NCBI GenBank assembly: GCA_020061125.1
Contig: JAGUYV010000421.1
Span: forward strand, 1 to 6,864
Direction: 5' to 3'
Source of the DNA: a bacterium
Lineage (GTDB): Bacteria > UBP15 > UBA6099 > DSWB01
DNA: 6,864 nt
In this document: positions 1 to 6,864 of the stretch, in pieces
How the letters are laid out: every line of letters begins with the position of its first letter
Position numbering within the stretch: position 1 is the first letter of the stretch
Translations under genes and position numbers: made by a program
Notes under the pieces: generated by a model
What the model was told of the DNA's origin: nothing
Databases searched by the model: none
Seen by the model: only the letters and a program-made list of their open reading frames with translations

Positions 1-935
1 CGGAAGTGGATGCACGCGGCGCCCTCGGCCGCCAGCCTGGAGGCCAGTGTGTGGGACCGTGCATCCAGGGGCGCGAACAGGCTCACCACCGCTGCTGGAT
101 TCAGTTTGCTGATGGCCGCCATGCCCGCCTTGTAGTCCGCGTCATAGACAAGCTCCACGAGCCGTGCGGCTTTGATGTGTTTGGCGTATTTCTGGATTTC
201 GGCGCGCTTCACGCGGGGCGCGATGCTGTCGCGGTACGGCAATAAATTCTTTGTAATGTCCGCGGCGTCCAGGATGAACAGGGCGCGCATTTGGTGCGCG
301 GCGCGCGCAAACGCTTCGTGCATGCTGGGCGAGTAGTCGCCGAACGGCGGTTTCTGGAAGATGAACGGGATGGGATTCTCGACCAGGGGCAGAGGATCGA
401 GGGCGATACCTCCGTTGTCGTCGAACACCAGGGCCGCGTGCTTGCGGCCGATGTCCACGCCGGTGCTGATGTACTCGCGGCCGTGGATGCCGTCGCGCGT
501 GGGCCGCACGATCTCGCTCATGTCCGTCCACATGGAGTCGAATCCCGGCCCCGCGAACGGGCCGCGGTATCCGGCGCCGGACACGGGCAGCTTGCCCGTT
601 TCGGCCTGATACCAGAGGGTGAGCACAATGTCCGGCTTCCAGTAATCGTCGCCCAGCCAGCGGTACTCGGGGTTGACCACGCGGGTGAGCACGGCGCGGG
701 TGCAGCCCTGCACGCAGCGCAGACAGTTCATGCAGGTGTACAGATAGTGCGCGGGGCCGTCAATTTCGCGGTTGAACACGCCCTCTTTGCGGTACACCTC
801 ATAGATGCACTGTTTTTTCACGCAGTTCTTGCACGCGCCCGCGCAGTCTTCGTTGAAATCCACGATGCCGAACTTGCCCACGGGCGTGAACCGCGGCGGC
901 GCGGCTTTGGTGTCAATGTGATATTTTTCGGGCAT
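1..935 (-). CDS. 4Fe-4S ferredoxin / glutamate synthase-like FMN protein, 3' end missing
   Basis: The frame is open from ATG at 935 to the left edge, giving 311 codons; the C-terminal part lies outside the window. Residues 31-43 hold C-x3-C-x2-C-x4-C and residues 68-78 hold C-x2-C-x2-C-x3-C, so an N-terminal two-cluster ferredoxin-like domain is visible. Residues 138-155 read DMSEIVRPTRDGIHGREY, the start signature of the FMN-binding glutamate synthase domain found in archaeal-type GltB-related proteins. A GAGGA ribosome site (945-949) sits 9 nt before the start. The gene follows metF by 134 nt on the same strand, so it is probably in the same operon. In classical glutamate synthase this domain forms glutamate from 2-oxoglutarate and ammonia on FMN. 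No glutaminase domain is seen in the visible part, and many such stand-alone proteins have unknown substrates. An electron-transfer partner for the metVF products is possible but inferred. Confidence 0.85.
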   Translation of the reverse strand, partial: MPEKYHIDTKAAPPRFTPVGKFGIVDFNEDCAGACKNCVKKQCIYEVYRKEGVFNREIDGPAHYLYTCMNCLRCVQGCTRAVLTRVVNPEYRWLGDDYWKPDIVLTLWYQAETGKLPVSGAGYRGPFAGPGFDSMWTDMSEIVRPTRDGIHGREYISTGVDIGRKHAALVFDDNGGIALDPLPLVENPIPFIFQKPPFGDYSPSMHEAFARAAHQMRALFILDAADITKNLLPYRDSIAPRVKRAEIQKYAKHIKAARLVELVYDADYKAGMAAISKLNPAAVVSLFAPLDARSHTLASRLAAEGAACIHF

Positions 936-954
936 TTCGATCCGTCCTCGATGG

Positions 955-971
955 CGGCCGCTGCGCGGCCG
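955..971 (-). other. GC hairpin in metF-flavoprotein spacer
   Basis: A 7-bp inverted repeat (CGGCCGC, 3-nt loop, GCGGCCG) lies just upstream of the ribosome site of the flavoprotein gene. There is no T-run, so it is not an intrinsic terminator. It could stabilise or segment the mRNA between metF and the next gene, but chance in GC-rich DNA is possible. The rest of the 936-1069 spacer shows no convincing gene. Confidence 0.3.
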
Positions 972-1069
972 GATCTTCGCGTATGAGTCAACGCGCGAAC
1001 ATGTCTCGCGCTCTTGGTGAAGTTCCGTGTGCTTCGTGGATCACAAATTCGTCCATTTCCCCGCGGCGG

Positions 1070-1987
1070 TCATCTAAGACCCGCGGCTTCCACGATTTCC
1101 GGAACGGCCTCTTCCCACTCGATGGCCATGATGTGAACGCCTGCCACGCCCTTGATTTTGCGCAGCTTCTGGATGGTCTCCACGCACAGCTTGACGCCTT
1201 CTTCGCGCTGCTTGTCTTTGGGCGCGCCCTTGATGCGCTTGATCACCTCGTCGGGCACATCCATGCCCGCCACCTTGTCTTTCATGTACAGGGCCATGCC
1301 CGCGCTTTTGATGGGGGTCACGCCGCCGAGAATGTAAACTTTGTCCGCCAGGCCGCGGTCGCGCACGGCCTTCATCCATTTGGTGAATTTGGGCAGGTTG
1401 AAGATGCACTGGGTCTGAATGAACTGGGCGCCGTTGGCGATTTTTTTGGCGAGGCGGATGGCGCGGAACTCAAAGGGATCGGCGAACGGGTTGGCGGCCG
1501 CGCCGATAAACAGGCCGGGCCGGGCCGCGGGCGGGATTTCGAAGGAGTCGTAAATGAACCGGCCGCTGTCGCGCAGATCGCGGGCCGCGCCCAGGAGCTG
1601 CATGGAGTCCAGATCGAACACATTTTTGGCGTGGGGCTGGTTGCCGAAGCTCTGGTGGTCGCCGCTCAAGCACAGCATATTGTTGATGCCCAGGGCGGCC
1701 GCGCCCAGGATGTCGCTCTGGATGGCGATGCGGTTGCGGTCGCGGCACACGAGCTGCCACACCGGGTCGAGTCCGATGCTTTTGAGCAGCGCGCTCGCGG
1801 CCAGGCTGCCCATGCGCACGATGGCCGTCTGGTTGTCGGTCACATTCACCGCGTCCACATGTTTTTTGAGCAGCAGGCCTTTCTTGATGACAATGTCCGG
1901 GTCGGCGCTGCGCGGAGGGCCGCACTCGGCGGTCACGGCGAAGCCTCCGGATTCGAGAACGCGCTGGAGATTGCTGTTCGTGGTCAC
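1070..1987 (-). CDS. metF: Methylenetetrahydrofolate reductase MetF
   Basis: This is a full-length 305-residue MetF. It catalyses reduction of 5,10-methylene-THF to 5-methyl-THF on FAD, in the methyl branch of the Wood-Ljungdahl pathway and for methionine synthesis. The family landmarks are present: TAECGPP at 19-25 with the catalytic-type Glu21, NVTDNQ at 48-53, CLSGDH at 106-111 with the conserved flavin-site Asp110, AAANPFADP at 163-171, and the substrate-side GAQFIQTQ at 186-193. The start is GTG at 1987; its GTGA overlaps the metV stop by 4 nt, which indicates translational coupling. It lacks a long C-terminal extension, as expected when MetV is a separate polypeptide. The partner reductant cannot be read from sequence. 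The MetV and MvhD-type neighbours suggest ferredoxin or a complex-bound donor rather than free NADH, by analogy with acetogen MetVF. Confidence 0.97.
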   Translation of the reverse strand: MTTNSNLQRVLESGGFAVTAECGPPRSADPDIVIKKGLLLKKHVDAVNVTDNQTAIVRMGSLAASALLKSIGLDPVWQLVCRDRNRIAIQSDILGAAALGINNMLCLSGDHQSFGNQPHAKNVFDLDSMQLLGAARDLRDSGRFIYDSFEIPPAARPGLFIGAAANPFADPFEFRAIRLAKKIANGAQFIQTQCIFNLPKFTKWMKAVRDRGLADKVYILGGVTPIKSAGMALYMKDKVAGMDVPDEVIKRIKGAPKDKQREEGVKLCVETIQKLRKIKGVAGVHIMAIEWEEAVPEIVEAAGLR

Positions 1988-2652
1988 AGGATATTGTCCT
2001 CCCGGATGAGTTTTCGGGGGCCGCCGTGTCGAGCCGAGGCCCAGTTTTTGGGCGGTTCAGTTTGCTCCAGGGTGTCGAGCCGTCCCAGCGCCTTGAGGCG
2101 GTCATAGATCTCCTGCCACCCGCAGGGCACCGAGGGATCAATTTCGCACACGCCGCTGGCGGACCCGCCGCACGGGCCGTTGAACAGGCTCTTGGAGCAG
2201 CGGGTCACCGGGCATACGCCGCCGAAGCGCCCCAGCACGCAGTCGCCGCACCCCTGGCAGTTTTCGAGGAACATGCCCTGCTTGTCCAGCAGACCAAGGA
2301 AGGTGGTGTTGACCGCGGGCAGCACGGGCAGATGCGGGAATCGCGCGGCCAGCATCTGCACGCCCGCGCCGCACGCCATGCTCATGATGCAGTCGTGCCC
2401 GTTCAGGGCGCGCGCGGCCTCGTCAATAAATTCGTTTTCGCACTGGCGCTCTATGGTCACCTGGTCAATGCGCGCCTTCACGCCCGCCTTGTTGTTGGCG
2501 ATGCCGAGCTGGGACGCGAGAACGGCCACTTCCTTGTCTCCGCCCGCGAAGCACACCTTCACGCATGTGCCGCACCCGGCCAGCAGGATTTTCTTGTAAC
2601 CCCGCAGGAGGGATTGAATCTCCTCGAATGGTTTGCGTTCTCCGACAATCAT
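1984..2652 (-). CDS. metV: MetV, methylenetetrahydrofolate reductase small subunit (MTHFR C-terminal domain)
   Basis: This 222-residue protein matches the 'methylene-tetrahydrofolate reductase C-terminal' cysteine-rich family, called MetV in acetogens, where it binds MetF and carries iron-sulfur and zinc sites. Visible markers are GCGTCVKVCFAGGDKEV at 26-42 and a dense cysteine block at 132-177 (C132, C135, C138, C147, C152, C161, C169, C177) that includes NGPCGG and the C-terminal PCGWQEIYDRL. The frame is open further upstream, to 2823, but that extension is low-complexity and lacks family similarity. ATG at 2652 is preceded by GAGGTG (2659-2664) at 6-nt spacing, so I place the start there. 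It is coupled to metF by a 4-nt overlap. Its likely role is to pass electrons from a donor, perhaps via the MvhD-like protein, to the FAD of MetF. Confidence 0.93.
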   Translation of the reverse strand: MIVGERKPFEEIQSLLRGYKKILLAGCGTCVKVCFAGGDKEVAVLASQLGIANNKAGVKARIDQVTIERQCENEFIDEAARALNGHDCIMSMACGAGVQMLAARFPHLPVLPAVNTTFLGLLDKQGMFLENCQGCGDCVLGRFGGVCPVTRCSKSLFNGPCGGSASGVCEIDPSVPCGWQEIYDRLKALGRLDTLEQTEPPKNWASARHGGPRKLIREDNIL

Positions 2653-2922
2653 GGGTTGCACCTCGGCATAAAGAGTTAACGGTTCCGGACCGTTCAAGCA
2701 TAACCGAAAAAACAGGGCTGATGAAAGGGGGCGGGTTCGCGGCGGGCGTGCGCCCGCCGGTTGTGCGGAGTCCCGGCGCGGGCGGGATTCCCGGATAGCG
2801 GATGCTCGGAGTAGAGTCGTCACCTCAAGAGCGGCGCTGTGGGTACGGGAAGAGGGCCACGGACATCCCCGTTTCGCTCGAGGCGGCGGAAAGGGCAGGG
2901 CGGCTCACGATGCGGCCGCCAT
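2653..2922 (-). other. 270-nt gene-free leader before metV
   Basis: No coding sequence is convincing here. It holds a 9-bp perfect GC hairpin at 2740-2759 (CGGCGGGCG, 2 nt, CGCCCGCCG), a run of six T on the minus strand at 2712-2707 separated from that hairpin by 27 nt, the AACGGT/ACCGTT repeat at 2678-2694, and the metV ribosome site. The hairpin-to-T-run distance is too long for a normal intrinsic terminator. The stretch is unusually long for the inside of an operon, so an internal promoter or an mRNA processing site is possible. Confidence 0.45.
2678..2694. promoter_or_regulatory. Inverted repeat upstream of metV
   Basis: AACGGT and ACCGTT arms flank a 5-nt GC centre, ending 26 nt before the metV start. 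It is a candidate operator or a small RNA hairpin. A similar AACGG...CCGTT pair occurs at 3769-3786 upstream of the operon, with spacing one base longer. No convincing promoter elements could be set around it. Confidence 0.35.
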
Positions 2923-3003
2923 TTACCGCTGACGCACCGCCTGATACAGCTTCTTGCGGGCCTGGGCGATCTTTTTCGCGATTTCGATGACCTGGTTTTG
3001 CAT
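2923..3003 (-). CDS. Possible 26-residue peptide
   Basis: ATG at 3003 opens a 26-codon frame ending in TAA. It has an ideal AAGGAG ribosome site (3011-3016) at 7-nt spacing, better than that of its larger neighbours. The peptide is basic and helix-prone: it starts MQNQVIEIAKKIAQ and ends VRQR, with eight Lys or Arg and two Glu, and has no membrane span or cysteine. I do not recognise it. It lies between the MvhD-like gene (91 nt upstream) and metV (270 nt downstream). Its opening loosely recalls the N-terminal helix of iron-sulfur/F420-type oxidoreductase subunits, so it could be the stub of a degraded gene, but no continuation is seen in the other frames. It may be a real small protein, a leader peptide or a chance frame. 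Confidence 0.4.
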   Translation of the reverse strand: MQNQVIEIAKKIAQARKKLYQAVRQR

Positions 3004-3093
3004 GGCTGTTCTCCTTATATTTACAGGCCGGAGCGCGCGGGAAATTCGTCCCGGTGCGCGCGGCCCGCATAAGTGCGATGTCCGCGCGCGGAT

Positions 3094-3513
3094 TCAGCCC
3101 CGCTTGAGCGTGGCGGCGCCGAGCTTTGCGATGACCTTTTCAGCGGAAGAGATGATTTTGGCGTATTCTGTGGAAGCCGCGCCTTCGGCCATGTGCAGCA
3201 TGAGCCGTTCCGGGTCCACCCCGGCCTCGGCCAGAAGTTGCTTGGTGCGGGCGATGCGCCGCGCCTGGCGGCGGCTGCCCTCGATGGTCATGCACTGGCG
3301 CGGCGCGCACGCTATCACCAGCACGCCGTCCGCGCCGTTTTCGAACGCCTTCAGAATTTGAAGCGGCTCCACCCTGCCCGAGCACGGCACTTCAACCGTG
3401 TTCACGCCCGGAGCGCCCGCCTTTTGTTTGCCCTCCAGAGACCGGCTCCGGTACAGCGCATTATGGCAACAGAAGGCCGTGAGGCCGCCTTGTCTTGTGA
3501 GGGTCTGCGCCAT
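3094..3513 (-). CDS. MvhD/FlpD-family hydrogenase iron-sulfur subunit
   Basis: This 139-residue protein belongs to the MvhD/FlpD family, which carries a [2Fe-2S] cluster and passes electrons between a dehydrogenase or hydrogenase and a partner such as HdrA. Family signatures are FCC at 14-16, VPCSGRVEP at 42-50, KAFENGADGVLVIAC at 55-69 and the following C74, then EGSRRQARR. The usual FCC-x-x-C pattern is altered: residue 19 is Ala, leaving cysteines 15, 16, 44, 69 and 74. ATG at 3513 has GGAAGG (3523-3528) 9 nt upstream. It is the first gene of the metVF operon. No HdrA, HdrB or HdrC gene is visible, so the partner is probably MetV or a protein encoded elsewhere. Membership of the family is secure; the exact partner is inferred. 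Confidence 0.88.
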   Translation of the reverse strand: MAQTLTRQGGLTAFCCHNALYRSRSLEGKQKAGAPGVNTVEVPCSGRVEPLQILKAFENGADGVLVIACAPRQCMTIEGSRRQARRIARTKQLLAEAGVDPERLMLHMAEGAASTEYAKIISSAEKVIAKLGAATLKRG

Positions 3514-3596
3514 GGTTGCTTGCCTTCCGTCTCCGGGTCAAAACCGCGGAATTCCGGCGGGAGTACAATTTTGTTGGTCCTGTGCCGACTGCGGTA

Positions 3597-3611
3597 TAGT
3601 CGTCAAGACTA
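3597..3611. promoter_or_regulatory. Inverted repeat in operon leader
   Basis: Perfect 5-bp arms TAGTC and GACTA flank 5 nt. It lies about 20-35 nt downstream of the proposed start of transcription of the MvhD-metVF operon. It could be an operator or an mRNA hairpin; arms this short can occur by chance. Confidence 0.25.
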
Positions 3612-3636
3612 CAAACTGTCTTTTTCCGCCACTATA

Positions 3637-3665
3637 ACCTTAAGAAATGCCGCATTGAATGTCAA
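3637..3665 (-). promoter_or_regulatory. Candidate sigma70 promoter of the MvhD-metVF operon
   Basis: On the minus strand a perfect TTGACA (3665-3660) stands 17 nt from TAAGGT (3642-3637). An alternative, 6 nt downstream, pairs TTCAAT with TATAGT (3636-3631), also at 17 nt. The spacer contains the palindrome AATGCcGCATT (3646-3656), a possible repressor site. The leader to the start codon would be about 115 nt. Confidence 0.45.
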
Positions 3666-3895
3666 GGTGCGCAAGCCCCGGAAGCTGCGCTTTGCAGCAT
3701 AGATAATAGGCAAAAATGCCATAAAAATGCCACAACTTGCCGTAGGCTCCCCTGTATTCGGGCAATATAACGGAAATAATACCGTTAAAAATATTTTTGA
3801 AAAATATTTTAAAATCCGCTGAAAATCTGCATTCAACTTGATAAAAAAGGTGATTTGAGAATGCCGCAGGGTTATGCGAGCGCTGATTGAACGGC
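3666..3895. other. AT-rich gene-free stretch with repeats
   Basis: Composition changes sharply to A/T here. The stretch contains two copies of AAAAATGCCA at 3712-3721 and 3723-3732, exactly 11 bp apart (one helical turn). An inverted repeat TAACGG/CCGTTA sits at 3768-3787, directly followed by a perfect 11-bp A/T inverted repeat around a single G at 3788-3810. Open frames across it lack a ribosome site and resemble no family. It probably serves as the upstream control region of the MvhD-metVF operon. Confidence 0.5.
3788..3810. repeat. 23-nt perfect A/T palindrome
   Basis: Arms of 11 bp (AAAATATTTTT and its complement) flank a single G at 3799. It could be a binding site for a nucleoid or dimeric regulator, a bent or melting-prone element, or a cruciform. 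It abuts the TAACGG/CCGTTA repeat. Confidence 0.5.
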
Positions 3896-3928
3896 AACAA
3901 AAAGCCGCGCCAGAGAGCGGGGCGCGGC
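3896..3928 (-). terminator. Intrinsic terminator
   Basis: On the minus strand a perfect 8-bp stem GCCGCGCC/GGCGCGGC with a 9-nt loop (3928-3904) runs directly into TTTTTGTT. This is a textbook rho-independent terminator. It closes the transcription unit that carries the riboswitch and the 25-residue peptide, and insulates it from the MvhD-metVF operon downstream. Confidence 0.85.
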
Positions 3929-4162
3929 CTGTGCCGGGTGTGGCGCAGAGACCATTCCCGGCGGTTTGGAGAGAGAGGTTTGTGCTTTGCGGCTGCGTGC
4001 GGCAGGTGCGCGGAGCAGCGGTGCGGGGCGTCGCAAACCGGGGGGCGTGGGTGATGCGGGGAACCCCTGTCCGCCTAACCGCGCCTGTGCTTGCGCGCGC
4101 AAAGCGCTTTGTTTTTCCGGGCTATCCGCTCCTTTCTGCTGTTTTGTCTGCGCCCGTGGCGC
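3929..4162 (-). ncRNA. Untranslated 3' part of the riboswitch transcript, possibly structured RNA
   Basis: Between the stop of the 25-residue peptide and the intrinsic terminator lie about 230 nt with no credible gene. The frame that spans the lower part is Pro/Ala/Arg-rich and has no ribosome site. The RNA can fold: arms CGGTTTG (3962-3968) and CAAACCG (4034-4040) enclose a smaller GCTGC/GCAGC pair. Two overlapping palindromes, TTGCGCGCGCAA (4091-4102) and AAAGCGCTTT (4101-4110), follow upstream. It may be only a long 3' UTR, a functional RNA, or decayed coding sequence. I recognise no known RNA family. Confidence 0.3.
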
Positions 4163-4240
4163 TTACGCCATCAGCAGAATTGCGTACAGGAGACACATTG
4201 CGCAGAAGATGGCGAACAGGAACCGGCGTGCCGCTTTCAT
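4163..4240 (-). CDS. 25-residue single-span membrane peptide under riboswitch control
   Basis: ATG at 4240 is preceded by GGAGGTGA (4255-4248), a perfect eight-base match to the anti-Shine-Dalgarno sequence, at 7-nt spacing. The frame ends in TAA after 25 codons. The peptide has a basic start (MKAARRF) followed by about 18 uninterrupted hydrophobic residues (LFAIFCAMCLLYAILLMA), so it should form one membrane helix with the N-terminus in the cytoplasm. Two cysteines lie inside the helix. It is too short to be a cleaved secreted protein. The gene lies downstream of a c-di-GMP-I riboswitch core and upstream of an intrinsic terminator, with nothing else coding in the unit. I do not recognise a family. 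It may be a small regulatory membrane protein, a leader peptide, or the surviving signal sequence of a broken gene; the strong ribosome site favours a translated product. Confidence 0.6.
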   Translation of the reverse strand: MKAARRFLFAIFCAMCLLYAILLMA

Positions 4241-4288
4241 GGTTCTGTCACCTCCGTTTGTGCGCCACAGCCTCCTTGCAAAGCCGAA

Positions 4289-4331
4289 ACCCGCCTGCCC
4301 GTGCGTGGTGCGTGTGCCGTGGCAGGCGGGT
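4289..4331 (-). promoter_or_regulatory. Long GC hairpin between riboswitch and peptide gene
   Basis: Perfect 11-bp arms ACCCGCCTGCC (4289-4299) and GGCAGGCGGGT (4321-4331) enclose 21 nt. On the minus strand the stem is followed only by TTTCGGCTTT, a weak T-tract, so it is at best a poor terminator. It is probably part of the riboswitch expression platform, acting about 50 nt upstream of the peptide start. Confidence 0.5.
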
Positions 4332-4391
4332 CTGGTCCCGGCCGGGGGGATGGGCATGTGCTGCTTGCCGTTCCCGGTCGAGTCTGCCTTC

Positions 4392-4490
4392 GGCGGTCCG
4401 GCCGGCCTGGCGCGGCAGGGGGGCGTTGCCGCGCTTTAGCCCCGTGACTTTGCGTCCCCGCCTTTCAGCGGGTTTGCCTTTATCGGGCTA
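4392..4490 (-). promoter_or_regulatory. Cyclic di-GMP-I (GEMM-I) riboswitch
   Basis: The minus strand carries the GEMM-I core in order. First comes AAGGCAAACC (4480-4471). A 6-bp P2 stem (4472-4467 with 4462-4457) is capped by the obligatory GAAA tetraloop (4466-4463). Next is GGACGCAAAG (4457-4448), then TCACGGGGCTAA (4447-4436), which holds the tetraloop-receptor CTAA. A P3 hairpin GCGCGGCA/TGCCGCGC (4434-4410) follows. These match the c-di-GMP-I consensus almost base for base. By my alignment the base equivalent to Vc2 G20 is G4478, which fits c-di-GMP better than cGAMP (where it is A). The closing P1 stem is not obvious by eye, so the ends are approximate. Downstream lie a GC hairpin and the 25-residue membrane peptide gene. 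Confidence 0.85.
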
Positions 4491-4495
4491 CTTGT

Positions 4496-4538
4496 GTTAT
4501 TCCCCGTCCGCACCAGCCCAAACATGATCTGCGTCACA
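4496..4538 (-). promoter_or_regulatory. Possible CRP-type site and weak promoter for the riboswitch unit
   Basis: TGTGA-N6-TCATG (4538-4523) matches the CRP/FNR-superfamily half-site spacing, with one perfect and one partial half. A GAATAA -10-like hexamer lies at 4502-4497 with no good -35. The site would be centred about 40 nt upstream of a start near 4490, the usual place for class II activation. This is suggestive only. Confidence 0.3.
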
Positions 4539-4566
4539 TTCCGGGCGGGGGAGGGAGAACAATACT

Positions 4567-4657
4567 TTGACACGGAGACCGCGGAGGCGCGCAGAGATGC
4601 AAAACAAGCAGCCCTTTCTCCGTGAACTCTGTGCCTGCTCCACGCTCTTCGTGTTAA
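4567..4657. repeat. Imperfect inverted intergenic repeat
   Basis: Arms CACGGAGA (4571-4578) and TCTCCGTG (4617-4624) pair, GGCGCGCAGAG is matched by CTCTGTGCC further in, and the outer ends TTGACACGGAG and CTCTTCGTGTTAA also resemble each other in inverse orientation. The word pattern (cacggag / cagaga / ctctgtgcc / ctccgtg) is of the kind seen in dispersed intergenic repeats of many environmental bacteria. It separates the pdaD and riboswitch units. No gene is visible from 4658 to 4781 apart from a GC hairpin at 4749-4769. Confidence 0.5.
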
Positions 4658-4748
4658 TCTTTGTTTTATCCTGCCGCGTGCGCATACACAGGCTATCCGC
4701 GGCGGCGGAGCGGGTTATTCGCAATGTCGGGAAGGGTAGCGCGTGGCT

Positions 4749-4769
4749 CGCGGCCGCTGGAGGGCCGCG
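4749..4769 (-). terminator. GC hairpin just after pdaD
   Basis: Arms CGCGGCC and GGCCGCG flank a 7-nt loop, 13 nt past the pdaD stop on the minus strand. There is no T-run, so it is a weak candidate terminator or a 3'-end stabiliser. Confidence 0.3.
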
Positions 4770-4781
4770 GCGCGCCCCGGA

Positions 4782-5339
4782 TCACGCCAGGAACACCGCG
4801 GCGGACAGTACGGTGAGCCACTTGGTGTTTTCGCATTTGCGCTTGTGCGTGCGCACGCAGGGGTAAGCCTGGGTGTTGACGATCTGGCCGGCGATGCGCC
4901 ATTCTTCGCGTTTTTCGTTCCAGGCTTTGTTTTCATCGAAATGCAGGCCCAGGCTGGCGGCCAGGAATTCCGCGGCCAGGTCTTCGGCCTCTTCGGCGAT
5001 TTCTTCCTCGTCGCAGCCGAACCGGTGAACCTCGCTCAAATACCCGTACCGGTTGCGGTCCGCAGGTTCGGCCAGGCCGATGGCCGCGCCCGCAATGCGG
5101 CCGTGCTCATTCGTGGACACTCGCGCCATCACGCAGTGGGTGATGGCCCCAGGCTCCAGTTTCTTGAGTCCGTACTCCAGATCCACGATCTTGCAGTGCG
5201 GCGGCAGAATCGAAGACACATACACCAGGTTCTGGCTCTGGATTCCGGCTTCGCACAGGGCTTTCTCGAACGAACCCAGTTCGTTGCGGTGCACGCCCCA
5301 GCCGGAGGTGAAAAACACTTTGGACGGAACATAGCTCAT
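4782..5339 (-). CDS. pdaD: Pyruvoyl-dependent arginine decarboxylase
   Basis: The 185-residue product is a full-length PvlArgDC proenzyme. It decarboxylates arginine to agmatine, the entry to polyamine synthesis, using a pyruvoyl group instead of PLP. Visible are the N-terminal YVPSKVFFTSGWGVHRNELGS, the self-cleavage site VSSILPP at 41-47 (cut between Ser42 and Ser43, the latter becoming pyruvoyl), GAAIGLA at 84-90, YGYLSEVHRFG at 98-108 with the conserved acidic Glu103, and the family-typical C-terminus KWLTVLSAAVF. ATG at 5339 is chosen because GAGGTGA (5351-5345) stands 5 nt upstream. An in-frame GTG at 5348 would overlap that ribosome site. The gene stands alone, diverging from the helicase gene. 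No other polyamine genes are visible in the window. Confidence 0.96.
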   Translation of the reverse strand: MSYVPSKVFFTSGWGVHRNELGSFEKALCEAGIQSQNLVYVSSILPPHCKIVDLEYGLKKLEPGAITHCVMARVSTNEHGRIAGAAIGLAEPADRNRYGYLSEVHRFGCDEEEIAEEAEDLAAEFLAASLGLHFDENKAWNEKREEWRIAGQIVNTQAYPCVRTHKRKCENTKWLTVLSAAVFLA

Positions 5340-5435
5340 AAGGCTCACCTCTCACATACGGAAAAATAGGCGCGGCCCGCGGAGTGTGCTGCTTCGCAAG
5401 CAACGCCATATATATTTTCACGATAAATCCCGGTT

Positions 5436-5463
5436 TTTATATAAGTAATTAAAAAAATATGAA
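5436..5463 (-). promoter_or_regulatory. Candidate promoter of pdaD
   Basis: Minus-strand TTCATA (5463-5458) and TATAAA (5441-5436) are 16 nt apart in an abrupt A/T-rich patch. This places transcription start near 5430 and a leader of about 90 nt, which includes a small GC hairpin around 5388-5400. Confidence 0.45.
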
Positions 5464-5576
5464 GGGTTAGAGAAGAATGCGATTGCGGCCGCGCGGCAGG
5501 AGCGTGTCATTCGCAGGTTGCAGCGGTTGCCCGCGCTCTGTGATCACCCCTGCTCCACTTGCTTTTCCCGCGTTTT

Positions 5577-5605
5577 TGGACATCGGGCGACGCAGACCAT
5601 ATAAT
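5577..5605 (+). promoter_or_regulatory. Sigma70 promoter of the helicase gene
   Basis: TGGACA (5577-5582, five of six consensus bases) and a perfect TATAAT (5600-5605) are 17 nt apart. Transcription would start near 5612, leaving a leader of about 28 nt. The intervening 5464-5576 stretch between the two divergent promoters shows no gene. Confidence 0.8.
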
Positions 5606-5639
5606 ATGAAATCATTGAACAGCCAGGATATGGAGACTT

Positions 5640-6864
5640 ATGACCAATAACGAAAATCAGCCGGATAATCCCAACGAGGACCCCTCCTGTGAAAACGGCG
5701 GGGCGCCGGAGCAGGACGATTCCATTCAGGCGCAGCAGGCGGCGCCTCCGGCGCCCGTAACTTTCCAGGAGTTGAATCTGCATCCCGACATTCTGAAAGG
5801 AATCCGCGCGCAGGGCTTCGAGCACGCCACGCCCATTCAGGCGCAGGTGATACCCCCGGCCCTGGCCGGCCGCGACATTCTGGGCAGCGCGCAGACCGGC
5901 AGCGGCAAGACCGCGGCTTTCATTCTGCCCGTGCTGCACCACCTCGCAGGCGCCAGGGGGTTCCGGTGCCTGGTGCTCGAACCCACGCGCGAACTCGCCA
6001 TTCAGGTCAAGGATGTGGCCGAAGCGCTGGGCAAGTTCACGGGCCTGCAGACCGCAGCGGTGTTCGGAGGCGTGGAATCCGGCCCCCAGGGAAAAAAGAT
6101 CCGCGACGGCGCGGACATCATCGTGGCCACGCCCGGCCGCCTCATTGATTTCGCCTGGACCGGCGTGGTGGACTTCAAAAACATTTCCCACTTCGTGGTG
6201 GACGAGGTGGACCGCATGTTCGACATGGGGTTCATAGACGACATTCAGCAAATTATCTCGTATCTGCCGCGCGCGCCATTTCAGAAAATGGGCTTTTCCG
6301 CAACCATGCCGCCCGAGGTCATGCGCGTGCTCGACCCGCTGCTGAACGACCCCGTGAAAATCACCATCGGCGAGCGCACCTCCCGCCCCGCCGAGGGCAT
6401 CACCCACGAGCTGTATCCCGTGCAGCGCAGGAACAAGACCGAGCTGCTCGTCCGGCTGCTCAAGCAGCGGGACATGGATTCTGCGATCATTTTCACGGAG
6501 ACCAAGTACGCGGCCGAACAGCTTTTCAAGGAGCTGGACAAGCGGCATTTCAGCGTGCTGCCGTTCCACTCGGGCTATGATCAGGTGAAGCGGTACGACA
6601 TGCTGCGGCGCTTCCGCGAGGGGCGCGTGAAGATGCTTGTGGCCACGAATGTGGCGGCGCGCGGGCTCGACATCACGGGCATCTCGCACATTTTCAACTA
6701 TGAAGTGCCGCAGGCCGCCGAGGACTATGTGCACCGCATCGGGCGCAGCGCGCGCGCCAACGCCACGGGCACGGCCATCACGCTCGCGGATCCCTCCGAA
6801 GCGCGATACATCCAGAAGATCGAGCGGCTAATCCAGATGCCGCTGCCGCGCAAGCAGGTCGAGG
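5640..6864 (+). CDS. DEAD-box family ATP-dependent RNA helicase, 3' end missing
   Basis: ATG at 5640 follows GGAG (5632-5635). 408 codons are visible and the frame is open at the right edge. After an acidic, Gln/Pro-rich N-terminal extension (about 1-40) come the ordered motifs of an SF2 RNA helicase: Q motif with Phe42 and GFEHATPIQ (59-67), motif I AQTGSGKT (84-91, Lys90), Ia PTRELA (115-120), TPGR (164-167), motif II DEVD (188-191), III SAT (220-222), IV IIFTET (283-288), V ATNVAARGLD (335-344) and VI HRIGRSAR (365-372). It unwinds short RNA duplexes using ATP, typically in ribosome assembly, RNA decay or cold response. Motif II has Val in place of Ala, and motif VI has RSAR rather than the usual RTGR. 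The catalytic Asp-Glu and the arginines remain, so it should be active. The C-terminal tail that would separate RhlE, DeaD or CshA types is outside the window. Confidence 0.95.
   Translation, partial: MTNNENQPDNPNEDPSCENGGAPEQDDSIQAQQAAPPAPVTFQELNLHPDILKGIRAQGFEHATPIQAQVIPPALAGRDILGSAQTGSGKTAAFILPVLHHLAGARGFRCLVLEPTRELAIQVKDVAEALGKFTGLQTAAVFGGVESGPQGKKIRDGADIIVATPGRLIDFAWTGVVDFKNISHFVVDEVDRMFDMGFIDDIQQIISYLPRAPFQKMGFSATMPPEVMRVLDPLLNDPVKITIGERTSRPAEGITHELYPVQRRNKTELLVRLLKQRDMDSAIIFTETKYAAEQLFKELDKRHFSVLPFHSGYDQVKRYDMLRRFREGRVKMLVATNVAARGLDITGISHIFNYEVPQAAEDYVHRIGRSARANATGTAITLADPSEARYIQKIERLIQMPLPRKQVE

Follow-up and report, generated by a model that had tools for sequence, protein, structure and literature searches.

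The riboswitch in the analysed window, a stretch of 6,864 nucleotides from a draft genome of 513 contigs with 79% completeness, belongs to the c-di-GMP-I class and is followed by a frame of only 25 codons for a hydrophobic, putative membrane peptide. To judge from its sequence, the unit looks like a duplicated promoter-riboswitch module of Tad pilin genes that now drives this tiny peptide. We read it as a duplicated module because the exact promoter motif with its identical spacing is exclusive to these riboswitches. The best overall explanation, to which we give about an even chance of being correct, is a stand-alone unit of ≈590 nt that arose from a Tad/Flp-pilin module and encodes no protein but a 25-residue single-pass membrane peptide.

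The aptamer (4388–4488, minus strand) is recognised by two Rfam covariance models. RF01051 (c-di-GMP-I, GEMM-I) scored 68.7 bits at 4488–4389(−) against a curated cut-off of 35, and RF03167 (c-di-GMP-I-GGC) scored 61.8 bits at 4487–4388(−) against a cut-off of 59 (E = 3.7e-13); the cmscan output named RF03167 alone. In the alignment an A follows GACGC where the RF03167 model has a G, and the recognition position just before GCAAAC is occupied by G. In Vc2 numbering we take the base after GACGC to be position 47 and the recognition base to be position 20. The aptamer exceeds the gathering score of the GGC variant, yet with A at position 47 it lacks the feature thought to define that subfamily. 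It shares the pocket residues G20 and A47 with RF01051 riboswitches, and it differs from cGAMP (GEMM-Ib) riboswitches, for which A20 is expected. Because position 47 is A and position 20 is G, c-di-GMP is a likelier ligand than cGAMP; on this reading the pocket is of the ordinary G20/A47 c-di-GMP kind and neither a GGC variant nor a cGAMP type. The near-consensus GEMM-I core of the original prediction was thus right, and the covariance check proposed with it gave a score above the cut-off. A search of Rfam between 3900 and 4800 yielded no further RNA family at E up to 1.

The ATG of the small frame lies 147 nt from the end of the aptamer, close to the distance of about 150 nt first given for the core. 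The frame (MKAARRFLFAIFCAMCLLYAILLMA, 4240–4163, minus strand) runs from an ATG to a TAA stop and encodes 25 residues with a K/R-rich N terminus and a single hydrophobic helix (best 17-residue Kyte-Doolittle mean 2.79). It is preceded, at a spacing of 7 nt, by the ribosome-binding site GGAGGTGA (4255–4248, minus strand), so that both the perfect ribosome site and the single helix of the original prediction were confirmed. To gauge how often chance yields this arrangement, we shuffled the 459 nt that follow the aptamer 20,000 times with a first-order Markov model. An 8-nt Shine-Dalgarno match before a frame of at least 20 residues arose in 11 of the 20,000 shuffles, a transmembrane-like frame with any start in one, and both together in none; the shuffle test was devised once the sequence was known and its figures are indicative. 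Chance is a very unlikely origin of a full 8-nt ribosome site well spaced before a clean hydrophobic-helix frame. The third codon positions have a GC content of 0.76 compared with 0.78–0.84 in the neighbouring genes, and codon choice leans weakly to the usage of these genes (p ≈ 0.05 against random synonymous choice). Pfam and NCBIfam gave no match to the peptide, the genome showed no second copy, and searches of seven genomes of the phylum (best other match E = 0.46), of plasmids and of viral contigs yielded no convincing relative. Since no homologue was detected in any of these, conservation lends no support to translation, and the peptide could be either lineage-specific or incidental to a riboswitch-controlled RNA.

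The peptide stop is followed by a structured, GC-rich 3' trailer (4162–3931, minus strand) whose open reading frames include no convincing gene and for which no Rfam family was found; a 76-residue frame within it could not be assigned to a family. The stretch 4162–3890, which includes the terminator, folds with a z-score of −2.14. The unit is closed 230 nt past the peptide stop by an intrinsic terminator (3930–3895, minus strand; −18.8 kcal/mol), a 10-bp GC-rich hairpin with the tail TTTTTGTT. A consensus terminator scan missed this hairpin because its loop of 9 nt exceeds the limit of the tool. The strong terminator that had been postulated is therefore present, yet outside the segment that the prediction had delimited. 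The absence of a larger gene also holds, in that no larger gene with a ribosome site lies on the same strand within ≈870 nt: the next frame on this strand that has a ribosome site and 50 or more residues, mvhD/FlpD, begins 874 nt after the aptamer, beyond the terminator and a further ≈380 nt of intergenic DNA. Genes for MvhD/FlpD, a MetV-like protein (DUF5981) and MetF, a Wood-Ljungdahl-type methylene-THF reductase set, lie consecutively at 1070–3513(−). A second tiny frame, MQNQVIEIAKKIAQARKKLYQAVRQR (2923–3003, minus strand; 26 residues, amphipathic and basic), is located between mvhD and the metV-like gene; AAGGAGAA precedes its ATG, and no convincing relative of it was found in the phylum.

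Upstream of the aptamer we found the promoter motif GTGAC-N5-TCATGTTT-N15-GGGAATAA (4537–4497, minus strand), which contains a CRP/FNR-like half-palindrome, and a −10-like AATAAC at 4501–4496. We infer that transcription starts near 4489, at the 5' edge of P1. The element TGAC-N4-RTCA would then be centred 41.5 nt before the start, as would be expected of a class II site for an activator of the CRP/FNR family. The exact motif has two sites in the genome, one before the first flp riboswitch and one before the riboswitch of the window, and one site each in the related genomes G002 and G006, again before flp riboswitches. With up to two mismatches neither a further site nor a control site was recovered. 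Note that the pattern was derived from these very sequences, so that the informative part is the exact spacing and the absence elsewhere. Farther upstream, at 4561–4682, lie fragments that have the look of dispersed intergenic repeats and match sequences on contigs C94 and C328 of this genome, and a gene for a pyruvoyl-dependent arginine decarboxylase occupies 4782–5348(−).

Three c-di-GMP-I riboswitches are present in the source genome in all. The other two are arranged in tandem on contig C321, each 79–80 nt ahead of a gene for a 61-residue Flp (Tad) pilin, and a prepilin-peptidase-like frame comes next. Between these tandem cassettes (L031, 5173–6237) lies a 53-residue frame beginning with MDERHALFLAVLIADVLVIRRYG that has a ribosome site and no family match. 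Among six relatives in the phylum, the riboswitch precedes Flp pilins in G001 (in tandem), G002 and G006; of the two copies in G005, one stands before a Flp pilin and the other ahead of a lipoprotein-like frame, and no c-di-GMP-I riboswitch was matched in G003 and G004. Over 105 nt, of which ≈50 nt lie upstream of the aptamer, the window unit and the first flp unit share 81% identity. With the Flp/Tad pilin units of the same genome and order (L001, L003, L009, L012, L013 and L022) it shares the aptamer, a similar leader length and a strong ribosome site, its aptamer-to-ATG distance falling at the upper end of the 79–146 nt of the flp units. Its promoter motif recurs in L001, L012 and L013 and, in a relaxed form, in L009. 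The pilin genes of these units comprise 57–61 codons, whereas the window has an unrelated frame of 25 codons in their place, with no adjacent tad genes and no Flp pilin gene downstream. The upstream arginine decarboxylase is present in four relatives at 52% identity; in these the riboswitch matches stand only before flp (G002, G006) or are missing altogether (G003, G004). The context that suits the window unit best is a pilus-type regulon, because its module is paralogous to the Tad-pilin promoter-riboswitch units elsewhere in the genome.

A strong leader hairpin, ACCCGCCTGCC/GGGCAGGCGGGT (4332–4288, minus strand; −30.0 kcal/mol), is followed by a weak, interrupted U tract and probably belongs to the expression platform. 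A comparable hairpin with a T5 tract is found at the same place in the leader of the first flp unit of G001, for which reason attenuation is possible. The 3' strand of P1 can form a competing pairing in the window leader (GCCGAA/UUCGGC), but over 6 nt only, which at a shuffle frequency of 0.24 is not significant, whereas it is complementary over 8–9 nt in the flp leaders of G001, G002 and G006 (shuffle frequency 0.002–0.03). When the aptamer was held in constrained folding, the accessibility of the ribosome site did not change (0.11 unpaired either way). In L009, L012, L013 and L022 the complement to the P1 3' strand GCCGAAGT, 8–9 nt long and located 30–33 nt before the flp ATG, co-varies between units and is likely an expression platform that controls the Flp pilins.

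How rare such a target is was estimated from a survey of 111 c-di-GMP-I loci of the phylum and many other lineages, in which an automatic rule looked for a frame of 18–49 residues that has a membrane helix and precedes the first frame of 50 residues or more. Two of the 111 were selected, the window and L153. The 22-residue frame of L153 was rejected as a second case, since its ribosome site is weak and a longer frame follows immediately. The window is thus the one surveyed locus where a tiny membrane frame is the sole gene close by, a count that is approximate, as the rule found no early frame at a few loci. The N termini of many other targets are signal-peptide-like or pilin-like. In a different lineage that shares only the domain, a c-di-GMP-I riboswitch precedes a Flp-pilin-like gene (L123, genome G252).

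The usual target of RF01051 riboswitches is a motility, pilus or matrix gene, and a 25-residue peptide departs from this. Small targets have been described in Clostridioides difficile, where class I c-di-GMP riboswitches precede 58-residue proteins (PMC11477304) and four regions that arose by recent duplication and contain hypothetical genes (PMC3649979), and where the cdi1_4 and cdi1_5 riboswitches control the antitoxin RNAs in toxin-antitoxin pairs of type I (PMC7699646). These systems (small hypothetical proteins such as CD1990.3, CD2309, CD1424 and CD3368.2; the antitoxin RNAs RCd11/RCd12) are likewise duplicated c-di-GMP-I modules with a small protein or RNA as sole target. However, they come from a different phylum without detected relationship, their small proteins are more than twice as long as the window peptide, and no antisense partner was seen at the window locus. 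The claim of an unusual target therefore stands in part: the tiny peptide is the sole recognisable gene of the unit, but the module is paralogous to the genome's own Tad-pilin units, and C. difficile already provides examples of duplicated c-di-GMP-I riboswitches that are followed by a small product. What appears to be new is a 25-residue membrane peptide that shares its promoter-riboswitch cassette with Tad pilins. A literature search found no paper on such a pairing. To our knowledge, the peptide would be the shortest protein target of any c-di-GMP riboswitch.

Our model takes as its computed elements the aptamer, the shared promoter motif, the ribosome site, the frame and the terminator, to which ligand, regulator, translation, topology and function are added by inference. 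With a CRP/FNR-family-like activator bound around −41.5, transcription would begin at ≈4489, where the aptamer has its 5' edge, and c-di-GMP would bind to the nascent aptamer. Through the leader this binding would act on either the ribosome site or the leader hairpin, and the peptide would be produced in step with the Tad pilus as part of the same regulon. With K2, R5 and R6 ahead of the helix, it would presumably insert in an N-in/C-out orientation and could act as a small accessory protein or modulator of an inner-membrane complex, possibly related to the pilus or to signalling. Only ≈13% of the ≈590-nt transcript would be coding, which we count against this explanation. That the peptide is a functional effector is a hypothesis, and we consider it rather unlikely, if conceivable, that c-di-GMP directly controls, via a copied Tad-pilin riboswitch module, a stand-alone 25-residue effector that regulates, for instance, pilus assembly or a different inner-membrane complex.

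A rival explanation is that the product is the RNA itself, a c-di-GMP-controlled small RNA with a functional 3' trailer in which the small frame is incidental or a leader. The trailer of ≈230 nt folds better than most shuffles and ends in a terminator, and the antitoxin RNAs of C. difficile are a precedent (PMC7699646). However, the z-score is modest, the trailer belongs to no Rfam family, and a ribosome site with a helix frame was never obtained by shuffling; we regard this explanation as unlikely. Slightly less probable still is a c-di-GMP-gated membrane peptide that resembles a type I toxin. A very short, hydrophobic single-helix peptide with a basic N terminus would suit such a role, as would the physical linkage of c-di-GMP-I riboswitches to type I toxin-antitoxin pairs in C. 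difficile, but there the riboswitch drives the antitoxin RNA and not the toxin (PMC7699646). Moreover, the peptide has no family match and is present in a single copy, the annotated neighbours show no sign of mobile elements, and a consensus scan confined to promoters of the sigma-70 type detected none on either strand at 3800–4800, and so no antisense promoter of this type.

We give the same low probability to a decaying duplicate of a riboswitch-flp cassette that has lost its pilin, the frame being a remnant or a chance product. The promoter and aptamer are clearly of the flp-unit type and flp duplications occur in the lineage, yet the 507 nt after the aptamer contain neither similarity to pilin protein or flp DNA nor a GQGxTEYAL motif, and an intact promoter, aptamer, ribosome site and terminator are unlike decay. 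A search for a pilin remnant by tblastn with five Flp proteins and by blastn against contig C321 returned only noise downstream of the aptamer. A partial match of 13 residues to the 53-residue inter-flp frame (E = 0.008 in the 507-nt search space) contains an internal stop and was judged to be due to chance. Read-through into the mvhD-metV-metF operon, with the peptide as a leader peptide, is highly improbable: the operon does lie downstream on the same strand, but the good intrinsic terminator and the intergenic DNA behind it intervene, and mvhD is remote from the aptamer.

Should the cell make the peptide, RNA would wire a second messenger of surface life straight to a micro-protein, and a cassette of promoter and riboswitch would be common to pilus genes and this micro-protein. 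The unit would then be an example of riboswitch modules reaching new targets through duplication, and annotation pipelines that skip frames this short could make riboswitches look orphaned. The surface-attachment signal of the cell may thus control a very small membrane protein.
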